Shown piece after piece: positions 1 to 64,000 of a stretch of 64,000 nt of DNA (positions are counted from its first letter, which is position 1; each line of letters begins with the position of its first letter). The position numbers and the translations under genes are program-made. This DNA comes from Thermacetogenium phaeum DSM 12270 (GTDB lineage: Bacteria > Bacillota > DSM-12270 > Thermacetogeniales > Thermacetogeniaceae), in the NCBI RefSeq assembly GCF_000305935.1, contig NC_018870.1:885942-949941 (forward strand), in the 5' to 3' direction. The notes under the pieces were generated by a model. It was not told where the DNA came from. It saw only the letters and a program-made list of their open reading frames with translations, and made no database searches.

Positions 1-2
1 AT

Positions 3-611
3 TTCTACCGGCTGGAAGATTATCAGGCGTATCTCTGGATGGCCCATGGGAGGTTTCCCACCAATACTCCGGGCTGGTGGGGGGGCGCCCACCCCTTCAC
101 ACTGCTGGATTGGGCGGTCGTGCATAACGGCGAAATTTCTTCCTATGACGCCAACCGCAGATACCTGGAGATGCGCGGTTACCGGTGCAACCTGCAGACC
201 GACACCGAGGTGATTACCTATCTTTTAGATCTCCTGGTAAGGAAGGACGGGTTACCTCTCCGGACGGCGCTTGGGATCATGGCGGCACCTTTTTGGGATG
301 AGATCGATCTGATGGATGAGGGGTCCGCCCGTACCTGGCGGGCACTTCGGGTGGTCTACGGCAGCGCTCTTTTGAACGGCCCCTTTTCGATTATCGTTGG
401 CTGCCGTTGGGGGATGATCGCCATGAACGACCGCATCAAGCTGCGTCCCTTGGTGGCTGCCGTAAAGGGGGATTATGTTTTCGTTGCCAGCGAGGAATCG
501 GCCATTCGGGCGATCTGTCCCTGCCCTGATCTGCTCTGGGCACCAAAGGGAGGAGAGCCTGTCTACGGTCTGTTGGAAGATAAATCCGGCCGGGCAGAGA
601 GCCGGCTTTAG
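3..611 (+). CDS. Glutamate synthase amidotransferase (GltB class-II GATase) domain protein, 5' partial
   Basis: This is the C-terminal part of a stand-alone class-II glutamine amidotransferase domain, which releases ammonia from glutamine for glutamate synthase. The frame is open to the window edge, so the N-terminal catalytic Cys lies outside. Family signatures include [20 protein letters not shown] and [12 protein letters not shown] near the start, and a substrate-site stretch around [12 protein letters not shown]. The next genes encode the other glutamate synthase domains, so this is the ammonia-generating subunit of a split enzyme. In most bacteria the domain is fused into one ~1500-residue GltB; the split form occurs in archaea and some Clostridia. 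The neighbourhood makes PurF or GlmS unlikely. Confidence 0.9.
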
Positions 612-643
612 ATGCAGCCGGGTTGTGTGAGGAGGGAGAGCTT

Positions 644-2146
644 ATGGCGATGAGTCTCAGAACGGCGTTATATACGATCCAGAGAGACCCCGAACGCTGT
701 ATTGCCTGCCGGGTTTGTGTGCGGCAGTGCGCTTATGGCGTCCACCGTTGGGATGAGGAAACCGGACAGATTATCTCCGACGATGATTTGTGTGTTAACT
801 GCCATCGCTGCGTGGTCTTCTGCCCGACAAAGGCGTTGACTGTTAGCAGAACGCCTTTGGAGTATACCGACAATGACAACTGGCAGAGAAGCGACATCGA
901 CCAGATCTACCTGCAGGCGGAAACCGGCGGAGTTTTGCTAACCGGTATGGGCAATGACCGTCCTTATCCGATTTACTGGGACCGCCTTTTGCTGAACGCC
1001 AGCCAGGTTACCAATCCTTCCATTGATCCCCTGCGCGAACCGGTTGAGCTGAAGACGATACTGGGACGCAAGCCGGATGCTCTTGAACTGCGTGATGGCG
1101 TCCTCAAAGAGCACTTACCTCCGCAGCTGGAACTGGATGTACCGATCATGTTCAGCGCCATGTCCTTTGGAGCGGTAAGCTTGAATACCCATAAATCCCT
1201 GGCGCGCGCTGCCGTCAGTGAGGGGATTTACTGGAACTGCGGGGAGGGCGGATTGCACCCCGATCTGGCTCCTTATGCAGAACGCCTTATCGTTCAGGTG
1301 GCTTCAGGGCGGTTTGGAGTAAACGTCGATTACCTCAATCAGGCTGCTGCTGTGGAAATCAAAATCGGCCAGGGAGCCAAACCAGGTATCGGCGGGCATC
1401 TGCCCGGACACAAGGTGGGCAAGGAAGTCAGCAGGACTCGCATGATCCCTCTTGGCAGTGATGCCATTTCTCCTGCTCCTCATCATGACATCTACTCCAT
1501 CGAGGACCTCCGGCAGTTGATCTACTCGCTGAAAGAGGCTACCGGGTATCGAAAGCCTGTCGCCGTCAAGATTGCGGCGGTTCATAATGTGGCAGCCATC
1601 TCTTCCGGTGTGGTCAGAGCCGGAGCGGACATTCTCGTTATTGACGGTTTTAGGGGAGGAACCGGAGCAGCTCCCCTGCGGATAAGGGATAATGTGGGCA
1701 TCCCTATTGAACTGGCGCTGGCTGCCGTTGACACTCGGCTACGGGAAGAGGGGATTCGCAATCAGGCTTCACTGGTGATCTCCGGTGGGATCCGGAACAG
1801 TTCGGATGTTGTTAAAGCGATTGCTCTGGGAGCAGATGCGGTCTATCTGGGCACTGCTGCACTCATCGCTCTCGGTTGCCATATGTGTCAGAAGTGTTAC
1901 CGGGGGAAGTGCAGTTGGGGGATAGCCACAACCGACCCTTATCTGGCGAAGCGGCTGAATCCGGATATCGGTGCCCGCAGGGCGTCCAATCTGATCCGGG
2001 CCTGGAAGCATGAAATCAAGGAAATGCTCGGGGGAATGGGCATCAACGCCATTGAAAGCTTACGGGGTAATCGCCTGGCCTTGCGGGGGGTCGATCTGAC
2101 GGAGCGAGAACTGGAGATACTTCAAGTCAAGGCTGCCGGAGAGTAG
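644..2146 (+). CDS. Glutamate synthase FMN-binding synthase domain with N-terminal 2x[4Fe-4S] ferredoxin module
   Basis: About 500 residues. Residues ~15-70 carry two [4Fe-4S] motifs (CIACRVCVRQC and CVNCHRCVVFC); the rest is the FMN (beta/alpha)8 glutamate synthase domain, with FSAMSFGAVSLN, GEGGLHPD, KIGQGAKPGIGGHLPG and VDGFRGGTGAAPL. A Cys cluster near residue 415 (CHMCQKCYRGKC) should bind the 3Fe-4S centre. It joins ammonia to 2-oxoglutarate and reduces the product to glutamate in the cytoplasm. I place the start at ATG 644, about 8 bases after GAGGAGGG, rather than at an upstream TTG at 623. The ferredoxin module and the next two genes suggest electrons arrive from ferredoxin or NAD(P)H. 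Confidence 0.92.
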   Translation: MAMSLRTALYTIQRDPERCIACRVCVRQCAYGVHRWDEETGQIISDDDLCVNCHRCVVFCPTKALTVSRTPLEYTDNDNWQRSDIDQIYLQAETGGVLLTGMGNDRPYPIYWDRLLLNASQVTNPSIDPLREPVELKTILGRKPDALELRDGVLKEHLPPQLELDVPIMFSAMSFGAVSLNTHKSLARAAVSEGIYWNCGEGGLHPDLAPYAERLIVQVASGRFGVNVDYLNQAAAVEIKIGQGAKPGIGGHLPGHKVGKEVSRTRMIPLGSDAISPAPHHDIYSIEDLRQLIYSLKEATGYRKPVAVKIAAVHNVAAISSGVVRAGADILVIDGFRGGTGAAPLRIRDNVGIPIELALAAVDTRLREEGIRNQASLVISGGIRNSSDVVKAIALGADAVYLGTAALIALGCHMCQKCYRGKCSWGIATTDPYLAKRLNPDIGARRASNLIRAWKHEIKEMLGGMGINAIESLRGNRLALRGVDLTERELEILQVKAAGE

Positions 2147-2157
2147 GTGGGAAGAAA

Positions 2158-2616
2158 ATGAGCAAAAGAGTTATTTGCAAAGAGGATGTCTGCATTGGGT
2201 GCCACCTGTGCGAAATCAACTGTATTACAGCACATTCGTCTTATCCGCATGACATCTGGAAGGCGTTCAAGCTGCAGAAGGAAAGGCCGATTGCCAGGGT
2301 GCTGGTAGAAGAGAAGGGGGAAACATCCTTTGCCCTTTCGTGCCGCCAGTGCAGGGAACCGGAGTGCGTCAAATCCTGCCTGACGGGCGCTCTCAGGATT
2401 GACCCGGTCAGCGGTGTTGTTGTCCTTGCACAGGAACGCTGTATCGGTTGCTGGACCTGCATCGTCTCCTGCCCCTACGGTGCAATTAGGCCTTCGGGAG
2501 GGAAGAGGATGGTGGCGGCGAAGTGTGACCTCTGCCAGGGCATCCGGGAGGTTCCGGCCTGTGTAGCCGGTTGCCCGAACGATGCTCTGGAATTGGCGGA
2601 CGGGAGGGAAGAATAG
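2158..2616 (+). CDS. 4Fe-4S ferredoxin-type electron-transfer subunit of glutamate synthase
   Basis: A 152-residue soluble iron-sulfur protein of the HycB/CooF/DmsB type. Four Cys clusters are visible: CIGCHLCEINC (~12-22), CRQCREPECVKSC (~62-74), CIGCWTCIVSC (~94-104) and CDLCQGIREVPACVAGC (~122-138). This fits up to four [4Fe-4S] clusters. It starts 11 bp after the synthase-domain gene and abuts the oxidoreductase gene, so it probably wires the FAD oxidoreductase to the FMN synthase domain. Related proteins serve hydrogenases and CO dehydrogenase, but neither is nearby. The family is certain; the exact electron path is inferred from gene order. Confidence 0.88.
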   Translation: MSKRVICKEDVCIGCHLCEINCITAHSSYPHDIWKAFKLQKERPIARVLVEEKGETSFALSCRQCREPECVKSCLTGALRIDPVSGVVVLAQERCIGCWTCIVSCPYGAIRPSGGKRMVAAKCDLCQGIREVPACVAGCPNDALELADGREE

Positions 2617-3897
2617 ATGATAAACCATCTCATCATCGGCAACTCAGCTGCAGCGATTGGGGGGGTAGAGGGCATCAGGCGAAGCGATCGGGAGAACCCC
2701 ATCACCTTGATAGCGGAAGAACCGTACCCCTGTTACTCTCGCCCGTTGATTTCCTACTACCTGGAAGGGAAGGTAGCCGAGAACGAGATGGGCTATCGCG
2801 GGGCCGACTTTTATGCGGCTAACCGGGTAGAAGCCAGGCTGGGTGTCAGAGCTCAAAGGATAGATCCCGACCGGCAGGAGGTAATCCTCGAAACCGGTGA
2901 GGTGCTCCCTTATGACCGGCTGCTGATTGCCACTGGTTCCCGTCCGGTAACACCCCCCATCAAGGGAATAGAGAAGAAAGGGGTCTTCTTTTTTAACAAG
3001 CTTGATTATGCGCGGGCACTGCGCCAGTATGTCTCCCCGGGCTCACGGTGCGCGGTGATCGGAGGGGGATTGACCGGATTGAAAGCCGCGGAAGCCCTGG
3101 TCCACCTCGGTGCCCGGGTGCTGGTTACCGATATTTCCTCCTGTCTTTTAAGCTCCATTCTGGATCCGGCAGGAGCGGAGATTGTCAAAAGGCACCTGGC
3201 GGGATCCGGGATCGGTTTTCAGCTGGGCGTTCCGGTTGTGGAGCTTGCCGGCGATTCTCGGGTTGAGGGTTTAATCTTCGCCGACGGGGGATCTAAAGCT
3301 GTTGATGCCGTGATCGTGGCCACCGGGGTGCGGCCGAATCTGGAGGTTGTGAGTGATACCGGTGTGGATGTCGGTCAGGGGATAATTGTTGACAACCAGC
3401 TGCAGACAAATCTGCCGGGCATCTTTGCAGCAGGGGATGTTTCCGAAGGATGGGATATCGTTCTACAACAGCGCAGGGTGATTGCCAATCTACCTAATGC
3501 CTATAGACAGGGGGAAACGGCCGGACGGAACATGGCCGGTGAGAAGGTAGTCTATCCCGGCGGGGTGGCTCTGAATTCGGTCAGTTTCTTTGGATTAGCG
3601 ATCGCTACTGCCGGCATCAGCAATTCTGAAGATGCCGGGGTGGAGGCGGTTCGATACCTGAAGGAAGCGGAGAAGATTTACCGCCGCCTGAACTTTCGTG
3701 AAGGACGGCTAGTGGGTTATATCTGTATCGGGGAGATCAGCCGAGTGGGGATACTGACGGCCCTGATTAAGAGCAGGACGCCTCTGGCAGACAAACGCCA
3801 GGGTTTGTTAAAGGGCGATTTCGGTCTAGTTGATCTTCCGGAAGAGGTGCGCCTCAGCTGGCGGTGGGAGAGGGGTGAACTTACTTGGAGGTTCTGA
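2617..3897 (+). CDS. FAD-dependent NAD(P)H oxidoreductase, probable glutamate synthase small-subunit equivalent
   Basis: A 426-residue pyridine-nucleotide-disulfide-type oxidoreductase. An N-terminal FAD site appears as IIGNSAAAIGGVEGIR, a central NAD(P) site as CAVIGGGLTGLKAAEALVHLGA (~140-160), the FAD-linked ATGSRP near 105, and the closing FAD motif GIFAAGDV near 265. The redox-active CxxC of thioredoxin reductases is absent, so it resembles NADH:rubredoxin or nitrite-reductase-type flavoproteins. It starts one base after the ferredoxin stop and overlaps the next gene by 13 bp, so it is tightly cotranscribed. It most likely feeds NAD(P)H electrons into the split glutamate synthase. Confidence 0.87.
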   Translation: MINHLIIGNSAAAIGGVEGIRRSDRENPITLIAEEPYPCYSRPLISYYLEGKVAENEMGYRGADFYAANRVEARLGVRAQRIDPDRQEVILETGEVLPYDRLLIATGSRPVTPPIKGIEKKGVFFFNKLDYARALRQYVSPGSRCAVIGGGLTGLKAAEALVHLGARVLVTDISSCLLSSILDPAGAEIVKRHLAGSGIGFQLGVPVVELAGDSRVEGLIFADGGSKAVDAVIVATGVRPNLEVVSDTGVDVGQGIIVDNQLQTNLPGIFAAGDVSEGWDIVLQQRRVIANLPNAYRQGETAGRNMAGEKVVYPGGVALNSVSFFGLAIATAGISNSEDAGVEAVRYLKEAEKIYRRLNFREGRLVGYICIGEISRVGILTALIKSRTPLADKRQGLLKGDFGLVDLPEEVRLSWRWERGELTWRF

Positions 3898-4622
3898 TCA
3901 AGGCCAATGGCAGGCATTACCGGGAACTGAACGCCGAGGTGAGATCCGCCCTGGCAAGGGGGGCATCTAAGGTGACATTGGATGGTGTCAACGGCCAGTA
4001 CTATATCGGTGCGGGTCTCCAGGGTGCTCGGCGTTTGATCATCAACGGTACGCCGGGTAATGACATTGGCTGCTACCTGGATGGGCCTGAACTGGTTATT
4101 CACGGCAATGCCCAGGATGTTTTGGGGAATACCATGAACAGCGGGAGGATAATTGTCCACGGAAGCGCCGGGGACGTTTTGGGTTACGGGATGCGTGGGG
4201 GGGAGATTTTCGTCCGGGACAATGTCGGATACCGGGTGGGTATTCACATGAAGGAATACCGCGACCAGTGCCCGGTTATCGTCATCGGTAATAGCGCTGG
4301 CGCCTTTTTGGGCGAGTACATGGCCGGCGGCCGGATTATTGTTCTCGGTCTGCGGGGAGAGGGAAGAATTGTCGGAAGTCACTGCGGTTCCGGCATGCAC
4401 GGGGGATGCATTTACGTCAGGGGAAGGGTGGAGGAAAAGCAACTGAGTCCGGATGTTCTGTCCGTTCCGCTCGATGAGAGTGACATCAAGCTTCTTGATT
4501 CTTATTTCAAGAGATTTTGTGAATATTTCGGGGTTGACCGCTCTGCGCTGTTGGATTTGGCTTTCCAAAAGTTTGTCCCCAGGGGAAATCGCCCCTATGC
4601 TGGGCTGTACACGGGCTTATGA
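3885..4622 (+). CDS. Glutamate synthase GXGXG (alpha subunit C-terminal) domain protein
   Basis: A 245-residue beta-helix protein built from repeats ending in GN/GD + G patterns, such as GTPGNDIGCYLDG, GNAQDVLGNTMNSG, GSAGDVLGYGMRGG and GNSAGAFLGEYMAGG. These match the GXGXG domain that closes the ammonia tunnel in GltB. Similar repeats occur in FwdC/FmdC, but the operon settles the role. The start is TTG 3885, inside the end of the preceding gene, behind GAGAGGGG. It completes the set of separately encoded glutamate synthase domains. The C-terminal ~70 residues, after the repeats, are helical and less typical. Confidence 0.9.
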   Translation: MEVLIKANGRHYRELNAEVRSALARGASKVTLDGVNGQYYIGAGLQGARRLIINGTPGNDIGCYLDGPELVIHGNAQDVLGNTMNSGRIIVHGSAGDVLGYGMRGGEIFVRDNVGYRVGIHMKEYRDQCPVIVIGNSAGAFLGEYMAGGRIIVLGLRGEGRIVGSHCGSGMHGGCIYVRGRVEEKQLSPDVLSVPLDESDIKLLDSYFKRFCEYFGVDRSALLDLAFQKFVPRGNRPYAGLYTGL

Positions 4623-4675
4623 GAGGGGGTGCGCTTTCCTCATGGGTTCATGGGTTCGGGGGGTTTCCTTGAGCG

Positions 4676-4858
4676 GTATCCACGGGTATCTCCGGTCTGG
4701 ATGGGATTCAGGATCATCTGCGGCCGGGGGGCAATGTGGTATGACAGATAGGTGAGGTTGGGGGCTACCATCATTTTGTGGAGTCTTTCGCCCGCCGGGC
4801 GGTGGCGGATGGGCGGAGGGTCGTCTACTTGCGCTTTGGGAAGGGGCTTTTCGGATAA
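4676..4858 (+). pseudogene. Remnant of a PEP/pyruvate-binding (PEP-synthase-like) gene, 5' part only
   Basis: One frame here reads STGISGLDGIQDHLRPGGN, then VV-stop-QIGEV, then HHFVESFARRAVADGRR and VVYLRF before ending in TAA. This resembles the N-terminus of large PEP/pyruvate-binding proteins, which begin STG.PGLD..L.GLR.GDNVVWQV and continue to a GRR..Y.RF segment. A TGA (4742-4744) stands where that family has Trp, and the rest of the protein is missing. I see no start codon with a usable ribosome site. It lies between the glutamate synthase operon and cbiA and looks like deletion debris. The assignment is from memory of the family. Confidence 0.55.
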
Positions 4859-4894
4859 CCCGGGTGCCCGGTAAGAACGTGAAGGGGGAAGAAG

Positions 4895-6343
4895 ATGATG
4901 AAGGTGCCGCGCCTGATGATCGCTGCCGTTCGCAGCGGAGCGGGAAAAACGAGTATCGCTACGGGTCTCATGGGAGCCCTGACCGCCCGCGGCTACCGCG
5001 TCCAGGGGTTCAAGGTAGGCCCCGATTTTATCGATCCCGGCTATCATACTGCTGTAACGGGTGCGGCTTCGCGTAACCTCGATGCCTGGCTGCTCTCCCC
5101 TGGCGGGGTGTGTGAGTTGTTCGGGAGGGCGGTAGCCGGTAAGGACATTGCCATCATCGAAGGGGTGATGGGGGTCTTTGACGGCCTGCAGGGGGGTGGG
5201 GAAAGGGGGAGCAGCGCCGAAATGGCCAAACTGCTGGATTGCCCCGTTGTGCTTGTTATAGATGTGCAGGCGCAGGCGCGGAGCGCGGTTGCGGAGTATT
5301 TGGGGTGCCGCGCCTTTGACCCGCAGCTTCCCCTGGCAGGGGTGATCCTCAATCGCGTGCAGGGGCCCAGGCACCTGGAGCTGTTGCGGGAGAGCTTCCG
5401 GGAGGCGGGGAATATCCCGGTGCTGGGGGCAATCCGGGATGGGAGTATCCCTTCTTTAAAAGAGCGGCATCTCGGTCTTGTACCTGTCACCGAACAGCAG
5501 CAGGTAAAGCAGGTTCTTCCGAAGCTGGTAGAGGCGGTTTCGGCTCAAGTTGACCTGGACGGGATTGTCCGATTGGCCGCAAGTGCTTCTTCAGGGTGCG
5601 GTTCCTGCTGCAAAGGGCGGTCTGCCGCTGGTGATCGTCTCGCTGCCGCTGCGAAAAGATTCAATATCCAGGAGCCTCCTCCGCCGGGTGGCGAGAGGGT
5701 GCTCCTGGCGTACGCCTGGGATGATGCCTTCCATTTTTATTACAGGGACGGGTTGGACCTGTTGGAGAGGCTGGGAGGGGATCTGGTTCCTTTTAGCCCC
5801 CTACGTGACCGGAGACTGCCGGCGGGTATAAGTGGAATCCTCCTGGGAGGGGGGTTTCCGGAGCTTTTCTGCCGGCAGCTGGCGGAAAACAGGGAAATGA
5901 TGCGCTGCCTGCGCCGTGCCCACGCTGAAGGAATGCCCATCTATGCCGAGTGCGGTGGGTTTATGTACCTCTGCAGGCAAATTTTTGACGGCCGGGGGGA
6001 TGCCCATCCCATGGTGGGGTTGGTGCCGGGCTCGTGCCGCTTGGAAAAGCATCTTACCGGGATAGGGTATGTTGAAGCTTCTGCCCTTTCTGACAATGTC
6101 CTCTGCCGGTCGGGAGAAGTGCTGCGAGGTCACGAGTTTCATTATTCATCTTTTATCCCTGAGGAGGAACCTTTTCCCTGGGCGTTTTCCTTTCGAAAGG
6201 GGAACCGCCTGGTAAGACGTGATGGTTATGCCTCCGGGAATCTCCTCGCTACTTACCTGCACTTTCACTTTTTATCTTCCACTCAGGCTGCGGCCCGCTT
6301 TTTGGCTTTCTGTCGCTCCTGGCTAAAAAAGGGCGGCGGGTAG
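4895..6343 (+). CDS. cbiA: Cobyrinate a,c-diamide synthase
   Basis: A 482-residue glutamine-dependent enzyme that amidates the a and c side chains of cobyrinate during B12 synthesis. The ATP-binding domain starts with RSGAGKTS (~10-17), followed by KVGPDFIDPGYH and EGVMGVFDG, as in CbiA/CobB. The C-terminal class-I amidotransferase domain has the nucleophile Cys in YAECGGFMYL (~350) and a late HEFHYSSF segment. Length fits CbiA (450-480). ATG 4895 or 4898 both follow AAGGGGGAAG. It stands alone here, facing nadE, with no other cobalamin genes in the window; the corrinoid protein at 62.8 kb is a possible consumer. Confidence 0.93.
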   Translation: MMKVPRLMIAAVRSGAGKTSIATGLMGALTARGYRVQGFKVGPDFIDPGYHTAVTGAASRNLDAWLLSPGGVCELFGRAVAGKDIAIIEGVMGVFDGLQGGGERGSSAEMAKLLDCPVVLVIDVQAQARSAVAEYLGCRAFDPQLPLAGVILNRVQGPRHLELLRESFREAGNIPVLGAIRDGSIPSLKERHLGLVPVTEQQQVKQVLPKLVEAVSAQVDLDGIVRLAASASSGCGSCCKGRSAAGDRLAAAAKRFNIQEPPPPGGERVLLAYAWDDAFHFYYRDGLDLLERLGGDLVPFSPLRDRRLPAGISGILLGGGFPELFCRQLAENREMMRCLRRAHAEGMPIYAECGGFMYLCRQIFDGRGDAHPMVGLVPGSCRLEKHLTGIGYVEASALSDNVLCRSGEVLRGHEFHYSSFIPEEEPFPWAFSFRKGNRLVRRDGYASGNLLATYLHFHFLSSTQAAARFLAFCRSWLKKGGG

Positions 6344-6381
6344 CCCCTCTTCACCGGAGGTGAGCGGCGAACCTCAGGGGG

Positions 6382-8139
6382 TCAGCTTTTGCAATAATCT
6401 TCGTGAAACTTGCAGGTGATGGGCATCCGCCTGTCTTTGCCGAAGGCGCGGGGGGTGATCCGGACGCCGGGAGGGGCCTGCCGCCTCTTATATTCATTTC
6501 CGTCAATCATGGCAATTATCCGGCGCGCCTGCTCGGGATCGCTACCGGCGTCGATCATTTCTTCAAGGCTTAGATCCTCTTCCACATACTGCTCGATGAT
6601 CTGATCGAGGATGGAATAGGGCGGCAGGTCATCCTCATCCTTCTGATTTTCCCGTAGCTCAGCGGTTGGTGCCTTTTTCAGCACCCTTTGCGGGATAATG
6701 TCTTTTCCGGCAACCATATTCCGGTAACGGGCCAGGCGATAAACGAGTGTTTTCGGGAGATCCTTCAGAACCGCAAATCCCCCGGCCATATCTCCGTACA
6801 GGGTGGCGTAGCCGACGCTGAGCTCGCTTTTGTTCCCAGTCGTTAAGACGATCCCGCCGTATTGGTTGGCCAGGGCCATGAGGATATTTCCCCTGATCCG
6901 CGCCTGGATGTTCTGCATGGTGATATCGGCGATCTGACAGCCGCAGGCGGGGTTGAGGATTTTGATGTAGGCATCGAAAATCTCTTCGATGGGAATGGTA
7001 AGGATATCGATGTCAAGGTTTGCTGCCAGCTCCCGGGCGTCCTCAGCGCTTTCCCGGGAGGTGAACGGCGATGGCATGAAGATTCCGGTTATTCGCTCCC
7101 GCCCCAAGGCATCGACGGCGACGGCGGCGGTCAGGGAGGAATCGATCCCGCCGCTCAACCCGATAAAGGCGCGCCTGAACCCGTTTTTATCAAGATAATC
7201 CCGGACACCCAGGACCAGGGCCGCGTAGATCTCCGCTTCCTCCTGCTTGTTCTCTTCCCGGTTTGGTTTTCCCGTTTTCAGCGGGGGGTAAGCTCTCCCG
7301 GAGCGGCCGGAAATGAAAACCCTACGCAACTCCTGCTGGGGTTGGTCGGGAGGCGCTCTGAGCTCCCGGTGGCGGATATCGTGAAGCCGGGTGCGGAGTA
7401 TCCTTTCTGCAGTGATGTCAGCGAAGAGGATGTCTTCCCGGAAGGAGGCACCTTTCCCGATCAGCCTGCCCTGTTCATCGAAAATCATGCTGTTCCCGTC
7501 AAAGACCAGCTCATCCTGGCCGCCGACGAGGTTCACGAAAGCCAGAAAACAGGTGTGGTCGGCAGCCCTTACGGCCATCATCTCTCTCCGCTGGTAGTGC
7601 TTGCCCCGATGGTAAGGGGAAGCGCTCAGATTGAGGATGATTTCCGCCCCTCCGCAGTGGGTTTCTAGAAGGGCGGGGCCCAGCGGATGCCAGATGTCCT
7701 CGCAAATGGTAAGTCCTACATTGACCCCGGCACAGGTGAAAACGAGGCCTCCCGTTCCGCTCTGGAAATAGCGTTTCTCATCGAAGACACCGTAGTTGGG
7801 GAGATAGTTTTTATGGTAGACATCCACAAGGGAGCCCTTGTGCAGGAGCGCCGCCGCATTATAGACGTTGCCCTCCCGAACATCGATGCAGCCGACGACG
7901 ATAACCGGTTCCAGGTCCCTCGTAAAACCTGCCAGTTTCTCGAGGGAGTTGCTGGCGGCTGCCAGGAAGCTGGTTTTAAGGAGCAGGTCCTCTGGGGGAT
8001 ATCCGGTAAGGGCCAGTTCCGGGAAGCAGATCAGGTCCGCCCCCCAGGCTGCCGCTTGACGGGCAAAGCCGGTAATTTTTTGCAAATTACCGGCCAGATC
8101 CCCTACTGTGGAATTGATTTGGGCAAGGGCGAGGCGCAC
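6382..8139 (-). CDS. nadE: Glutamine-dependent NAD+ synthase
   Basis: A 585-residue two-domain enzyme that converts nicotinate adenine dinucleotide to NAD+ with glutamine-derived ammonia. The N-terminal nitrilase-fold amidase carries the Glu-Lys-Cys triad in FPELALTGYPPEDLL, YHKNYLPNYGVFDE and LTICEDIWHP. The C-terminal synthetase has the PP-loop LSGGIDSSLTAAVA (~350) and TTGNKSELSVGYATLYGD. I chose GTG 8139, 7 bases after AAAGGGGG; an upstream in-frame start adds 23 residues that do not look like the family. It is 13 bp downstream of glnA on the same strand, so the two are probably cotranscribed. Confidence 0.94.
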   Translation of the reverse strand: MRLALAQINSTVGDLAGNLQKITGFARQAAAWGADLICFPELALTGYPPEDLLLKTSFLAAASNSLEKLAGFTRDLEPVIVVGCIDVREGNVYNAAALLHKGSLVDVYHKNYLPNYGVFDEKRYFQSGTGGLVFTCAGVNVGLTICEDIWHPLGPALLETHCGGAEIILNLSASPYHRGKHYQRREMMAVRAADHTCFLAFVNLVGGQDELVFDGNSMIFDEQGRLIGKGASFREDILFADITAERILRTRLHDIRHRELRAPPDQPQQELRRVFISGRSGRAYPPLKTGKPNREENKQEEAEIYAALVLGVRDYLDKNGFRRAFIGLSGGIDSSLTAAVAVDALGRERITGIFMPSPFTSRESAEDARELAANLDIDILTIPIEEIFDAYIKILNPACGCQIADITMQNIQARIRGNILMALANQYGGIVLTTGNKSELSVGYATLYGDMAGGFAVLKDLPKTLVYRLARYRNMVAGKDIIPQRVLKKAPTAELRENQKDEDDLPPYSILDQIIEQYVEEDLSLEEMIDAGSDPEQARRIIAMIDGNEYKRRQAPPGVRITPRAFGKDRRMPITCKFHEDYCKS

Positions 8140-8152
8140 GGCTACTCCCCCT

Positions 8153-9568
8153 TTAAAGGTCAAAATAGAGGTGGAATTCGTATGGATGAGGGCGCAGCTT
8201 GATGGCATCGATCTCCCGTTCTCGTTTGTACCTGATCCAGACGTCGAGCAGGTCCGCAGTAAAGACGTTTCCTTTCAGCAGGAAGTCATGGTCCTGCTCC
8301 AGGGCGATAAGCGCTTCTTCCAGCGACCCTGGCACTGTTTTGACTTTATGCGCCTCCGGTCCCTCCAGTTTATAGATGTTTTTTTCTATCGGTTCACCGG
8401 GGTCGATCTCCCTTTCAATCCCGTCGAGACCCGCCATCAGCATGGCGGCGAAGGCCAGATAGGGGTTGCAGGTACAGTCGGGAGGGCGAAATTCGATGCG
8501 TTTGCTTTTAGGGTTGTTTGAGTACATCGGAATCCGGATGGCGGCGCTTCTGTTCCGTGAAGAGTAAGTCAGATTGACTGGGGCTTCGAATCCGGGAACC
8601 AGTCTTTTGTAGGAGTTGGTTGTGGGGGCGCAGAAGGCCATCAGTGCCGGGGCGTGCTCGAGCAGTCCGCCGATGTAATACTTGGCGGTTTGACTGATTT
8701 GAGCATAGCCGTCGGGGTCAAAGAAAAGGTTGGTCCCATCTTTCCAAAGGGACTGATGGGTGTGCATTCCCGAACCGTTGTCCTGGAAAAGCGGTTTGGG
8801 CATAAATGTGGCTACTTTGTTGTGGCGTCTGGCGATATTCTTGACAATATACTTGTATTTCATGCATTTATCGGCCATTTTGGTCAGAGTATCGAACTTC
8901 ATATCGATTTCCCCTTGTCCCCCGCTGGCCACCTCATGGTGGTGTACTTCAATGCCGTTCCCGATTTCGAGCATGGCAAGGACGATTTCGCTGCGCAGGT
9001 CATGCAAGGAATCGTGGGGAGGAACCGGAAAATAACCTTCCTTATAGCGAGGTTTGTAGCCGAGGTTCGGCTTTTCTTCGCGCCCTGTGTTCCATTCCCC
9101 TTCGATGGAGTCGACGAAATAGTATCCGCAATGCACAGTCTGGTCAAAGCGCACGTCGTCGAAAATGAAAAATTCCATTTCCGGGCCCCAGTAGCTGGTA
9201 TCGGCGATGCCCGACTCCTTGAGGTAGGACTCGGCCTTTTTCGCTACAAAGCGGGGATCCCTGGTATAGGGTTCTTTTGTGATCGGGTCGTAGATGTCAC
9301 AGATCAGAGACAGGGTGGGAACACTGCAGATTGGATCGACGATTGCAGTGTCGGGGTCCGGAATCAGGATCATGTCGCTTTCCTGGATCTCTTGAAAGCC
9401 CCGAATACTGGAGCCGTCAAAACCCAGCCCTTCTCTGAAGACCTCATCCGTCAGTTCCCCGGCGGGAATCGTGAAATGCTGCCAGAGGCCGGGTAAGTCG
9501 TTGAATTTCATATCGATGAACTGAATTCCTTTTTCCTTCACTAAGGCTACTACTTCCTCCGGTTTCAT
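8153..9568 (-). CDS. glnA: Glutamine synthetase type I
   Basis: A 471-residue GSI that makes glutamine from glutamate, ammonia and ATP. Visible motifs: [56 protein letters not shown], the NRSAAIRIP latch and [22 protein letters not shown]. The length is that of the long GSI-beta class; the region matching the adenylylation site reads [10 protein letters not shown], so a Tyr is present but the surroundings differ from enteric enzymes. I see no adenylyltransferase in the window. The start is the second of two adjacent ATGs (9568), 7 bases from GAGGAGGT. It has its own promoter and a leader with two hairpins. Confidence 0.95.
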
Positions 9569-9655
9569 CATCTTACCTCCTCGTTGTTTGTTGATCTCAA
9601 GGTTCAATTCAGCTTAACCAGACTTCCGGTTGTCACCTCCCCGCAGACCAATAAA

Positions 9656-9745
9656 GAACTCCTGCCGGCAGCACTGCGGCAGGAGCCCCCTTGCTCCAAA
9701 AATGACGAAAGCCCTCCTCTGCGATAGGAGGGCTTCATTACCCCG
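9656..9745 (-). promoter_or_regulatory. glnA leader with two tandem hairpins (candidate attenuators)
   Basis: Read on the minus strand, the transcript first meets the 8-bp stem GCCCTCCT/AGGAGGGC (9711-9733), followed by TTTCGTCATTTTT, a standard intrinsic terminator shape. About 30 bases later comes a 9-bp stem CTCCTGCCG/CGGCAGGAG (9659-9685), followed by TTCTTTATT. A GGAGC segment between them can pair with the 5' arm of the second stem, so alternative folds are possible. All of this lies between the promoter and the glnA start, so it is positioned for attenuation. The effector is unknown. Confidence 0.5.
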
Positions 9746-9792
9746 GTACAGACAACATCGCCTGAACGAAGGATGTTCTTTTTTCAATCTTT

Positions 9793-9820
9793 ATTATAGC
9801 CGGATCTTGAGAACTGTCAA
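9793..9820 (-). promoter_or_regulatory. Sigma-A promoter of glnA
   Basis: On the minus strand the sequence reads TTGACA, 16 bases, TATAAT, an exact match to both consensus hexamers. It lies between the asnB stop and the glnA leader hairpins. glnA-nadE can therefore be transcribed independently of asnB from a strong promoter, which makes downstream leader control plausible. Confidence 0.8.
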
Positions 9821-9868
9821 CGCCAAAGTGGGGTCTGTGAGGCAAATATACATGATACATTGCGTGAC

Positions 9869-11713
9869 TCATACAATGACCACATGATAGTCTCGCAACC
9901 ACATATCTACCTGTACCAGGTAGGCCAGGTACTGGGCTCCTCCCATGAGCTGGCTGAACCATGCCGGATTGAAGTCCCGGGCAGAGGACAGAATGACCTG
10001 TCGGACCGCTTCACGGTTGATTAGAGGAAGCAGGGGGGAATTGGGGTCGGAGATCACCTGGAGGGCGAGTGAGCGCACTGCTTCCAAAAAAGCGGGATGA
10101 TGGGTCTTCGGGTAGGGACTCTTGCGCCGGTTGAGAACATCATCGGGCAGTATCCCTCTGAGCGCCCTACGCAGGATCCCCTTTGGCATCTTGCCGCAGG
10201 TCTTCATTCTCCAGGGAATATTCCAGACGTATTCGACCAGGCGGTGGTCGCAGTAGGGGACTCTTACCTCCAGCCCGGTAGCCATGCTCATCCGGTCCTT
10301 GCGGTCGAGCAGGATCGGCATGAATCTGGTGATGTTCAAATAGAGAAGTTTCCGCATCCTCTTTTCGTAAGCTTCTTCCCCCTCCAGGTGCGGTACTTCC
10401 GCCAAGGCTTCTCGGTACCTTGCTGACAGATACTCTTGCGGCTGTATCCTCTCGACTAGATCCGGCGAGAGCAGGCGCATCCGCTCAGGGAGCATGCGGA
10501 TCCAGGGGAAGCCGTCGTTAGCGATGCTCTCCTGATTGTAAAACCAGGGGTAGCCGCCGAAGATCTCGTCCGCAGCTTCACCGGAGAGGGCGACTGTGGC
10601 CTCTTTTTTGATCTCCCGGCAAAACAGGAGCAGGGAGGCATCGACGTCGGCCATTCCAGGCAGGTCGCGCGCCCGCAGGGCGCTTTCCAAAGCATCAACC
10701 AGATCGGGAGTGTCAATGACGATATTGTGATGATTGCTCTTCAGGAATGTGGAGACTCTCCGGACCCAAGGGGAGTCGGCACCGGCCTCGAACTGGTTGG
10801 GCCGGAAAAACCGGTTGTTGTCGACATAGTCCACCGAATAGGTGTTCAGAGTGCCTGTACCGCTACGCGACGAGGCCTCGCTGGCGAAGGCTGCAATAGC
10901 ACTGGAATCAAGGCCTCCTGAAAGCAGAATGCAGACCGGCACGTCGGCCATGAGCTGCCTCTCAGCGGCATCCTGAAGGAGGTTGCGCACTTTGGCGGCG
11001 GTTGTTTCCAAGTCATCGGGATGAGGACGGCTTTCCAGCCGCCAATAAGGGGAGGTCCTGACCCCCCTGCGGTCATAGATCAGCCAGTATCCCGGCTTGA
11101 GCTCCTTGATCCCCCGAAAGATGCCGTGTCCCGGTGTTCTGGCGGGACCCATGACAAAGATTTCTGCCAGCCCCTCGCTATCCACCTCCGGGTGGATCGT
11201 GGGATTGGCCAGGAGTGTCTTGATTTCCGAGCCAAAGATGAAAGAGCCGTTTCTTTCGGCATAGAAAAGCGGTTTAACTCCCAGTCGGTCGCGCGCCAGG
11301 AACAGGCTCTGTTCGGTTTCATCCCAGATGCCAAAGGCAAAGATGCCGTTGAGCCGCTCGAGACACCTTTCCCCCCACTCGATGTAAGAGAGGAGCAGCA
11401 CCTCTGTGTCGGAGTGACCGAAAAAAATATGGCCGCGCTGCTCCAGTTCGCGGCGCAGCTCGTTGGTGTTATACAGCTCCCCGTTATAGACCAGGATGTA
11501 CCGCTGTTTTCCGCGTTTCCTCACCATAGGCTGCCCGCCGCCCCTGGGGTCGACCACGATCAGCCGGCGATGAACCAGGGCAGCCCACGGGGAGATCCAC
11601 ATCCCTTCGGCATCGGGCCCCCGGTTGACGAGGGTTTCTTGCATTACCCTCAGTTCTGGCAGCTGTTTTCTCAGGTCCCTCTTCCAGTCAATCCAGCCTG
11701 CGATTCCACACAT
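9869..11713 (-). CDS. asnB: Asparagine synthase (glutamine-hydrolysing)
   Basis: A 614-residue AsnB that makes asparagine from aspartate, ATP and glutamine. Translation from ATG 11713 gives MCGIAGW, placing the catalytic Cys at position 2. Other GATase marks are LVNRGPDAEGMW, RRLIVVD and YNGELYN..LR. The synthetase domain has the PP-loop ILLSGGLDSSAIAAF (~255) and SGEAADEIFGGY. An upstream in-frame start would mask the Cys. It precedes glnA and nadE on the same strand, making a run of glutamine-linked enzymes. The C-terminus (~60 residues) is family-typical for Clostridia forms but I cannot assign it further. Confidence 0.93.
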   Translation of the reverse strand: MCGIAGWIDWKRDLRKQLPELRVMQETLVNRGPDAEGMWISPWAALVHRRLIVVDPRGGGQPMVRKRGKQRYILVYNGELYNTNELRRELEQRGHIFFGHSDTEVLLLSYIEWGERCLERLNGIFAFGIWDETEQSLFLARDRLGVKPLFYAERNGSFIFGSEIKTLLANPTIHPEVDSEGLAEIFVMGPARTPGHGIFRGIKELKPGYWLIYDRRGVRTSPYWRLESRPHPDDLETTAAKVRNLLQDAAERQLMADVPVCILLSGGLDSSAIAAFASEASSRSGTGTLNTYSVDYVDNNRFFRPNQFEAGADSPWVRRVSTFLKSNHHNIVIDTPDLVDALESALRARDLPGMADVDASLLLFCREIKKEATVALSGEAADEIFGGYPWFYNQESIANDGFPWIRMLPERMRLLSPDLVERIQPQEYLSARYREALAEVPHLEGEEAYEKRMRKLLYLNITRFMPILLDRKDRMSMATGLEVRVPYCDHRLVEYVWNIPWRMKTCGKMPKGILRRALRGILPDDVLNRRKSPYPKTHHPAFLEAVRSLALQVISDPNSPLLPLINREAVRQVILSSARDFNPAWFSQLMGGAQYLAYLVQVDMWLRDYHVVIV

Positions 11714-11758
11714 CGGCCTTTCCGCTCCTTTCACTTGTGTTTCCAAAATAAAAGGCGC

Positions 11759-11793
11759 CGAACTTAAAAAGTATCCGGCGCCGTTGCCGGAGA
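11759..11793 (-). promoter_or_regulatory. Hairpin in the asnB leader
   Basis: On the minus strand GGCGCCG and CGGCGCC can pair across a ~15-base AT-rich loop, about 45 bases upstream of the asnB start codon. No clear T-run follows. Upstream of it (to ~11900) is AT-rich sequence that probably contains the asnB promoter, but no convincing -35/-10 pair stands out. Confidence 0.3.
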
Positions 11794-11947
11794 TTCTTAT
11801 AGGTTTTCAAGATATAATATGCCTGTTTTTTAAAATATGACTTTGTTTGAGTAGATAACCATACTTGATATATTCAAAAAGTCCCGGGCTTGCCAATGCA
11901 AAGGTGAGGCCGTGGTGGCAGGAGGCGATGGCCGGACGGATATATAA

Positions 11948-12244
11948 GAGGTTTATATTTCTGCCATCACCCGCCGGCCGTGTCTGACGGTGGCGGTTCC
12001 CATCCCGGGGATGGGCTCCTTTATTGCCGGCCATACGGGGGAGAAGGTTGCGGAAGCCGGCCGCGATCAGGAGATGATCTTGGTAGCAGGGTTTGATCTG
12101 GATGGAATTGAGGACCGGCGGGCGCAGTGGGGGATTTTCAGGGACCGCAGACCTTGCATGTACGGGAGGATCCTGACCTGCGACGGCACATCGAAGGCGG
12201 CTCTCATGGCAAACCGGCAGGCGGCCGACCCGAGCATCGAGTAA
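11948..12244 (+). pseudogene. C-terminal remnant of a nitrilase-family (carbon-nitrogen hydrolase) gene
   Basis: One frame, opened by a TAA just upstream, reads EVYISAITRRP, GMGSFIAGHTGEKVAEAG and FDLDGIEDRRAQWGIFRDRRP, then CMYGRIL. This is the C-terminal end of nitrilase-superfamily amidases, where G.S.I..P.GEVLAEAG is followed by a D.D....R..W.FFRDRRP.LYG segment. The first ~200 residues, with the Glu-Lys-Cys triad, are absent. Stop and deletion point to a dead gene. Its TAA (12242-12244) lies 3 bp before the nif operator palindrome, so an insertion or deletion may have brought these together. Confidence 0.6.
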
Positions 12245-12247
12245 CGA

Positions 12248-12267
12248 AAAGTATACGTGTATACTTT
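12248..12267. promoter_or_regulatory. Palindromic operator upstream of nifH
   Basis: AAAGTATAC, 2 bases, GTATACTTT: a perfect 9-bp inverted repeat. The same arms with a different 2-base spacer occur at 21225-21244 before amtB, and I find no other copy. It ends 11 bp before a -35-like box and is centred near -57 from the likely start, a position typical for an activator, although a repressor cannot be excluded. The sequence is not the GlnR/TnrA box (TGTNA-N7-TNACA) nor a NifA site. Confidence 0.75.
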
Positions 12268-12278
12268 GCGGAAAGGGG

Positions 12279-12307
12279 TTGTAACGTTGAAAAGTCTGGT
12301 GTAGTAT
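12279..12307 (+). promoter_or_regulatory. Sigma-A-like promoter of the nif operon
   Basis: TTGTAA, 17 bases, TAGTAT, just downstream of the palindrome. The spacing of palindrome to -35 (11 bp) is the same as at the amtB promoter. There is no -24/-12 sigma-54 element near, so nif here is not NifA/RpoN driven as in proteobacteria. Confidence 0.6.
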
Positions 12308-12324
12308 TTACAACAAATTAATAT

Positions 12325-12395
12325 TCCGGTAAGGCAGCCGGAGGATTTGGGATGAGGGAGTCCCCGGAGAACAGCGACGGGGGCTTTTGCATTTA
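12325..12395 (+). terminator. nif leader module 1: GGCAGCC hairpin plus intrinsic terminator T1
   Basis: A small hairpin CCGG/CCGG (12326-12341) displays AAGGCA in its loop. It is followed by GGGATGAGGGAG and then the stem AGTCCCCG/CGGGGGCT (12359-12385) with TTTTGCATTT behind it. This is a credible terminator about 200 bp before the nifH start. The amtB leader has the same order of elements, with GGCAGCC, TTGGGAT, GGAGTCCCCG and CTTT.GCATTT conserved. Confidence 0.65.
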
Positions 12396-12432
12396 AACGG
12401 CGGTTTTGCCGGATCTAAATCGAGCGTAACGC

Positions 12433-12525
12433 CTGTAGACCGCATGGTTGCGGGACCGGCGAGGTGGAGATGCCCCTGCTTGAGGAACGAGGCGGTTCCT
12501 GTAGACGGGGGCTTTTGTGTTTTTA
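12433..12525 (+). terminator. nif leader module 2: terminator T2 enclosing an AGGAAC hairpin
   Basis: CTGTAGACCGCAT opens the module and forms a small CCGCA/TGCGG hairpin. GCCCC (12472) then pairs with GGGGGC (12507-12512), enclosing AGGAAC-GAGGCG-GTTCCT, a 6-bp stem with a six-base loop. TTTTGTGTTTTT follows. The nested design is repeated in the amtB leader. Two terminators in series before nifH imply that transcription into nif needs active antitermination. Confidence 0.65.
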
Positions 12526-12579
12526 AGAGCCCTTCCAGTAGGGCGAAGATTACAAATTTCTTGCCGGAAAGGGAGATGA

Positions 12580-13413
<834 letters not shown>

Positions 13414-13425
13414 GAGGGAATTGCC

Positions 13426-13743
13426 GTGAAAATGATCCGTGCAATCATCCGGCCGGAAAAGGCCGAGGATGTGGTCGACGCCCTTGCTGAGGCAGGGTTT
13501 GTGGCCCTGACTAAGATGGAGGTCGTTGGCCGGGGCAAACAAAAGGGGATTCACGTCGGCAGCGTTTACTACGACGAACTCCCCAAGGTTATGATTCTGA
13601 TGGTTACGGAGGACGAAAATGTGGAGAAGGTTATGCAGATCATCACGCAGGCGGCGTTCACGGGAAATATCGGTGATGGAAAGATCTTTGTCAGTCCCGT
13701 GGACGAAGCCTACACCATCAGGACGGGAAGTAAAGGGCTCTAA
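13426..13743 (+). CDS. nifI1: Nitrogen regulatory PII-family protein NifI1
   Basis: A 105-residue PII protein. It has the PII core (MIRAIIRPEKAEDVVDAL; late FTGNIGDGKIFV) and a short T-loop region, GRGKQKGIHVG, differing from GlnB. With NifI2 it inhibits dinitrogenase directly when 2-oxoglutarate is low, as shown for methanogen NifI1/NifI2. The GTG start at 13426 follows GGAGGGAATTGCC. Its position between nifH and nifD is diagnostic for NifI1. It should give rapid ammonia switch-off without ADP-ribosylation enzymes, none of which are seen nearby. Confidence 0.93.
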   Translation: MKMIRAIIRPEKAEDVVDALAEAGFVALTKMEVVGRGKQKGIHVGSVYYDELPKVMILMVTEDENVEKVMQIITQAAFTGNIGDGKIFVSPVDEAYTIRTGSKGL

Positions 13744-13763
13744 GGGTTTGGAGGTGAGGCTTG

Positions 13764-14129
13764 ATGAAAGAAGTAATGGCAATTATCCGGCCGAAGCAGA
13801 TGACCAGAACAAAGGAAGTGCTGGCTGTCCTGGGTTTCCCGGCCCTGACTGCCTGGAGGGTGCTGGGGCGGGGAAAACAGAAGGGGCTTGCCGGTGAGGT
13901 CTCCTTCGAGGTCCACCCGAAGCTGATGAAGCAGGGCGGGGGGATGAAATTTGTCCCAAAGAGGTTGATCTCCCTGGTTGTGGAGGATGAGGACGTTCCT
14001 CTGGTTGTCGCCGCCATTATCAAAGTGAACCGGACTGGTGAAATCGGTGATGGCCGCATCTTCGTCTGTCCGGTGGATGATGCCGTCCGGATCCGGACGC
14101 AGGAAAGATCGTCAGAAGCGATTTCGTGA
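13764..14129 (+). CDS. nifI2: Nitrogen regulatory PII-family protein NifI2
   Basis: A 121-residue PII paralogue, partner of NifI1. The core matches (MAIIRPKQMTRTKEVLAVLG; TGEIGDGRIFVCPVDDAVRIRT) and the T-loop is longer, as is usual for NifI2, with VSFEVHPKLMKQGGGMKFVP carrying the expected Gly-rich insertion. ATG 13764 is chosen over TTG 13761, behind GGAGGTGAGGC. Its stop lies 13 bp before nifD. Together NifI1/I2 form the heteromer that blocks the NifH docking site on NifDK. Confidence 0.92.
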   Translation: MKEVMAIIRPKQMTRTKEVLAVLGFPALTAWRVLGRGKQKGLAGEVSFEVHPKLMKQGGGMKFVPKRLISLVVEDEDVPLVVAAIIKVNRTGEIGDGRIFVCPVDDAVRIRTQERSSEAIS

Positions 14130-14142
14130 AGGAGGGAAGATC

Positions 14143-15591
14143 ATGCCTCTTGTCAACATGAAGTGTAATGAGAAAATCCCCGAACGGGGAAAACACATTT
14201 ATATACACGATCCGGAAAACCCGGTAATTCCCGCCTGTAATATCAGGACGATTCCGGGGGATATGACCGAGCGTGGCTGTGCCTTTGCCGGCGCCCGCGG
14301 GGTGATCGGTGGTCCAATCGCCGATATCATCGCGATGGTCCATGCACCGGTGGGGTGTGCCTGGTTTACGTGGGGGACGCGTCGCCACCTGTCTGATCTC
14401 TATGCCTGGGCGGTGCCAGGGCGGCTTACCAATGTCGCCTTCAACCGCCGTTACTGTGTGGTTACGGACATGCAAGAGAAGGATGTGGTCTTCGGCGGAG
14501 TGAAAAAGCTCAAGGCATCCTGCCTGGAAGCATTCCGGCTCTTTCCGGAAGCTCGGGGCATGATCATCTTTACCACCTGTACCACTGGCCTCATCGGGGA
14601 CGACGTCCAGGGGGTGGCCAGACAGGTGGAAAAGGAAGTGGGGAAGCCGGTCTTTACGTCAGAATCGCCTGGTTGCTCGGGTGTGAGCCAGTCTAAGGGC
14701 CACCACGACTTTAATATCCAGTTTTACCGCCAGATTAACGCCCTGCGGGAGCGCCGCCCGGAGCTGAAGATGCGGGAGGAGGAAAAAACCCCCTACGACA
14801 TCTGCCTGATCGGGGATTATAACATGGACTGGGATCTGCAGGTCATCCGTCCCCTCTTTGAAAAGATCGGTGTGCGCGTCGCTGCCGTTTTCTCGGGAAA
14901 CGAACGCATCGAGAACCTGATCAAGATGCTGGACGTCAAGCTCAACGTTGTTCACTGCCAGCGCTCTGCGGAGTACATCGCCCAGATGATTAAAGACGGG
15001 TACAATACCCCGTTCATACGGGTTTCTCTTTTCGGCATTGAGCAGACCAGTCAGGCCCTGCGTGAGGTGGCGGCCTTCTTTGGCCTTGAGAAAAAAGCGG
15101 AGCAGGTCATCGCCGAGGAGAAGGCCCGCGTGGAAAAGGCCCTGGCCTTTTACAGGGCAAAGCTGGCCGGCAAGCGGATCGCCGTCTATGTAGGCGGCCC
15201 GCGGGTCTGGCACTGGATTAAGCTGCTGGAGGAGCTGGGCATGGAGGTTGTGTCCGGTGCCTGTACCTTTGCCCACGAGGACGACTACGAAAAGATCAAC
15301 GCCCGGGCCAAGGGGGGGATCTTGGTCATTGATGCCCCGAACGAGTTCGAGATCGAGGAGATGCTGGTGACCCTCAAGCCCGACCTTTTCTTGACCGGGC
15401 TCAAGGAGAAGTATCTTGCCCGCAAGCTGGGGGTTCCTACGGTAAACTCCCACTCCTACGAAAAGGGGCCCTACGCGGGGTTTGCCGGTATGGTGAACTT
15501 TGCCCGGGACATCTACCAGGGTATTTACGCACCGGTGTGGCGCTTCCAGGGCGGCCTGCCGGAGGCGGAAAAGGAGGTTGAAGCAGAATGA
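14143..15591 (+). CDS. nifD: Nitrogenase molybdenum-iron protein alpha chain
   Basis: A 482-residue catalytic alpha chain. P-cluster Cys residues are in ERGCAFAGARG, HAPVGCAWFTW and TTCTTGLIGDD. FeMo-cofactor ligands are present: Cys in VVHCQRSAEY (like Av Cys275) and His in VNSHSYEKGPYAGF (like Av His442). The substrate-site residues equivalent to Val70, Arg96, Gln191 and His195 also appear (GARGVI, GTRRH, GVSQSKGHH). This separates it from NifE, which lacks the His ligand. ATG 14143 follows AAGGAGGGAAG, and the gene overlaps nifK by 4 bp. Several neighbouring residues (e.g. Gly for Trp72) are unlike the Azotobacter form. Confidence 0.93.
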   Translation: MPLVNMKCNEKIPERGKHIYIHDPENPVIPACNIRTIPGDMTERGCAFAGARGVIGGPIADIIAMVHAPVGCAWFTWGTRRHLSDLYAWAVPGRLTNVAFNRRYCVVTDMQEKDVVFGGVKKLKASCLEAFRLFPEARGMIIFTTCTTGLIGDDVQGVARQVEKEVGKPVFTSESPGCSGVSQSKGHHDFNIQFYRQINALRERRPELKMREEEKTPYDICLIGDYNMDWDLQVIRPLFEKIGVRVAAVFSGNERIENLIKMLDVKLNVVHCQRSAEYIAQMIKDGYNTPFIRVSLFGIEQTSQALREVAAFFGLEKKAEQVIAEEKARVEKALAFYRAKLAGKRIAVYVGGPRVWHWIKLLEELGMEVVSGACTFAHEDDYEKINARAKGGILVIDAPNEFEIEEMLVTLKPDLFLTGLKEKYLARKLGVPTVNSHSYEKGPYAGFAGMVNFARDIYQGIYAPVWRFQGGLPEAEKEVEAE

Positions 15592-17069
15592 GATTGCGAG
15601 AAATACCGACAGACGGCATTCCGTACGACAGGCTGTGTGTCGAGAAGATTCCCGCCGCTCCCGAATACATCCCGCGCGATCCGGAACTGGTGCCGGCATC
15701 AAACCGGTCGGTGGTTATAAACCCCAACCGCATCTGCATGCCGATCGGGGCGATGTGGGCGGTGCTCGGGATACACCGGGCAATCCCCTTTGTTCAGGGG
15801 GCACAGGGCTGCACCACCTACGCCCGCTACACCTTCTGCCGGATCTTCAAAGAGCCTGCCACCATTGCCACCGCCTCCTTCCACGAGGACGCCGCTGTAT
15901 TCGGGGGGCGGAAGAATGTCGTCGAGGGTATCCGCAACCTGGTGGTACGCTACTGGCCGGAGGTCATCGGAGTTGTAACCACCTGCTCCAGCGAGATCAT
16001 GGGGGATGACATGGTTAGCTTTTTGAAAGAGGCCAGGGCGCGGCTTAGCAGGGAGATCGGGAAGGAAAAGGTGGAGGAGATCTCAGTCGTCCTGATCAAC
16101 ACCCCGAGCTTCGCCGGTTCCCACGTGGAGGGGTACGACCGGGCGTCCAGAGCGTTTTTGGAATCGCTGGCGACCACCAGGGACGTGCCCTCGGAGCGGG
16201 TGAACATCATTCCTGGCATGCTCTACCCCGGTGACATTCGCGAGATCAAACACCTGCTGCGGGAGATGGGTGTAGGGGGGACCATCCTGTTCGACATCTC
16301 CGATACCTTGGATGCACCCCTGAACCCCCCTCAGGAGATCCCCTATTACCCGCCTGGGGGCACCCCTGTGTCCGGGATCAGGCAGATGGCCAATGCCCGG
16401 GCGACCTTTGCCCTGCAGCCCCATGCCGGGGGAAGCGGAGCGCGCTACCTGGAGCGAAAATTCGGTATACCCGCTTTCATCGGGCCTGTGCCGATCGGGG
16501 TAGCCGCCACCGATGCCTTTCTTCAAAACTTGAGCAGGATTACAGGTCGTGAGATACCGGCGTCCCTGCGAGACGAGCGCGGGCGGCTGGTGGATGCCAT
16601 GGCCGATACCCTGCACCACACCATGATGAAGCGTGTCGCCATCTTCGGCGACCCCGATGTGGTCATTGGGATGACCAGGTTTGCCTGTGAACTGGGGATG
16701 ACGCCCGTGGCAGTGTCGTCGGGAACCCCGAGCAGAACCTTTGAAGGGGAGATAGAGTCAATATTTAGAGAATACCGGGAACTGTTCCTGGCGGAGCCCA
16801 GGGTGTTCAACGGCGGCGACCTGTTTGAGTTTGAGGAGTATTTAAAAACCCTCCCGCGGCTCGACTTGATCCTCGGCCATTCAAAGGGGGTCGATATTTC
16901 TAGGGAACTGGAAGTTCCCCTGGTGCGGGTTGGCTTCCCGATCTACGACCGGTTTGGCTACCAGAAGAAGCCGGTGGTGGGGTACCATGGGGCGGAACTG
17001 CTGCTCTACGAAATAGTTAACGAACTCCTGGACTACCGCTATCCGGACGACCGTACGCAGCAGCTTTAG
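15588..17069 (+). CDS. nifK: Nitrogenase molybdenum-iron protein beta chain
   Basis: A 493-residue beta chain that holds the other half of each P-cluster. Cys ligands are in NRICMPIGA, GAQGCTTYARYTF and TTCSSEIMGDD. ARYTF.RIFKEP and HSKGVDISRELEVPLVRVGFP are NifK/AnfK landmarks. Its ATG lies within the nifD stop (ATGA overlap), so the two are translationally coupled, as expected for an alpha2beta2 complex. The N-terminus is short compared with Azotobacter NifK, a normal trait of the NifH-I1-I2-D-K type. Confidence 0.92.
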   Translation: MRLREIPTDGIPYDRLCVEKIPAAPEYIPRDPELVPASNRSVVINPNRICMPIGAMWAVLGIHRAIPFVQGAQGCTTYARYTFCRIFKEPATIATASFHEDAAVFGGRKNVVEGIRNLVVRYWPEVIGVVTTCSSEIMGDDMVSFLKEARARLSREIGKEKVEEISVVLINTPSFAGSHVEGYDRASRAFLESLATTRDVPSERVNIIPGMLYPGDIREIKHLLREMGVGGTILFDISDTLDAPLNPPQEIPYYPPGGTPVSGIRQMANARATFALQPHAGGSGARYLERKFGIPAFIGPVPIGVAATDAFLQNLSRITGREIPASLRDERGRLVDAMADTLHHTMMKRVAIFGDPDVVIGMTRFACELGMTPVAVSSGTPSRTFEGEIESIFREYRELFLAEPRVFNGGDLFEFEEYLKTLPRLDLILGHSKGVDISRELEVPLVRVGFPIYDRFGYQKKPVVGYHGAELLLYEIVNELLDYRYPDDRTQQL

Positions 17070-17093
17070 CGAGATAAGAGCGAGGTGAAGTAA

Positions 17094-18416
17094 GTGCTGG
17101 ATGCGGAGAAGCTTTTATCTGACCGGTGGAGGCACGTGGTGACCAAAGGTGATGGTACGGCGGTTCTTCCGGAATGCGGCAGACCCACCGTGCCGGGGCT
17201 GGTGTCGGAGCGTGCCTGCGCCTTCTACGGAGCACGCTGGATGCTGGCGGCCATCCCCGATGTCATTCACCTGGTGCACGGCCCGGCAGGTTGCGCTTAT
17301 TTCGGGAGCATCGTGCGCCGGAAGAGCTACCGGGTGTTTTCCACCCAGCTGGAGGAGCGCGACATCGTATTCGGGGCAGGGGAGAAACTCTACCGGGCGG
17401 TGCTGGAGGCCGTCGCCACTGATCCCGGCGCCAGGGCGGTGCTGGTCTATGCCACGTGCTCCGCCGGCCTGATCGGAGACGATCTGGACGGCATCTGCAA
17501 GCGTGCCGCCCGGGCTGTCGGCCGCCCTGTTGTGCCAGTGAACTCCCCCGGTTTCTGCGGTTACAGCCAGGCGGCAGGGCACGATATCGCCGCCGGAGTG
17601 CTGCTGGAGCATTTCATCGGTACCGGGAAAGCCCAGGAACCGATTGCCAACGGTGTGAATCTCCTGGGCGAGTTTGATGTGATGGGGGACCTGCGGGAAA
17701 TCGAGAGGCTGCTGCAGCAGTTGGGTCTGAGAATCCTCTGCGCCTTCTCCGGCAAGGCGGCGACGACGGCTATGGCCGATGCCCACCGCGCCAGGCTCAA
17801 CATCGTTCACTGCCGTCGCACCGGGCAGAGACTGGCCGATGCCATGCAGGAAAGGTTCGGCACGCCGCAGTTGAAGGTTTCCTTTTTCGGTTTTGAGGAG
17901 ACTGCATCTGCTCTGCGCTCCATCGGAAAGTTTTTCGGATCGGCCGGCGTGGAGGAGATCGTGGAGCGGGGTCGCCGGGAGGTTGAGGGTGCGGCGCCTT
18001 TTTTGAAGAAGCTGGCCGGCAAACGGGTGGCCCTGTTTTTCGGAGCTTCCCGGATGGGAACAATGGCCAGGGCCTTCGCCGAGCTGGGGATGGAGGTGGT
18101 CATGATCGGGTCCCAGTTCGGCTGCCTGGAAGACTACCGCGATGCCGGGGCCAGGGTACGGGCGGGTACGGTTCTGATCGACGATCCCCCGGAAAAGGAG
18201 CTGGAGGAGTTCATCAGGAAACACATGCCCCACCTGTTCGTGGGGGGCACGAAGGAAAAGTACCTCGCCACGAAACTGGGTGTTCCTTTTCTGGTTTTTC
18301 CCCAGGAGACGAGTTGCTTCGCCGGGTTCCGGGGGTTTGTGAACCTGGCGCGGGAGGTGGCGGGTCTGGTCGGTGCTCCCGTGTGGCGGCTGGCGGGGAG
18401 ACTGCCGGAGATATAG
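17094..18416 (+). CDS. nifE: FeMo-cofactor assembly scaffold NifE
   Basis: A 440-residue NifD-like protein. It begins its conserved part with PGLVSERACAFYGARWML, then HGPAGCAYFGS, FSTQLEERDIVFGAGEKLYRA and YATCSAGLIGDD. A cofactor-type Cys is present (NIVHCRRTGQ), but the catalytic His ligand region reads FPQETSCFAGF, without the NifD His. This fits NifE, which with NifN matures the NifB-co cluster. No nifN follows; the next gene is nifB. Either NifE acts as a homomer, NifN is elsewhere, or NifN was lost. GTG start with GCGAGGTGAAG upstream. Confidence 0.88.
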   Translation: MLDAEKLLSDRWRHVVTKGDGTAVLPECGRPTVPGLVSERACAFYGARWMLAAIPDVIHLVHGPAGCAYFGSIVRRKSYRVFSTQLEERDIVFGAGEKLYRAVLEAVATDPGARAVLVYATCSAGLIGDDLDGICKRAARAVGRPVVPVNSPGFCGYSQAAGHDIAAGVLLEHFIGTGKAQEPIANGVNLLGEFDVMGDLREIERLLQQLGLRILCAFSGKAATTAMADAHRARLNIVHCRRTGQRLADAMQERFGTPQLKVSFFGFEETASALRSIGKFFGSAGVEEIVERGRREVEGAAPFLKKLAGKRVALFFGASRMGTMARAFAELGMEVVMIGSQFGCLEDYRDAGARVRAGTVLIDDPPEKELEEFIRKHMPHLFVGGTKEKYLATKLGVPFLVFPQETSCFAGFRGFVNLAREVAGLVGAPVWRLAGRLPEI

Positions 18417-18466
18417 CCTCAGCTTTAAGAGAATGTTACCGTACTTTGCAAACAGCGGAGGGATGA

Positions 18467-19288
18467 GTGAGTATGTACAGCGATATTGGGCAAGATATTT
18501 TTCACGAACATCCGTGTTTGAATAAAGCGGCAGCCAGGTGGTTCGGTCGCATCCACCTACCGGTGGCGCCGGAATGCAACATCAGGTGCCGCTACTGCAC
18601 CAGGGTCTACGACTGCGCTAACGAGAACCGTCCCGGTGTGACCAGCCGGATTATCGGCCCAGGCGAGGCGTTACAACTGGTCACGGAAGTGGTTGAGCGC
18701 GACCGGCGCATCCGGGTGGTGGGGATTGCCGGCCCCGGCGACCCCCTGGCCAATGCTGAGACATTTGAAACACTGGGCCTGATACATGAGCGATTTCCTC
18801 ATTTAATCAAGTGTCTCAGCACCAACGGCCTTTTATTGGAGGAGAGCCTGCCCCGGCTCAAGGCTGTAGGGGTCAAAGCGGTCACCGTAACCGTTAACGC
18901 CGTCTGCGTTGCCGTAGGGACGTATATCTACGATCACGTATGCTATTGGGGTGAGGTTTATCGCGGCCGGTTCGGAGTCGAACTGCTGCTTCGGGCGCAG
19001 CAGGCAGGGATCAGAAAAGCCGTAGCAATGGGGATGATGGTGAAGATAAACACGGTCTATATTCCTGGGGTAAACGACCGCCACCTGACCGATATAGCCA
19101 GGGCGACAAGGGCGGCGGGAGCACAGATCATGAACGTGATGCCGCTTATCCCCCAGGGCGAATTTGCAGAATTGCCACATCCCGATAGAGAACAGATCCG
19201 GCTTGCCCGACGGAATCTGGCTCGCATTATCGGGCAGATAGATCACTGTCGCCAGTGTAGGTCCGACGCGGTGGGTATGCTGTGCTGA
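18467..19288 (+). CDS. nifB: Radical SAM FeMo-cofactor biosynthesis protein NifB (short form)
   Basis: A 273-residue radical SAM enzyme that fuses Fe-S clusters around a carbide to make NifB-co. The SAM motif CNIRCRYC (~36-43) follows the family marker HPCLNKAAARW and IHLPVAPE. VYDCANENRPGVTS and GIAGPGDPLAN are NifB-specific, as is the C-terminal CRQCRSDAVG, which binds an accessory cluster. The NifX-like C-terminal domain of proteobacterial NifB is absent, as in archaeal and Clostridia short forms. The start is GTG 18467 (or ATG 18473) after GGAGGG. It sits 50 bp after nifE. Confidence 0.92.
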   Translation: MSMYSDIGQDIFHEHPCLNKAAARWFGRIHLPVAPECNIRCRYCTRVYDCANENRPGVTSRIIGPGEALQLVTEVVERDRRIRVVGIAGPGDPLANAETFETLGLIHERFPHLIKCLSTNGLLLEESLPRLKAVGVKAVTVTVNAVCVAVGTYIYDHVCYWGEVYRGRFGVELLLRAQQAGIRKAVAMGMMVKINTVYIPGVNDRHLTDIARATRAAGAQIMNVMPLIPQGEFAELPHPDREQIRLARRNLARIIGQIDHCRQCRSDAVGMLC

Positions 19289-19347
19289 GTGCAGGAGCGG
19301 GAGTGTGGGCGTTTAGAGTTTCCTGATGTGTGATGGGAGGGATATAA

Positions 19348-20205
19348 ATGCTCAGGATTATAGACACAACCTTACGGGACGGGGAGCAGGCGCCGGGCGT
19401 TGCTTTTACAGTGAGAGAAAAGGTGAACATTGCAAGACTGCTTGACTGGCTGGGAGTGTATCAGATAGAAGCAGGAATCCCGGTAATGGGGGATTTGGAG
19501 CAGAAGGCGATCCGGGCCATTGCCAGGTCGAATTTGAAAGCAAGGGTAAGCGCATGGAACCGCCTCCTGCTGGCGGACATCCGGGCATCCCTTGCCTGCG
19601 GGGTGAAGGATATTCACATTTCCTGTCCCGCTTCCGAGCTCCAGATTCGTTACAAGCTCGGCCAAAGCAGGATGTGGGTGCTGGACTGTCTGAAAAGAGC
19701 CATACGCTACGCTTCCGACTACGGCTGCCGGGTGACGGTAGGGGCGGAAGACGCCAGCCGGGCGGATGCTTCGTTCCTGCTTGACCTTGCATTACTGGCG
19801 CAGGAAATGGGTGCCGAGCGCCTGCGGTATTGCGATACAATGGGTGTGTTAAATCCGTTCACCACTGTTGAGAGGCTTGACTGGCTCCGGTCGAACTTGT
19901 CCCTGGAGATTGAATTTCACGGGCATAACGACTTTGGTATGGCAACTGCCAACACCCTGGCGGCCATCAAGGCGGGTATCCGCTACGTGGACACCACCGT
20001 CGGAGGACTGGGTGAGCGCGCCGGCAATGCCTCTCTTGAGGAATTAAGTGCGGCTCTGCAGGGGATTTATGGTTACGATCCGGGGCTCAATAGCCGGGTG
20101 CTCCCGGTGTTGAGCCGGCACGTGGCGCGGGCGGCCAGGCGGCCAGTTTCCTTGCCCCGGCGCAGGATACTGGAACCGCTACCCCATTCAGTTGTCGGGT
20201 GGTGA
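19348..20205 (+). CDS. nifV: Homocitrate synthase NifV, C-terminally truncated
   Basis: A 285-residue protein with an intact-looking TIM barrel: [15 protein letters not shown] at the N-terminus, [10 protein letters not shown], and the metal-site motif [18 protein letters not shown] (~190). The usual NifV of ~375-380 residues continues through a helical domain. Here similarity stops near residue 260 ([10 protein letters not shown]), and the last ~15 residues come from out-of-frame modC sequence before the stop. This is therefore a deletion product. NifV makes homocitrate for FeMo-co; the lost helical part normally covers the active site of the partner subunit, so activity is doubtful. A full-length relative is at 47978. 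Confidence 0.85.
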
Positions 20206-20473
20206 AAAGCAGAGGGTAGCACTGGCCAGGGCTCTGATGACTAGGCCTTCGATTCTGCTGCTGGACGAACCGCTGGCTGCCCTGGACAGGGGCTTGCGAG
20301 AAAAAATGCGGCAGGAATTGCGGGAGCTGCATCAAGCGTGGCAAATCCCTTTTATCCTGGTAACACATTGCCGCTGTGAAGAGCAGCTGGCGGATAAAAT
20401 TCTGCGACCTTTGCAGTACCCGGGTAACGTGAGTTGGGTAGATGGAAAGGGTGGTGTTCTGTGGAAGCGTTAG
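20168..20473 (+). pseudogene. 3' remnant of a molybdate-type ABC transporter ATPase (modC-like)
   Basis: This frame reads [20 protein letters not shown], then [20 protein letters not shown] and FILVTH: the ABC signature, Walker B and switch His of an importer ATPase. The Walker A half is missing, and the 5' side merges out of frame with nifV. RYP.QLSGGE and DEPLAALD resemble ModC, and a molybdate transporter beside nif would make sense, but other importer ATPases are possible. The 3' end is short and overlaps the next gene's start. It cannot be a working ATPase. Confidence 0.7.
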
Positions 20474-21201
20474 TGGTGCAGCATGTGGCCTGTGAAGGCC
20501 CAGGGCTGCTTGAGGATGTACTTGTTGGAAAAGGCTGGAGGCTGGACATCAGGTGCATGGACCAGCCAGGGGCAACCCTGCCGGAAAGCCTGGGGAATTA
20601 TGATGCCCTCGTAATTCTTGGCGGGCCAATGGGAGCCTACGAGGAAGAGATTTATCCTTATCTTTTACAGGTGCAGGGGTTGATAAGAGAAGCGGTAACA
20701 ATGCGGCTGCCCGCGCTGGGGATCTGCCTGGGCGGGCAGCTCATCGCGCGCGCCCTGGGAGCAAGTGTGGGGCCGAATCCGGTCAAAGAGATCGGCTGTT
20801 ACCAGATTCGTCTAACTCCAGCTGGATTGGTGGCGCCGCTTTTTACCGGTATGCCACCCGAGTTGTTGGTTTTTCAGTGGCATAGCGATACCTTTGCCTT
20901 GCCTAAAGGCGCTTTACTGCTTGCTGAAGGTGATACGTGCCTCAACCAGGCGTTTGTCTATGGAGCGCATGCTTACGGCGGTTATGCCTGGGGACTCCAA
21001 TTCCACCTGGAAGTGACCCCGGAGATGATCGAGGAATGGGCAAGGCTCTACGCCGATGAGCTTATCGATTGTGGCGGACCCGGAGCGGCGGATAGGCTTC
21101 TGGATGAGACCAGATCCCGGTGGGAAGAGATACGCCCCATCCAGGAGCTCTTCCTCAACAATCTCGAGAGGATTCTGCGGGGGACCGGTCTCGCCAGCTG
21201 A
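20461..21201 (+). CDS. Class-I glutamine amidotransferase-like protein
   Basis: A 246-residue GATase1 domain protein similar to GuaA-type amidotransferase domains and stand-alone GMP-synthase-like proteins. The nucleophile elbow is [16 protein letters not shown] (Cys ~87), with oxyanion-type [11 protein letters not shown] upstream and the catalytic His in [11 protein letters not shown]. The start GTG 20461 overlaps the end of the modC remnant. The physiological substrate is unknown. It is the last gene before the amtB regulatory region and its stop is 23 bp from the operator palindrome. Confidence 0.8.
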
Positions 21202-21224
21202 TTCTCTTAGACGAATTATACCTG

Positions 21225-21244
21225 AAAGTATACCTGTATACTTT
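21225..21244. promoter_or_regulatory. Palindromic operator upstream of amtB
   Basis: AAAGTATAC, CT, GTATACTTT: arms identical to the nifH operator at 12248-12267. The left half is preceded by another TATACCTG, giving a TATACCTG-N4-TATACCTG direct repeat, possibly an extra half-site. The -35 box begins 11 bp downstream, exactly as at nifH. Identical arms in unrelated flanks argue for conserved protein binding. Confidence 0.75.
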
Positions 21245-21255
21245 GCAATAAAGGG

Positions 21256-21283
21256 TTGATTTGCTGAAGTAATCGAGTATTAT
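21256..21283 (+). promoter_or_regulatory. Sigma-A-like promoter of amtB-glnK
   Basis: TTGATT, 16 bases, TATTAT (or ATTATT with 17). The geometry to the palindrome matches the nif promoter. The transcript would have a leader of ~540 bases before amtB. Confidence 0.6.
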
Positions 21284-21299
21284 TTTTATAAAATGTATT

Positions 21300-21363
21300 A
21301 CCGGTGAGGCAGCCGGTAGTTGGGATAAAGGAGTCCCCGAGAAATTCGGGGGCTTTGCATTTC
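21300..21363 (+). terminator. amtB leader module 1: GGCAGCC hairpin plus intrinsic terminator T1
   Basis: ACCGG/CCGGT (21300-21317) has GAGGCA in the loop. TTGGGATAAAGG follows, then AGTCCCCGA-GAAA-TTCGGGGGCT (21332-21354) and TTTGCATTT. It is closely related in sequence and order to 12325-12395 upstream of nifH. The stem differs by paired changes, supporting selection for structure. Confidence 0.65.
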
Positions 21364-21432
21364 CGGCGGTTGCGAAAGCCATAGGATTTGCGCCGTAATC
21401 CGCAGGGCCGCGGTAACGGCCAGGCAGTGATG

Positions 21433-21480
21433 CCCCTGTTGAGGAACGCAGAGGTTCCTAGAACAGGGGTTTTTCATTTC
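21433..21480 (+). terminator. amtB leader module 2: terminator T2 enclosing an AGGAAC hairpin
   Basis: CCCCTGTT pairs with AACAGGGG (8 bp, 21433-21440 with 21462-21469) around AGGAAC-GCAGAG-GTTCCT, followed by TTTTTCATTTCTT. This is a textbook terminator and the counterpart of 12472-12525. Upstream, GGCCG-CGGTAA-CGGCC can form another small hairpin. Confidence 0.65.
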
Positions 21481-21610
21481 TTAGCTTCGGCATGCCTTTG
21501 GGGTTTGGTTATGATTGCAATTTACTACCTTGTCCTTTTTGTAATATAGCATTGGTCGGCATGGAGTTTCGGGCATGCCGGAAGGGGGATTTTGTTGATG
21601 GAAGGTAAAG

Positions 21611-21700
21611 CTGTAGACCGCATCGCGGTAGAAAGAGGGAGGTAGCGCTACCTCTGTTAGGGTAACGATGGTGTTTCTAACGGAGGTTTGCTTTATCAAA
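21611..21700 (+). promoter_or_regulatory. amtB leader module 3: mutually exclusive hairpins
   Basis: CTGTAGACCGCAT (21611-21623) is identical to 13 bases in the nif leader. After it, GAGGTAGCGCTACCTC forms one hairpin. The same ACCTC arm can instead open the 11-bp stem ACCTCTGTTAG/CTAACGGAGGT (with one G-U pair), followed by TTTGCTTT. The two folds exclude each other, which is the logic of a terminator/antiterminator switch. The nif leader has no obvious equivalent of the last hairpin. Confidence 0.45.
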
Positions 21701-21828
21701 AACTTGGTCATGAAAGGGGGGATTTCGAATTAGTAGACATTATGAAAAATACCAGAAAGAGGAGGTAAGGATCGGTTAATCTGTTAGTTAAAAGATGGGA
21801 GCAATTTGTCTTGAAGGAGGTAAAAAGA

Positions 21829-23226
21829 ATGAAAAAGGCGCGAACCTTTCTGGTAATCTTCAATATCTTTCTTATGGTATTGCTCTTTTTCAGCTTTGTC
21901 TCGATTGCTCTGGCGGCCGACCCCACGGGAGCGGAAACCTTGAAGGGGAATGAGGATGCTCCTGTTGACTACATCTGGGTGCTAATCTCAGGATTTTTGG
22001 TCTTCTTTATGCAGGCGGGTTTTGCGATGGTGGAGGCCGGGTTCTGCAGGGCCAAGAACGCCACAAACCTGCTCAGCAAGAACCTGATCGACCTCGTTGT
22101 GGCCTCCCTCGTTTTGTTTGCCGTTGGTTACGGATTCCTCAAAGGCAAGGATGTGGCGGGGTTTATCGGAACGGGAAACTGGTTTCTTCACGGGGATGCC
22201 TATGATGTGGGGGTTTACCTTGATTTCTTCTGGCAACTGGTCTTCTGTGGCACTGCGGCCACGATCGTTTCCGGGGCGGTTGCCGAACGGCTCAAGTTCC
22301 CGGCTTATCTGCTCTATACCTTTTTCGTCAGCCTGATCATTTACCCCATTTACGCCCACTGGGTATGGGGCGGCGGCTGGCTCTCGCAGCTGCCGTTTGG
22401 TCTGGGGCATTTGGACTTTGCAGGTTCCGGGGTGGTTCACGCCGTCGGCGGGATGGTCGGCCTGGCGGGTGCCATCGTACTCGGGCCGCGTTTCGGCAAG
22501 TACGGGCGGGACGGCAAGCCGCGCCCCATTATCGGCCATAATATGGCTCTTGCCGCACTGGGCACCTTTATTCTCTGGTTCGGCTGGTTCGGGTTTAACC
22601 CCGGCAGCACCTTTAGCGCCCACCATCTCAGAATTGCCGTGGTGGCCGTGAACACGAACCTGGCTGCGGCGGCGGGCGCTCTGACGGCATTGATTGTGGT
22701 GTACCTTAAAACCCGGAAGTGGGACCTGGGTATGGCCTTAAACGGCACCCTGGGCGGACTGGTGGCCGTCACTGCGCCCTGTGCCTGGGTGGAGGCATGG
22801 GCGGCCGTGGTAATCGGAGCGTTTGCCGGACTCATCGTCGTGGCCGGCGTATACTTCCTGGAATCCCGGGGGGTTGATGACCCCGTGGGTGCGGTGAGCG
22901 TTCACGGCTTTTGCGGGATCTGGGGTTTGATCAGCGTTGGGTTGTTTGCTGACGGCACTTACGGCATCTATTCCACCGAAACGCCCTTTGTTACAGGACT
23001 TTTCTATGGGGGAGGCTTCGGTCAGCTGCTCGCCCAGCTCATCGGTGTTCTCTGTGTTGCGGTGTGGGCTTTTGGGTTGGGCTACTTGATGTTCAAGGGT
23101 ATGGATCTGCTCTTCGGTATCAGGGTATCCCCGGAGGAAGAGTTGATCGGTCTGGATGTCCCCGAACATGGGACTCCGGCCTATCCGGAGTTTCAGCGCC
23201 AGCGCACAACGGTGCTAAATGTATAA
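21829..23226 (+). CDS. amtB: Ammonium transporter
   Basis: A 465-residue Amt/Rh-family channel. After an N-terminal hydrophobic stretch ending IALAA (a probable signal peptide, as in many Amt proteins) come about 11 transmembrane segments. Family motifs include DYIWVLISGFLVFFMQAGFA, MVEAGFCRAKN, the twin pore His in GSGVVHAVGG and DPVGAVSVHGFCGIWG, and FGWFGFNPGS. ATG 21829 follows AAGGAGGTAAAAAGA. The PII gene glnK lies 49 bp downstream, the classical pairing in which PII plugs the channel. It imports ammonium under nitrogen limitation, consistent with sharing the nif operator. Confidence 0.95.
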   Translation: MKKARTFLVIFNIFLMVLLFFSFVSIALAADPTGAETLKGNEDAPVDYIWVLISGFLVFFMQAGFAMVEAGFCRAKNATNLLSKNLIDLVVASLVLFAVGYGFLKGKDVAGFIGTGNWFLHGDAYDVGVYLDFFWQLVFCGTAATIVSGAVAERLKFPAYLLYTFFVSLIIYPIYAHWVWGGGWLSQLPFGLGHLDFAGSGVVHAVGGMVGLAGAIVLGPRFGKYGRDGKPRPIIGHNMALAALGTFILWFGWFGFNPGSTFSAHHLRIAVVAVNTNLAAAAGALTALIVVYLKTRKWDLGMALNGTLGGLVAVTAPCAWVEAWAAVVIGAFAGLIVVAGVYFLESRGVDDPVGAVSVHGFCGIWGLISVGLFADGTYGIYSTETPFVTGLFYGGGFGQLLAQLIGVLCVAVWAFGLGYLMFKGMDLLFGIRVSPEEELIGLDVPEHGTPAYPEFQRQRTTVLNV

Positions 23227-23275
23227 TGATGATTTAAAGGATTGAGGGTATGAGTTGCAGAAAGGAGGGGTTTTT

Positions 23276-23614
23276 TTGTTCAAATTGGAGATTATCGTTC
23301 GAGAGGAAAGAGTTGAAGAGGTAATTGAAGCGCTCAAAGGTACCGGTTACCCGGGTTTGTCGATTATGTCAATCGAGGGACGGGGGCAGCAAAACGGGAT
23401 TCAAGAGCAATTCCGCGGGCGGTCGTACATCATACCCTTTCTTCCTAAGAAAAAGGTAGAGATCTTGATCAGGGAAGAGGATCTGGAAAAGGTTAAAAAC
23501 GCCGTAATCAAAGCCGCCCGGACCGGCGAACCCGGGGACGGGAAGATCTTTGTGATGCCGGTAGTGGATGTGATCCGGATCCGCACCGGAGAGAGGGGGG
23601 AAGGCGCCATTTAA
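23276..23614 (+). CDS. glnK: PII nitrogen signal protein GlnK
   Basis: A 112-residue PII protein: KLEIIVREERVEEVIEAL start, B-loop TGEPGDGKIFV and the C-terminal IRIRTGERG. In the T-loop the usual uridylylated Tyr (ELYRG) is replaced by Phe (EQFRGRSY), so UMP modification is not possible at that site and signalling should rest on ATP/ADP and 2-oxoglutarate. I take TTG 23276, 7 bases after AAAGGAGG; an upstream start would swallow the ribosome site. Linkage to amtB defines it as GlnK rather than NifI. A strong terminator follows. Confidence 0.92.
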   Translation: MFKLEIIVREERVEEVIEALKGTGYPGLSIMSIEGRGQQNGIQEQFRGRSYIIPFLPKKKVEILIREEDLEKVKNAVIKAARTGEPGDGKIFVMPVVDVIRIRTGERGEGAI

Positions 23615-23657
23615 ACCTTATTGGAGCTTATCCCCGAAGACGGCGAAACGATCCTGA

Positions 23658-23693
23658 AGCCCCTTTGTTGGTAAGCCACAGGGGGCTTTTTTT
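23658..23693 (+). terminator. Intrinsic terminator after glnK
   Basis: AGCCCC pairs with GGGGCT around a loop that can extend the stem (TGT/ACA), followed by seven T. It closes the amtB-glnK operon ahead of the ger genes. Confidence 0.8.
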
Positions 23694-23765
23694 ATGGATT
23701 GATGGGACATAAAATCTTGAGGCTCTGATCATGCTAATTAAAGAAGGCAGGAGGTGCAGAGCCGC

Positions 23766-25397
23766 TTGTTCCGTACTTTGCGCAAACCGCTGAAACCGAA
23801 AGAAATTAAAAAGCGCCGCCTGGAGGCGCAGCTGGAAAGGCTTCAGGCTGATGAGGAGATTTTAAAACTGCCGGTCAACCCCGATCTGGACAGGAATGTT
23901 GAATTGATGAAAAAGCTTTTCGGCGATAGCAGCGACTTTGTAATTCGCCAGTTCCACTTTGGGGCCAGCAAGGAGATCCGGGTTGTCCTGGTCTTTGTCG
24001 ACGGCCTTGTCGACAGAAACTCTATCAGCGATTCGGTTCTCAAGCCCTTTGTCCTGCGCACTTTGGAACAGGATGGTTCGGAAGTGCTGCCGGCGAATCC
24101 TTATGACCTGATCGTCCACTGGCTGGTGACCTTTTACAGCGTCAAAGAGGAAAAAGAGATCGGTAAGCTGCTGGATCTGGTGCTGTCGGGGTTTGCCGCT
24201 CTGTTTATCGATGGTTCGGAGAAAGCGCTTGCCGTTGAAGTAAAAGGGTGGCCATCCCGGTCTGTTGAAGAGCCGAAGGCGGAGGCCTTCGCCAGGGGGC
24301 CGCGGGAGGGGTTTACTGAGACCATCCGTTACAATACAGCTCTGCTGCGGCGGCGGATCAAGACGCCCCGTTTGCGCTTCGATATGATGAGCATCGGCAG
24401 GTTCACCAAAACCGACGTCTGTGTGGCCTACATTGACGGCCTGGTGAACCCGGCTCTCGTCACCGAAGTCAAGAACAGGCTGGAATCCATCGATACCGAT
24501 GGCGTTTTGGAGTCCGGCTACCTGGAGGACTTCATCAAGGACAACTATAAAACGCTCTTTTCCCTCCTGGACCGCACCGAAAGACCGGACAAAGTTGCCG
24601 CGGCGCTCCTGGAGGGTCGGGCGGCCATTATCGTGGATACCACACCCTTTGCCCTCATCGTTCCGGCGGTGTTCAGCGAGTTTCTGCAGTCCCCTGAGGA
24701 TTATTACGAGGGGAATGACTACATCCGCCCCATCCGCTGGCTGGCCCTGATCTTTACGGTCACCTTACCATCATTATACGTAGCCTTGACCACCTTCCAT
24801 CAGGAGATGATCCCTACCGGTCTCGCCCTCAGCATGGCGGCCGGGCGGGAGGGCGTTCCCTTCCCTGCCGTTATTGAAGCGCTGATGATGGAGGTCACCT
24901 TTGATCTGCTCAGGGAGGCGGGGACGCGCATGCCGCGTTCCATTGGGCAGGCCCTGGGTGTTGTCGGCGCCCTCGTCCTCGGTCAGGCAGCGGTGGCTGC
25001 CGGGATTGTCAGCCCCTTTATGGTGATCGTTGTCGCCTTGACTGCCGTTGCCTCTTTTCTCGTTCCCAATTATTCCGCATCCCTCACCATCAGGTTCCTG
25101 CGCTACCCCTTCCTCCTGCTGGCCGGGTCGTTCGGGCTGGTGGGGATTTTCTGGGGCCTGGTATTTCTTTTGCTGCACCTGGCATCACTTCGGTCCTTCG
25201 GGGTGCCTTACCTCTATCCGCTGGCACCGGCAGTGCCCCGAGAATGGCAAGATGTCTTCTGGCGCTCCCCCTGGTGGAAAATGGACCAGAGGCCGCTTCT
25301 CTCCCGGTCCCCTAATGAAAGGAGGCAGGCACCTGCCCAGCGGCCGGAGCCCGACCGGAGGCCGGGTGATGGGGATGAAGGGGACGCCGGGGGCTAA
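23766..25397 (+). CDS. Spore germination protein GerKA/GerAA family (operon 1)
   Basis: A 543-residue inner-membrane A subunit of a germinant receptor. A soluble N-terminal half (to ~300) with DSSDFVIRQFHFG and GPREGFTETIRYNTALLRRRI is followed by ~5 membrane helices containing LTTFHQEMIPT, GREGVPFPAVIEALMMEVTFDLLREA and MPRSIGQALGVVGALVLGQAAV, all GerA-family signatures. TTG 23766, 9 bases after GCAGGAGGTG, is preferred. The C-terminal tail is Arg/Pro-rich. With the next two genes it forms gerKA-KB-KC; the C gene is broken, so this receptor may be incomplete. Confidence 0.93.
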   Translation: MFRTLRKPLKPKEIKKRRLEAQLERLQADEEILKLPVNPDLDRNVELMKKLFGDSSDFVIRQFHFGASKEIRVVLVFVDGLVDRNSISDSVLKPFVLRTLEQDGSEVLPANPYDLIVHWLVTFYSVKEEKEIGKLLDLVLSGFAALFIDGSEKALAVEVKGWPSRSVEEPKAEAFARGPREGFTETIRYNTALLRRRIKTPRLRFDMMSIGRFTKTDVCVAYIDGLVNPALVTEVKNRLESIDTDGVLESGYLEDFIKDNYKTLFSLLDRTERPDKVAAALLEGRAAIIVDTTPFALIVPAVFSEFLQSPEDYYEGNDYIRPIRWLALIFTVTLPSLYVALTTFHQEMIPTGLALSMAAGREGVPFPAVIEALMMEVTFDLLREAGTRMPRSIGQALGVVGALVLGQAAVAAGIVSPFMVIVVALTAVASFLVPNYSASLTIRFLRYPFLLLAGSFGLVGIFWGLVFLLLHLASLRSFGVPYLYPLAPAVPREWQDVFWRSPWWKMDQRPLLSRSPNERRQAPAQRPEPDRRPGDGDEGDAGG

Positions 25398-25517
25398 GCC
25401 AATCAAAGTGACGGGTAGGGGGGTTGAATCGCCTTTAGAGTTTAGCATTGTTTTCGGTGGTTGCCCGAATAGCGGCCCAACAAATTTTTATTGATCGCAG
25501 GGGATTGCGGGGGAAAA

Positions 25518-26654
25518 ATGGGTATCGAAAAAGGCAGAATTTCCTGGAGTCAGGTAATCTTCTTAACTGCAAACACCATACTGGCCAGCATGGTTTTGAT
25601 AACTCCTGCTTTTTTGACAGGGACGGCGGGACAGGATGCCTGGCTGGCCGTCCTTGTCGCCGGCTTCTTCGGTATTGTTTTCGGATTGGTCGTTTTTTCC
25701 CTGGGACGGCGCTTCTCCCATAAGAACCTTGTCGAATACAGCATTGACCTTGTTGGGCCTTGGGCAGGCAGGCTGCTGGGGATCGTCTTCGGACTCTTTT
25801 TTCTCTACCTCAACTCCTATATCGTCCGTTCCTTCGGTGATATGTTGGTTACCGAAGCGATGCCGGAAACCCCCTTGGTTGTTTTTACGATCCTGATGGT
25901 GGGGCTGGCTGCCTACGGGGTCTATCTGGGGCTGGAGGTTTTCAGTCGGGTGAACGAGATCATTTTTCCCCTGTCTGTGCTGATCGCAGTTGTGTTCATT
26001 GGTCTGGGGATTCCGGATATGGATTTTTATCAACTGAAGCCGCTTTTTGAGCGCTCCTTCTTCGATGTGCTGCGCGGCGCCATGATTCTCTTCGGCTTCT
26101 TCGCCGAGGGAGCGTTTCTGTTGATGATTTTTCCCAATTTGCAGACCTCCGGGCAGGACAGGAAGATTGTCCTTGCGGTGAGCCTGATCCTCACCATTAC
26201 GATGCTGGTCGATGTTGTGGGGTTAATCGCTCTCTTCGGATACGAAGAGACCTCCCGCTTTCTCTTTCCGAGTTTTGAGCTGGCCAAAAGCGTGCATTTG
26301 GGCATTTTTATCGATCGCCTGGAATCTCTGGTAGTAGGGGTTTGGGTGGCGACCATCTCCCTTAAAGTGATGGTTTTTTATTACATCTCTGTGCTGACCT
26401 TTGCAGAGGTTTTCGGCTTAAAGGACTATCGCCCTTTGGTCTTGCCGTTTGCTTTTCTCCTGACGGGGATATCTGTGTTGGGGTGGAGCAACAGCAACCA
26501 GGTCCGGATTTTCCTTCAGTACTATTTTCCTCTTCTCTCTATAAACGTACTGGGGGGGATAACGCTCTTGCTCTACATTGTTTCCTTTTGGCGACGGGGA
26601 AAATCTGAAAAGGGGGGCGGAAAAAATGAGGAGGGCGCTTTTCCCCAAGACTAA
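25518..26654 (+). CDS. Spore germination permease GerKB/GerAB family (operon 1)
   Basis: A 378-residue amino-acid-permease-like membrane protein with about ten hydrophobic segments. Family marks: the N-terminal EKGRISWSQVIFL, RRFSHKNLVEY, the YLGLEVFSRVNEIIFP segment and MILFGFFAEGAFLLMIFP. It recognises the germinant in spores and acts with the A and C subunits. The start ATG 25518 follows GCGGGGGAAAA. About 120 bp of non-coding sequence separate it from gerKA, and it overlaps the start of gerKC by 29 bp. The actual germinant cannot be read from the sequence. Confidence 0.92.
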   Translation: MGIEKGRISWSQVIFLTANTILASMVLITPAFLTGTAGQDAWLAVLVAGFFGIVFGLVVFSLGRRFSHKNLVEYSIDLVGPWAGRLLGIVFGLFFLYLNSYIVRSFGDMLVTEAMPETPLVVFTILMVGLAAYGVYLGLEVFSRVNEIIFPLSVLIAVVFIGLGIPDMDFYQLKPLFERSFFDVLRGAMILFGFFAEGAFLLMIFPNLQTSGQDRKIVLAVSLILTITMLVDVVGLIALFGYEETSRFLFPSFELAKSVHLGIFIDRLESLVVGVWVATISLKVMVFYYISVLTFAEVFGLKDYRPLVLPFAFLLTGISVLGWSNSNQVRIFLQYYFPLLSINVLGGITLLLYIVSFWRRGKSEKGGGKNEEGAFPQD

Positions 26655-27894
26655 GGTGGGGGCAGTCTTTCTTTTGCTGTTATTTTTTCTTGCTTTTGGG
26701 TGTTCCGGATGCTGGAGCGCAGTAGAAATCGAACAGATGAGCTTTATTTCTGTTGTCGGGGTTGACTTTATTAGCCCCCAGGAGCTGCTGGTTTCCTTCC
26801 AGATCGTCAACCCGCGGGCGCTGGCAGGTGGAGCAGGAGGGGCGGGGGGAGGAGGCGGCAATGAACCGCCGGTTATCGTGCTCAGCGTCAGAGCACGGAC
26901 CGTCCCCGATGCCCTGGCGAAACTGGCCTCGGAAAGCCCCCGCGTGGTGCGCTTCAAGCAGCTGAACGCCATAGTCCTGGGAGAAGAGCTGGCAAAAAAG
27001 GGGGTTGCCCAGGTAATGGACTTCTTCGCCCGCCACTGGGAGATGCGTCGCTCAATCTGGGTTCTGATTGCCAGAGGGAGCGCCGAGGATGTTTTATTGA
27101 AAGGGGCGCCTCTTCAGGAAAAGGTGCCCGGTATGGCTATAAAAATGAATATGGAACGCAGCGATGAACTGGCCCCTGTGCGCTATCCGGTCAGGTTAGG
27201 GGATTTCTTGAGCGATATGACCAGGGACGGTACGGATGCCATCGCTTCTTCTGTTGAGGTTGGCCCCATGCAGGAAGCAAGAACCGATAACAGCTCTAAG
27301 GAGCAGGGTGGAGACACCAAGGAGCAGGCAACTACAGGGGAGAAGGAGCTCGTCTTCCGGGGGGCGGGGATATTCAACGGTGACAAGCTGGTGGCTTTTC
27401 TAGGGCCGCAGGAAGCCCGGGGAGCGCGCTGGATGAGGGGAAATATCACCGGGGGGATTTATACGGTTCCTACGCCCCCCCAGGGCACCTGGGCTTCACT
27501 GGTGACGGAGCGGGCCGAGGTGCGGATTGAGCCGGTAATAACAAAGGATGATATCCGCTTCCGGGTGAAGATTAAAGACGATGGTTACATCTGATGTGTG
27601 GAAAAAAGAGGGCTTGCGGTCGGCAAGCCGGAGGTGTTGCGGGTGTTGGAGCGGGAAAAGGAAAAAGCGGTAACAAGGGATATCCAGGCCGCTGTCAGGA
27701 TGTCTCGAGAATTACGCAGCGATTTTTTGGGCCTGGGGGACAGGCTCTACCGGGAGCACCCCGATGTCTGGGAAAGGGTTAAAGATGACTGGAGGGAGGT
27801 CTGGCTTCCCCGCATTGCGGTTGATGTGGAAGTAACGAGCAGGCTCAGAAGGCTGGGCACCATAGCCGAACCCCTTCCCATTCGAACGCCTTAA
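26626..27894 (+). pseudogene. Spore germination lipoprotein GerKC family, interrupted by an in-frame TGA (operon 1)
   Basis: A GerAC-type lipoprotein reads from ATG 26626 with a lipobox ending AFGC, then RFKQLNAIVLGEELAKKG, and stops at TGA 27592-27594. The same frame then continues for another ~98 codons with DFLGLGDRLYREHPDVWERV and DWREVWLP, the expected C-terminal GerAC end. The total (~422) equals the intact copy at 52052 (419). So a single stop, not a frameshift, cuts off the last quarter. The tail has a possible GTG start (27598) but no good ribosome site. It may be a recent pseudogene, a sequencing error or readthrough. Confidence 0.85.
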
Positions 27895-28216
27895 ACGCAA
27901 TAGCTTTTTTAAAGCAGTCTAAATTTCTGGGCTGCTTAATATTTCTTCCTAAATAATTCTTGATTGTCTTATCATAATGGCTCGTGTTAAAATATAACAG
28001 CTCAGCTACCCTAAGGAAACGGACCGAGCAGGAAGGATGGCTCCGGTAAAGGTGGCGAATTTATCCGGCTGGGCCGGTTGATGATTCAGCTGGAGCAGCA
28101 GGCTGGCCTCGCGATCTCCGGGTATATTCTCAACAGAGCATTTATGGTATGATTAATGAATGATTGAAGTGATCGGCAGATTTTAATAAGCCGTTCTTGA
28201 AAGCAGGGGGACCGCA
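27895..28216 (+). other. Intergenic region before the histidine operon
   Basis: A weak terminator (AAGCAG/CTGCTT, 27912-27937, then AATATTT) is followed by a possible promoter TTGTCT-18-TAAAAT (27964-27993). About 220 bases of leader then precede hisZ. I see no T-box sequence (no AGGGTGGNACCGCG) and no riboswitch I can name. The stretch GGCTCCGGTAAAGG... is GC-rich and could fold, but nothing definite stands out. Confidence 0.4.
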
Positions 28217-29410
28217 ATGGACAGTTCGGGGATGGTTCTCATGCCGGGCGGGGTGCGTGACCTCCTCCCCGGTGAAGCACGACGCAAGCGGGAACTGGAG
28301 AACAGGTTGATCGGGCTTTTCAGGTCCTGGGGCTATCAGGAGGTTGTGACACCCACCTTTGAATATTACGATGTGCTGGCACCGGCGCTGGGCAAGCTGC
28401 TTCCCGACCAGCTTTACCGGTTTATCGACGAGCAGGGGAGAATTATGGTTCTGCGGCCGGATATGACCACTCCCATCGCCCGGATGATGAGCACGCGCCT
28501 CCAGGGCCGGGAACTGCCGCAGCGCTATTGTTATGCGGCCAACGTTTTCCGGAGGGAGAACCACGCAGGGAGGCAGCGGGAGTTTTTTCAGGCGGGAGTG
28601 GAGCTTCTGGGAGCAGGAGGGCCAGCTGCCGATGCTGAAGTGATCAGCCTGGCCGCTGCCGCTCTGGAGCTGGCAGGGATAAAGGATTTTCGGGTTGCTG
28701 TCGGTCATGTTGAGGTCCTGGCAGGTGTTTTGAGAGGAGCGGGTTTTTCGGAGGCGGAACAGGAACAGGCGAAAATCGCCCTGGGCAGCAAAGACCTCGT
28801 AGCCTGGGAACGCCTGGTACTGAAATCCCTTCTTCCTCAGGACAGGAAAAAGGTTTTAGCCTCTTTGCCCTACCGGAATGGGGGTATTGAGGTGCTGGAA
28901 CGGGTGCGAGACCTGATTAAGGATGAATCCGCTCGAGCCTCTCTGGAGAGCCTGAGCAGGGTATGGGAGAGCCTTGCGGACTTCGGCTTTCAGGGGAGGG
29001 CGGGAATTGATCTGACGCTTCTCAGGGGCCTGGAGTATTATACAGGGATTGTTTTTGAGTGCTATGCCGCGGGGGTCGGCTATCCCTTATGCGGTGGAGG
29101 CCGGTACGACTGCCTTTTGTCCAAATTCGGCCCTTCTCTGCCGGCAACGGGTTTTGCTCTGGTTATCGATCGCCTCCTGGCGGCGCTGGAGAGGCAGTCG
29201 GCGGCGGTGGAGGAGCAGGTCCCCGATTATTTTATTACAGGGGACGACCTGCGGAGCGTCTTCCAGAAGGCGAAGGAGTTGCGGGAGGAGGGCTTTATTG
29301 TCGAGGTGGACGTTTCGGAGCGCCCCCGGCGGGAGGCCATCGCCTATGCCTCCCGGAAGGGGATTCCGCAGATACTGGTGATCGAGAATTCGGAAACTGT
29401 GGAGAGATGA
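28217..29410 (+). CDS. hisZ: ATP phosphoribosyltransferase regulatory subunit HisZ
   Basis: A 397-residue HisRS-like protein that activates the short HisG and confers histidine feedback. It shows LMPGGVRDLLPGEAR, TPTFEYYDVLAP, LRPDMTTPIARM, FRREN..GRQREFFQAGVELLG and RGLEYYTGIVFE, all HisS-like motifs. The tRNA anticodon-binding role is lost in HisZ, and the adjacent short HisG confirms the assignment. ATG 28217 follows GCAGGGGGACCGCA. The stop overlaps hisG (ATGA). It is the first gene of an eight-gene his operon. Confidence 0.94.
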   Translation: MDSSGMVLMPGGVRDLLPGEARRKRELENRLIGLFRSWGYQEVVTPTFEYYDVLAPALGKLLPDQLYRFIDEQGRIMVLRPDMTTPIARMMSTRLQGRELPQRYCYAANVFRRENHAGRQREFFQAGVELLGAGGPAADAEVISLAAAALELAGIKDFRVAVGHVEVLAGVLRGAGFSEAEQEQAKIALGSKDLVAWERLVLKSLLPQDRKKVLASLPYRNGGIEVLERVRDLIKDESARASLESLSRVWESLADFGFQGRAGIDLTLLRGLEYYTGIVFECYAAGVGYPLCGGGRYDCLLSKFGPSLPATGFALVIDRLLAALERQSAAVEEQVPDYFITGDDLRSVFQKAKELREEGFIVEVDVSERPRREAIAYASRKGIPQILVIENSETVER

Positions 29411-30093
29411 AAATGGCCGTAGATTGGATAACCTTTGCCCTTCCCAAAGGGCGTCTTTTGCCCTTCGCAACCGGCCTCCTGCGGGATGCCGGACTGCTGC
29501 GAACGGAAATAGACGGTAACGGGCGGCGCCTCGTATACAGGGATGAAGAAAGAGGGTTGCGCTACCTCATCTGCCGGGCTGCCGATGTTCCTACTTTTGT
29601 TGAGTACGGAGCTGCGGACTTAGGGGTGGCGGGAAAGGATGTGATCCTGGAGCAGGGAAAGGACATCTGCGAACTGCTGGACCTGGGCTTTGGAGAGTGC
29701 AGGTTTGTGGTCGCCGTTCCTGCGTCCAGGCTGGAGTTGTTTAAAGACGGTCTTGCAGGTTATCTCGCCCGCTGCGGGCAGCTGCGGGTGGCCACCAAGT
29801 TTCCGCGGGTGGCCGAACTCTACCTGCGCAGTCGGGGCCTTCCGGGTGAAATCATCAGGCTTTCGGGAAATATCGAGCTGGCTCCCCTGGTAGGTCTGGC
29901 CGAGGTGATCATCGATCTGGTTTCTACCGGGAGAACACTCCGGGAAAACAACTTGGTGGCAGTTGAGGATATTGCGGTTGCCACCGCCCGGCTGGTTGCC
30001 AACAGGGTTTTCTATCAGGTGAAAAACGACCAACTGCTTGCACTTGTAGAGGCCGTAAGAAAGACCTTGGAAAGAGGTGTCCAGGAATGCTGA
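29407..30093 (+). CDS. hisG: ATP phosphoribosyltransferase catalytic subunit, short form
   Basis: A 228-residue HisG-S that condenses ATP and PRPP in the first step of histidine synthesis. FALPKGRLL opens the protein, and the PRPP-binding region DLVSTGRTLRENNL is near residue 175. The C-terminal ACT-like regulatory domain of long HisG is absent, so it needs HisZ, encoded just upstream. ATG 29407 overlaps the hisZ stop; a longer upstream extension in this frame is not family-like. It overlaps hisD by 7 bp. Confidence 0.94.
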   Translation: MKMAVDWITFALPKGRLLPFATGLLRDAGLLRTEIDGNGRRLVYRDEERGLRYLICRAADVPTFVEYGAADLGVAGKDVILEQGKDICELLDLGFGECRFVVAVPASRLELFKDGLAGYLARCGQLRVATKFPRVAELYLRSRGLPGEIIRLSGNIELAPLVGLAEVIIDLVSTGRTLRENNLVAVEDIAVATARLVANRVFYQVKNDQLLALVEAVRKTLERGVQEC

Positions 30094-31379
30094 AAGTGGT
30101 ATCGAGTAGGGATGAGCTGGTGGCCCGGTTGCTGGAACGGGAGCACCGCGGTGAAGATCTGGAAGCCGGGGTGCGGGCGATTATCGACCAGGTGAGGGAA
30201 CAGGGTGACGCCGGAGTTCTGGCCGCCACCAGAAGGTTCGATCGGGCGAATCTAACCGCTTCTGGACTGCAGGTGACGGAGGAGGAGATCCGGGAAGCCT
30301 ATGCGAAGGTATCTCCTGAACTGTTGGAGTCGCTGCGCCAGGCCCATGAGCATATCCGTGACTTCCACGCCCGGCAGCTCTTGCAGTCCTGGTTTCAGCC
30401 GGGAAGGGATGGGGAGGTTGTCGGCCAACTTTACAGGCCCCTGAAGCGGGTGGGTATTTACGTTCCCGGGGGGACTGCGGCTTATCCCTCTTCCGTTTTG
30501 ATGAACGCCGTTCCGGCGAAGGTGGCGGGGGTTGAAGAAATCATTATGGTAACTCCCCCGCGCCCCGACGGTAGCGTCCTTCCGCTGGTTCTCGTGGCGG
30601 CCGCCGAATCCGGAGTGACGAAGATCTTTAAAGCCGGGGGGGTTCAGGCGGTTGCTGCACTCGCTTACGGTACCGAGTCGATTCCCAAAGTGGACAAGAT
30701 CGTGGGCCCCGGCAATATCTACGTAACGATTGCCAAACGGCTGGTTTTCGGGCTGGTGGATATCGACATGCTGGCAGGCCCCAGCGAGATCGTCGTTGTG
30801 GCCGACGGTGATGCCGATCCGGAGCTGGTGGCTGCGGATCTGCTCTCCCAGGCGGAGCACGATCCCCGGGCGGCAGCCATTCTGGTCACTCCCGATGAGG
30901 AGCTTGCCTGCAGGGTAAGGGATGAAGTGGAGAGGCAGCTGGCGGAGCTTCCCAGACGGGAGATAGCTGCTGAGGCCCTGGAAAACTACGGAGCCGCGGT
31001 TGTTACCGGGAGTCTGTCGGAGGCCGTGGAACTGGCCAATGAGCTGGCGCCGGAGCACCTGGAACTCTACATCCGGGAACCCTTCGCCTGGCTGGGCGCA
31101 ATCGAAAATGCCGGTGCCGTTTTCCTCGGCTCATACGCCTCCGAGCCGGTGGGGGATTACTTTGCCGGCCCCAATCACGTCCTGCCTACAGGGGGAACGG
31201 CCAGGTTTTTCTCCCCTTTGAGTGTGGAGGATTTTCTCAAGCGCACCAGCGTTATCTATGCCTCTGAGCAAGCGCTTCAGAAGTGGGGGCCGCACATCGT
31301 CAGGCTGGCCGAGGATGAGGGGCTGGATGCCCATGCCCGGGCAGTTGCTTTGAGGCTGAAGCGGCTGGGATCTGATTAG
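30087..31379 (+). CDS. hisD: Histidinol dehydrogenase
   Basis: A 430-residue zinc enzyme that oxidises histidinol to histidine in two NAD-dependent steps. Signatures: RVGIYVPGGTAAYPSSVLM, GVQAVAALAYGTESIP, KIVGPGNIYV, DMLAGPSEIVVVAD and LLSQAEHDP with the zinc-site Gln/His; the catalytic Glu-His pair falls in LAPEHLELY and NHVLPTGGTARFFSPLSV. The ATG sits inside the hisG end, so coupling is likely. Length is standard. Confidence 0.95.
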   Translation: MLKVVSSRDELVARLLEREHRGEDLEAGVRAIIDQVREQGDAGVLAATRRFDRANLTASGLQVTEEEIREAYAKVSPELLESLRQAHEHIRDFHARQLLQSWFQPGRDGEVVGQLYRPLKRVGIYVPGGTAAYPSSVLMNAVPAKVAGVEEIIMVTPPRPDGSVLPLVLVAAAESGVTKIFKAGGVQAVAALAYGTESIPKVDKIVGPGNIYVTIAKRLVFGLVDIDMLAGPSEIVVVADGDADPELVAADLLSQAEHDPRAAAILVTPDEELACRVRDEVERQLAELPRREIAAEALENYGAAVVTGSLSEAVELANELAPEHLELYIREPFAWLGAIENAGAVFLGSYASEPVGDYFAGPNHVLPTGGTARFFSPLSVEDFLKRTSVIYASEQALQKWGPHIVRLAEDEGLDAHARAVALRLKRLGSD

Positions 31380-31448
31380 GAAGAACTGCAGCGCGGACCA
31401 ATAACTGTTTTCGGAACCGAGGTAATGTCCGTCAGGAGGGGGAGAAGA

Positions 31449-32036
31449 GTGGCGCGGGAAGCGGAGGTGCGAAGGGCAACCGGCGAAACCGAGATCCGGG
31501 TTAAGCTGGATCTGGATGGAGGCGGGAGCTTTCAAGGGGGTACGGGTGTCGGTTTTCTCGACCATATGCTGCACCTGCTGGCGCGGCACGCCCTTTTAGA
31601 CCTGGTGGTTGAGGCTAAAGGCGATCTCCATGTAGACGCTCACCATACGGTGGAGGATACCGGGATCTGCCTGGGTCAGGCTCTGCGGAAGGCTTTGGGG
31701 GACAAGAAGGGGATTAACAGGTACGGCTGGGCATTGCTCCCCATGGATGAAGCCCTGGCCCTGGTTGCCGTAGACCTCAGCGGGAGGCCCTATCTGGCCT
31801 ATGATGCCGTCATACCCGGCCTGTCCGCCGGTGATCTACCGGTGGAACTGGTACCCGAATTCTTCCGGGCGCTGGTCAACAACGCCGGGATTACTGCTCA
31901 CCTGAGACTTTTGAGCGGGGCCAACACCCATCACAGCATTGAGGCCCTTTTTAAGGGGTTTGCCCGCGCCTTGAGGGAGGCTGTGAAAGCGGAGGAGCGG
32001 GAGAGAGGGGTGCCGTCGACCAAAGGGCTGCTTTAG
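31449..32036 (+). CDS. hisB: Imidazoleglycerol-phosphate dehydratase
   Basis: A 195-residue monofunctional IGPD that removes water from imidazole glycerol phosphate. Metal-binding motifs HHTVEDTG (~64-71) and THHSIEALFKGFARAL (~163-178) are present, along with GFLDHMLHLLARH. GTG 31449 follows AGGAGGGGGAG at good spacing and gives the normal length; an ATG at 31425 would add eight basic residues overlapping the ribosome site. The phosphatase half of enterobacterial HisB is absent, as usual in Firmicutes. Confidence 0.94.
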   Translation: MAREAEVRRATGETEIRVKLDLDGGGSFQGGTGVGFLDHMLHLLARHALLDLVVEAKGDLHVDAHHTVEDTGICLGQALRKALGDKKGINRYGWALLPMDEALALVAVDLSGRPYLAYDAVIPGLSAGDLPVELVPEFFRALVNNAGITAHLRLLSGANTHHSIEALFKGFARALREAVKAEERERGVPSTKGLL

Positions 32037-32061
32037 GGCAGGTATTATCCGTGAAGAGGAG

Positions 32062-32682
32062 ATGGGTTGGGTGATTGCCATCATCGACTACGGAATGGGC
32101 AACCTCAGAAGCGTGCAGAAGTGTCTGGAGAAAAATGGTTTCCGAACGGCGATAGTTTCCTCCCCGGATGGGCTGGCAGGGGCGGGAGGGATTATCCTCC
32201 CGGGGGTCGGAGCTTTTGAGGACGCCGTGGTGAATCTGCGCAGCCGCGGCCTCCACCGGGCGATCCGGGAGGCGGCAGATAAGGGCCAGCCGGTGCTGGG
32301 TATCTGCCTGGGGATGCAGCTCTTTTTTGAGGTCAGCGAGGAGGGCGGCTCTTGTGAGGGCCTGGGTATCTTTTCCGGGCGGGTGCGGCGCTTTGCCGGT
32401 GATCTCAAGGTTCCGCACATGGGTTGGAACCGGGTGGAATTGAGGGGTGCGAACCCCCTTTTTGAGGGGATACCTGACGGCTCCTATTTTTACTTTGTGC
32501 ATTCCTATTACGTTGAGCCGGCCGCTGAGGAGTACATCGCCGGGGAAACTGAATACGGGGGCAGATTTGTTTCTGCGGTGGCGGACCGCAATGTTTTCGG
32601 TGTGCAGTTCCACCCGGAGAAGAGCAGTGACTTAGGGGAGCGCCTCCTTTACAACTTCGGAAAGCTGGTGGAGTCATGCTGA
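32062..32682 (+). CDS. hisH: Imidazole glycerol phosphate synthase glutaminase subunit
   Basis: A 206-residue class-I amidotransferase that feeds ammonia to HisF. IIDYGMGNLRSV starts the protein, LPGVGAFEDAV follows, the nucleophile lies in LGICLGMQLFF (~80), and the His/Glu pair appears in GVQFHPEKS. It makes IGP and AICAR with HisF, which lies one gene away (hisA between). The stop overlaps the hisA ATG by 7 bp. Confidence 0.94.
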   Translation: MGWVIAIIDYGMGNLRSVQKCLEKNGFRTAIVSSPDGLAGAGGIILPGVGAFEDAVVNLRSRGLHRAIREAADKGQPVLGICLGMQLFFEVSEEGGSCEGLGIFSGRVRRFAGDLKVPHMGWNRVELRGANPLFEGIPDGSYFYFVHSYYVEPAAEEYIAGETEYGGRFVSAVADRNVFGVQFHPEKSSDLGERLLYNFGKLVESC

Positions 32683-33437
32683 TCTTCCCGGCCATTGATC
32701 TGAGGAGGGGAAAGTGTGTGCGCCTCACTCAGGGCAGGGCGGAGGAGGAAACCGTTTACGCCGCAGATCCGGTCGCCGTTGCCGGACGCTGGGTGGCTGA
32801 AGGGGCTCCCTGGCTGCACCTGGTCGACCTGGACGGGGCCTTCGCAGGGGAACCGCGTCAGCTCTCTGTGGTCGAGGAGATCGCCAGGAATGTCCGGGTC
32901 CCGATCCAGCTGGGGGGAGGGATCAGAACCCTCGATCAGATCCGCGCCGCTCTGGAAGCCGGGGTGGAAAGGGTGATCCTGGGGACGGCAGCGGTCACCT
33001 GCCCGGAGCTGGTGCGCAAGGCCTGCACCCTCTTCGGCGGTGAGCGGATCGTGGTGGGAATCGACGCCAGGGATGGCCTGGTGGCGGTTAAGGGTTGGCA
33101 GGAGTTATCGAGATGGCATTATCTGGACGTTGCCCGTCAGGTGCAGGAGTGCGGCTGCTTGCGGGTCGTCTTTACCGATACCGGTAAAGACGGGATGCTT
33201 ACCGGCCCCAATATCGCAGCAACCGGGGAGCTGGCGGAAAAAACCGGTCTCAAAGTGATCGCCTCCGGCGGAGTTGGTACCCTGTCCGATATTGCCGCTC
33301 TGCGTTCTTTGGAGCCGCTCGGCGTGGAGGGGATTATTCTGGGGAAGGCGCTCTATGAAGGGAGGTTCTCCCTGAAAGAGGCCATCCGGGTTGCTGCCGG
33401 TGACCAGACGGAAGGTTCAAGGGTAGCCGGGGAATAA
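32676..33437 (+). CDS. hisA: Phosphoribosylformimino-5-aminoimidazole carboxamide ribotide isomerase
   Basis: A 253-residue (beta/alpha)8 isomerase of histidine synthesis. IFPAIDLRRGKCVRLTQG holds the catalytic Asp, and phosphate sites appear in VPIQLGGGIRTLDQI and [27 protein letters not shown] contains the second catalytic Asp. It is the barrel paralogue of HisF, which follows after a 146-bp gap. The C-terminus continues ~20 residues past the last barrel helix with no recognisable motif. Confidence 0.94.
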   Translation: MLIFPAIDLRRGKCVRLTQGRAEEETVYAADPVAVAGRWVAEGAPWLHLVDLDGAFAGEPRQLSVVEEIARNVRVPIQLGGGIRTLDQIRAALEAGVERVILGTAAVTCPELVRKACTLFGGERIVVGIDARDGLVAVKGWQELSRWHYLDVARQVQECGCLRVVFTDTGKDGMLTGPNIAATGELAEKTGLKVIASGGVGTLSDIAALRSLEPLGVEGIILGKALYEGRFSLKEAIRVAAGDQTEGSRVAGE

Positions 33438-33516
33438 TGCTGAGGAACCGCTCCCTGGTCTGTCCGAAAATCCTGGCAGCCGGGCATCCCCGTCCGGGTA
33501 TAACAGTGAGGAACCG

Positions 33517-33532
33517 CACCCCTCAAGGGGTG
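33517..33532 (+). other. Hairpin in the hisA-hisF gap, with a short direct repeat
   Basis: CACCCC-TCAA-GGGGTG is a perfect 6-bp hairpin in the 146-bp gap between hisA and hisF. TGAGGAACCGC occurs twice in the same gap (near 33441 and 33506). No T-run follows, so it may be an mRNA stability or processing element rather than a terminator. All other his gene junctions are tight, which makes this gap stand out. Confidence 0.35.
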
Positions 33533-33583
33533 TTCAAGAGTAATTGAAGAGATTAGGGCACGAAGTTTGGGGAGAGGAAAAGG

Positions 33584-34342
33584 ATGCTTGCGAAACGTAT
33601 CATCCCCTGCCTCGATGTAAAAGCGGGGCGGGTTGTCAAGGGTGTGAAGTTCGCCGACCTGCGGGATGCTGGGGATCCGGTGGAGATGGCGGCGGAGTAC
33701 GACGCCGCAGGGGCGGACGAGCTGGTTTTCCTGGATATCACGGCATCTCTGGAGGGCCGCAGGACAATGGTCGATGTGGCCAGGCGAACGGCGGAGCAGG
33801 TGTTCATCCCCTTCACCGTGGGAGGAGGGATCAGATCCCTGGATGACATCAGGGAGATGCTGCTGGCCGGGGCCGACAAGACGGCAGTCAATACCGCGGC
33901 GGTTGAGAATCCGGGGCTGATCGCCGCTGCCGCCCGCAGATTCGGAAGCCAGTGCGTGGTGGTGGCCATCGATGCCCGCCGGAAAGAGCCGGGACGGTGG
34001 GAGGTGCTTACCCACGGCGGAACGCGGGGCACGGGTATCGATGCCGTTGCCTGGGCGCAAGAAATGGAGAGGCTGGGTGCAGGGGAAATCCTGCTGACCA
34101 GCTTCGATCGCGATGGGACGAAAGACGGCTACGACCTGGAGCTCACCAGGGCGGTGAGCGAAGCGGTGCGCATACCTGTTATTGCCTCAGGGGGTGTCGG
34201 CAGCCTGGAGCACCTTTATGAGGGGCTCACCGTAGGGAAGGCCGATGCGGTGCTGGCGGCTTCTATCTTCCATTACCGGGAGCATACTATCAGGGAGGCC
34301 AAGGAGTACCTGGCAGAGAGAGGGGTGCCTGTAAGGCTGTGA
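33584..34342 (+). CDS. hisF: Imidazole glycerol phosphate synthase cyclase subunit
   Basis: A 252-residue (beta/alpha)8 cyclase, partner of His[20 protein letters not shown] contains catalytic Asp11; [13 protein letters not shown] and [13 protein letters not shown] are phosphate loops; [15 protein letters not shown] carries catalytic Asp130. ATG 33584 follows GGGGAGAGGAAAAGG. It overlaps hisIE by 4 bp. Confidence 0.95.
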
Positions 34343-34998
34343 AAGCGCAACCGGTGCTGACGGACGAGCAAGAGATCGAGAGTTTTCTGGATTCCGTGAA
34401 ATTCGACTCTCAGGGGCTGGTCCCGGCGGTGGTGCAGGATGCGGCCGGGGGTGAGGTTTTGATGGTGGCCTGGATGAACCGGGAGTCTTTAAGGCGCTCT
34501 CTGGAGAGCGGGAGAACCTGGTTTTACAGCAGGAGCAGGCAGTGCCTCTGGCCGAAAGGGGAAACCAGTGGGAACTACCAGTATATCAGGGAGGTTTACT
34601 GCGACTGTGACGGCGATACCCTTCTCTTCAAGGTAGAGCAGGTGGGAGCGGCCTGCCATCAGGGGACGCGTTCCTGTTTTTCTCATGTTGCCGGAACAAC
34701 ACCATCTGCATCCGGTTCCCCTGAAATCATCACCGGTCTTTATGCCCTGCTCGGGGAACGCCGCAAGACCCTACCGGAGGGGTCCTATACGGCCAGCCTC
34801 TTTCGTAAGGGAATCGACAGGATCGTCCAGAAGGTGGGGGAAGAAGCGGTGGAAGTGGTGATCGCCGGGAAGAATCGCGACCGGGAGGAGCTCATCGAAG
34901 AAACCGCGGATCTTGTTTACCACCTGCTGGTATTGCTGGTGGAGTGCGGGGTGACCCCTGAGGATATCTGCGCCAAACTGGCGGAGCGCCGACGGTAG
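34339..34998 (+). CDS. hisIE: Bifunctional phosphoribosyl-AMP cyclohydrolase / phosphoribosyl-ATP pyrophosphatase
   Basis: A 219-residue fusion for steps two and three of histidine synthesis. The HisI half (~20-120) has [40 protein letters not shown] and a zinc Cys in [12 protein letters not shown]. The HisE half (~130-219) has [20 protein letters not shown] and [12 protein letters not shown] with the Glu-rich metal site. Starts at GTG 34339 inside the hisF stop. The next gene, pcrA, starts 9 bp downstream, an unusual joining of his and repair genes. Confidence 0.95.
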
Positions 34999-35007
34999 GT
35001 GAAGGCG

Positions 35008-37224
35008 ATGGATCTTCACAAGGAATTGAATCCGGCGCAGCTGGAGGCGGTGCTGCACGAAGGGGGTCCGATGATCATTTTCGCCGGGGCGGGAAGCGGC
35101 AAGACGCGGGTTTTGACCTACCGCATCGCCCACCTGGTGCAGAGGGGGGTGTCCCCCTTCCGGGTCCTGGCGGTGACCTTTACCAACCGCGCCGCCGCGG
35201 AAATGCGGGAGAGGGTACGGCAGCTGGTGGGCAGCGCCGCCCGGGACATCTGGATCAGCACCTTCCATTCTCTGGCAGTAAGGATCCTCCGGCAGGAGGC
35301 GCGCTTTCTGTCCTATGACCGCGATTTCGTTATTTTCGACGAAGCCGATCAGTTGACGCTGATCAAGCACTGCCTTCAGGAGTTGAGCGTCGACGACAGG
35401 AAATTCCGCCCGCGCGGCGTCCTGGCGGAGATCGGTAGCCTGAAAAATGAACTGATTACACCCGATGATTACAGGCAGATGACGCGCAATCCGCGGGAGG
35501 AGACCATTGCCCGGCTCTATGCCCGTTACCAGGAGAAGCTTCTCCAGCAGAACGCCCTGGATTTTGACGACCTCTTGATGCAGACGGTGGAGCTTTTCCG
35601 GAGGGAGCCTTGTGTGCTGGAGCACTACCAGCGCCGTTTTCAGCATATTCTGGTGGACGAGTACCAGGATACCAATCGCGCCCAGTACGTCCTGGTGCGG
35701 CAGCTGGCCGGGGGGCACCGGAACCTCTGCGTGGTTGGGGACGACGATCAATCCATTTACCGCTGGCGAGGAGCGGATATCAGGAATATACTGGAATTCG
35801 AGAAGGACTATCCAGAGGCCCGGGTATTCAAGCTGGAGCAGAACTACCGGTCTACCCAGCGCATCCTGGCGGTAGCCAATGCCGTGATCGCCAACAACCG
35901 GGGGCGAAAGCCCAAGGAGCTGTGGACTTCCAACGGAATCGGGGATCCTGTCTATTATTATCAGGCTTTTGATGAGCGGGATGAGGCGCAGTTCGTGACC
36001 GCCACCATCCGGGAACTGGTAAAGCGGGAGGAAGCCGGCTTTGGGGACTGCGCCGTATTCTACAGGACCAATGCCCAGTCCCGCTCCTTTGAGGAGGAGT
36101 TCATCCGCTGCAACATCCCCTACCGCATTTACGGCGGGGTGCGCTTCTATGAACGCAAAGAGATCAAGGATATCCTCGCCTATCTGCGACTGATCGCCAA
36201 CCCCGCCGATGAGGTGTCCCTGCGGCGGATCATCAATGTGCCGCGCCGGGGGATCGGTGAAACGGTCCTCGCCCGGGCTGAAGAGGTCGCCCTCAGGGAG
36301 GGTAAGAGCCTGGCCGTCGTTCTGGCGGAGCCGGAGCGGATTCCGGGGCTGGGAGGTCGTGCCGTGAAGGCAGTCCGGGAATTCTTCCGCATGGTGGACG
36401 GCTGGCGGCGGCTGGAGGGATCGCTGCCCATAGCGGAACTTGTGGAGCGGGTTCTCGACGAAACCGGCTACATCTCCCTCCTGGAGGCCGAAAAGACCGT
36501 AGAGGCGGAGACGCGCCTGGAGAACCTCAAAGAGTTCCTGGGCGTGGCCCGGCAGTACGACGCCGGACTTGATAAATCTCTCGCCGGTTTCCTGGAGGAG
36601 CTTGCCCTGGTGGCGGATATCGACAATTACCGGCCGGAGGAGCAGGCAGTGGTTCTGATGACCATTCACAGCGCCAAGGGGATGGAGTTTCCCGTCGTCT
36701 TCCTCACCGGAATGGAGGAGGGGCTGTTTCCTCACGCCCGCGCTCTGGCCGAAGAGGCGGAGATAGAGGAGGAGCGCCGCCTTTGCTACGTGGGTATCAC
36801 CAGGGCGCAACGCAGGCTTTATCTATCCTGGGCCACCAAGCGCTACCTGCATGGCAACGGCACCTTCCGGGAGCCTTCCCGCTTCCTCGAAGAGATACCG
36901 CCGGAGTTCCTGCATCCAGTGGTGCCCGGGGAGGGGGATGCTGCTGCCGGGCCTGAGCGGTCGGGTGCCGAGAGTGGACAGGGAATTGGAGACATTGGTG
37001 CTCTTAATGAGGCCTCCGCCGGCACCGAGGAGGTTGCCATAGCGGCCGTGGAATCAGAGGTTACCTACCGGGTGGGGGATAAGGTGGAACACAAGAAATT
37101 CGGGCGGGGGGTAGTCATGGAGACCAGAATCGGCCCCGGGGGTGACCTGGAGATCTTTGTGTCCTTTGAATCCGCCGGTTTTAAACACCTGATGGCGAAG
37201 TATGCTCCTCTCAAGAAGGTTTGA
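35008..37224 (+). CDS. pcrA: ATP-dependent DNA helicase PcrA/UvrD
   Basis: A 738-residue superfamily-1A 3'-5' helicase for repair and plasmid or conflict resolution. Motifs in order: Q-motif LNPAQLEAV, Walker A FAGAGSGKTRVL (~25-36), TFTNRAAAEMRERV, Walker B VDEYQDTN, VGDDDQSIYRWRGAD, QNYRSTQRIL, and late TIHSAKGMEFPVVFLTGMEEGLFPH, VGITRAQRRLYL. The C-terminal ~60 residues (VGDKVEHKKFGRGVV) form the PcrA Tudor-like domain that binds RNA polymerase. ATG 35008 is used, 9 bp after hisIE; GTG 34999 is an alternative. ligA follows, as in many Firmicutes pcrA-ligA pairs. Confidence 0.95.
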   Translation: MDLHKELNPAQLEAVLHEGGPMIIFAGAGSGKTRVLTYRIAHLVQRGVSPFRVLAVTFTNRAAAEMRERVRQLVGSAARDIWISTFHSLAVRILRQEARFLSYDRDFVIFDEADQLTLIKHCLQELSVDDRKFRPRGVLAEIGSLKNELITPDDYRQMTRNPREETIARLYARYQEKLLQQNALDFDDLLMQTVELFRREPCVLEHYQRRFQHILVDEYQDTNRAQYVLVRQLAGGHRNLCVVGDDDQSIYRWRGADIRNILEFEKDYPEARVFKLEQNYRSTQRILAVANAVIANNRGRKPKELWTSNGIGDPVYYYQAFDERDEAQFVTATIRELVKREEAGFGDCAVFYRTNAQSRSFEEEFIRCNIPYRIYGGVRFYERKEIKDILAYLRLIANPADEVSLRRIINVPRRGIGETVLARAEEVALREGKSLAVVLAEPERIPGLGGRAVKAVREFFRMVDGWRRLEGSLPIAELVERVLDETGYISLLEAEKTVEAETRLENLKEFLGVARQYDAGLDKSLAGFLEELALVADIDNYRPEEQAVVLMTIHSAKGMEFPVVFLTGMEEGLFPHARALAEEAEIEEERRLCYVGITRAQRRLYLSWATKRYLHGNGTFREPSRFLEEIPPEFLHPVVPGEGDAAAGPERSGAESGQGIGDIGALNEASAGTEEVAIAAVESEVTYRVGDKVEHKKFGRGVVMETRIGPGGDLEIFVSFESAGFKHLMAKYAPLKKV

Positions 37225-37256
37225 CGGAGACCCTGGATGTTTAGAGGAATGGGTAA

Positions 37257-39400
<2,144 letters not shown>

Positions 39401-39605
39401 TCACAGCGCAAAAAGCTACACTTTTTTCGATATTTTATGTTATGCTTAATAAAACGGGAGGACGACCCTGGCAGAGATAATTACCAATCAAGTCTTACAC
39501 CGCTTAAGTTCCGACTGAAGATAAAAACCGGTGAGGTCATCATCCTCAGGCAGTGCACTCAGGCATGCAGGCCAAGCTCTCTTCGCAGAGGAAGGTGGGT
39601 ATCTA

Positions 39606-39977
39606 ATGCCATCCAAATCACTTCTTCCTTCGTCCCCGTCCGAACCAAAGCGTAAGGCCGATGTAAACATCCGGTTGTCCGAGTTTGAGATTCCGCCGAT
39701 GCAGGATGTCTTGCTCGTAGGGAAGAGGGCGCCCATCGGCCCTGAGGCTATAAGACGAATGGTGAGCGCCCTGTCGCCGGATCAGTACGAGGTCATTCAG
39801 CTCGACCATGATATCTTCGAGGCCGTGGTGTTGAAGAAATCGTTGGTGAAACTTCTTCCCAAGGAGAAGCTCTTACCGCTCATTCTGGAGGAAGGTGCCC
39901 GCATTGCTACTGAGAAGACGGTAGTGAAAGCCCAGGTGAACATCGAAATCCAGGTGAGCCGGGTGGTGGACTTGTGA
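39606..39977 (+). CDS. Hypothetical protein upstream of the CBS-GGDEF gene
   Basis: A 123-residue soluble protein I do not recognise. It begins with a Ser/Pro/Lys-rich stretch, then DVNIRLSEFEIPPMQDVLLV, and has a Lys/Leu-rich middle (VVLKKSLVKLLPKEKLLPLI) and a beta-like end (AQVNIEIQVSRVVDL). ATG 39606 follows AGAGGAAGGTGGG. The stop overlaps the next start (GTGATG), so it is cotranscribed with the c-di-GMP gene and may be a small partner of that system. About 200 bp of non-coding sequence lie between it and ligA, with an AT-rich stretch near 39420-39450 that could be a promoter. Confidence 0.6.
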   Translation: MPSKSLLPSSPSEPKRKADVNIRLSEFEIPPMQDVLLVGKRAPIGPEAIRRMVSALSPDQYEVIQLDHDIFEAVVLKKSLVKLLPKEKLLPLILEEGARIATEKTVVKAQVNIEIQVSRVVDL

Positions 39978-40840
39978 TGTTCAGCATACGCGATATTATG
40001 ACGCGGAGCCCGCTGACCATTGGACCCGGCGAAAGCGTTGAGCGCGCGGCCGCACTAATGAATCAGCATAGGATAGGCGGTCTGCCGGTGGTGGAGGATG
40101 GGCGGCTTATCGGGATTATAACTTCTCGAGATGTGAGAACTTCTCATTTCAACAGGCTAGTTGCCGATGCCATGAGCAAACAGGTGGTGGTCGTATCCGG
40201 CGAATGTTCGTTGTGGGAGGCAAAGGAGCTTCTGGAGCAGCACGGGATCGAGCGTCTGCCGGTGGTGAAGGACGGACGCCTGGTTGGGATAGTTACGAAA
40301 TCTCAGCTTTATGCTGAGCTCGGAAAGAGGATAGATGCGCTGACGGGTCTTAACCGTGCAGAGTTTTTGCAGTGGAAGGCATCGGAGTTCTTGCAGGGCG
40401 GACAGGAGATTGCTATTATTTTTCTGGATCTGGACGATTTTGGAGCAATTGACAAAGAGCTAGGCCACGTGATGGGAGATAGGATTCTGCAGCATGCAGC
40501 ACAAGTTCTGAGAAGCGTGATGGAGGACGGAATTGATTACCTATGTCGTTACGCAGGAGACGAATTTGCCGTCGTCACCTTGAGGCCTTTCGAAGAGGCC
40601 AAGAAGCTTGCCCTGCGGATGGTAACTGCGCTTATCGAGGAGAACTGGCCGCATGGACTGAAGGTGACGGGTTCTGCGGGCATAGCCGGGGGGCGGCGGA
40701 GCTGCTCACGACCCGAGGGGGATGAGGCATGCACGGTCAGTGACCTCATAAACATGGCCAGCTTGGCGTCGGCCAGGGCCAAAAAGGAAAAGAAAGCCGT
40801 AATCGTAGCCGGGCGAGTGGAGTTGAAAGAGGCAGGGTAA
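39974..40840 (+). CDS. CBS-pair GGDEF-domain protein (probable diguanylate cyclase)
   Basis: A 288-residue signalling protein. Two CBS motifs occupy ~1-120 (IRDIMTRSPLTIGPGESVERA; RLPVVKDGRLVGIVTKSQL) and would sense adenyl nucleotides. A GGDEF domain follows (~125-285), with DALTGLNRAEF, IIFLDLDDFGAIDKELGH and the signature RYAGDEFAVV. The first Gly of GGDEF is Ala, a change tolerated in active enzymes; the Asp and Glu ligands remain. It makes c-di-GMP from GTP if active. The HD-GYP protein 440 bp downstream would degrade it. Confidence 0.85.
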   Translation: MMFSIRDIMTRSPLTIGPGESVERAAALMNQHRIGGLPVVEDGRLIGIITSRDVRTSHFNRLVADAMSKQVVVVSGECSLWEAKELLEQHGIERLPVVKDGRLVGIVTKSQLYAELGKRIDALTGLNRAEFLQWKASEFLQGGQEIAIIFLDLDDFGAIDKELGHVMGDRILQHAAQVLRSVMEDGIDYLCRYAGDEFAVVTLRPFEEAKKLALRMVTALIEENWPHGLKVTGSAGIAGGRRSCSRPEGDEACTVSDLINMASLASARAKKEKKAVIVAGRVELKEAG

Positions 40841-40854
40841 GAAGGGTGCCATCG

Positions 40855-41199
40855 ATGGGAAAGGAGCTTCTGGAATTGGCTTATGAGAGCGCCAAGGAAA
40901 TTCCTGGTGCGGAAGGTGTGTGCTGAGGCTGCTCGACGAGCAGACGAGTGAGCTGACGTTGAGAGCCAGCCTGGGGCTCGGGGAGGAATCAAGGCTAAAA
41001 GGGGGTGGGTGCGGCCAGAAGATATCGTCCTGGACGAGGTAGTCAAGACGGGGCACGCGCGTGGCCGTTGGAGCTCTGGCAGCGGGTGACCGTTCTTTAC
41101 GCTTCCCATGCTGCGCCTGAGATGCAGGCGGTCATCGTGGTGCCTGTGCCGGCCCGGAGCAAGGTGTTGGGTACGCTTTCTAGCAGGTTTTGGGGGTGA
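40855..41199 (+). pseudogene. Degenerate GAF-domain fragment, paralogue of the downstream HD-GYP sensor
   Basis: Three short frames together mirror GAF2 of the next gene. MGKELLELAYESAKEIPGAE matches LVLESALENVRDML there; after a one-base shift, LRLLDEQTSELTLRASLGLG matches LRLLDEETGELVLKASLGM; a third piece, VLYASHAAPEMQAVIVVPVP with SKVLGTL, matches LPYYAVEMRAVAVVPVE with GKILGTL. Frameshifts and a stop break it. It is a decayed duplicate from recombination or duplication of the neighbouring gene. Confidence 0.75.
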
Positions 41200-41279
41200 A
41201 GTACGCGGAAGGCTGGAAGGTGCGGGATCAGGCTCCCGACGGGCGGGTTGGAGGTGGGAAGGGGTGACTGAGCGCATTT

Positions 41280-43499
41280 ATGGTTAATAAGAAGAAGTTG
41301 ATGTTCTATGAAGAGCTCAAGCAGATAGGATTACAGGAAGTCGAAGAGAACATGAGCCGGGCCCTGGAACTCGCGACTATGGTTGCGTACCCGGACGGAC
41401 GACCGCTGACCGGGCCGTTTAACCTGTGTTCTTTCTGCAGCCTGCTTGACGGCAACCCAGAGGCTCGGACCAGGTGTGTAGCTTCGCGTACGGCTTCTGC
41501 GAGGGCTGCTGCGACTGCAGGAAAGGAGATTCTTCACACCTGCCACGCCGGGCTGGCATATCTGGCGGTTCCCCTGCGGGTGGCTGGAGAGATTGTAGCC
41601 GTGGTGCTGGGCGGCAACGTGGCCCTGCGGCCGCTGGCAGAGGAAGCGGTGGTGCGGCTAGCCAGGGAAACGGGCCTTGACCTGGAAAAACTTCAGGCGG
41701 CATCCGGAGCGATACCCATCTGGCCGGAAGAGCGGCTCCGGGCTGCCATGGAGCTGGTACGGGTAGTGACGGACACCGTAGCCCGGCTGCTATATGCCAG
41801 ACAGGACCTTCAGAGAAAGGTGGACGAGCTTACCGCTCTCTTTGAGTTCACCCGGACGATCTCCGGCAGTCTCCAGGTGACCGAAGTAGCGCAGCAGGCC
41901 CTGAAAGCGGTGCTTGGGTTGACAGAGGCTACCAGTGGTTCGGTGTTAATGCTTAGTGAGGCGATGCCGGGGGTTACGGAAAGCGAAATGGCGGCTACCC
42001 TGGAGTCTGACGAGGAGTTTCGGGTCGTACCTACAGGCGAAATAGTCGCCGCCGTTGAGCGAGAGGCCTGCGCCGCGCACTTTGACAGCCGTCCCGAAGG
42101 CAACACGCCTGAAGAAAGGCGGCCGGCGGTGGCCATACCTCTTACGGTTGGAGGTAAAGTGACGGGTGTACTGACCATAGCAGGTAGGCCGAAAGGTGCG
42201 CGCTTTACGAAAGATGACACCGTTTTTTTAACTACCCTGGGTACCAGTCTTGGGCTGGCGTTGGAAAATGCCCGTCTATTTCGTCAATTGCAGGCAAGGG
42301 CAACCATGCTGGAACGGCTTATTAAAGTAGGACGGGTGATATCGAGCAACCTCGATGTAGACCTGGTACTTGAATCGGCTCTGGAGAATGTAAGGGACAT
42401 GCTAAGCACGCAATGGTGTGCGTTGCGGTTGCTTGACGAGGAGACGGGTGAACTGGTGCTGAAGGCCAGCCTAGGGATGAGCGCGGAGTTGCAAGCTAAG
42501 GCTGGCCGTGTCCGACCGGACGGTACTCTGCTGAACAAGGTTCTCCAGACGGGAAAACCCATCGTCGTTGAAGATTTAACCGCTAGCGGATCCAGGTTGC
42601 GCCTACCCTATTATGCGGTAGAGATGCGTGCTGTTGCCGTGGTGCCGGTGGAGGCATGCGGAAAGATTCTGGGCACATTGAAGGTTTATTCCCCTGAACC
42701 GCGGCGCTGGAGCGAAGAAGAGATCGGCTACTTGGCGACCATCGCCAGTCAGACCGGGTTGGCGCTGGAGAACGCACGTCTTTACTCGTCGCTGCGGGAA
42801 TATTATTTGAGCGCTGTGCAGGCGCTGGCGGCAGCCTTGGAAGCCAAGGACGTTTACACGAGGGGTCATTCCGTGCGGGTAGCGAAATGGGCACGGGCAT
42901 GTGCCCGCGTGCTGGGGCTTGGTGTTGAAGAACAGGAACAGGTTTACGTGGCCGGGCTTTTACACGATCTGGGCAAGATCGGTGTGAGGGAGGACATTTT
43001 GCTCAAGCCAGGGCTTCTCACTGCGGAAGAAAGAAAGGAGATGCAGAGTCACCCCGAAGTGGGGGTCAGGATTCTGGAGCCAGCCAGGTTTCCGGCTGCG
43101 GTCATTGAGGCTGTGCGGTACCACCACGAAGACTACGGGGGCGGTGGTTATCCTGCGGGCCTGGTGGGAGAAGAGATCCCGCTTTTGGCGCGTATTATCC
43201 GCGTGGCGGATGCTTACGATGCGATGACGTCGGCCAGGCCATACCGCGAGGCGTTTACTGTGCGGCGGGCGCAGGAGGAACTGGGACGGTGTGCGGGTCA
43301 GCAGTTTGATCCCCGGGTGGTGGATGCTTTTCTACGGATTCCGCAGGACGAAATGGAAGATATTGGGGGGGGGGGGGGGGGGTACTCTGATAGCTCTCTT
43401 GGGGGAAATACTTTTCTCGCTAAAGCAGCAGCGTTAAGCGGCGAGGGGAACCCAAAAAGGCGGGGAGTAGAAGACGGGAAGCTCCGGCGGGTGTGGTGA
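41280..43499 (+). CDS. PocR-GAF-GAF-HD-GYP c-di-GMP phosphodiesterase
   Basis: A 739-residue sensor. Residues ~20-165 form a PocR domain with NLCSFCSLLDGNPEARTRC and the TCHAGLAYLAVPL motif (a Cys-rich small-ligand sensor); GAF domains lie at ~185-335 and ~345-495. The HD-GYP domain is at ~510-695, with RGHSVRVAKWARA, LLHDLGKIGV, HHEDYGGGGYP and ADAYDAMTS, so metal and GYP residues are intact and c-di-GMP hydrolysis is likely. The last ~45 residues follow an 18-G tract and look random, so the true end may vary. No membrane segment is visible. ATG 41280 has weak AAGGGGTGA upstream. Confidence 0.88.
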   Translation: MVNKKKLMFYEELKQIGLQEVEENMSRALELATMVAYPDGRPLTGPFNLCSFCSLLDGNPEARTRCVASRTASARAAATAGKEILHTCHAGLAYLAVPLRVAGEIVAVVLGGNVALRPLAEEAVVRLARETGLDLEKLQAASGAIPIWPEERLRAAMELVRVVTDTVARLLYARQDLQRKVDELTALFEFTRTISGSLQVTEVAQQALKAVLGLTEATSGSVLMLSEAMPGVTESEMAATLESDEEFRVVPTGEIVAAVEREACAAHFDSRPEGNTPEERRPAVAIPLTVGGKVTGVLTIAGRPKGARFTKDDTVFLTTLGTSLGLALENARLFRQLQARATMLERLIKVGRVISSNLDVDLVLESALENVRDMLSTQWCALRLLDEETGELVLKASLGMSAELQAKAGRVRPDGTLLNKVLQTGKPIVVEDLTASGSRLRLPYYAVEMRAVAVVPVEACGKILGTLKVYSPEPRRWSEEEIGYLATIASQTGLALENARLYSSLREYYLSAVQALAAALEAKDVYTRGHSVRVAKWARACARVLGLGVEEQEQVYVAGLLHDLGKIGVREDILLKPGLLTAEERKEMQSHPEVGVRILEPARFPAAVIEAVRYHHEDYGGGGYPAGLVGEEIPLLARIIRVADAYDAMTSARPYREAFTVRRAQEELGRCAGQQFDPRVVDAFLRIPQDEMEDIGGGGGGYSDSSLGGNTFLAKAAALSGEGNPKRRGVEDGKLRRVW
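43365..43382 (+). repeat. 18-base poly-G tract near the end of the HD-GYP gene
   Basis: Eighteen consecutive G residues, the only homopolymer of this size in the window. It lies ~45 codons before the stop. Adding one G brings a TGA within three codons; losing one G gives an alternative tail of ~17 residues. The tract lies after the catalytic domain, so slippage would change only the C-terminal tail. A sequencing or assembly artefact is also possible. Confidence 0.85.
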
Positions 43500-43668
43500 G
43501 GGGTTGGCTCTGTGCAAGACGAAAGGCGCGGTTCAAGGGCCGTGAGGTATGAGTGGAGGTGCTTCCTCCCATGCTTCCCGCGCTTTTTTCCATCTTTGCT
43601 CTGGCGAGGTCATGTTTTAATTGTGTATCACTCATCTGATAACCACCACGTCATTTTGCACGTTTCTG

Positions 43669-43945
43669 TCAAAAAGCATCTGCCTGAAATAAAGGAGAAG
43701 TAAATTTTTGAATGTCACAGGGAAGGGCGATAAAATCTACGTCTTCTTCCAAACTCACGTTATAAGCTTCGTTGATAATAGTTTCGCAAATGTTTCTGTT
43801 CAGCTTTTCTACGACGACCAAAAGATCAATATAGAATTCTTCTCCTGCGGTACCCCTGGCCTGAGAGCCAAAAAGAATGACAGTTTTGACGGGAATGGTT
43901 CTCTCCCTAAGCCGTTGAACGTGAATAGCGTTTAAAACGTTCCCT
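43669..43945 (-). pseudogene. Remnant of an MNT-type nucleotidyltransferase (MNT/HEPN pair)
   Basis: On the minus strand a frame reads RTIPVKTVILFGSQARGTAG, then EEFYIDLLVVVEKLNR. This is the minimal nucleotidyltransferase core (LFGS.ARG...D.DLLVV), though the first catalytic Asp of D-x-D is replaced (FYID). It ends at TGA 43669-43671, and no convincing start codon or ribosome site is seen. About 35 bp further, another frame opens MSDTQLKHDLARAKMEKS, possibly a HEPN partner start, but it degrades. It looks like a decayed antitoxin/toxin pair of the MNT-HEPN class. Confidence 0.5.
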
Positions 43946-44258
43946 GAAAAAAGATAATTCAGGGAGAGGTGAATATTTACACTCTTTACCAGGAGACCGG
44001 GAGCTGAAGCTGGAAGCGCAATCTCTGCTCAGGATCGCGTTATCGCGTTATCTTGCGGTGTTCTGCCTGTTCTGCTATAATCTAGGAGTATAAATGTGAT
44101 TGAAGCCGGTGCCGGTAGTGATTACTCCCTTTTTCTTTCTCTGCCTGCACCGTTTTGAGGCTTGTTGTCGGACCTGATGCTTCCCTGCGGTAAAATGGGT
44201 GCAGTCCTCGAAAATCGATGTTTCCGGGGTAAGGCTTAGAGTTTGAGGGGGTTTGCTT
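43946..44258 (+). promoter_or_regulatory. gatC upstream region with sigma-A promoter
   Basis: TTGCGG (44053-44058), 17 bases, TATAAT (44076-44081) is a good promoter for gatCAB. It is preceded by a tandem GCGTTATC repeat (near 44036-44052). The ~170-base leader to gatC contains no T-box or riboswitch I can name. Confidence 0.6.
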
Positions 44259-44543
44259 ATGAAACTGAGCAGGAAAGAAGTGGAACACGTGGCCATGCTG
44301 GCGCGCTTGTCATTGAGGGATGATGAAATCGAGGATGTCGGCGCCCAACTCAGTTCCATCCTGGAGTTTGTCGAAAAGATAAACAGAATCGATACGGAAG
44401 GTGTGGAGCCGACCTACCACGTGTTGCCCATTAAAAATGTCTGGCGCCAGGATGAAGAGCGCCCTCCTTTGGTTCAGGAGGAAACCTTCAGAAATGCACC
44501 TCAGCGGGAGGGGAGTTACTTCAGGGTTCCCCGGATTCTTTAA
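44259..44543 (+). CDS. gatC: Asp-tRNA(Asn)/Glu-tRNA(Gln) amidotransferase subunit C
   Basis: A 94-residue GatC that stabilises the GatAB complex. It starts LSRKEVEHVAMLARLSL, followed by LSSILEFVEKINRIDTEGVEPT and a late LVQEETFRNAP, typical of the family. ATG 44259 follows GAGGGGG. The GatCAB complex converts misacylated Glu-tRNA(Gln) (and Asp-tRNA(Asn)) to the correct form with glutamine. A 146-bp gap to gatA, unusually long for this operon, holds a structured segment. Confidence 0.94.
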   Translation: MKLSRKEVEHVAMLARLSLRDDEIEDVGAQLSSILEFVEKINRIDTEGVEPTYHVLPIKNVWRQDEERPPLVQEETFRNAPQREGSYFRVPRIL

Positions 44544-44689
44544 GTTCCCCCGCTTTAAGGGATCGATGAGCTATCGCTGAAAGCAATGGCGGGACAGCCC
44601 CGCAATGGGGAAACCGTAGCGAAGCTGGGTGGCAGGTTTGGTGAGAAGTACTTAGCAAAGAGGTACTTAACGAAAAGGAGATTTTGGCT
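44544..44689 (+). other. Structured spacer between gatC and gatA
   Basis: AGCTATCGCT and AGCGAAGCT can form an outer stem; inside lie GCGGG-ACAG-CCCCGC or, alternatively, CCCC-GCAAT-GGGG, which share an arm. Nearer gatA, AAGTACTT-AGCAAAG-AGGTACTT (44646-44668) is an 8-bp hairpin just before AAAAGGAG, the gatA ribosome site. I cannot match this to a named riboswitch. It may control gatA translation. Confidence 0.35.
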
Positions 44690-46195
44690 ATGGAGTTGTT
44701 TGAACTGACGGCCCACGAGTTAGCGGATCTGATCCGGAGGGGAGAAGTATCTGCCGAAGAGATCGCCGATTCCGTTTTGAGAAGGATTGATCAGGTAGAA
44801 GAAGATGTCCGGGCTTATCTTACCGTTACAAGGGATCGAGCTTTGGCTGCGGCCAGGGCGGTAGATGCCCGGAGGCAGAAGGAGGAAGACAGCGGGCCCT
44901 TGGCGGGCATCCCTGTGGGGTTGAAGGACAACCTCTGCACGCAGGGGGTGCGCACCACCTGCGCCTCCCGTATGCTGGAGAACTTTGTGCCCCCTTATAA
45001 TGCCACCGTTGTTGAAAAACTGTATCAGGCAGGAGCTGTGGTGACCGGCAAGCTGAATATGGATGAGTTCGCCATGGGGTCGACAACAGAGTATTCCGCC
45101 TTCTTCCCGACGCGCAATCCCTGGGACTTGAGCCGCGTCCCCGGAGGATCCAGTGGGGGGGCGGCGGCGGCAGTAGCGGCAGGTGAGGCGATTTACGCTC
45201 TTGGTTCCGACACCGGGGGCTCCATCAGGCAGCCGGCGTCCTTTTGCGGGGTTGTGGGGATGAAGCCCACCTACGGCCTGGTTTCCCGTTACGGTTTGGT
45301 GGCCTTCGCCTCATCTCTGGATCAGGTGGGATCGCTGACCAAGGATGTCCGTGATTGCGCCTTGGTGCTCAACGCCATTGCCGGACATGATCCTCTTGAT
45401 TCTACATCTGTGCCTATGGAAGTGCCGGATTATACCTCCTTTTTGACCGGAGAAATGAAAGGTAAGAGGATTGGGGTCATTAAGGAGATGTTCGACGAGG
45501 GGCTTGACCCGGAGATGGCGGAGGTCGTTAAAAAGGGAGTAAAGAAGTTGGAGGAGCTCGGGGGGATTGTTGAGGAGTGCTCTTTCCCCCATGCCGAGTA
45601 TGCTATAGCGATTTACTACATTATAGCTCCGGCCGAAGCCAGCTCCAACCTGGCGCGTTTTGACGGTATTCGCTATGGCTATCGGGCAAACCAGGAAGAG
45701 GGAAAAGAGCTCGATCTTCAGGAGCTGTACCTCAGGACGCGCAGCGAGGGGTTTGGCCCCGAGGTGAAGAGGCGTATCCTGGTAGGGACATATGCCTTGA
45801 GCTCCGGTTATTATGACGCCTATTACCTGAAGGCCCTTAAGGTGAGGACGCTGATCAGGGAGGATTACCGCCGCCTCTTTCAAAATTTTGACCTGCTCGT
45901 TTCCCCGACGGCGCCTTGTCTGCCTTTTCCGCTGGGGGAGAAATTGGATGACCCTATTGTCCTTTATCTGGCAGATGTTTATACAGTGCCCGTCAACCTG
46001 GCCGGTCTTCCTGCCATCTCTCTGCCCTGCGGCTTCGTGCGCGGGCTGCCGGTGGGGATGCAGCTTATCGCCCCCGCTTTTAAGGAGGGGGACCTGCTGC
46101 AGGTTGCCTACGCCTTTGAACAGAATACACCTTACCATAAAGAGCGGCCACCTTTGCAAGGGAAATCCCCGGCTGAGGCCGTTGAGGGAGGGTGA
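44690..46195 (+). CDS. gatA: Asp-tRNA(Asn)/Glu-tRNA(Gln) amidotransferase subunit A
   Basis: A 501-residue amidase-signature glutaminase. The Ser-cisSer-Lys triad is visible in [12 protein letters not shown] (Lys ~79) and [14 protein letters not shown] with [16 protein letters not shown] (Ser ~155 and ~179). It liberates ammonia that is channelled to GatB. ATG 44690 follows AAAAGGAG; a TTG two codons upstream is less likely. Length is typical. The C-terminus overlaps GTG 46192, an alternative gatB start. Confidence 0.95.
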
Positions 46196-46200
46196 GCTTG

Positions 46201-47631
46201 ATGGCCGGATATGAAGCTGTCATCGGGTTAGAGGTGCATGTCGAGCTGCGGACGAAAACAAAGGCTTTCTGTTCCTGCCCCAATGAGTTCGGCAGTGAGC
46301 CCAACACCAATGTCTGCCCTGTCTGCCTGGCATTGCCTGGAGTGCTCCCCGTTTTGAACAGGTCCCTCCTGGAGTATGCAGTACAGGTAGGGTTGGCCTT
46401 AAACTGTGAAATAGCTCCGTTCAGCAAGTTCGACCGGAAGAATTATTTCTATCCCGATCTGCCCAAGGCCTACCAGATCTCTCAGTATGACCTGCCCCTG
46501 TGCCGGAACGGCTACCTGGACGTAGAGGTTGACGGGTATACCCGGCGGGTGGGGATCACCAGGGTACACATGGAGGAGGATGCCGGAAAGCTGTTGCATG
46601 GAGAGGGAAATCCCGGCTATTCCCTGGTCGACCTCAACAGGGCGGGGGTCCCGCTGCTGGAGATCGTTACCGAGCCGGATATCAGGACTCCGGAGGAGGC
46701 GCGGCTGTTTCTGGAGAATTTGAAGGCCATTCTTCAGTACCTGGATGTTTCCGACTGCAAGATGGAGGAGGGTTCCCTCCGCTGCGATGCCAATGTCTCT
46801 CTCCGACCGGCGGGGACAGATGTCCTCAATACCAAAGTGGAGATCAAGAACATGAACTCCTTTCGGGCTGTGCAGCGTGCCTTGGAAGGGGAGGTGCAGC
46901 GCCAGCGCTCTATTTATGAATCAGGTGGTGTTGTCTTCCAGGAGACACGGGGATGGGATGAAGACAGAGGAATTACCGTTGTCATGAGGTCCAAGGAGGA
47001 GGCCTCCGATTACAGGTACTTCCCGGACCCCGACCTCGTGCCCATCGTCCTGTCCCCGGAAGAGGTGGAGCGTTTGCGCAGAAGTCTGCCGGAGCTCCCG
47101 GTTGCCCGCCGGGAGCGCCTGATCAGGGATTACGGACTGCCTGCCTATGATGCCGGCGTGCTTACCGCCTCCCGCGATCTGGCGGACTTTTTTGAGGAGT
47201 GCGTCCGTGTCTATCCGGATGCCAAAAAGGTGAGCAACTGGGTAATGGGGGAATTTCTGCGGTTGCTTAACAGCCAGAACCTGGAGGTGAAGCAGGCGAA
47301 GCTGTCTCCCTCCCATCTGGTTGAGATGCTGCAGTTGATGGATGAGGGGATCATCAGCGGGAAGATCGCCAAAACGGTTTTTGAGGAGATGTTCAACACC
47401 GGAAAGAGAGCCGCCCAGATCGTTGAAGAGAAGGGCCTGGTTCAGATCAGCGATGAGGGCGAACTGGCTGGGATTGTGGAGGAGGTTTTGGCCGCCCATC
47501 CACAGGTAGTCGATGATTACCGGAAGGGGAAGAGAAAGGCCCTCGGTTTCCTCGTAGGACAGGTGATGAAGCGCACCAAGGGAAAGGCCAACCCCCAGCT
47601 CGTCAACAGAATGCTGGAGGAGAGGATATAA
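46201..47631 (+). CDS. gatB: Asp-tRNA(Asn)/Glu-tRNA(Gln) amidotransferase subunit B
   Basis: A 476-residue GatB kinase/transamidase. [20 protein letters not shown] opens it; CSCPNEFG and [10 protein letters not shown] contain the zinc Cys pairs; [19 protein letters not shown] and [17 protein letters not shown] line the active site; a YqeY-like tRNA-binding tail ends the protein. ATG 46201 is 8 bases after GGAGGG and is preferred over GTG 46192. Last gene of gatCAB; no clear terminator follows. Confidence 0.95.
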
Positions 47632-47977
47632 GCGAAATGCTCCGCCTGAATTTTCAATACCGGTGCAAGAGTCAGGAGGGCAGCTATCGCCTGCAGGAAG
47701 AAGGAACTGCCTGTGTTTTCGCTCGGTGGTTAGGGATGGACACTGTTCCGGGATTTCACCTCCTGCTGGTGCTACCCGGATGCTCAAGCTGTCCCTGAAA
47801 GTGACAGCCCGCGGCTGGAGGAATGAGAGACGGCAGCCTAGAAATCTTGTGAATACAGTATTTCTTATGAGAAGCCGGCTATTAGCAGGTTACAGTTGTT
47901 GTCCTCTAGGGCTACGGCAAGTATGGTCTCTTGATGGTTGTCGCTAGTATTTATTGCTCCGGGGAGGGGTGAAACTT
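47632..47977 (+). other. Intergenic region between gatB and the homocitrate/citrate synthase operon
   Basis: About 345 bp without a convincing gene. A 54-codon frame starts at ATG 47637 but lacks a ribosome site and resembles no family. TTGTCC-17-TATGGT near 47901-47930 is a weak promoter candidate. No T-box core or terminator is evident. Confidence 0.35.
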
Positions 47978-49126
47978 ATGAGCAAGATCAAGATTGTTGA
48001 TACCACACTTCGTGATGGGGAACAAACCGCAGGAGTTGTCTTTGCCAACCAGGAAAAGATACGCATTGCCAGGATGCTGGATTCTCTCGGGGTAGATCAG
48101 ATCGAAGCCGGAATCCCGGTAATGGGGGGGCATGAAAAAGAGGCGATTAAGGAAATCTGCAAGCTCGGTTTGAAGGCGAGCATCATGGGATGGAACCGCG
48201 CCGTGATCAGAGATATCGAAGAATCTCTCGATTGCGGTGTTGACGCTGTGGCCATTTCCATTTCCACTTCGGATATTCATATCGAGCACAAGCTGCGCAG
48301 CACCAGGGCAAAGGTGCTGGAGAGCATGGTCAAGGCCACGGAGTTTGCCAAAAAGCACGGAGTTTATGTTTCTGTCAACGCCGAAGATGCCTCACGCTCG
48401 GATCCCGACTTCCTCTGCGAGTTTGCGCGCGCGGCCAAGGAGGCCGGTGCCGACCGCCTGCGCTACTGCGACACCGTAGGAATCCTGGATCCTTTTACGA
48501 CTTATGAGAAGATCGGGGATTTGATAGCCAGGGTGGGAATTGAAATAGAGATGCATACCCACAACGACTTTGGGATGGCCACCGCCAATGCCCTGGCCGG
48601 GGTGCGGGCAGGTGCCACTTGGGTCGGGGTTACGGTGATCGGCCTGGGTGAACGGGCGGGTAATGCTGCCCTGGAAGAGGTGGTGATGGCCCTGAAGCAC
48701 CTTCAGGGAATCGACCTCAATTTTAAAACCGAGAAGTTCAGGGAAATAGCCGAGTATGTTTCCCTGGCATCCAAGAGGGAGTTGCCGGCCTGGAAACCGA
48801 TAGTCGGCTCCAACATGTTCGCCCATGAGTCCGGGATCCATGCCGACGGCGCCTTGAAGGACCCGCGCACCTACGAGGTCTTCTGCCCCGAGGAGGTAGG
48901 GCTGGAGCGTCAGATCGTCATCGGAAAGCATTCCGGGACCAGTGCCATCCGGGCCAAGTTTGAAGAATACGGCATTCACCTGAGCAGAGAGGCCGCCGAG
49001 GATATTCTGGCCCGGGTGCGCGTGGCCGCGGTGGAATTGAAACGGCCGCTCTTTGACAAGGAGCTTGTTTACATCTATGAGGATTATATCCGCGAGCGCG
49101 AGGCCGGACAGGCGGCGAAGCAATAG
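47978..49126 (+). CDS. Homocitrate synthase / Re-citrate synthase family (NifV-like), full length
   Basis: A 382-residue acyltransferase of the LeuA/NifV class. [45 protein letters not shown] and the metal site [18 protein letters not shown] are NifV-like, and the helical segment missing from the copy at 19348 is present here ([19 protein letters not shown], then [14 protein letters not shown]). It uses acetyl-CoA plus 2-oxoglutarate (homocitrate) or, in Re-citrate synthases of Clostridia, oxaloacetate (citrate). The downstream aconitase-type and isocitrate-dehydrogenase-type genes fit a citrate-to-2-oxoglutarate route; homocitrate supply to nitrogenase is equally possible. ATG 47978 follows GGGGAGGGG. 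Confidence 0.85.
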
Positions 49127-49140
49127 GAGGAGGAGAAAAC

Positions 49141-50397
49141 TTGGGGAAAACCATAGCGGAAAAGATTCTCAGCAGGAAGAGCGGACGGGATGCCTATGCC
49201 AACGATATTGTAGTTGCCGATGTCGACTTCCGGATGGGGCAGGATGGCACGGCCCCTCTGGCCATTCGCTCTTTTGAGAAGATGAACGGGGAGAGCGTCT
49301 TTGATCCGGAGCGGGTTGCCTTTGTCATCGACCACAGTGCCCCCAGCCCTCTGGAGGGTGTTTCTGCTCTTCACAGCCTGATGCGCAGATTTGCAAAGGA
49401 AAAGGGGATAACTTTATACGACGTCGGTGAGGGTGTCTGCCATCAGCTTCTGCCGGAGAAGGGGCATGTAGGGCCGGGGTCGCTGGTGATCGGCGCGGAT
49501 TCGCACACCTGTACCTACGGTGCCTTAAATGCCTTCGCCACCGGTGTCGGTTCCACCGATCTGGCAGCAGCCTTAATCTCAGGCAAGATGTGGTTCAAGG
49601 TACCCGAAACCATCAAATTCATCTGCCACGGGCGTCTTCCCAAAGGGGTCTACTCCAAGGATCTGATCCTGTACCTGATCAGCCAGGTGACCGCCGATGG
49701 TGCCACATACATGGCTGCGGAGTACACAGGAGAAGCGATCTGTGCCCTCTCTGTGGAGGGGCGTTTCACCATCTCCAACATGGCCATTGAGATGGGAGCC
49801 AAGGTCGGCCTGATGGAGGCGGACGACAAGGTCTGGGAGTGGGTACGCAGCCATGGAAGCGGGGAGTTTGAGGCCGTTAGCCCTGACCCCGATGCCAGTT
49901 ATGCTGCGGTCAAGGAGTATGATGTGAGCAACCTGGAGCCCTATGTGGCCAAACCCCACAGGGTGGACAACGGAGTGCCGGTAGGGGAGGTAAAGGGCAC
50001 ACCCATCCAGCAGGCTGTGCTGGGGACCTGCACTAACGGCAGGCTGGAGGATCTGGCCGTGGCGGCCCGGATTCTGCACCAGCGCAGGGTTCACCCCGGT
50101 GTCCGCCTGATCGTTGCTCCCGCCTCTCGCAAAGTTTATCTGGAGGCCATGGAAACCGGAGTGCTCCAGACCCTGGTGCGCGCCGGGGCGGCGGTCGTGA
50201 CCCCCGGTTGCGGCCCCTGCGTGGGCACTCATAACGGCATCCCCTCGGACGGGGAAAATGTGATTTCCACGGCGAACCGGAATTTCAAGGGGCGCATGGC
50301 CAACAATAAGGCCTTTATCTACCTGGCCTCTCCAGCCACCGTGGCTGCTTCTGCCGTCAGGGGAGAGATTACGGATCCCAGGGAGTTTCTGGAGTAA
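49141..50397 (+). CDS. Aconitase/3-isopropylmalate dehydratase family large subunit
   Basis: A 418-residue LeuC/HacA-type iron-sulfur hydratase subunit. Cluster Cys residues occur in LGTCTNGRLEDL and PGCGPCVGTHNG; DSHTCTYGALNAFATGVGSTDLA is the family marker. With the small subunit it isomerises a tricarboxylate: isopropylmalate, homocitrate or citrate cannot be told apart from this subunit. The isocitrate-dehydrogenase-like partner favours citrate. TTG 49141 follows AGGAGGAGGAG, 14 bp after the synthase gene. Confidence 0.87.
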   Translation: MGKTIAEKILSRKSGRDAYANDIVVADVDFRMGQDGTAPLAIRSFEKMNGESVFDPERVAFVIDHSAPSPLEGVSALHSLMRRFAKEKGITLYDVGEGVCHQLLPEKGHVGPGSLVIGADSHTCTYGALNAFATGVGSTDLAAALISGKMWFKVPETIKFICHGRLPKGVYSKDLILYLISQVTADGATYMAAEYTGEAICALSVEGRFTISNMAIEMGAKVGLMEADDKVWEWVRSHGSGEFEAVSPDPDASYAAVKEYDVSNLEPYVAKPHRVDNGVPVGEVKGTPIQQAVLGTCTNGRLEDLAVAARILHQRRVHPGVRLIVAPASRKVYLEAMETGVLQTLVRAGAAVVTPGCGPCVGTHNGIPSDGENVISTANRNFKGRMANNKAFIYLASPATVAASAVRGEITDPREFLE

Positions 50398-50412
50398 AGG
50401 AGGTTGCAGGTT

Positions 50413-50913
50413 ATGGAACTGCGGGGTAGGGCCCATTGCTTTGGAAACGACGTGAACACCGATTATATCATCTCCGGAAAGTATAAATTCAAGACCCTTG
50501 ATATGAAGGAGCTGGCGCAGCATGTGATGGAAGACCTGGACCCGGATTTTGCCCGAAAGGTGCAGCCCGGTGATTTCGTGGTGGCCGGCCGCAACTTCGG
50601 CTGCGGTTCTTCCCGGGAACAGGCCCCCCTCGCCCTGCTCAACGCCGGTGTCGGTGCCGTGCTGGCACAGTCGTTTGCCCGGATCTTTTACAGGAATGCC
50701 ATCAACACTGGGCTCCCGGTGGTGGTCTGTGACACCTCCTCCATTCGGTCGGGGGATGAGCTGGTTGTGAACCTGGAACGGGGCGTGCTCAAGAACCTGA
50801 CGCAGGGGACGGAGACCCCTATCAAGCCCCTGCCCCCTTTTATGCTGAAGATCCTGGCAGATGGGGGTCTTGTGGAGCACTTCCGTAAGTACGGGACATT
50901 TAATCTGGAATAA
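50413..50913 (+). CDS. Aconitase/3-isopropylmalate dehydratase family small subunit
   Basis: A 166-residue LeuD-like swivelling domain. GRAHCFGNDVNTDYIIS starts it and GRNFGCGSSREQAPLALLNA marks the active-site segment; FARIFYRNAINTGLP is conserved. The substrate-choosing loop after the NTDYI motif reads SGKYKFKTLD, which matches neither the isopropylmalate nor the homoaconitate loop that I can recall, so specificity is open. ATG 50413 lies 9 bases after AAAGGAGG; TTG 50404 is less likely. Confidence 0.86.
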   Translation: MELRGRAHCFGNDVNTDYIISGKYKFKTLDMKELAQHVMEDLDPDFARKVQPGDFVVAGRNFGCGSSREQAPLALLNAGVGAVLAQSFARIFYRNAINTGLPVVVCDTSSIRSGDELVVNLERGVLKNLTQGTETPIKPLPPFMLKILADGGLVEHFRKYGTFNLE

Positions 50914-50949
50914 GTTACTTTGCGGCACCAATCGAAGGAGTGTGGAGCG

Positions 50950-51951
50950 TTGAAGAAGTATACCATTACTTTGATTCCGGGTGATGGAATAGGGCCGGAT
51001 GTAACCAGAGCGGCCCAAATCGTCCTCGATGCTGCTGATGTGGGGATCGAATGGGAGGTTGTGGAAGCCGGAGCCGGTGTGATCGAAAAGTACGGCACAC
51101 CCCTTCCCGATCAGGTTCTGGAATCCATCAGGAGGAACAAAGTCGCCCTCAAGGGGCCCTTGACGACACCGGTAGGCACGGGATTTCGCAGCGTCAATGT
51201 GGCACTGCGCAAGGAGCTGGACCTCTTCGCCAACGTGCGCCCGGCCAAAAACCTCCCCGCCGTCAACACCCCCTACCGCAACGTTGATCTGATTGTGGTG
51301 CGGGAAAACACCGAGGACCTTTATGCGGGTATTGAACATATGGTAGGCAAAGATGCTGCTGAGAGCATCAAGATCATCACCCGCCCCGGTTCGGAGCGGA
51401 TCGTCCGCTTTGCCTTTGAACTTGCCCGGCGCGAAGGGCGCAAAAAGGTCACCGCAGTGCATAAGGCCAACATCATGAAGTGCACGGACGGCCTCTTCCT
51501 GGAGGTGGCCCGGGAGGTGGCCGCGGACTATCCGGATATCGAATTCGAGGACCGGATTGTCGATGCCTGCTCCATGAAGCTCGTTCAGAGGCCGGAGGAT
51601 TTTGACGTACTGGTGATGCCCAACCTCTACGGGGACATCCTTTCCGACCTCTGCGCCGGGCTTGTCGGCGGGCTGGGTGTGGCTCCCGGTGCCAACATCG
51701 GAAAGGACTATGCCGTTTTTGAGCCGGTACACGGAAGCGCTCCAAAGTACACCGGGATGGATAAGGTGAACCCTCTGGCGACGATCCTCTCCGGGGTAAT
51801 GATGCTCAAGCACCTGGGTGAGAGGGAGGCCGCTGAGCGGGTGCAAAAGGCGGTCGATGATGTCCTCACCGAGGGGAAATACCTGACCTACGACTTAGGA
51901 GGCACTGCCAGGGCATCGGAGATGGCCAAGGCGATTGCCGGGAGGCTCTGA
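50950..51951 (+). CDS. NAD-dependent isocitrate dehydrogenase-like enzyme (IDH/IMDH family)
   Basis: A 333-residue beta-decarboxylating dehydrogenase. [12 protein letters not shown] opens it; the substrate loop reads [20 protein letters not shown] with FANVRPAKN, the Ser-x-Asn pattern of isocitrate dehydrogenases rather than the Leu-rich pattern of Leu[15 protein letters not shown] and the metal site [20 protein letters not shown] follow. Homoisocitrate dehydrogenase is possible but usually has VRENTEGLY. TTG 50950 follows AAGGAGTG. It would end an acetyl-CoA to 2-oxoglutarate chain supplying carbon for glutamate synthase. Confidence 0.82.
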
Positions 51952-51986
51952 CCTGGGACCAGATGCCGGGATAAGAAAGAGAAGGG

Positions 51987-52050
51987 GAGCAGTTTTTTCG
52001 TCATCCGGCGGAAAGGCTGCTCTTCAAGCTTTCTGCGCCGGAAAAATTTT
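51987..52050. terminator. Terminator structure between convergent idh-like and ger operons
   Basis: CCGGCG (52005-52010) pairs with CGCCGG (52036-52041), extended by GAAAG/CTTTC, followed by AAAAATTTT; GAGCAG/CTGCTC gives an alternative stem before a T6 run (51987-52023). It can serve both strands where the two operons meet. Confidence 0.55.
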
Positions 52051-52051
52051 G

Positions 52052-53311
52052 CTATCTTATCTTCAGTGACCTGGTGAGCAGACCGGAGTGCTCTAAGGAG
52101 AAATCTGCCTGGATATCCACATTAACGTAAGGGAAGGTCTCTTCCCAGCGGTTCTCGATCTTCCTCCAAACCTGGGGATGGGTGCGGTGGAGTTTATCAC
52201 CGAACCCGAAGACATCGGACCTTAGTCCCTTGGCTCTGGCTACGGCATTCCGGCAGCGCCGCTCCACCTCCCGGTTGATCAGAGCCTCCATTTTTTTGAC
52301 ATCTCCTCTCTTTGTAATATCAACGGTTTCCGGTGCTGTTGCTATCAATTCTCCTGTTCCCTTAATTTTAACCTGAAAGGCGATTCCCGTCCTTTTGACT
52401 ATCGGTTTTACTTTGGTACGGACATCGCGAAAGAGATAGGATGCGTTATCCTGGGTGGAATTGAAGGCCAGTGGAATTATTCCTCCCTGTGCCTCATCTC
52501 TGATGAACATTAGCCCCTGGGTTTCTACCTCATTTAATCGCCCCACCGCTCGATCGCCTCGGAAGGCCATAACTCCGGTCACAGAAAAAGTCTTCTGCTG
52601 GGGTTGGTTCCTATCACCGGACTCTTTTCCCCCCGCCCCTTGAGCCCCCTGCCTGATGGTCGATCCTTTTTCCGGTGGTATGAAGGTTTTCAGGAAGGCC
52701 AGGGTTGTTTCTATCCCGGGGGTCATGAGGTCGTACATCACCTGAAGAAGATTCCTTCCCCTTGTTTTCGAAGTAAATAATTTATTCAGGTTAAGTATAT
52801 TATAGGCCTCAGTGGCAAGCAGCGGTTCGAACTCGGGAATGGCCTGGAGACAGTCCCGAGCCTGCCCCTGGCAGACCACCACCATCGCCCGCTTGGGAAT
52901 ATCCCGGTTGCGGTTGCCGAAATCGATCACCCGGCCGATCCCTTCTCTGGCAACGGTCTCCCCGATCACAATAAGCACGGTATGGGCCATGAAGAGCTGC
53001 CTGGAGGAGCGCATGTTCCAGTTGCGCACCGCGTCCTGGATGGTCTCCCCGGTGACCGAAATGACCTGCCCGGGACTTGTTTCCGGTGACTGGCCTGTGT
53101 TCCCTCCGCTCCTGACCCCGGCGGCTCGGGTCGGCCTGAGCGTGAGCACGGAGAGCAGGATTTTGGGCCGTCCGTTGGTGGTGGTCCGGTCAATACCGAT
53201 GGCAGAATTGATGGTCAGAGTCTGTATTTCCCTCCTGCTCCAGCACCCGGAGGTGGAAAGGAGCAAAATGACCAGTAAGATGCTCAATGTTCGGCGGTTC
53301 AACACGATCAT
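52052..53311 (-). CDS. Spore germination lipoprotein GerKC family (operon 2)
   Basis: A 419-residue lipoprotein, C subunit of a germinant receptor. The signal and lipobox read LLLSTSGCWSRRE; EIQTLTINSAIGID and FGNRNRDIPKRAMVVVC follow, and the end carries SDVFGFGDKLHRTHPQVWRK, the GerAC C-terminal motif. ATG 53311 overlaps the gerKB stop (ATGA); a longer upstream frame lies within gerKB and lacks a signal peptide. It is intact, unlike the copy at 26626. A Gly/Gln/Ser-rich low-complexity stretch occurs near residue 245. Confidence 0.92.
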   Translation of the reverse strand: MIVLNRRTLSILLVILLLSTSGCWSRREIQTLTINSAIGIDRTTTNGRPKILLSVLTLRPTRAAGVRSGGNTGQSPETSPGQVISVTGETIQDAVRNWNMRSSRQLFMAHTVLIVIGETVAREGIGRVIDFGNRNRDIPKRAMVVVCQGQARDCLQAIPEFEPLLATEAYNILNLNKLFTSKTRGRNLLQVMYDLMTPGIETTLAFLKTFIPPEKGSTIRQGAQGAGGKESGDRNQPQQKTFSVTGVMAFRGDRAVGRLNEVETQGLMFIRDEAQGGIIPLAFNSTQDNASYLFRDVRTKVKPIVKRTGIAFQVKIKGTGELIATAPETVDITKRGDVKKMEALINREVERRCRNAVARAKGLRSDVFGFGDKLHRTHPQVWRKIENRWEETFPYVNVDIQADFSLEHSGLLTRSLKIR

Positions 53312-54411
53312 TTGGGTTTCTCTCCACCTTTCCTGCGGATGATGGCGATTAATAAAATCAGGGCGGGTATCAAGAGTTCCACCGCCGGCCCGTAGTAGGG
53401 CAAAATCTTGAACAGGAAATCGGTCAACTGCAGATGGGTTCCGTAAAACACCCTGCTGATCACCACTGTGGCTGCCATTATAGGAAGGATGGTAATCCGG
53501 TAGTTCTTGAGTCCCAGGGTTGCGGCAGCGGCAACTGCCGCGGAGTGATAGAATACGGCCATTTTGACGATCACTCCTGCTATCCACATGACCACGATCA
53601 GAATCTGAATGCGTTCCAGGAACTGAGCCGTCGAAATGTACCAGGCGAGTTCATAAATGGGGAAGAGCATGTAAGTGGGTACGATATCGCCGAAGACGCC
53701 TATTATTACCGCTGTTATTGTTCCCGAGATGACTGCCTCTGCAACCAGAAAGTAACCGGCGGTTTTCAGTGCTTCCCGTTTCCGGTGGAGGTAGGGGAAA
53801 AGCATGAGTAAAAGGAAGATCTCTCCCCGGAAGGGGCCGATCACCGCACTTCCTTTGAGGACCGGAAGGACCCCGTTTTCCAGGAACGGCCTCAGGTTAT
53901 CGGGATTGATTTCCTTGGCCACGAGAAGAAGCACCAGGAAAAGGGAAAGAAGCCACACCGGCCAGACCAGTTCGTTTTGCCGGGCGATGACCTCGATGCC
54001 CAGATAGGCACCGTAGACGGCCGCCAGGGCAATCAGGATTTCCAGGATAGTCAGCGGGGTTTCCCTTAAAAATGCCACATGGATGAAAGTGGAACACTCG
54101 TTGACGATAACGGCGGTGTAGTGGATGAAAACGGCGGTGTAGGCGGCGGCCAGGATTTTCCCCGGGATGCCGCCCAGGATCTCCGGCAGGTACTCGGCTA
54201 AGACCTGCTGCGGGAACCTGCGGGCCAGTCCGATAGATACCAGGGCTACTGCCAGTCCGAATAGCGAGGCAAATACTGCTGCGCCGAGCCAGCTGTCTCG
54301 GCCGGCGAATTGGATGATTCCTGCCGGGATGAAGAGAAAAGCGGTGGCAGCGTCGGTAATAATTAAGAGGAAGAGAAGCTGCACGCTGGTGATGCGTCCC
54401 TTATCCAGCAT
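53308..54411 (-). CDS. Spore germination permease GerKB/GerAB family (operon 2)
   Basis: A 367-residue membrane protein with about ten helices. DKGRITSVQLLFLLIITDAATA opens the family pattern; ARRFPQQVLAEYLPEILG, YLGIEVIARQNELVWP and IGPFRGEIFLLLMLFPY correspond to segments of the operon-1 copy. It is the germinant-binding subunit. ATG 54411 overlaps the gerKA stop by one base (TGATG). The moderate divergence from the operon-1 copy suggests a different germinant. Confidence 0.92.
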   Translation of the reverse strand: MLDKGRITSVQLLFLLIITDAATAFLFIPAGIIQFAGRDSWLGAAVFASLFGLAVALVSIGLARRFPQQVLAEYLPEILGGIPGKILAAAYTAVFIHYTAVIVNECSTFIHVAFLRETPLTILEILIALAAVYGAYLGIEVIARQNELVWPVWLLSLFLVLLLVAKEINPDNLRPFLENGVLPVLKGSAVIGPFRGEIFLLLMLFPYLHRKREALKTAGYFLVAEAVISGTITAVIIGVFGDIVPTYMLFPIYELAWYISTAQFLERIQILIVVMWIAGVIVKMAVFYHSAAVAAAATLGLKNYRITILPIMAATVVISRVFYGTHLQLTDFLFKILPYYGPAVELLIPALILLIAIIRRKGGEKPK

Positions 54412-56042
54412 CAATTATTTCTCCTTTTCCCGGCAGAGGTTTCACCTCTTACGGCAGGTGGGCTTGGTTTTTGGCCGGAGTTCTGCCGCCGGGGCTCGTT
54501 AAAACCGGTGTGGCGCGGCCGGACGCGCATACTCCAAGAGGGAAGACGGAGGAAGGTGTCTTTCAAATCACTGAAAGACGCCGGCGCCAGAGAGGACAGA
54601 TAAGGAACACCGAAGGAGCGCAGGGAACAGAGGTGAAAGGTCAGGGCGGAAAAGCCCACGAGTATGCCGATCAAGCCGAAGGAGGCCGCCAGGAGCATAA
54701 AAGAGAAGCGCAGGACGCGGATGGTGTTGGCCAGGCTCGGCGAGGGGATGGCGAAATTGGCGATTGCCGTTACAGCAACCGCAATCACCATTGCAGGTGA
54801 TACCAGCCCTGCATTGACGGCCGTCTGGCCGATGACGATGGCGCCGACGATGCTGATGGTCTGACCAAATGAGCGGGGGAGGCGGAGCCCCGCTTCTCTC
54901 AGTACTTCCAGGGTGATTTCCATCAGCAGGGCCTCCACCAGAGCGGGGAAAGGCACTCCTTCCCGGGAAATTATGATGGTGGTTAACAGGAGTGTAGGCA
55001 GCAGCTCTTGGTGAAAGGTGACAATGGCGATGTAGATCGAGGGGCCGAGCAGCGCCACCAGGACTGCTCCCCAGCGGAGAATCCTGATAAAGGAACTGTA
55101 CCAGTAGCGGTCATAGTAGTCCTGTGGGCTTTGTATATGAGCGACCAGGGTACCGGGGATGATCAGGGCAAAAGGTGTGTTGTCGAATATTAAAGCCGCC
55201 TTTCCCTCCAAAAGTTGGGCTGCGACCCTGTCCGGCCTCTCAGTAATTACCAAAGTGCTGAACAGACTGTAGGCCTCGTCCTGAATCAACTCCTCCACCT
55301 GGCCGCTGTCGACGATCCCGTCAACCCTGATGCGCCGGAGGCGTTCCTTGATTTCGGCAATCAACCCTTCGGAGGCATAGCCTTTCAGGTAAACGAGCTT
55401 GACCTCGGTTTTGGTCAGTGCGCCCACTTCCAGGTTTTCCACGGCAAGGCGGGAGGTGCGCAGGCGTTTGCGCAATAGGGCGATGTTGGTGCGCACATTT
55501 TCATTGAAGCCGTCCTGAGGCCCTTTGACCACCGTTTCTGCGACGGGCTGGTCTACCTGGCGGCTTATTTTTTCGGCAATTCTGATAAGCAGTGCTTTGT
55601 CCAATCCGTTCACCAAAAGGCACACCGCGCCGCGGTTGATCTCGTCGGTTATTTCCACCCATCTGCTTTTTTCAATGACCCTGCCGTGGGAAAGGACATT
55701 TTTAATCATCCAGTCGGAACTGATTCCGGCGCTGGGGAGCCGTTCTACGGTCAGCAGTGAATGCATCAGACCCTGCTGAAGGTTAGCCTGATCGATCAAC
55801 GGATCCAGGTAAACGATTGCCGCCTGGACGCGTTGTCTTCCTCTTCCGATGATAACCCGGCGGACCATCAGGTCGTCGCTGAGAGCGAAGATTTCGGTGA
55901 TCACTTTCAGGTTTTGATCCAGATTGGAAGTGATGGTGCGCCTCTCCTGGTAACCGGGATCGCCCGGTTGGAGAGAGTACCCGGCAGCCGCGCCTGTCAG
56001 ACGCCTGATAATTTTACCAAGCCATTTCAGAAAGGCAATCAT
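54411..56042 (-). CDS. Spore germination protein GerKA/GerAA family (operon 2)
   Basis: A 543-residue A subunit. GPQDGFNENVRTNIALLRKRL and the C-terminal membrane half with VTFHQELLPT, SREGVPFPALVEALLMEITL and LPRSFGQTISIVGAIVIGQTAV are GerA signatures. ATG 56042 is preferred; GTG 56054 is a longer option. It heads an intact gerKA-KB-KC operon with overlapping genes. Such operons are transcribed in the forespore by sigma-G; I could not fix a convincing sigma-G site on this strand. Confidence 0.93.
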   Translation of the reverse strand: MIAFLKWLGKIIRRLTGAAAGYSLQPGDPGYQERRTITSNLDQNLKVITEIFALSDDLMVRRVIIGRGRQRVQAAIVYLDPLIDQANLQQGLMHSLLTVERLPSAGISSDWMIKNVLSHGRVIEKSRWVEITDEINRGAVCLLVNGLDKALLIRIAEKISRQVDQPVAETVVKGPQDGFNENVRTNIALLRKRLRTSRLAVENLEVGALTKTEVKLVYLKGYASEGLIAEIKERLRRIRVDGIVDSGQVEELIQDEAYSLFSTLVITERPDRVAAQLLEGKAALIFDNTPFALIIPGTLVAHIQSPQDYYDRYWYSSFIRILRWGAVLVALLGPSIYIAIVTFHQELLPTLLLTTIIISREGVPFPALVEALLMEITLEVLREAGLRLPRSFGQTISIVGAIVIGQTAVNAGLVSPAMVIAVAVTAIANFAIPSPSLANTIRVLRFSFMLLAASFGLIGILVGFSALTFHLCSLRSFGVPYLSSLAPASFSDLKDTFLRLPSWSMRVRPRHTGFNEPRRQNSGQKPSPPAVRGETSAGKRRNN

Positions 56043-56114
56043 GTTTTTCCCCACTTTGCCAGGTAATGCTTTTATTGAATATTATCTCTAAATCGATCCT
56101 TTTCATGTGTTTCC

Positions 56115-56144
56115 TGTATATTTCCCATCTGGAGTTGCATACTA
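56115..56144 (+). promoter_or_regulatory. Possible sigma-G-like promoter before the CBM gene
   Basis: TGTATA, 17 bases, CATACTA resembles the forespore sigma-G consensus (TGAATA / CATACTA). A GCCGG/CCGGC hairpin and a T-run follow at 56159-56190. If real, it would link the carbohydrate genes to sporulation. Chance similarity is quite possible. Confidence 0.3.
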
Positions 56145-56266
56145 AACAGAAGAAAAAAGGCCGGAATAAGCCGGCTCTCCATCTTTTTTGCTTCTGCCCT
56201 TAAACCGGCGGCCAGTTCGTACAGCCGCCATGTGGTTTTGGGCAAGTTACGAGGTAGGTTGACATC

Positions 56267-56689
56267 ATGACTTTTAAGAAGGGAGTGAGTTGCTTGCCCA
56301 GGCAGAAATCTGGACGAGAAGCCCGATCTCAACCACTTGCCCGTCAGGGTGCCGCCCGGCGCAAGGAAAGGGAGGTAGAAATCGAAGGGGGTGTCACCGT
56401 CTCGCCTGTTCCCCTCACCCTGGGAGAGCGGGTGACGATAAGGTACAAGGGGCGGCTGGCGCAATCGGGGGCGAGCCAGATCTATCTGCACAGGGGGTAT
56501 GGTCCGGCACACAGCTGGACTTCTGTTGCCGACATCCCCATGGAAAAGAGCAATGGCTCATGGGAGGCCCGCTTCGAGGTGCATGACGGGAGCAGGCTTA
56601 ACTTTTGTTTCAGGGATCATGCCGGGAACTGGGACAACAACAACGGCCGGGACTGGAGCCTGGAGGTTCATACGGGAGAGCGGCCTTAA
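56267..56689 (+). CDS. Starch/glycogen-binding CBM25-like domain protein
   Basis: A 140-residue protein with a basic N-terminal region (~1-40) and a single beta-sandwich module (~42-140): VSPVPLTLGERVTIRYKG, GASQIYLHRGYG, SWTSVADIPM and NFCFRDHAGNWDNNNGRDW. The aromatic/Asn-rich end is typical of CBM25/53 starch-binding domains, including those of plant starch synthases. With the glycogen-synthase-like gene downstream, it probably tethers that enzyme or its polymer. No signal peptide is seen. ATG 56267 has weak Shine-Dalgarno sequence, so the start is less certain. Confidence 0.78.
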   Translation: MTFKKGVSCLPRQKSGREARSQPLARQGAARRKEREVEIEGGVTVSPVPLTLGERVTIRYKGRLAQSGASQIYLHRGYGPAHSWTSVADIPMEKSNGSWEARFEVHDGSRLNFCFRDHAGNWDNNNGRDWSLEVHTGERP

Positions 56690-57115
56690 GGCCTCTTTTT
56701 CCGGCCCTTCCCGGTGGAAGCTTCCTGCACGGGTGAGAACAACAATGGCGGTTTATTGCGGAAGCGGTGATCGGACTTACGCCGGCTGTGTTGGCCTTGG
56801 CGGGATTATCGCCGGGCACCTGCCTGCCGGTCAAACCATCAGGCGCCGACTATTGAATATTGCCGAAGCGGCGGGGTTTTACGAAATTGAGACGGCTCAG
56901 CCCAGTTTTTCGGGGTTGGACCCCCACGCTGCTCCTTCTAAAAAATATGCTTCCGGCGGCGCCAGGTGCCCTTCAGTCCCTGGTTTTCGGGGTGCGGAGG
57001 CACACCCGTGGTCGCGGCAAGCTCAATTACTTCCGGAGGCTCATCTCACGATTATTCCGGGGACCCATCTCATTTATTTTTGAAATTAACAAGATAGTTG
57101 ACGGGAGATGCAGCA
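56690..57115 (+). other. Gap between CBM gene and glycogen synthase, with an unassigned 112-codon frame
   Basis: A frame from ATG 56745 to 57083 reads MAVYCGSGDRTYAGCVGLGG at its start and becomes low-quality Pro/Ser-rich toward the end; a shorter frame (56860 onward) overlaps it. Neither resembles a family I know, and ribosome sites are weak. It may be a small gene or decayed sequence. Confidence 0.3.
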
Positions 57116-58453
57116 ATGCGGGTTTTAATGCTTTCCTGGGAGTACCCCCCGCGCAGCGTAGGGGGGCTCGCTCAGCATGTTTATGATCTGACGAACGCCC
57201 TGGCAGCGGCGGGAGAGGAGATCCACCTGATTACCCTGGGAGGGGGTGGAGCCGGGGAGAGGGAAGATGTCAACGGTGTCCATGTCTACCGGGTGCAGCC
57301 CTACAACCTCTCTGCACCCGATTTCCTTACCTGGATCCTGCAGCTGAACATGAGTATGGTGGAGTACGCCGTACCCCTGGTGAACTCCCTGGCCGCTCTC
57401 GACCTGGTGCATGCCCATGACTGGCTGGTGGCCTATGCCGGGAGGCTTCTCAAACACGCTTACAAGATACCGCTGATTGCCACCATCCATGCCACCGAGT
57501 ACGGGCGCAATCAGGGATTGCACAACGACCTTCAGCGCTATATCAGCGATGTGGAGTGGTGGCTGACCTATGAGGCCTGGCGGGTGATCGTCTGCAGCCG
57601 CTATATGGAAAGGGAACTTCTGCGGATCTTCCAGCTGCCTGCGGACAAGATCCGGGTCATCCCCAACGGGGTCGATCTCAGCCGTTACCGGAAAAGGGAT
57701 GGGGAGCATTTATCCAGGAATTCTTTTGCGGCTCCCGATGAAAAGATCGTCTTTTACGTGGGCAGGCTGGTTCAAGAGAAGGGGGCGCACATCCTCCTGG
57801 AAGCCGTTCCCAAGGTGCTTCAACACTATTCCAAGACCAAGTTCGTCATCTCCGGGAAGGGGCCCGCCCTGGATTATCTGAAGGACAGGGCGCGGGACAT
57901 GGATGTCTACGACCGGATCTATTTCACCGGTTACATCGATGACGCCACGCGGGACTTTCTTTACAGGGAGGCGGATGTGGCCGTCTTCCCCAGCCTCTAC
58001 GAGCCCTTCGGGATGGTTGCCCTGGAGGCCATGGCCGCCCGGACTCCGGTTGTGGTGGCGGATGTAGGCGGGCTGGCGGAGATAGTCGAGCATGAGGTCA
58101 ACGGGCTCAAGTGCTACCCGGGAAATCCCAACTCTCTTGCCGACAATATCCTGCGCCTCCTCTATGACCCGAAGCTGGCGGAAAGGCTGGCGGAGCGCGC
58201 CTATCGGGACTTGCGCCAGCAGTACACCTGGGAGGAGATTGCCCATAAAACCAGGGAGGTTTATGAAGAGGTTTACGACGACTATGAGGCGAGTGCCTGG
58301 AAAACCGATTCCCGGAAGTCCGGGGTGGATATGCTCAAAAGGATGCGGAAGGAGATCATAGAAACGGGCAGGTACGCCTTCCCCGGCTACCTGCTCCCGG
58401 AGAGAACGAGAGGAGATTTCAAAAAAGATGAGGCAGGAGGGGGATACCATTGA
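57116..58453 (+). CDS. Glycogen synthase-like GT4 glycosyltransferase
   Basis: A 445-residue GT-B-fold glycosyltransferase. [20 protein letters not shown] (donor/acceptor loop), [53 protein letters not shown] and [20 protein letters not shown] (the E-x7-E site) are all GT4 features shared with the ADP-glucose-type glycogen/maltose-phosphate synthases of Firmicutes. The linked CBM and nucleotidyltransferase genes support alpha-glucan synthesis. ATG 57116 is preferred over TTG 57098. It overlaps the next start by 4 bp. Sugar donor and product are inferred. Confidence 0.85.
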
Positions 58454-60936
58454 AAGCTGTGATTATGGCCGGAGGCGAAGGCTCGCGACTGCGCCCGCTC
58501 ACCTGTGCGCTTCCCAAACCGATGGTGCCGATTGTGAACCGTCCCTGTATGGAGTATATCGTTAATCTCTTGCGCCGGCACGGCATCCGCGATATCGCCG
58601 TCACCCTTCAATACCTCCCGGAGGAGATCCGCTCCTACTTTGGGGACGGTGGGGACTTCGGCGTAAATCTGGTCTATTTTACGGAAGACACCCCCTTGGG
58701 GACGGCGGGGAGCGTCAAGAATGCAGCCTCCTTTCTTGATGAGACGTTTATCGTCATCAGCGGGGATGCCCTGACCGACTGTCAGCTGGAGAAGGCGGCG
58801 GCCTTTCACAGAGAGAGGAAGGCTCTGGCCACCCTGGTTTTGACCTCAGTGCCCTGCCCACTGGAGTACGGGGTCGTCATCGCCGACCGGGAGGGGCGAA
58901 TAACGCGATTTTTAGAAAAACCGGGGTGGGGAGAAGTCTTCAGCGACACCGTTAACACCGGCATTTATATCCTGGAGCCGGAAATCCTGGACTATATCGA
59001 GGAGAACAGGATGGTGGACTTTTCCAAGGATCTTTACCCTCGCCTGCTGGCGGAGGAGATGGGACTCTACGCCTTTGTGATGGAGGACTATTGGTGCGAC
59101 ATCGGAAATGTGGAGCAGTATTTGCAGGCGCAGTTTGACATTCTCGAGAAGAAGGGGATATTGCTTCCGCTCCCCGGCACGGAGATCCGGCCGGGTGTCT
59201 GGGTAGGCCGCAACACCCGTATCGATCCGGCGGCGAAGACGATTCCTCCCGTAGTCATCGGGGACGACTGTTCGGTTGGTCCGGGCGCCAGAGTGGGGCC
59301 TGCGGTAGTCTTGGGAAAAGGTGTTAGAGTCGGCAGGATGGCTTCTTTAAAGCGGAGCGTCATTTGGGACCATGCCTGGATCGGGGAGAGGGCGGAACTG
59401 CGCGGCGCCATTGTCGGGAAAGGAGGGCGCGTCCTCTCCGGAGCTAGGCTTTTCGAGGGTGCGGTGGTCGGGGATCGCACTGTGATAGGCGAAGATAGCG
59501 AACTCAAGGCCGGCGTCAAGGTCTGGCCCGGTAAATGGGTGGAAAAGGGGGCCAGATTGTCCAACAGCCTCGTCTGGGGAAACTGCGGGAGGGCGCGCAT
59601 TTTCGGCAGCAAGGGAATTACCGGCGAGTTGTTTACCGAGATCACTCCGGATTTCGCCTGTCGCATCGGGATGGCGGCTGGCTCCGGTGTCAAAGCGTCA
59701 GGACGCTTTGCCATTGGTAGTGACGGTCAGCCCGACACTCTGATGATAAAAAATGCCGTGCTCTCCGGTTTGATGAGTACGGGACTGCAGGTTATTGATC
59801 TGGGGAAGGTGACTTTTCCGGTCATACGCTACGGGGTCCGCGCCTTTGATCTTAAAGGGGGGCTACACATTTGCCGGAGAGGAAGGGGAAAGATCAGCAT
59901 TCGCTTTCTGAATCAATGCGGTGCGGAATATTCCCGGGATGAACAGCGGAAGGTGGAGGGTTTGCTCGGCCGCGAGGAATACCGTCTGACCTCCCCTGAG
60001 GCCGTCCTCCCTGTTGAATACCTCCCCGATGCGGCGAGATCCTACATCAATTACCTGTTGGGATTCTTCGACCGCGAATTAACAGGGAGGTCCCGCATCA
60101 AAATTGTGATCGATTATGATCCGGACCGGCTGGGTTCCCTTGTAGCCGATCTGTTCGATGCCCTCGGCTGCGAGGTGATCACCTTAGCCACACCCCGCAA
60201 TCAGGACCGGACCTTTGCGGAGATGCTGAAGACGGCGGAACTCTTTGGGGATGTCGTACGGGTTGAGGGGGCGGATTTCGGGGCGGTTTTGGATGCAGGG
60301 GGGGAAGAGGTGATCATCGTCGACGAAAAAGGTAGGATTATCGGTGAGGAGGCTCTGGATGCCCTCCTCTCCTTAATCGTTTTGAATGCCAACAACCGGC
60401 GCACCGTCCTGGCCCTGCCGGTTACCGTTCCGGAGTCTGTGGTGGAAATGGCCAGAGACCGGGGTGCAGAGGTGAAGCGCACCAAAACCGCTCCTTGGGC
60501 CTTAATGCAGGCGTTCCTGGATGAGGATGTTCTTGTTTCCCAGCGGCGCTGCCCTCAGTTTCTGCTCTACGGGGATGCCCTGGCGGTCCTGGCATCGCTG
60601 GTGGAATTCCTGGCGCAGGAGGGGAAACCGCTCTCTCAAGTGTTGATGGAGATGCCCGGCTTCACCACTGTCAGGAAGAATGTAGAGGTCGGCTGGGATG
60701 CCAAGGGAAAGGTACTGCGCCGCCTGGTGGAGGACGTAGGGGAGCGAAGGCTGGATACCGATGAAGGGATCAAGGTGCAGCATCCGGAAGGTTGGGCGCT
60801 GGTGCTGCCCGATGCCGATGAGCCCTTATGCCGGGTTTACTGCGAGGCCTTTAACCAGGAAGTGGCCGAATCGCTGTCGGAGATGTATGTGCAGAAAATC
60901 CGCGACCTGTGTGGGGACGGAAGAGCGTCAGACTAG
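58450..60936 (+). CDS. NDP-sugar pyrophosphorylase with left-handed beta-helix and degenerate phosphomannomutase domain
   Basis: An 828-residue fusion. Residues 1-235 form a nucleotidyltransferase ([20 protein letters not shown], then [19 protein letters not shown]). Residues ~250-390 are hexapeptide beta-helix repeats ([16 protein letters not shown]). Residues ~390-828 follow the phosphomannomutase fold, but the catalytic Ser loop (TASHNP) reads [12 protein letters not shown], and the metal loop (DGDGDR) reads [14 protein letters not shown]. The mutase part is therefore probably inactive and may be regulatory. It is annotated in relatives as mannose-1-phosphate guanylyltransferase; here glycogen precursor synthesis is equally plausible. 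TTG start. Confidence 0.85.
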
Positions 60937-61364
60937 GTAAAATAACGGCAATTTATCTCCGAAAACTGCCGTTAACGACAGAGAATAGTTGCCGGCGAAA
61001 GATTGGAAAAGAAGCGTCGCGATGAGCATAAACGAGATAATCTGCAATAGAAAGGTTATCTCGTTTGTTGTGTTTATTATTAATTATTGCTTATTGGTAG
61101 CAACGTTTTATAATAAAATGTGTAGGTATAGGTTTATAATAATATGTATAGACATATGTAGTTGTAAGCACCTGCAATTTGCTCATGCTCCAGCACCTGT
61201 ATTTCCTGCAATTGTATCCCCAGTGATTCCCCCGAACTGCCACCATTTTGCCTTTCTTGATAAAAAGTTGTTTTTAGGGGGGTGAGGTTAGAGGAAGCAT
61301 CCGGCATTCAACTGAGAGTGTTGCCGTCCGTTGGGGATTTAAAAACTAGAAAGGGGTTGAAAGA
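60937..61364 (+). terminator. Intergenic region with two terminators before the methyltransferase operon
   Basis: AACGGCA/TGCCGTT (60944-60973) and the perfect 10-bp AACGAGATAA/TTATCTCGTT (61031-61065, followed by TGTTGTGTTT) are two hairpins in tandem; the second is a strong terminator. The rest is AT-rich (61070-61160), with possible but unresolvable promoter elements, and the ribosome site AAAGGGG before ATG 61365. I see no cobalamin riboswitch. Confidence 0.6.
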
Positions 61365-62540
61365 ATGACTGATACTGAGAGGCTTTATCAGGAGAGGCTT
61401 AAGCGTTATCTGACAGCGATGGATTGCGGCAAGCCTGATAGAGTTCCGATCAGGCTGTTTGTCTCGGAGTTTGCGGCCAAATCTGCAGGATTTACTCTTC
61501 AAGAGATCTACTATCAGGTCGATAAGAACATTGAAGCCGTTAACAGATTTTTGGAGGAATATGACGTAGATGTTGCCCCGACGACTCCCAGCCTCTGGTG
61601 GGCTTCCCTCCACGATGCTGTCGGTGCCAGATACCTCAAGTTTGCCGGACGGGATCTGGATGAAAATAAGCAGTTCCAGTTTATAGAGGACGCCTATATG
61701 CAGCCTGATGATTATGATTCCTTTATTGCCAACCCCACCAAGTGGATTTTGACCTCCTTTCTCCCTCGCATCCATAAAGAATTTAGCGAACCCGGATCTT
61801 ACCGTGCTAATTTGGCCCTCATCAAAGGGGCGGCCGCTATGGCCATGTACAACGGCCAGACAGGTCAGGCGGCTGAGGTATGGGCTAAGAAGTACGGCAG
61901 GCCGCCCGGCATGACGGGCATGACCAAGGCTCCCTTCGACACCCTCGGAGATGTGCTGCGCGGTTTGAACGGTATTATGATGGACATCCATCTGCGCCCC
62001 GACAAAGTCCTCGCAGCTACAGAGATGTTGGTAGAGCACAACATCTACTATGCCATGGCCACCTCACAGGGTGATACTCAATTCCCCGCTTTCATGCCTC
62101 TGCACCGCGGGAGCTATCCCTTCTTGAATCCTGAGCAGTGGGACAAGTTCTATTGGCCGACCCTGAAAAAGGTGATCGAGGGACTCTGGGCTCGCGGGAA
62201 GCGGACGCTTTTCTATGCTGAGGGGAACTGGACGCCCTATCTGGAGAGGATCGCCGAGCTCCCGGATAAGAGTATTGTTTTCCATGTGGATATGACCGAT
62301 ATGGCAAAGGCCAAGAAGGTGTTGGGAGGAAGATTCTGCCTGAGCGGAAATGTGCCCAATACCCTGCTGGCCTATGGAAAGCCCGAAGAGGTGCGCGATT
62401 ACTGCAAGAAGCTGATCGATGAGTACGCTGCCGACGGTGGGTTTATCATTGATGCGGGCGGCGTCATTCAGGCGGATGCCAAAGAGGAGAATATCAGAGC
62501 TTTGATCGAAGCGGCGAGAGAGTACGGGGTTTATAAATAA
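61365..62540 (+). CDS. Uroporphyrinogen-decarboxylase-family corrinoid methyltransferase (MtvB/MtaA-like)
   Basis: A 391-residue URO-D-fold protein. Such enzymes move methyl groups to or from corrinoid proteins: MtvB-type O-demethylase first components in Moorella, or MtaA-type methylcobamide transferases. It has MDCGKPDRVPIRLF at the N-terminus, YAEGNWTPYLERI, VFHVDMTDMAKAKK and GRFCLSGNVPNTLLAYGKPE; His and Cys here could bind zinc. The corrinoid protein 240 bp downstream confirms the system. The methyl donor (methoxyaromatic, methanol or other) is not readable. No MtrH-like second methyltransferase or activator lies in the window. Confidence 0.82.
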   Translation: MTDTERLYQERLKRYLTAMDCGKPDRVPIRLFVSEFAAKSAGFTLQEIYYQVDKNIEAVNRFLEEYDVDVAPTTPSLWWASLHDAVGARYLKFAGRDLDENKQFQFIEDAYMQPDDYDSFIANPTKWILTSFLPRIHKEFSEPGSYRANLALIKGAAAMAMYNGQTGQAAEVWAKKYGRPPGMTGMTKAPFDTLGDVLRGLNGIMMDIHLRPDKVLAATEMLVEHNIYYAMATSQGDTQFPAFMPLHRGSYPFLNPEQWDKFYWPTLKKVIEGLWARGKRTLFYAEGNWTPYLERIAELPDKSIVFHVDMTDMAKAKKVLGGRFCLSGNVPNTLLAYGKPEEVRDYCKKLIDEYAADGGFIIDAGGVIQADAKEENIRALIEAAREYGVYK

Positions 62541-62561
62541 CACATGAGGAGGTGGCATGAG

Positions 62562-62741
62562 GTGTCTCTCGGTAAGGATAAGAAGCAAAACACTGTTGTT
62601 CCGCCAGGCGTTTGCCTTCCCTGGGAAGAAAAGCGCCCGGATTTTGGTGAGATCCTCGGCAAGGAGGAGATCATCAAAAGCGAATGGGAGAATTTGGACG
62701 CGTTTGCTTATATATACCTGTGGTGGTGGGTGCAGCGTTAA
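62562..62741 (+). CDS. Small hypothetical protein in the methyltransferase operon
   Basis: A 59-residue frame from GTG 62562, 9 bases after AGGAGGTGG, a near-ideal ribosome site. It starts MSLGKDKKQNTVVPPG, has a PWEEKRPDFGEILGKEE middle and a very aromatic end, FAYIYLWWWVQR. I know no family for it. It sits 21 bp after the methyltransferase gene and 37 bp before the corrinoid protein gene, so it is surely cotranscribed. An accessory role for the methyltransferase pair is a guess. Confidence 0.6.
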   Translation: MSLGKDKKQNTVVPPGVCLPWEEKRPDFGEILGKEEIIKSEWENLDAFAYIYLWWWVQR

Positions 62742-62778
62742 GTGTTAGATCTTCACAAAAACAAGGGGGGATTTATAG

Positions 62779-63411
62779 ATGCCCGGCGACTTAACAGATC
62801 TTGCCAAGTACATCCGTGAACTCGATCAAGATCAGGTTTTGAAAGCTGTTGACAAGCATTTGGGAGACGGTGTCAGCCCGATGGCGGTTGTCGGAGCTTT
62901 ACAAAAAGGGATGGCCGAGGTAGGAGAAGCTTTTGCCAAGGGCGAGGTATTTTTAAGTGAGTTGATAATGTGCGGGGAGATTATGAAGCAGGTCATGGAG
63001 AAGCTGGAGCCACTCCTGGTCGGGGAGAATCCAGAATATAAGGGAACTGTGGTGATCGGCACCGTCAAGGGTGACATTCATGACCTGGGCAAGAATATCG
63101 TCATCATGCTGCTCAAAGGAGCAGGCTACAATGTGATCGACCTTGGGGTTGATGTCCCGGAGCAGAAGTTCATCGAGGCTTTGAAGGAGTCCAAGGCGCC
63201 TCTTGTGGGTATGAGCGTGATGCTGACGGCATGTCAGGACGCGATGAAAGAGACCATCAAGGCGATCAAGGATGCCGGACTGCATGACGTTAAGGTTCTC
63301 ATCGGCGGCAATTACGTGGATGAAAAGGTGAAGGAGTACTGCGGAGCGGACTACTTCGGTACGAGTGCCGATGTGGCCGTTAAGGTTGCCGACGAAGTGT
63401 GTGCCGGATAA
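62779..63411 (+). CDS. Corrinoid (B12-binding) methyl-carrier protein, MtvC/MtbC-like
   Basis: A 210-residue two-domain corrinoid protein. The N-terminal helical cap (~1-85) includes AVVGALQKGMAEVGEAFAKG. The cobalamin domain has the lower-ligand motif GDIHDLGKNIV (His ~103) and then NVIDLGVDVP, SVMLTACQD and VLIGGNYV. It carries a methyl group between a substrate-specific methyltransferase and an acceptor such as tetrahydrofolate. Length and motif are standard for the O-demethylase/methylamine type. Ribosome site AAGGGGGG precedes ATG 62779. Confidence 0.93.
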   Translation: MPGDLTDLAKYIRELDQDQVLKAVDKHLGDGVSPMAVVGALQKGMAEVGEAFAKGEVFLSELIMCGEIMKQVMEKLEPLLVGENPEYKGTVVIGTVKGDIHDLGKNIVIMLLKGAGYNVIDLGVDVPEQKFIEALKESKAPLVGMSVMLTACQDAMKETIKAIKDAGLHDVKVLIGGNYVDEKVKEYCGADYFGTSADVAVKVADEVCAG

Positions 63412-63488
63412 AGAGGCGGGGGGTAACCTGCTCTTCGGGTTCCCCCAAAATAACCGGCTCTTATTGCTCCGCATGAACTCGAAGATTT

Positions 63489-63515
63489 GAGGCGGTCGGT
63501 CGAACCGGCCGCCTC
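63489..63515. terminator. Bidirectional hairpin between the corrinoid gene and hcp
   Basis: GAGGCGGTCGGT and ACCGGCCGCCTC form a 12-bp stem with one G-T pair across a 3-base loop. It lies between the two convergent genes. No long T-run is present on either side, so efficiency is uncertain. Confidence 0.55.
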
Positions 63516-63532
63516 TCACCTGTTCCATTCGT

Positions 63533-64000
63533 TTATCCGAGGATGGCCTTAATATCTTCTTCCGGTGTGCTGATCGGCTGGATACTGAATTGATCCTGAA
63601 GCATCTTCAATACATTGGGTGTGATGAAAGCGGGAAGGCTCGGGCCGATCCGGATGTTTTTGATGCCAAGGTGCAGCAGGGTCAGCAGGATGGCCACCGC
63701 CTTCTGTTCGAACCAGGAAAGCACCAGGCTCAGAGGCAGCTCGTTTACTCCACAGTTGAAGGCCTCAGCCAGGGCCAGAGCCACCTGGATGGCCGAGTAG
63801 GCGTTGTTGCACTGTCCCATATCCAGGAGCCGGGGGATTCCCTCGATTTCGCCCAGTTCGAGATAGTTGAAGCGGAATTTGCAGCAACCGAGGGTGATGA
63901 TCACGCAGTCCTTAGGCAGCTTCCGGACGAATTCGGTGTAATAGCTCCTTGCCTGCTTGATGCCGTCGCACCCGCCAACCAGGAAGAAGTGGCGGATCTT
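63533..64000 (-). CDS. hcp: Hybrid-cluster protein (hydroxylamine reductase), C-terminal part, cut by window end
   Basis: About 155 C-terminal residues of Hcp/prismane protein; the frame runs off the end of the window, so the N-terminus is missing. [50 protein letters not shown], then [20 protein letters not shown] and [16 protein letters not shown] match Hcp, including hybrid-cluster Cys/Glu positions (CCKF, GQCN, FEQKA). A Gly-to-Cys change gives the unusual Cys pair CCKF. Hcp detoxifies NO or hydroxylamine. CO dehydrogenase, a fold relative, does not match these motifs. Confidence 0.93.

Follow-up and report, generated by a model that had tools for sequence, protein, structure and literature searches.

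Tandem ANTAR-type antiterminator leaders predicted to control nifH and amtB in Thermacetogenium phaeum

Described ANTAR systems and the leaders of nifH and amtB

The dual-hexaloop mechanism of ANTAR antitermination was established by Ramesh et al. in 2012 (PMC3369931). In EutV/eut of Enterococcus faecalis, NasR/nasF of Klebsiella and AmiR/amiE of Pseudomonas, as presented in the sections of that paper used here, two hairpins (P1 and P2) carry hexaloops with G at the fourth position (G4), the 3' strand of P2 is shared with an intrinsic terminator, and the modules serve nitrogen genes, several per transcription unit. The same sections predict ANTAR leaders before nitrogenase, amt, PII, and glutamate and glutamine synthase genes, again several per unit, and their Fig. 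9 gives predicted regulons for the Pelobacter carbinolicus nitrogenase and for Desulfotomaculum acetoxidans (13 sites in six units). In the EutV-RNA structure of 2022, G4 is the sole base-specific contact (PMC8934654). A Clostridium antiterminator linked to ammonia assimilation, NitR, is mentioned in PMC4676874, and the case described in that mention adds an antisense RNA.

Compared with these systems, the leaders of nifH and amtB in T. phaeum DSM 12270 share the P1/P2 hexaloop hairpins, G4, the terminator overlap, the gene classes and, as with NitR, the likely link to ammonia assimilation, and their P1-P2 linker is short, as in eut (5-12 nt in the cited sections of PMC3369931). They also have several features of their own. 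First, the EutV, NasR and AmiR targets described there have A at loop position 1, whereas A or G is found here, which fits G4 being the only base-specific contact in the EutV structure. Second, two modules stand in a fixed order before one gene, and a third hexaloop, P3, occupies the apex of the second terminator. Third, the likely partner is an ANTAR protein with a degenerate receiver, encoded with glnA. The sections of PMC3369931 consulted, which deal with other organisms, do not describe a nifH/amtB cassette with P3 and an upstream palindrome. An earlier note on this DNA had read the tandem terminators as antitermination control of nitrogen fixation, beyond the known NifI control; the novelty is smaller than it implied, since those sections already predict nitrogenase ANTAR leaders, and what differs is the purine in place of A1, P3 and the glnA-linked pseudo-receiver.

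The genome searched is a single contig of 2,939,057 bases, and the 64 kb stretch of it treated here is called the window; coordinates refer to the window unless otherwise marked. The nifH leader (12324-12524) and the amtB leader (21298-21474), both on the forward strand, each consist of two ANTAR-type antiterminator modules in series, in the order P1a, linker, P2a, T1 and then P1b, linker, P2b, T2. In the nifH leader, the descriptor search described below and folding placed P1a, CCGGT[AAGGCA]GCCGG, at 12326-12341 (stem extendable to 12324-12343), and the descriptor placed P2a, GGGAT[GAGGGA]GTCCC, at 12349-12364, P1b, CCGC[ATGGTT]GCGG, at 12440-12453, and P2b, GGT[GGAGAT]GCC, at 12463-12474. 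Folds and terminator searches placed T1, GTCCCCG...CGGGGGC plus TTTTGCATTT, at 12360-12394 and T2, GCCCC...GGGGGC plus a T tract, at 12472-12524. By the same means, the amtB leader was resolved into P1a, CCGGT[GAGGCA]GCCGG (21301-21316), P2a, GGGAT[AAAGGA]GTCCC (21322-21337), T1 (21333-21362), P1b, CCGC[AGGGCC]GCGG (21400-21413), P2b, GGC[AGTGAT]GCC (21423-21434), and T2 (21432-21474), all on the forward strand. The downstream genes, on the same strand, are nifH (12586-13413; Pfam Fer4_NifH, E 9e-122), the first gene of nifH-I1-I2-D-K and followed by two PII genes according to Pfam, and amtB (21811-23226; Pfam Ammonium_transp, E 4e-126), with a PII gene behind it (23255-23614; Pfam P-II, E 9e-25).

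All eight P1 and P2 hexaloops of the two leaders have a purine at position 1 (A, G, A, G in nifH and G, A, A, A in amtB, in leader order) together with G4, and G replaces the A1 of the published ANTAR-target consensus in about half of the loops. The P1a-P2a linker is 7 bases in nifH and 5 in amtB, with 5-bp stems, and the P1b-P2b linker is 9 bases; the P2b stems have just 3 bp, which, like the G at position 1, counts against the ANTAR reading. At both T1 and T2, the 5' strand of the terminator is the 3' strand of the preceding P2, so that P2 and terminator are mutually exclusive. The earlier note had reported two terminators in series shared by both leaders, and these are present where it placed them, with the loops it named. 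It had recognized the terminators and some of the loops and had overlooked P2a, P1b and P2b, whose presence turns what would be mere terminators into switches. Its description of the loops as loosely like ANTAR targets was right and understated, because two of the four loops it compared, GAGGCG and GCAGAG, are P3 loops in the T2 apex and not antiterminator loops.

From this anatomy, the following mechanism can be proposed. RNA polymerase would start just upstream of P1a, and P1, folding first, could recruit an ANTAR dimer. An active ANTAR protein would hold P2 closed and thereby keep its 3' strand occupied, so that no terminator forms and transcription reads through; without active ANTAR protein, P2 would give way to the stronger terminator, ending the transcript. 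The same decision would be made again at module b, and since two rescues would be required, leakage should be lower and the response steeper. If this holds, an elongation checkpoint is added to the control of nitrogen fixation, beside the control of enzyme activity by NifI.

Descriptor, folding and family evidence

A descriptor requiring two hexaloop hairpins with a purine at position 1 and G4, the second overlapping a terminator stem, gave 6 matches in the 64 kb window, compared with a mean of 0.34 and a maximum of 2 in 50 dinucleotide shuffles; this comparison is that of a tuned descriptor, since its T-run rule was loosened with the targets already known. An earlier version with a strict T-run rule had missed nifH and amtB because GC interrupts their U-tracts. 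The matches are the four nifH/amtB modules, one module before glnA and a site at 52884 on the reverse strand, which is most likely due to chance. More sites were returned by a second descriptor based on folds, but its null was higher, at 1.9 per window. In stand-alone folds, the z-scores were -4.2 and -3.3 for nifH modules a and b and -5.9 and -5.3 for those of amtB; at the a modules these folds contained P1 and T1, and at the b modules T2 with its apical stems. In the lowest-energy folds of all four modules no P2 hairpin was formed, so the P2 5' strand lay outside any such hairpin.

A covariance model (R1) was built from nine modules, which partly included the nifH and amtB modules of this genome. 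In the whole genome it matched these four modules only (E 5e-5 to 6e-4), and among 20 family genomes it found modules in 9. The model was too narrow to recover the modules of glnA, the glutamate-synthase (glt) operon and the ANTAR genes in this genome; these were found with Python descriptors, except that of ANTAR1, which was recognized by eye. The earlier claim that the stems vary by paired changes was borne out in part: P1 (GC/CG), P2 (AU/GC) and the outer pair of P3 (AU/GC) show double changes, while most of the variation is one-sided, from G-C to G-U. In a mixed set of modules (A2), used in place of a MAFFT alignment that had misaligned P1 in mixed, long-linker modules, double-change cells exceeded the shuffles (0/500). 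In two sets of close relatives taken separately (A3 and A4), covariation was not above shuffles. Of what had been expected from relatives, homologous leaders were thus found and covariation among close relatives was weak, and the case rests on loop constancy, terminator overlap and recurrence.

The nifH leaders of relatives were gathered through NifH protein similarity, independently of the RNA, and the same logic was found in contigs of Moorella, Carboxydothermus, Desulfofundulus, Desulfotomaculum and Desulforudis. When terminators were located first and P2 hairpins were then sought without any condition on loop sequence, 13 of the 14 best six-base-loop P2 hairpins had a purine at position 1 and G4. 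G4 is present in 15/15 family copies of both P1b and P2b, and across all five hexaloops (P3 included) it is kept while the adjacent loop bases vary. In this small family set, an ANTAR gene is present in every genome with R1-model matches (9/9) and in 4/11 without (Fisher p 0.004, with genomes treated as unrelated).

These data also bear on the possibility that the leaders are metabolite riboswitches for glutamine or 2-oxoglutarate, controlling the terminators without a protein. The nitrogen genes downstream and the position of the terminators under conserved upstream structure would suit such a switch. However, Rfam gave no match in the window at gathering thresholds, and hence none to the known glutamine riboswitch families, and the conserved parts are small hairpins with purine-1/G4 loops and a variable linker rather than an aptamer core, which makes a riboswitch very improbable. 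With high confidence, we regard the leaders as serial pairs of ANTAR-dependent antiterminators, and most likely nitrogen fixation is allowed or blocked through them after transcription has started. That an ANTAR protein controls nif and amtB through antitermination, as had been proposed before, is the best reading of the exclusive P2 and terminator, G4, the homologous leaders, the ANTAR genes and the glnA linkage. A prediction of ANTAR control of nitrogenase in Firmicutes is thereby turned into a precise, mutable target in a finished genome.

A hexaloop at the apex of the second terminator

A search of terminator apices located P3, AGGAAC[GAGGCG]GTTCCT, in T2 of the nifH leader (12483-12500, forward strand), and its counterpart, AGGAAC[GCAGAG]GTTCCT, in T2 of the amtB leader (21442-21459, forward strand). 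Throughout the family, the apex of the b-type terminator is a stem ending in GGAAC/GTTC that closes a six-base loop. When loops of 3-12 bases were allowed, all 15 sense-strand terminators with such an apex had a six-base loop with G4, in 11 distinct loop sequences, and all but one of the 15 copies had a purine at position 1. In the leader of the glutamate-synthase operon, the apical stem, formed around GAGGCA, is unrelated to these.

We also considered whether P3 is general to ANTAR terminators. That idea was weakened: G4 occurred in 15/25 apical hexaloops of P2-linked terminators compared with 28/95 of others (p 0.005, related copies included), and related copies account for many of the 15. 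Since these copies are not independent, P3 is taken as a likely but unproven additional ANTAR site. P3 was not found in the open-licence literature searched, which, given this coverage, is a weak sign of novelty. A further proposal, which we put forward tentatively and consider doubtful, is that P3 works as a third ANTAR hexaloop within the terminator, and that a kinase-independent ANTAR protein with a pseudo-receiver, encoded together with glutamine synthetase, reads the P1-P2-P3 array, which would directly couple the state of glutamine synthetase to transcription elongation in the nif, amt and gln operons. Should P3 or the glnA-linked pseudo-receiver act in the proposed way, both the minimal ANTAR target and the view of nitrogen sensing by ANTAR proteins would have to be revised. 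Just upstream of nifH in some leaders (L011, L026, L029 and L033), inspection by eye revealed P2 together with a G4 hexaloop at the terminator apex, and no obvious P1; perhaps P2-P3 replaces P1-P2 in these leaders.

Upstream elements, ANTAR proteins and the candidate regulon

A putative sigma-A promoter of amtB, TTGATT-16-TATTAT, was found by promoter scan at 21256-21283 (forward strand), and by analogy a putative promoter of nifH, TTGTAA-17-TAGTAT, was assigned to 12279-12307 (forward strand; below the scan threshold), with a start at about 12314. A palindrome, AAGTATAC-GT-GTATACTT, a probable operator, lies at 12249-12266 (exact match), and a genome scan placed the same palindrome upstream of amtB (21226-21243) and before the operon of ANTAR3 and glnA2 (G000:C1:1324700-1324717). 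Its start is 75-77 bases upstream of P1a in nifH and amtB; at ANTAR3 it is more distant, with about 100 bases between it and the likely promoter. Upstream of nifH, at about 12060-12244, the translation contains a C-terminal remnant resembling N-carbamoylputrescine amidase, and a longer ORF of this kind was read at L004:2237-4210.

The position of these elements is relevant to the view that termination at T1 and T2 is constitutive and insulates nifH and amtB against transcription arriving from upstream, with incidental hexaloops. Strong intrinsic terminators directly upstream of both genes are what insulation would need. However, the putative promoters and the palindrome stand upstream of the terminators, the promoter scan gave no promoter-like site between T2 and nifH and one weak site between T2 and amtB (21487-21515), and G4 is constant while its neighbours vary; insulation is therefore hardly credible. 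The long gap between T2 and amtB also contains a short inverted repeat, GAGGTAGCGCTACCTC (21639-21654). As for other nitrogen regulators, NrpR is absent from the genome, RpoN is encoded, and no -24/-12 element was found near the nifH or amtB leader; the lack of NrpR and of such an element speaks for the ANTAR reading.

The search for ANTAR-domain regulators suggested in the earlier note yielded three proteins (E 4e-24 to 1e-21), and Pfam identified glnA, asnB, two ANTAR proteins with receiver-like domains and a second glnA. The gene of ANTAR1, a pseudo-receiver protein, lies next to glutamate-synthase genes, 0.7 kb upstream of the window; the receiver of ANTAR2 is intact, and a sensor kinase is encoded beside it; and ANTAR3 (L003), also with a pseudo-receiver, is encoded directly upstream of glnA2. 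At the receiver sites examined (acidic pair, phospho-Asp, Thr/Ser and Lys), ANTAR3 has K, A, E, V, E and ANTAR1 has I, S, D, V, L, so neither has an intact EutV-type receiver, and the acidic pair is retained in 0/19 glnA-linked ANTAR proteins. The ANTAR domains proper are well conserved. Because their receivers are degenerate, control of ANTAR3 and ANTAR1 by a histidine kinase seems unlikely from these residues, and control through a protein or small-molecule partner, by analogy with AmiR, would be more likely.

From the linkage data, we infer that ANTAR3 is probably the partner of the nifH and amtB leaders. The same RNA switch might instead be served mainly by ANTAR1, which is physically the nearest and whose own gene and next operon have matching leaders, or by ANTAR2 with its intact receiver and adjoining kinase. 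Against both, 8 of the 9 genomes with R1-model matches have the glnA-linked ANTAR3 type as their sole ANTAR gene, and the 18-bp palindrome (AAGTATAC-NN-GTATACTT) occurs at only three genomic sites at <=2 mismatches, namely nifH, amtB and ANTAR3-glnA2, which links ANTAR3 to the two leaders. A main role for ANTAR1 or ANTAR2 is accordingly rather unlikely. The palindrome also suggests a second, DNA-level control layer on these three operons. It is also present before ANTAR-type modules in relatives (L004, L109 and L115), and in L004 two modules lie 76 and 89 bases downstream of its start.

Modules were also found at other nitrogen genes. A single module before glnA (9711-9764, reverse strand; descriptor) has P1 CAGGC[GATGTT]GTCTG, P2 GGGGT[AATGAA]GCCCT and a terminator. 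At the glutamate-synthase operon, outside the window (L001:1764-1851), P1 is GGGGTAC[GAAGGT]GTATCCC and P2, overlapping the terminator, is GAGGGC[AACGGC]GTCTTC. Also outside the window, the ANTAR3 gene has P1 TCCC[AAAGGC]GGGA and P2 GGGC[AAAGGT]GTCC, which again overlaps a terminator. Before the probable GTG start of ANTAR1 (L001:1120), a P2-like hexaloop hairpin overlapping a terminator, GGGGC[AAAGGC]GTCCC, was recognized by eye at L001:1044-1095, with no P1 found by eye in this leader, suggesting possible autoregulation of ANTAR1. The list of modules outside the window is incomplete, so the regulon members are a lower bound. If ANTAR3 is active under nitrogen limitation, nif, amtB, both glnA genes and the glutamate-synthase operon most likely form one nitrogen regulon with ANTAR3 as the proposed partner, and the nif, amtB, gln and glt genes would come under one RNA-level switch.

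In relatives, modules also precede amtB/PII and, judging from translations, alanine racemase-like and amino-acid permease-like genes. Among these relatives (L105, L108 and L114), modules also stand before genes whose translations resemble a chemotaxis receptor and an EAL-domain protein, hinting that the same RNA switch could tie motility to nitrogen state.
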